DNA of 13,536 nucleotides from JAHJDO01 sp030671985 [NCBI: bacterium]. Lineage in GTDB: Bacteria; JAHJDO01. Of the stretch, positions 1-13,536 are shown piece by piece. The number at the start of each line of letters is the position of its first letter. The first letter of the stretch is position 1. The stretch is from positions 1-13,536 of the forward strand of contig DAOVHI010000024.1 in NCBI GenBank assembly GCA_030671985.1. Direction: 5' to 3'. Under the pieces are notes generated by a model that was given only the letters and a program-made list of their open reading frames with translations, was not told the origin of the DNA and searched no databases. The translations under genes and the position numbers were made by a program.

Positions 1-1981
<1,981 letters not shown>

Positions 1982-1985
<4 letters not shown>

Positions 1986-2710
1986 AGAAAATAAAAGAAG
2001 TTGTCAAGAAATTTATTCCTAAGAAATATCGCAAATCTGTAATAAAATGGGGAAATTTAATTTTCGATGGATACGCAACAAAATCATATTCTCAAAAAGG
2101 CGAGGATATGATCTTGAGGGGTATGTTTGGAGAAATGGATAGAACAATCGGTTTTTATGTGGATGTTGGAGCTTATCATCCCATGCGCTTCTCAAACACT
2201 TATTATTTCTACAAAAGAGGATGGAGAGGTATAAATATTGATACAATGCCAGGGAGCATGAAACTCTTTAAAAAAATAAGGACAAGAGATATAAATTTAG
2301 AAACTGCGATTTCTGATAAAAAGCAGATACTAACTTACTACCTATTTAGTGAACCTGCTCTAAATACCTTTTCAAAAGAATTAGCCGTGCAGAGGGGTGA
2401 GAAGGAAGGGTGCAAAATTATTGATGAGATAAAAATAGAAACTTCAACACTTGTGGGAATCTTAGATATCTACTTGCCTAAAGATACTGAAATTGACTTT
2501 TTATCAGTAGATGTAGAAGGTTTAGATTTACAGGTTCTGAAGTCAAACGATTGGGACAAATATAGCCCTTCATACATTTTAGCAGAGTGCTTGGTGGACT
2601 CATTCTCCTTAGAGCAAGTTATCGATAATGAACTTACTCAATATTTAAGATCTAAAGGTTATGAATTGTTTGCAAAAACCCTTAACACTCTTTTCTTTAA
2701 GAGGCTCTAA
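1982..2710 (+). CDS. FkbM family SAM-dependent methyltransferase
   Basis: Predicted O-methyltransferase of the FkbM family (Methyltransf_21), 242 residues. Such enzymes are common in polysaccharide clusters, where they methylate sugar hydroxyls. Visible landmarks are SYSQKGED (35-42), the family's entry motif; FYVDVGAYHP (58-67), the SAM-binding loop; NIDTMP (85-90) at the end of the second strand; and IDFLSVDVEGLD (171-182), the hallmark FkbM segment. The start overlaps the flippase stop as ATGA, implying translational coupling. The first 30 residues are basic and may contact membrane or substrate. The acceptor sugar cannot be told from sequence; a role in capping or decorating the glycan is inferred from context only. 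Confidence 0.88.
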
Positions 2711-2721
2711 CTCTTATCGAT

Positions 2722-2728
2722 AGGGAGG
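2722..2728 (+). promoter_or_regulatory. Shine-Dalgarno site of the GT-methyltransferase fusion gene
   Basis: AGGGAGG lies nine bases before the ATG at 2738. It is the clearest ribosome binding site in the glycan cluster and supports that ATG over the downstream Met codons at residues 13 and 16. It sits in one of the few true gaps (27 bases) of the cluster, so translation appears to restart independently here instead of by coupling. Confidence 0.7.
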
Positions 2729-2737
2729 ATTACTGTT

Positions 2738-4333
2738 ATGAATTACTATCAGGATTTATTAGAAATATATAAAATGATACCAATGGCATTGTTCGCATAT
2801 AACCGTTCGGAAAATCTACAAAGAACATTAGACTGCTTAAAAAGCAACAAAATCAATCTTTTGTATATTTTTTCTGATGGGCCCAAAAATGAAATTGATG
2901 AAGAAAAAATAAAAGAAGTTCGAAAAATGCTTGATAAAATTGATTGGGTTAAAACGGAGAAATTTTACCAAGAAAAGAATATCGGATTAAGTGAGTCAGT
3001 AATCTTTGGAGTTAATAAGGTATTTGAAAAACACGATGCAATTATATGCGTAGAAGATGATATCTGTGTTGCAAATGGATTTTACGAATATATGAAAGCG
3101 TGTTTAGGAAAATATCGGGACAATCCAAAAATAGCCGGTGTCACTGGTTTGAGATATCCAATTAAAGAAAAAAGTTTTGCAAATTGCGATTACGATATAT
3201 TCTTTTATCCGCGTTTTTCTTCATGGGGATGGGGGACATGGAAAAAAGTCTGGCAAGAATACACTTTTAACACAGACATATTGGTTAGAAAAATAGAGAA
3301 GGTTAAATGCAAAATTATTGAATCTGGAGCGGATATGATGTTAATGTATAATTCTCTGAGAACGGATAAGTTAGCGGATTCTTGGGCAGTTCCTTGCGGC
3401 CTAAACATGATAATTAATAATCAATATTTTGTATATCCAACCAGAAATATGATCGAAAATACTGGAATGACAGAGGGTACTCATGTGCGCTCAGAAAAAC
3501 CAGCATACGAATTAAAATGGTCCGAACCTATTGGCCTCAATAAGATAAGATTTCCAGAGCAAGTCATTTTAAATGAGAAAATAAAAAAAGGCATGAATGA
3601 TTTTTTTGCTAATAATAAGAGTCTGACTAAATTCAAAAGCCACCTAAAATTTTTACTTAACAAGTTTCGTAAGGTCAAACAGAAAATATTCCGCAGCAAA
3701 CCGGATCCATCAAAATATTCTACTTGTGATAATTCCCAAAAAGTGCCCTGCCAGATGGCAGCCTATAATTTAGCTTTGGATAACTATTTAAAAAAAGAGG
3801 AGAGTTGCTTAGATGTGGGATTCGGTCAAGGATATGGACTAAAAATTTTATCCCAAAAAACCAAAAAGTTGACTGGGATAGAGGTTGATAAGAGAGCAGT
3901 AAAAAGAGCGCTCAAAATATTCAAACCACAAAATATTGATATTTTACGTTATGACGGATATAACATCCCATTTAGGGATAACACATTTGATTTAGTAACC
4001 TGTATAGATGTAATTGAACATGTAGAAGATTATGACAAACTGCTTAAAGAAATGCTTCGTGTATCCAAAAAGGGAGTTTTTCTCAGCACACCCAACAGGC
4101 GGTCAGAATATACAAATCCCGACGGTACACCAAAAAACTATTGGCACCTCAGAGAGTGGTCATTTGAAGAATTTGATCACATTCTTAAAACGCATGTGCA
4201 AAATGTTGATTGGAATTTTATCGACTGGTCTTTTGAAGACCCCTTCAAATTTAATACTAAAATATCGAAAGATACATTATCTTTAGTTCCGTTTATTTGT
4301 AAGTGTAATATTGTTTTAAAAAATGATATCTGA
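2738..4333 (+). CDS. Bifunctional glycosyltransferase (GT-A fold) fused to a class I SAM methyltransferase
   Basis: A 531-residue protein with two recognisable halves. Residues about 13-290 resemble GT2-like/GNT-I-like glycosyltransferases: MIPMALFAYNRSENLQRTL (13-31), SDGPK (46-50), CVEDDI (104-109) with the acidic DXD-like metal/nucleotide-sugar motif, and the aromatic segment SSWGWGTWKKVW (161-172). Residues about 291-325 form a basic linker. Residues about 326-531 form a methyltransferase: LDVGFGQGYG (358-367) binds SAM, GIEVD (380-384) carries the acidic ribose-binding residue, and FDLVTCIDVIEHV (417-429) followed by LRVSKKGVFLSTPN (440-453) are the later family motifs. The two activities probably act in sequence, adding a sugar and then methylating it or the chain end; that order is inference. 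A strong Shine-Dalgarno site at 2722-2728 supports this start. The donor, acceptor and methylated position are unknown. Confidence 0.87.
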   Translation: MNYYQDLLEIYKMIPMALFAYNRSENLQRTLDCLKSNKINLLYIFSDGPKNEIDEEKIKEVRKMLDKIDWVKTEKFYQEKNIGLSESVIFGVNKVFEKHDAIICVEDDICVANGFYEYMKACLGKYRDNPKIAGVTGLRYPIKEKSFANCDYDIFFYPRFSSWGWGTWKKVWQEYTFNTDILVRKIEKVKCKIIESGADMMLMYNSLRTDKLADSWAVPCGLNMIINNQYFVYPTRNMIENTGMTEGTHVRSEKPAYELKWSEPIGLNKIRFPEQVILNEKIKKGMNDFFANNKSLTKFKSHLKFLLNKFRKVKQKIFRSKPDPSKYSTCDNSQKVPCQMAAYNLALDNYLKKEESCLDVGFGQGYGLKILSQKTKKLTGIEVDKRAVKRALKIFKPQNIDILRYDGYNIPFRDNTFDLVTCIDVIEHVEDYDKLLKEMLRVSKKGVFLSTPNRRSEYTNPDGTPKNYWHLREWSFEEFDHILKTHVQNVDWNFIDWSFEDPFKFNTKISKDTLSLVPFICKCNIVLKNDI

Positions 4334-4342
4334 AAAGTGAAA

Positions 4343-5068
4343 ATGAAGAAAGACATCGTTATTACTAAAGCAATAGAGGATAGATGGCGAGAAGCGCAAC
4401 AATTTGAAAAAGGTTTTGCAAAATCAACAATAAGTAGTGGAGATGACTGGAATAGATGGTGGAAAGACAAATTTGATGATTATAATATATTACGCTGGCG
4501 AACATTTCCTAACGTTTTAGAGACTGGTTGTGGCCCACACACTAATGTTAGATTTATTTTACCTATTATTCATTTCAAAAATTTGTATTTAGAAGATCCA
4601 CTTATTGAATTATATATAAAAACATACGAAAAGCGATTTCTAAGATTTTTTAAAAAGGAGCATGAGACGAATGTATCGAAATTAGTCCGGAGGTATAATG
4701 CGGTAGTAACGGAGAAGAAACTCGAAGATTTACCATTCCAGAGTGGAACAATAGATTTGCTAGTCTGCATCAATGTTCTGGATCATGTTTTCGATTTTCA
4801 TAGATGCATGGACCAAATGTGCAGGGTTTTAAAAAGAGGTGGAATCCTTATTATTGGTCAAGATTTAAGCAATGAGGAAGATAAGTCATTATGCCCTGAA
4901 TCATGGGATGATATCGGACATCCAATTAAACTTGATGAAAATACCATTTCTGATAAGCTCAGATTATTTAAGCCTTGGATGTTTAAAATTCTATCACGTG
5001 AGGAAGGACGTAACCCAACTTCACATTATGGAACTTATTTGTTTATTGGGGAAAAGGCTGAAAAATGA
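4343..5068 (+). CDS. Class I SAM-dependent methyltransferase
   Basis: A 241-residue methyltransferase of the Methyltransf_11 type, probably modifying a sugar of the glycan or its lipid carrier. Visible signs, counted from this ATG: NVLETGCGPH (57-66) as the SAM-binding loop, YLEDP (82-86) at the second strand, and LPFQSGTIDLLVCINVLDHV (130-149) followed by CRVLKRGGILIIGQDL (160-175). The glycine-rich loop reads GCGPHTN instead of the commoner GCGxG, so it is slightly divergent. A Trp-rich N-terminal part (RWREA, DDWNRWWKDKF) precedes the fold. A GTG at 4337 in the same frame is an alternative start two codons earlier; neither has a good Shine-Dalgarno site and ATG was preferred. The stop overlaps the next gene's start (ATGA at 5065-5068). 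Confidence 0.82.
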   Translation: MKKDIVITKAIEDRWREAQQFEKGFAKSTISSGDDWNRWWKDKFDDYNILRWRTFPNVLETGCGPHTNVRFILPIIHFKNLYLEDPLIELYIKTYEKRFLRFFKKEHETNVSKLVRRYNAVVTEKKLEDLPFQSGTIDLLVCINVLDHVFDFHRCMDQMCRVLKRGGILIIGQDLSNEEDKSLCPESWDDIGHPIKLDENTISDKLRLFKPWMFKILSREEGRNPTSHYGTYLFIGEKAEK

Positions 5069-6264
5069 TAATGCAAGTATTTAAAAAAATTGAGAGAAAA
5101 ACATCTTTCCTTTCTAAGGCAATAATCTATCAAGCGCTTAATAGAGACATAAATTGTCTTTATAACTATAAAGGATACTTAAAAAATAGAGAAGGTAACA
5201 AATTTAAAAGAGCTTTAGTTTCATATCGTGTTAGACCTTTATTACAGCCCCCCCCCCAAATAAGATTCAGTAATGATGGAATTGCGTTAGCTATTCCCAG
5301 AGCATTAAATGAACTTGGATATAGCGTTGATGTAGTTAACTGGGATGATTTGAATTTTGTTCCTGAAAAAAAATACGATCTGTTTATTGGTCATGGTGGG
5401 AAAAATTTTAAAAGTATTTATAAGCACTTGAATAAAGAAGCAATAGTTATATATTTCTCTACTGGAAGCTATTGGGAATTTCATAATACTCAAGAAGAAA
5501 AGCGATTTAATGATTTAAAACTCAGACGAGGAGTAATTTTGCCGTATGATCGATACATAAATAAATCAGAAGAATTTGCTAACTCTGTAGCTGATGGGAT
5601 AATCTGCTTGGGGAATCGTCATGTTGCCAAAACATATTCAAAATTTCCATTAGTTCTTAGTATAAACAATGCATCATATTACGATGATCATTATGAAAAA
5701 GCTGCAAAGGATTTTGCGAAAAATAGGAAAAATTTTCTCTTTTTTAGTGGAGGTGGAAATGTCCACAAAGGTCTTGATCTTTTATTAGAAGTGTTTTCAG
5801 GATTTGATAAAAATTTATATATATGCACTCACTTGGATTCAGAATTTAAAAAATTTTACAAGCGTGAACTTAGAGATTATCCAAACATTCTATACGTCGG
5901 TTTTATTAAAATGCGCTCCAAAAAATTTTACGATTTAATGGACAAATGTAACTATGTCATTTTTCCATCGTGTAGCGAAGGAAGTCCCGGCTCAGTAATT
6001 AATTGCTTGCAATATGGGCTGATCCCGATTGTCAGTAAAGAATCAAATCTTGATGTACATAATTACGGGATTTTACTTGAGACGTGTTCTATAGAAAATA
6101 TTACCAGAGTTATAAATAACGTATCTAACAAACCGATTGATTGGATAAAAGAAAAATCACTATTGGCAAGGAAAGCGGCCATCACAAATTATTCTGAAGA
6201 AACTTTCTTAAACAATTTGAAAAACCATATTAAGTATATCATCGAAAAAACAAGTGCTAAATAA
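5065..6264 (+). CDS. GT-B glycosyltransferase (GT4-like) with an in-frame C10 tract
   Basis: A 399-residue predicted cytoplasmic glycosyltransferase that would add a sugar to the lipid-linked oligosaccharide. The C-terminal domain is recognisable: FFSGGGNVHKGLDLLLEVF (226-244) as the nucleotide-binding entry, YVGFI (277-281), and PSCSEGSPGSVINCLQYG (301-318) then PIVSKES (321-327), the donor-binding stretch. In the E-x7-E pattern, Glu305 is kept but the second position (313) is Asn. The N-terminal acceptor domain (about 46-200) includes SYRVRPLLQPPPQIRFSNDG (53-72). The three consecutive prolines are encoded within an uninterrupted run of ten C; a change in its length would truncate the protein to about 65-70 residues. 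The start lies inside the upstream stop (ATGA), suggesting coupling. Donor and acceptor sugars are unknown. Confidence 0.85.
   Translation: MIMQVFKKIERKTSFLSKAIIYQALNRDINCLYNYKGYLKNREGNKFKRALVSYRVRPLLQPPPQIRFSNDGIALAIPRALNELGYSVDVVNWDDLNFVPEKKYDLFIGHGGKNFKSIYKHLNKEAIVIYFSTGSYWEFHNTQEEKRFNDLKLRRGVILPYDRYINKSEEFANSVADGIICLGNRHVAKTYSKFPLVLSINNASYYDDHYEKAAKDFAKNRKNFLFFSGGGNVHKGLDLLLEVFSGFDKNLYICTHLDSEFKKFYKRELRDYPNILYVGFIKMRSKKFYDLMDKCNYVIFPSCSEGSPGSVINCLQYGLIPIVSKESNLDVHNYGILLETCSIENITRVINNVSNKPIDWIKEKSLLARKAAITNYSEETFLNNLKNHIKYIIEKTSAK
5248..5257 (+). repeat. Homopolymeric C10 tract, candidate phase-variation switch
   Basis: Ten consecutive C within codons 62-65 of the glycosyltransferase gene. 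The gene is in frame at ten. At nine C the reading becomes CCC-AAA-TAA and stops; at eleven it reaches TAA after CCA-AAT-AAG-ATT-CAG. Both shifted frames therefore end within a few codons. This is the arrangement of contingency loci in Campylobacter, Helicobacter and Neisseria glycan genes. Whether it actually varies in this organism is not shown by one sequence. Confidence 0.65.
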
Positions 6265-6271
6265 ATATCTT

Positions 6272-6276
6272 GGAAG
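6272..6276 (+). promoter_or_regulatory. Ribosome binding site deciding the start at 6285
   Basis: GGAAG lies eight bases upstream of the ATG at 6285. It favours that ATG over the TTG at 6270, which would place the site inside the coding region and has no upstream Shine-Dalgarno match. The match is modest. Confidence 0.5.
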
Positions 6277-6284
6277 AAAATATT

Positions 6285-7334
6285 ATGCAAACTAAAAAAG
6301 CAGCGTTTATTGATCACTCTTTTCATAAGAAAACTCTATGTACTGTTTTTCTGAAAGAATTACTGTCAACAGAATATGAACTTGTAGAATTATGGGACGA
6401 ATCATGGAAAGCAGGGAGTAGAGTAAGTGTAGAATATCTTAATAGAGAAAATTATGACACAATTTTCTTTATTCAAAATATCTTTCATCCTAAAGAACTT
6501 AAAAAATTAAATTGCAAAAACATAGTGTGGTTTCCTATGTACGACCAAGAAGAATATAGGCATTATTCTTCCTATGTTCCTTATTTGGGTCTCAATATGA
6601 AAACATTTTCTTTTTCTGAAAAATTATATGACAAACTAAAGAAAGTTGATATGGATTGTTATTATTACAAATATCACTTAAAGTCAGTCGCTCAGGTTTT
6701 ACCTAATGACGAAGCAAAAAAGGTCTTTTTCTGGATGCGTACTTCGGATGTTACGTGGGACATCGTAAAAAAATTATTGGGGGAAAATTATGAGGGAGAA
6801 ATAATCATAAAAACTACTTCTGACCCTGATTGCAAAATTGACCTTCCTTCAAAAGAAGATATAGGCAGATATAATATCAAAATAGTCAATAATTGGCTTG
6901 ATAAGGAAGAATACGACAAATTATTGTCTTCCTGTAATGTCTTTATAGCTCCAAGGCAGTTTGAAGGGATAGGAATGAGCTTTATTGAAGCATTATCCCG
7001 AGGAATCTGTGTAATTGCTCCTAATAACTCTACAATGAACGAATATATTATTCATGGAAGAAATGGGTTGTTATATGATCTAAAAAATCCGGAGGAATTA
7101 AATCTAGATAATCTTGCTGAAATACGCAAAAATACAGCAAAAACAGCAAAAGAGGATTACGAATTATGGGAAAAGGCAAAACGTCAAGTTCTTATTGATT
7201 TGGCAAAGGCGAATAAAAAATGCAAATTAATAAAATTATTATATTTTCAATTAATTCATATTTTTTTGATACCCTATGTGATTTGGGAAAAATTAATAAG
7301 AAAAATATTAAAATTTTGGCAACAGAAAGGATAA
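6285..7334 (+). CDS. GT-B glycosyltransferase (GT4-like) with C-terminal membrane-associating tail
   Basis: A 349-residue glycosyltransferase, probably acting at the cytoplasmic face of the inner membrane. The donor-binding part is clear: CNVFIAPRQFEGIGMSFIEA (217-236) has an intact E-x7-E pair (Glu227 and Glu235), followed by LSRGICVIAPNNSTMNEYI (237-255) and HGRNGLLYD (257-265). The N-terminal domain (about 1-135) is less conserved and rich in Tyr, Phe and Trp. Residues about 315-345 alternate hydrophobic and basic residues (LIKLLYFQLIHIFLIPYVIW) and look like a membrane-peripheral helix. The ATG was chosen over the in-frame TTG at 6270. The gene is followed after 4 bases by the next glycosyltransferase. 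Substrates are unknown. Confidence 0.84.
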   Translation: MQTKKAAFIDHSFHKKTLCTVFLKELLSTEYELVELWDESWKAGSRVSVEYLNRENYDTIFFIQNIFHPKELKKLNCKNIVWFPMYDQEEYRHYSSYVPYLGLNMKTFSFSEKLYDKLKKVDMDCYYYKYHLKSVAQVLPNDEAKKVFFWMRTSDVTWDIVKKLLGENYEGEIIIKTTSDPDCKIDLPSKEDIGRYNIKIVNNWLDKEEYDKLLSSCNVFIAPRQFEGIGMSFIEALSRGICVIAPNNSTMNEYIIHGRNGLLYDLKNPEELNLDNLAEIRKNTAKTAKEDYELWEKAKRQVLIDLAKANKKCKLIKLLYFQLIHIFLIPYVIWEKLIRKILKFWQQKG

Positions 7335-7338
7335 GTAA

Positions 7339-8424
7339 ATGAAAGTTCTCTTTTTGGTTGATGGGAAAGTCGGCGACAAGGGTGGAGGGGGTGCTTTTTT
7401 TCGTATATATCAGAATATTCCTATGTTAAGAAAACTAGGATTAGAAGTTGAAGTTTCCCCATCCCAACCTTCTAAGTATTACTTCCCTGAATGGATACCG
7501 CGAAACAAATTATGGGGTCGTTTTATCCTGTGTTTTTATATGTTTGCTAAGGTAGCTAATAGGTTTTGGGCGTGCCTGAGAAGCTTAAAATATGATTTGG
7601 TTTTTCTATACAGAGATCTTCTAGTTGGCGGCAATCTGCCTTTTTTGGAATTTTTTCTTAAGAAGGTGCTCAGAAAAAAGATAGTATTTGATTTTGACGA
7701 CGCTGTCTTTACGCTCTCGAAATCGTATTGCAGAAAATTTCGCCGAATTGTTGCGATGAGTGATGGAATAATCGTGGGGAATAATTACTTGAAGGAATAT
7801 GCCTCAAAATATAACCGACGCGTAATCGTTATACCAGGTACTGTAGACACAAGTCGTTATCTTCTCATGAAGAATATCAAAAGAAAAGAAATAATAATTG
7901 GCTGGATTGGACTCTACAGTAATTTTCCCTATTTGGAAGTTATGACAGATGTTTTGCATAATTTATGTGAAAAATACCCGTCTCTGTATATAAAAGTAGT
8001 TAGCTGCAACTTTCATCGTCTCTCTTTACCTGGAGTAAGGACAATATTTAAAGAGTGGTCTTTCGCTGAAGAAACAAAAGATGTCCAAACTTTTGATATT
8101 GGAATCATGCCTCTTCCGAATAATGAATGGACTCAAGGAAAGTGCGGTGGAAAACTACTGGTTTATCTAGCGTGTGGATTGGCAACAATATCATCACGTG
8201 TTTGTTCAAGTACTGAGATTGTTCAGGATGGGATAAATGGTTTTTTGGCTTCCACTAAAGCTGAGTGGGAAGAAAAACTTTCTCATCTTATTGAGAATAA
8301 AAGTTTAAGAGAATCATTTGGACAGACTGGCAGGGAAACAGTAAAAGAACGGTATTCTGTTGAAGCTAATGCCCCAAAAATGAAAAAGTTTTTACAAGAA
8401 ATTTACAGAAAATCTGCAGATTGA
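7339..8424 (+). CDS. Glycosyltransferase family 4-like protein
   Basis: A 361-residue GT-B glycosyltransferase. The N-terminus MKVLFLVDGKVGDKGGGGAF (1-20) is the first strand and glycine-rich acceptor-side loop. FDFDDAVF (117-124) is typical of a GT4 subgroup common in polysaccharide clusters. IIIGWIGLYSNFPYL (185-199) opens the donor domain, and DIGIMPLPNNEWTQGKCGGK (253-272) with LLVYLACGLATISS (273-286) is the subgroup's form of the donor-binding motif, in place of the classical E-x7-E. It ends with DGINGFLA (297-304) and a normal C-terminal helix containing RERYS-like ERYS. An AAAGGA-type ribosome site lies about seven bases before the ATG. A stretch around 60-80 is hydrophobic and may dock on the membrane. 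The sugar added is not deducible. Confidence 0.85.
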   Translation: MKVLFLVDGKVGDKGGGGAFFRIYQNIPMLRKLGLEVEVSPSQPSKYYFPEWIPRNKLWGRFILCFYMFAKVANRFWACLRSLKYDLVFLYRDLLVGGNLPFLEFFLKKVLRKKIVFDFDDAVFTLSKSYCRKFRRIVAMSDGIIVGNNYLKEYASKYNRRVIVIPGTVDTSRYLLMKNIKRKEIIIGWIGLYSNFPYLEVMTDVLHNLCEKYPSLYIKVVSCNFHRLSLPGVRTIFKEWSFAEETKDVQTFDIGIMPLPNNEWTQGKCGGKLLVYLACGLATISSRVCSSTEIVQDGINGFLASTKAEWEEKLSHLIENKSLRESFGQTGRETVKERYSVEANAPKMKKFLQEIYRKSAD

Positions 8425-8443
8425 TAGCTATAGAATAAATACT

Positions 8444-9217
8444 ATGAATTTTAGGGAACATATCACTTTTTCGTTTGGAGAGAACTGGTTGAAGTATATT
8501 AAGACTTTTGATGAAAAAAACTTCAAAGAAGCAAGACTCTCTTTGCAGGAGTTGTTGGAACTAAAAAGTTTAAAAGGGAAATCTTTCATAGATATTGGGT
8601 GTGGAAGCGGGATTTTTTCTCTGGCTGCCATAGATATGAATGCGCAGAAAGTAATAAGTTTAGATAGTGATTCCAAGAGCGTTGAAGCCGGCAACATAAT
8701 TAAGCGTAGAAATAACGCAAAACAATGGTCAATACTGGAAGGGTCAATATTAAACAAGGATTTTCTCAATAACCTTGAAATCGCGGACATTATTTATGCG
8801 TGGGGTGTACTTCATCACACTGGCGACATGTGGAAAGCTATAGACAATAGCGCTAAATTAGTAAAAAAGGAAGGTTTATTTGCCTTGGCAATTTATAATC
8901 GCTGCTGGACATCAGGGTTTTGGCTTAAATTTAAGAAACTTTACAATAACAGAGGAAGGATTATTAAAAAGATAATGGTATTTTCTATTTTTCTTCCGCG
9001 AGTTTTTGCAAGATTGATGAAATTAAAACATCCTTTTCAAGAAAAGCGAGGCATGTCAATTTACTATGATGCAGTTGATTGGGCTGGTGGATTCCCATAT
9101 GAATATGCAAAGTTTGATGAGATTGTTTCTTTCTTGAAAAAGAGAAATTTTATTCTAATTAATGGCGTTAGAACAAAGTCTATCGGGTGTAATCAATTCG
9201 TGTTTAAAAAAACATAA
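8444..9217 (+). CDS. Class I SAM-dependent methyltransferase
   Basis: A 257-residue methyltransferase. The fold signs are strong: KSFIDIGCGSGIFSL (46-60) binds SAM, ISLDSD (71-76) holds the acidic ribose contact, and IIYAWGVLHHTGDMWKAI (116-133) is the post-motif region with the His pair typical of Methyltransf_11/23 members. The later segment RGMSIYYDAVDWAGGFPYEY (202-221) recurs in methyltransferases of bacterial glycan clusters. Residues about 170-192 are hydrophobic and basic, suggesting membrane proximity. It starts 19 bases after the preceding glycosyltransferase with no strong Shine-Dalgarno site. The third position on a sugar, a lipid carrier or another acceptor could be methylated; the sequence does not say which. 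Confidence 0.85.
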   Translation: MNFREHITFSFGENWLKYIKTFDEKNFKEARLSLQELLELKSLKGKSFIDIGCGSGIFSLAAIDMNAQKVISLDSDSKSVEAGNIIKRRNNAKQWSILEGSILNKDFLNNLEIADIIYAWGVLHHTGDMWKAIDNSAKLVKKEGLFALAIYNRCWTSGFWLKFKKLYNNRGRIIKKIMVFSIFLPRVFARLMKLKHPFQEKRGMSIYYDAVDWAGGFPYEYAKFDEIVSFLKKRNFILINGVRTKSIGCNQFVFKKT

Positions 9218-9231
9218 GAAAATTAAATAAA

Positions 9232-11151
9232 ATGTGTGGAATTTGCGGGATTTTAAATACAAGTCTTAACGGCAATATCAAAGAAGAAACAGTACGAAGC
9301 ATGTGTTCCGTGCTGAAGCATAGAGGTCCCGATGATGAAGGGATATATCTTGGCTGGGGAAAAGACGGCAGGAAGAATGTAGGACTTGGAATAAGACGAC
9401 TTGCTATCATTGATCCGGATACAGGCCATCAGCCGATTCACAATGAAGAAAGAACGATATGGACTGTGTGTAACGGCGAGATCTATAATTTTCGCGAACT
9501 AAGGAAAGATTTAGAAGCTAAAGGACATTGTTTTTATACACACAGCGATGCTGAGGTTATTGTTCATTTATATGAGGAATATGGTGTTGAGTGTTTAAAT
9601 TTTCTGCGCGGTATGTTTGCGCTTGCCGTGTGGGATGATGGAAAGAAGAGCCTTCTTTTAGCAAGAGATAGAATAGGACAGAAGCCTTTGTGCTATGCGG
9701 AAATTGACAATGAACTGGTTTTTGCTTCTGAGATAAAATCAATTTTACAGGTAAAACAAGTTCCAAGACAAGTAAACATAGAAGCCATTCATAATTATCT
9801 TACCTATCAGTACGTTCCTTCACCGATAACCGCTTTTAAAGGCATCTCTAAACTGCCTCCTGCTCATTATTTGTTGTGGGAAAACGGGAAAATCTCAATT
9901 GAGCAATATTGGAATTTGAACGCGGCAAACAAGATTAGGATGTCAGAGAATGAATATTGCTCGCGCCTCAGAAACTTGTTTGAGGAATCCGTAAAGCTTA
10001 GACTTGTCAGCGATGTGCCTTTGGGTGCTTTTCTGAGCGGAGGACTTGATTCAAGTATCGTAGTTGGTGTTATGAGTAAGCTTATGAGTGAACCTGTTAA
10101 AACTTTTTCAATAGGATTTCAGGAAGAGAAATACAACGAACTTAAATATGCGCGGATCGCTGCGAATCATTTTAAAACCGATCATCATGAGTATATTGTA
10201 AAACCGGACGCTCTTGATATTTTACCTAAGCTCATATGGCATTATAATGAGCCTTTTGCGGATTCGTCTGCGCTTCCCACTTACTATGTTGCAAAGATGA
10301 CTAGCCGAGACGTAACAGTTGCATTGAATGGAGATGGAGGGGATGAGAGCTTTGCAGGATATCCGCGTTATAAAGCTGTAAAACTGGCTAAGTATTATGA
10401 AAAATTTCCACAATCTATACGTAATATGGTTAACGGTATTGCAATGAAGCTTCCCTATTCTACTGAACAAAAAACAGTACTTCGCCGTTTTAGGAGATTT
10501 GCCGAATCTATGAATTATTCTCCCGAAAGACGATATATTCGCTGGATATCCATTTTTGACAATGAAAGAAAAAAGGAGCTTTACGCATCATCTTTCAGAG
10601 AAGCGGTTCAGGGTATTGATTCATTTGGTTATGCGGAAAGCTATTATAACAATAACTCTTACAGCGATTTTTTGGACAGAACGCTTTTTGTTGATATTAT
10701 GACATACCTTCCCGGGGACCTGCTTGTAAAAATGGATATAGCTGCAATGGCAAACTCTCTGGAGGCGCGCTCTCCTTTTCTTGATCACAAGTTCATGGAG
10801 TTTGCCGCATCTATTCCCCCTAATCTTAAGTTAAAGGGACTTAGCGGCAAGTATATTCTAAAAAAAGCGTTTTCAAAACTTGTTCCCGCATCTATACTCA
10901 AACGCAGGAAAATGGGATTCGGCGTGCCTATCAGTCATTGGTTTAGAAATGAGCTTAAGGATTATCTTCGGGACGAGCTTCTTTCGAGACGCTGTTTGGA
11001 AAGAGGATATTTTCAGACAAAATATCTGAAACTAATTATTGATGAACACATTAATGGACGCTATGATCATGGATACAGGCTCTGGGCTCTTCTTAATCTG
11101 GAGCTCTGGCAGCAGATGTTTATTGATAAAGTTTCGGATAACAAAACGTAG
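9232..11151 (+). CDS. asnB: Asparagine synthase (glutamine-hydrolysing) / glycan-associated amidotransferase
   Basis: A 639-residue two-domain enzyme. Residues 1 to about 210 form a class II glutaminase: MCGICGI supplies the nucleophile Cys2 after Met removal, with RGPD (31-34) and NGEIYN (81-86). Residues about 240-620 form the ATP-dependent synthetase: SGGLDSS (269-275) is the PP-loop, followed by EPFADSSALPTYY (340-352), GDGGDE (367-372), LLVKMDIAAMANSLEARSPF (497-516) and RRKMGFGVP (558-566). Ammonia from glutamine would be moved to an AMP-activated carboxylate. The canonical product is asparagine. Similar enzymes in polysaccharide clusters amidate uronic acids (for example WbpS of Pseudomonas O-antigen), which fits the location here, but the sequence alone does not separate the two. 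It lies 14 bases after the methyltransferase, without a clear ribosome site, and its GC content is higher than the genes before it. Confidence 0.93.
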   Translation: MCGICGILNTSLNGNIKEETVRSMCSVLKHRGPDDEGIYLGWGKDGRKNVGLGIRRLAIIDPDTGHQPIHNEERTIWTVCNGEIYNFRELRKDLEAKGHCFYTHSDAEVIVHLYEEYGVECLNFLRGMFALAVWDDGKKSLLLARDRIGQKPLCYAEIDNELVFASEIKSILQVKQVPRQVNIEAIHNYLTYQYVPSPITAFKGISKLPPAHYLLWENGKISIEQYWNLNAANKIRMSENEYCSRLRNLFEESVKLRLVSDVPLGAFLSGGLDSSIVVGVMSKLMSEPVKTFSIGFQEEKYNELKYARIAANHFKTDHHEYIVKPDALDILPKLIWHYNEPFADSSALPTYYVAKMTSRDVTVALNGDGGDESFAGYPRYKAVKLAKYYEKFPQSIRNMVNGIAMKLPYSTEQKTVLRRFRRFAESMNYSPERRYIRWISIFDNERKKELYASSFREAVQGIDSFGYAESYYNNNSYSDFLDRTLFVDIMTYLPGDLLVKMDIAAMANSLEARSPFLDHKFMEFAASIPPNLKLKGLSGKYILKKAFSKLVPASILKRRKMGFGVPISHWFRNELKDYLRDELLSRRCLERGYFQTKYLKLIIDEHINGRYDHGYRLWALLNLELWQQMFIDKVSDNKT

Positions 11152-11182
11152 CTTAATCTAATTTCTAATCAAATTTTTTTAC

Positions 11183-11211
11183 TTGCCAAGCATATTCACT
11201 TTTTATATACT
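11183..11211 (+). promoter_or_regulatory. Sigma70-type promoter for the tRNA-ilvD transcript
   Basis: TTGCCA (11183-11188) and TATACT (11206-11211) are separated by exactly 17 bases; each differs from consensus at one or two positions. Transcription would start near 11218, only about three bases before the mature 5' end of tRNA-Val. No other promoter-like site is seen between here and ilvD, so it probably drives both tRNAs and the ilv genes. Confidence 0.72.
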
Positions 11212-11220
11212 GACCTCTTC

Positions 11221-11294
11221 GGGCGATTAGCTCAGTCTGGGAGAGCGCCTGCCTTACAAGCAGGATGTCACTGGTTCAAACCCAGTATCGCCCA
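11221..11294 (+). tRNA. tRNA-Val (anticodon UAC)
   Basis: The complete cloverleaf can be drawn. The acceptor stem GGGCGAT (11221-11227) pairs fully with ATCGCCC (11287-11293). The D stem is GCTC/GAGC, the anticodon stem CCTGC/GCAGG, the loop CTTACAA with anticodon TAC at 11255-11257, and the T arm ACTGG-TTCAAAC-CCAGT. The discriminator base is A at 11294, followed by CCG, so the terminal CCA is not fully encoded and must be completed by the nucleotidyltransferase. It reads GUA and probably other valine codons. Confidence 0.97.
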
Positions 11295-11296
11295 CC

Positions 11297-11319
11297 GAAA
11301 ATGACCTGCGGTCATTTTC
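11297..11319 (+). other. Perfect 10-bp hairpin between the two tRNA genes
   Basis: GAAAATGACC (11297-11306) and GGTCATTTTC (11310-11319) are exact reverse complements around a TGC loop. The hairpin fills most of the 33-base spacer. It could be a processing signal that separates the tRNA precursors, or a weak intrinsic terminator with its T-tract (TTTTCT) inside the lower stem. No T-run follows the full stem, which argues against efficient termination. Confidence 0.7.
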
Positions 11320-11327
11320 TGATAGCT

Positions 11328-11405
11328 GGGGGCGTAGCTCAACTTGGTTAGAGTACCAGATTGTCGATCTGGGTGTTGCGGGTTCGAGTCCCGTCGCTCC
11401 CGCCA
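11328..11405 (+). tRNA. tRNA-Asp (anticodon GUC), CCA encoded
   Basis: The acceptor stem GGGGGCG (11328-11334) pairs with CGCTCCC (11395-11401) with one G-T wobble. The D stem is GCTC/GAGT, the anticodon stem CCAGA/TCTGG, the loop TTGTCGA with anticodon GTC at 11363-11365, and the T arm GCGGG-TTCGAGT-CCCGT. The discriminator is G (11402), as expected for aspartate, followed by encoded CCA (11403-11405). The gene ends only 19 bases before the ilvD start codon, so its 3' processing would also create the 5' end of the ilvD message. Confidence 0.97.
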
Positions 11406-11410
11406 GATTA

Positions 11411-11417
11411 AAAAGGA
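11411..11417 (+). promoter_or_regulatory. Ribosome binding site of ilvD
   Basis: AAAAGGA lies seven bases before the ATG at 11425 and just after the tRNA-Asp CCA. It fixes the ilvD start. The open frame continues back into the tRNA-Asp gene to 11344, but that extension is not translated protein. Confidence 0.65.
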
Positions 11418-11424
11418 TGTAAAG

Positions 11425-13089
11425 ATGCGTAGTGATCTAATGAAAAAGGGAATCTCCAGAGCGCCTCATCGCTCGCTTTTGAAAGCTAGCGGCTATAGCG
11501 ATAAAGAGCTTTCAAGACCTATCATAGGCATAGCAAATTCCTTTAATGAGATCATTCCCGGGCATATCCATCTCAATCAAATAGTTAAAGCTGTTAAAGC
11601 AGGTGTTTATATGAGCGGTGGAACACCTATGGAGTTTGGTGTAATTGGTGTATGTGACGGTATTGCAATGAATCATGAAGGCATGAAATATTCTCTTCCC
11701 TCAAGAGAACTAATTGCGGACTCAATAGAAGTTATGGCAAGAGCGCATCCTTTTGACGGTCTTGTACTTGTTACTAATTGCGACAAAATCGTTCCCGGCA
11801 TGCTTATGTCAGCGCTTAGATTAAATATTCCAGCAATCATAATAAGCGGCGGGCCTATGATGGCAGGCAAAATAGGGAAAGAGGCAATAGATCTAATAAG
11901 TGTTTTTGAGGCAGTTGGGGCTGTGGCAGGAGGCAAGATGAGCGAAAAAGAGCTTCTTGAAATAGAGGAGAAGGCATGTCCTGGATGCGGTTCATGTTCC
12001 GGCATGTTCACTGCGAACTCAATGAACTGCCTTAGCGAAGCATTAGGTTTGGGACTGCCGGGAAACGGCACGATCCCTGCTGTTGACGCCGGAAGAATAA
12101 GACTTGCCAAAGAAACGGGTGCAAAAATAATTGAGCTCATAAAGAAAAATATTAAGCCGAGGGATATTGCGACACTTGACGCTTTTAAAAATGCGATAGC
12201 TGTGGAGATGGCGCTTGGCAGTTCAACCAATACGGTTCTTCATTTGCCGGCTATTGCAAACGAGGCCGGAATAGAATTTGATCTCAGCCTTTTTGATAAA
12301 ATAAGTAAGAAGGTGCCGAATCTGTGCCGGCTGTCACCTGCGGGGAAACATCATATGGAAGACCTTGATCAGGCAGGAGGAGTGCACGCTGTAATGGCAG
12401 AGATAAACAAACTGGGAGTAATAAATAAGAAGTGCTTAACTGTAACGACTAAGAAAGTTGCTGATAATATTGCGGGATGCGAGATTTTTAATAAAGAGGT
12501 TATTCGACCGGTAAGCGAGCCTTATTCTAAAGAGGGAGGAATTGCCATACTAAGAGGGAATCTAGCGTCGGATGGAGCTGTTATTAAACAGTCTGCTGTT
12601 AGTCCTAATATGATGAAACATTCAGGACCTGCAAGAGTTTTTGATTCGGAAGAAGAAGCTATGAAAGATATAATGAATAAAAAAATCAAGAGTGGAGATG
12701 TTATTGTTCTTCGTTATGAAGGTCCAAAGGGTGGCCCGGGAATGAGAGAAGGACTTTCTCCTACTGCGGCGCTTGCAGGCATTGGGCTTGCGGATAGTGT
12801 AGCTCTATTAACTGATGGCAGATTCTCAGGCGGTACGCGTGGAGCGGCTATTGGACATATATCTCCCGAAGCGGCTGAGGGCGGACCGCTCGCTATAGTA
12901 AAAGACGGCGACATTATTGAAATAGACATACCACGTAGAGAGTTAAATATTAAGTTAACAAATGAAGAAATTAAAAACAGATTGGATAAGTGGAAGAGAC
13001 CTGAGCCAAAAATAAAGTCAGGATATATGTATCGATATTCACAGATGGTGTCTTCGGCAAGTTCCGGAGCAGTATTTAAAAAGAGGTGA
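11425..13089 (+). CDS. ilvD: Dihydroxy-acid dehydratase
   Basis: Iron-sulfur dehydratase of valine, isoleucine and, indirectly, leucine and CoA synthesis; it converts 2,3-dihydroxy-3-methylbutanoate or -pentanoate to the 2-keto acid in the cytoplasm. The 554 residues match the family's usual length. Landmarks: [13 protein letters not shown] (11-23), [13 protein letters not shown] (38-50), [13 protein letters not shown] (75-87), [10 protein letters not shown] (117-126) with cluster ligand Cys119, [16 protein letters not shown] (185-200) with further Cys, EGPKGGPGM (432-440), and GRFSGGTRG (465-473) including the Ser proposed as catalytic base. The PGH at 45-47 resembles E. coli-type dehydratases, not the PCN form of many [2Fe-2S] enzymes, so an oxygen-sensitive [4Fe-4S] cluster is plausible; this is inference. 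ilvB follows after 4 bases. Its GC content is clearly above that of the glycan genes. Confidence 0.97.
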
Positions 13090-13090
13090 T
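13083..13090 (+). promoter_or_regulatory. Ribosome binding site of ilvB overlapping the ilvD stop
   Basis: GAGGTGAT is complementary to the 16S rRNA tail and contains the ilvD TGA stop (13087-13089). It lies a proper distance before TTG at 13094 and so supports that rare start codon and coupling of the two genes. Confidence 0.7.
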
Positions 13091-13093
13091 ATT

Positions 13094-13536
13094 TTGAAAC
13101 TTAGCGGAGCCAAAATACTTATAGAAAGTTTAAAGAAAGAGAAGGTAGAAGTAATATTCGGATTTCCCGGCGGCGTGCTGCTGGACGTATATGACGAGTT
13201 ATATGCAACAAAAGAGATCCGGCATATTCTGGTCGGTCATGAACAGGGAGCGGCTCATGCTGCTGACGGGTATGCAAGAGCCACAGGAAAAGTTGGAGTT
13301 TGTCTTGCTACATCAGGTCCAGGAGCAACTAATCTGGTAACCGGAATAGCTACTGCGTATATGGATTCCATCCCTATGGTTGCATTAACCGGACAGGTGC
13401 TGACATCAATGATAGGGAATGACGCATTTCAGGAAGCCGATATTGTTGGAATAACAAGACCTATAACAAAATACAATTATCTTGTTAGAAATGTGGCTGA
13501 TCTGGCTCAAACAATTAAAGAAGCTTTTTATATTGC
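13094..13536 (+). CDS. ilvB: Acetolactate synthase large subunit, 3'-truncated by the window edge
   Basis: Thiamine-diphosphate enzyme that condenses two pyruvates (or pyruvate and 2-oxobutyrate) in the first common step of branched-chain amino acid synthesis. Only the first 147 residues are visible, out of about 550-600 normally. The Pyr domain is clear: [15 protein letters not shown] (2-16), [15 protein letters not shown] (20-34), [18 protein letters not shown] (48-65) with the catalytic Glu50 that activates the cofactor, [19 protein letters not shown] (73-91) and PMVALTGQV (94-102). Translation starts at TTG, chosen because the ribosome site at 13083-13090 is correctly spaced and the family's N-terminus begins here; no ATG fits. 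It forms an operon with ilvD. The regulatory subunit gene ilvN/ilvH is probably further right but not visible. Confidence 0.94.

What the first reader, a model, noticed from the sequence alone, without database searches (positions are those of the whole stretch)
5248..5257. C10 tract likely makes a glycosyltransferase gene phase-variable
Seen: ten uninterrupted C inside the coding region of an AT-rich gene (the line 5401-5460 has only 11 G/C of 60). At ten C the frame is open; at nine it stops at once (AAA-TAA); at eleven it stops five codons after the tract. The tract uses CCC for all three prolines, while the other prolines of this gene use mixed codons. With about 16% C and independent bases, a run this long of C or G would be expected about 3 times in 10,000 windows of this size. 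Known: poly-G/C tracts of this length in glycan genes of Campylobacter, Helicobacter and Neisseria switch expression by slippage. Inference: this cell switches one sugar of its surface glycan on and off.
Basis: partly seen in the sequence, partly recalled or inferred. Interest (0 to 1): 0.75.

Follow-up and report, generated by a model that had tools for sequence, protein, structure and literature searches.

The report
Ten-C run in glycosyltransferase gene
A sugar-transfer gene of an uncultured bacterium carries a run of ten Cs whose length could slip and switch the gene off, but nothing available shows that it does so, and the run looks recent and possibly accidental.

Summary
The C10 run at 5248-5257 is in the assembly as described, at codons 62-64 of a 399-codon GT4-type glycosyltransferase gene (5065-6264). 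The frame claims hold: C9 stops after 65 aa, C11 after 69 aa, C7/C10/C13 stay open. New here: (1) C10 is the full-length state: a 57% identical orthologue in one of four held sister genomes keeps exactly the same number of codons across the site. (2) That orthologue has no tract (ATC TCT CCC CAA AGA), and none of six homologues has Pro-Pro-Pro or a C/G run over four there. (3) A predicted structure puts the tract in a low-confidence loop between the first strand and first long helix of a GT-B fold. (4) The genome has mismatch-repair genes and only two G/C runs of nine or more; G/C runs of eight or more in the genus also lie in housekeeping genes and spacers. Verdict: a slippage-prone, in-frame tract that probably arose recently in a tolerant loop. 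Switching is mechanistically possible and would inactivate the enzyme, but length variation, reversibility and selection for switching are unshown. Reads over the tract would decide. At most a new candidate of a well-known kind.

The parts
5248..5257 (+). C10 homopolymer, codons 62-64 (Pro-Pro-Pro) plus the first base of codon 65; slippage-prone tract
5065..6264 (+). Glycosyltransferase gene, 399 aa, GT4-type (PF00534), GT-B fold predicted
5248..5268 (+). Codons 62-68, low-confidence loop (pLDDT below 50) in the predicted structure, between strand 49-54 and helix 71-83; variable among homologues
5707..6135 (+). Glycos_transf_1 domain (residues 215-357), lost in the C9 and C11 forms
6285..7334 (+). 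Next glycosyltransferase gene, syntenic with the orthologue's neighbour in G003
4337..5068 (+). Methyltransferase gene overlapping the start of the tract-bearing gene by 4 bases
9232..11151 (+). Asparagine-synthase-like amidotransferase gene, also present to the right of the orthologue in G003

Best explanation
The tract is a recently formed C10 run in a structurally tolerant loop of an accessory GT4-type glycosyltransferase. The assembled length is the full-length (ON) state. Like other long mononucleotide runs it should gain or lose single Cs by strand slippage more often than ordinary sequence; such slips would truncate the protein at 65 or 69 aa and remove its catalytic domain, reversibly. 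Shown: position, frame consequences, ON length, absence of the tract from the orthologue and five further homologues, predicted loop location, presence of MutL and part of MutS. Inferred: that slippage occurs at a raised rate, that the sugar goes onto a surface glycan, that the tract is recent, and that the site is mainly incidental (mutation-prone, as PMC11868660 describes the C7 tract of meningococcal siaD) rather than a switch kept by selection.
For: ON length: the G003 orthologue has the same number of codons across the site, and the 32%-identical L041 has no gap against the window there. No tract: longest C/G run in this loop is 4 in G003 and 2-3 in five further homologues, and none has PPP. 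G003 and L115 both have Ser-Pro where the window has Pro62-Pro63, so the run may have grown by substitution around an older CCC (inference). In the 195-base block KRALVSY..LFIGHGG the five tract codons differ from G003 at 9 of 15 bases against 22 of 180 elsewhere, scan P 0.003 (codons chosen after seeing them). Model mean pLDDT 81.8, residues 62-68 below 50. Only two runs of 9 or more in the genome, the other (G9) in a repeat-type ORF with no Pfam match. In the five genomes of the genus 31 G/C runs of 8 or more, 16 in coding sequence, 6 of these plainly housekeeping. MutL in 5 of 5 genomes; MutS in 5 of 5, in G000 only its C-terminal part at a contig end.
Against: The run is longer than the genome's own run spectrum predicts (0.002 to 0.05 expected). 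Of 11 runs of 9 or more in the genus only 4 are coding, so a C10 kept inside a glycosyltransferase may not be accident. Some other coding runs in the genus are in gene classes known for phase variation: G8 early in a lipid A acyltransferase (L091) and in a D12-class DNA methyltransferase (L085). Among ten run-bearing proteins from genomes outside the genus (10 of the 25 loci were given to Pfam), three are envelope or glycan proteins (PMT, polysaccharide export, EptA). 'Recent' rests on one orthologue, in a mosaic gene. The two C10 runs inside genes of the genus both encode Pro-Pro-Pro, which I cannot explain.
Confidence: 0.52

Rival explanations
1. A true phase-variable contingency locus: selection keeps the C10 run because ON/OFF switching of one glycan sugar helps against phages, grazers or other agents that bind the surface.
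For: Length in the range that dominates Campylobacter phasomes (9 and 10 are the commonest; PMC6321876, passages); a glycosyltransferase among polysaccharide-type genes; tract in the first sixth of the gene with truncated OFF states; run in excess of the genome's spectrum; poly-C switching in coding DNA is reported for mga of group A Streptococcus (PMC10330708, abstract).
Against: No variant seen; the orthologue lacks the tract; MutL and a MutS piece present; no second tract of 9 or more in a recognisable surface gene of this genome; [quoted passage not shown] 34 of the 58 other genomes have more C9 matches than this one (counted by eye, overlapping matches, not normalised for size or G+C).
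Confidence: 0.32
2. The length or the run itself is an assembly or sequencing error, or the assembler chose one of several lengths.
For: The source is a draft (152 contigs, 92% complete), homopolymers are error-prone, and no reads could be examined.
Against: C10 gives exactly the frame and codon number of the orthologue; a random length would keep the frame one time in three. The 195-base block aligns without indels.
Confidence: 0.1
3. The three prolines matter as protein: a polyproline stall or rigid loop that tunes translation or activity, the DNA run being a by-product.
For: Runs of prolines are known EF-P-dependent stalls (recalled, no call). One proline, Pro63, is shared with G003 and L115, and the other coding C10 of the genus also encodes Pro-Pro-Pro.
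Against: None of six homologues has three prolines there; the loop is low-confidence in the model; all three codons are CCC, which protein-level selection does not require.
Confidence: 0.06

Closest known systems
Poly-G/C phase-variable genes of Campylobacter (PMC6321876, passages)
   Same: Mononucleotide G/C run of 9-10 inside a gene; one-base slips truncate.
   Different: [quoted passage not shown] here one tract in a glycan-type gene, poly-C, and no strain data.
siaD C7 tract of Neisseria meningitidis, described as an accidental mutation-prone tract (PMC11868660, PMC5953494, passages)
   Same: Poly-C in a glycan-synthesis gene, with no sign of evolved mutability.
   Different: There the genome has about 40 loci with C7/G7 tracts so chance explains it; here the run is longer and rarer in its genome.
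mga C8 tract of group A Streptococcus (PMC10330708, abstract)
   Same: Poly-C inside a coding region; one-base slips change the frame.
   Different: A regulator gene, and reversible switching shown there by variants and revertants; nothing comparable here.
GT4-type glycosyltransferases of GT-B fold (glycogen synthase, BshA, HepE structures)
   Same: Pfam Glycos_transf_1 over cut-off, GT-B structural matches, first Glu of the EX7E motif (motif recalled).
   Different: A divergent subfamily: 9-15% identity to the 50 best structural matches listed; the second Glu of EX7E is Asn here and variable in homologues.

Membership tests
SSR-mediated phase-variable locus | Repeat tract above length cut-off (G/C of 7 or more used for Campylobacter; more than 8 in Bordetella) | tested here: met
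   C10; cut-offs from PMC6321876 and PMC1891110, passages
SSR-mediated phase-variable locus | Tract placed so that slips change expression | tested here: met
   C9 and C11 truncate at 65 and 69 of 399 aa
SSR-mediated phase-variable locus | Length variation between cells or strains at one locus | not testable with these tools
   No reads, no second strain; single copy in the assembly
SSR-mediated phase-variable locus | Reversible switching at a detectable rate (criteria in PMC11868660, passages) | not testable with these tools
   Needs culture or deep reads
SSR-mediated phase-variable locus | Tract kept at the locus in related genomes (supporting, not obligatory) | tested here: not met
   The one orthologue found (G003) has no tract; no orthologue in G001, G002 or G004, only distant GT matches or none. 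Weak test: one orthologue of 57% identity
SSR-mediated phase-variable locus | Genome shows several such tracts in surface genes (usual, not obligatory) | tested here: not met
   Two G/C runs of 9 or more in G000; the other lies in a repeat-type ORF of at least 1002 aa of unknown family
GT4-type glycosyltransferase, GT-B fold | Glycos_transf_1 domain over curated cut-off | tested here: met
   PF00534, 33.7 bits against 26.4
GT4-type glycosyltransferase, GT-B fold | GT-B fold | tested here: met
   Model pTM 0.80; Foldseek best 3l01 and 3mbo, E about 1e-11, TM 0.55-0.62
GT4-type glycosyltransferase, GT-B fold | EX7E motif (recalled) | tested here: inconclusive
   First Glu (E305) in 6 of the 6 rows that reach it; second position is Asn here, Glu only in G003

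The most novel reading that the evidence does not exclude
An uncultured lineage with mismatch-repair genes, from a phylum held here as five genomes of one genus, uses a single poly-C tract, newly formed in a disordered loop of a glycosyltransferase, as a reversible switch of one sugar of its extracellular polysaccharide, on top of gene exchange by recombination at the same locus.
Probability: 0.3. Interest if true: 0.45.

Novelty: new member of a known kind. Interest (0 to 1): 0.24.

Why it matters
If real, it would extend simple-sequence switching of surface sugars from the well-studied host-associated bacteria to an uncultured lineage, and would show a switch near its birth, since a sister genome has the gene without the tract. 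If incidental, it is a useful caution: in this genus G/C runs of eight or nine also sit in ribosomal, chaperone and pyrimidine-synthesis genes.

Tried and rejected
Looked for a second allele in the same assembly: the protein search gave one match in G000. Looked for relatives in GTDB contigs (one, distant), viral contigs (none), plasmids (none) and phages (none). Searched 385 genomes with a two-row profile: six with a match at E 1e-10 or better, the window's own and G003 among them. The other four and L041 were checked at the DNA level: longest C/G run in the loop 2 or 3. Other repeats in the window: only weak arrays of two to three imperfect copies, and A8 and T7 runs. A protein-level role of the three prolines was held unlikely because no homologue has all three, though one proline is shared with two of six. 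Literature: two searches joining tract-based phase variation with metagenome or uncultivated terms returned no paper; I claim nothing about print beyond those searches.

Papers: PMC1891110, PMC6321876, PMC11868660 and PMC5953494 were seen as found passages, PMC10330708 as abstract and outline; all others only as search listings.

Full report
Observation. The window is the whole contig C147 of a 1.25 Mb, 152-contig draft genome, 92% complete. The C10 run is at 5248-5257. It is the only C or G run longer than five in the window. Frame consequences were computed: open at 7, 10 and 13 Cs, stopped after 64 to 70 aa at the other lengths from 6 to 15. Its chance figure is too low by roughly 3 to 20 times; I get 0.9 to 6 per 1000 windows. 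Against the genome's own spectrum of C/G runs (54 of length 6, 3 of 7, then one each of 8, 9 and 10; positions, tallied by hand) a run of ten is in excess (0.002 to 0.05 expected).

The gene. 5065-6264 encodes 399 aa with a Glycos_transf_1 domain at residues 215-357. An AlphaFold2 model from seven aligned sequences has mean pLDDT 81.8 and pTM 0.80 and matches GT-B glycosyltransferases such as glycogen synthase and BshA. Neighbours include an epimerase, a polysaccharide-synthesis (flippase-type) protein, methyltransferases, two further glycosyltransferases and an amidotransferase, so a polysaccharide locus is a fair reading; the product is unknown. NCBIfam's best match to the amidotransferase is the XrtA/PEP-CTERM type, below its cut-off.

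Orthologue test. Of four other genomes held for this phylum, all of one genus, one (G003) has an orthologue, 57% identical over the alignment, next to the orthologue of the following glycosyltransferase and upstream of the same amidotransferase and ilvD. The reading frames align without a gap over the tract: CAG CCC CCC CCC CAA here, ATC TCT CCC CAA AGA there. So C10 is the full-length state, and the tract itself is not shared. In the 195-base block around it the tract codons differ at 9 of 15 bases against 22 of 180 elsewhere; a permutation scan gives P 0.003. Five more homologues (28-32% identity) have no PPP there, loop length varies from one residue shorter to three longer, and their longest C/G run in the loop is 2 or 3. 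One proline, Pro63, is shared with G003 and with L115, both of which have serine before it; L117 has prolines at the flanking positions. A plausible history, inferred only, is that the run grew by substitutions on both sides of an older proline codon. Residues 62-68 have pLDDT below 50. The site is thus a tolerant loop, where a run can grow without harm so long as the frame holds.

Is it one of a set? This genome has only two G/C runs of nine or more; the other is a G9 in a repeat-type ORF of at least 1002 aa with no Pfam or NCBIfam match. In the five genomes I listed 31 runs of eight or more, 16 in coding sequence (classes assigned by hand from ORFs and Pfam). Two of the 31 lie on contigs of 65-69% G+C in G002 and may be contamination; one of them is among the 16. 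Six of the 16 are plainly housekeeping: ribosomal protein L25, DnaJ, PyrK, an amino acid kinase, glycine dehydrogenase and an ATP synthase subunit. Three could be surface-related: this gene, a lipid A acyltransferase with G8 at its tenth codon, and a carbohydrate-binding protein. The rest are a secretion protein, a transporter, a D12-class DNA methyltransferase, two signalling proteins, the possible contaminant (sigma-54 type) and the repeat-type ORF. Acyltransferases and DNA methyltransferases are classes known to phase-vary (recalled), so those two speak somewhat against pure accident. The G9 of PyrK in G001 encodes a Gly-Gly-Gly that the other four genomes spell with mixed codons, a clear incidental run. 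The only other coding C10 (G002) also encodes Pro-Pro-Pro, right behind the ATPase domain of a histidine kinase; in G003 the same place is a gene end and spacer. Of 11 runs of nine or more in the genus, 4 are coding.

Wider base rate. 50 of 59 genomes, this one included, have a C9 run, and 34 of the 58 others have more matches than this one, uncorrected for size and G+C (counted by eye). One genome, G045, has 519 matches; its sampled locus, 32% G+C, has C11 in an EptA-type gene, which is what a tract-rich genome may look like. Of 25 run loci outside the genus I gave 10 proteins to Pfam: three are envelope or glycan proteins (PMT, polysaccharide export, EptA), seven are not or are unmatched, one of these a putative glucoamylase.

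Repair. A MutL matching nearly the whole model and the C-terminal part of MutS, cut by a contig end, are present in G000; all five genomes match both families. This does not exclude switching, since Neisseria switch with repair present (recalled), but it removes one reason to expect very high rates.

Recombination. The share of identical codons among conserved residues against G003 is 0.68-1.00 in codons 59-118 and 358-399 of the gene and 0.27-0.58 in 119-357, against mostly 0.5 to 0.9 in the next gene, asnB and ilvD. The gene looks mosaic, and the genes between the second glycosyltransferase and the amidotransferase differ between the two genomes (by eye). Exchange of pieces, not tract slippage, is the variation that can be seen at this locus.

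Judgement. By the criteria quoted in PMC11868660 (single locus, reversible, detectable rate; passages) phase variation is undemonstrated. That review treats the siaD C7 tract as an accidental mutation-prone tract; the present tract is longer and rarer in its genome, so it deserves more credit than siaD, but it lacks every direct sign. I give 0.52 to a mutation-prone, mainly incidental ON-state tract, 0.32 to an evolved switch, 0.1 to a wrong length, 0.06 to a protein-level role.

Noticed in passing
window 5065-6264 against G003:C54:8113-9315 (L011): The glycosyltransferase gene looks mosaic: codons 59-118 and 358-399 agree well at synonymous sites with G003, codons 119-357 poorly, suggesting recombination inside the gene.
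   Followed up: partly
window 7339-9217 against L011:10404-12645: Between the second glycosyltransferase and the amidotransferase the two genomes carry different genes (a GT and a methyltransferase here, two GT-like genes by eye in G003): a variable glycan cassette beside a shared asnB-ilvD flank.
   Followed up: partly
L087:1658-1667 (G002:C140) and L120 (G003:C24): A C10 run encoding Pro-Pro-Pro joins a histidine kinase to a GYF-receiver protein in G002; in G003 the two are separate genes with a spacer. One-base slips could unfuse them; not computed.
   Followed up: partly
L091:1578-1585 (G003:C69) and L085:1678-1685 (G002:C128): G8 on the coding strand early in a lipid A acyltransferase gene and in a D12-class DNA adenine methyltransferase gene, both classes known to phase-vary (recalled).
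   Followed up: no
window 5977-6003: The EX7E motif (recalled) has Asn for its second Glu; over the six rows that reach it the residue is N, E, S, Q, T, S.
   Followed up: no
window 2738-4333: One ORF with a C-terminal methyltransferase domain and an N-terminal half with only a sub-threshold GNT-I match, perhaps a glycosyltransferase-methyltransferase fusion.
   Followed up: no
L076:125-155 and L083:1635-1662 (G002:C17 and C121): G15 and G12 runs near contig ends, both beside the sequence CTTAACTTAACACGTA but in opposite orientation to it; a mobile-element end or an assembly effect.
   Followed up: no
L073:2762-2769 and L095:1622-1629: G8 runs just ahead of likely start codons (FMN reductase, PhoU-like), where they could serve as or disturb a ribosome-binding site.
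   Followed up: no
L001 (G000:C86): A repeat-type ORF open over the whole 3 kb locus (at least 1002 aa, repeats seen by eye) with no Pfam or NCBIfam match, carrying the genome's G9 run.
   Followed up: no
window 11221-11405: tRNA-Val (tac) and tRNA-Asp (gtc) lie between the amidotransferase and ilvD; the listed TTG start of the ilvD ORF at 11344 lies inside tRNA-Asp, so the ATG at 11425 is the likelier start.
   Followed up: no
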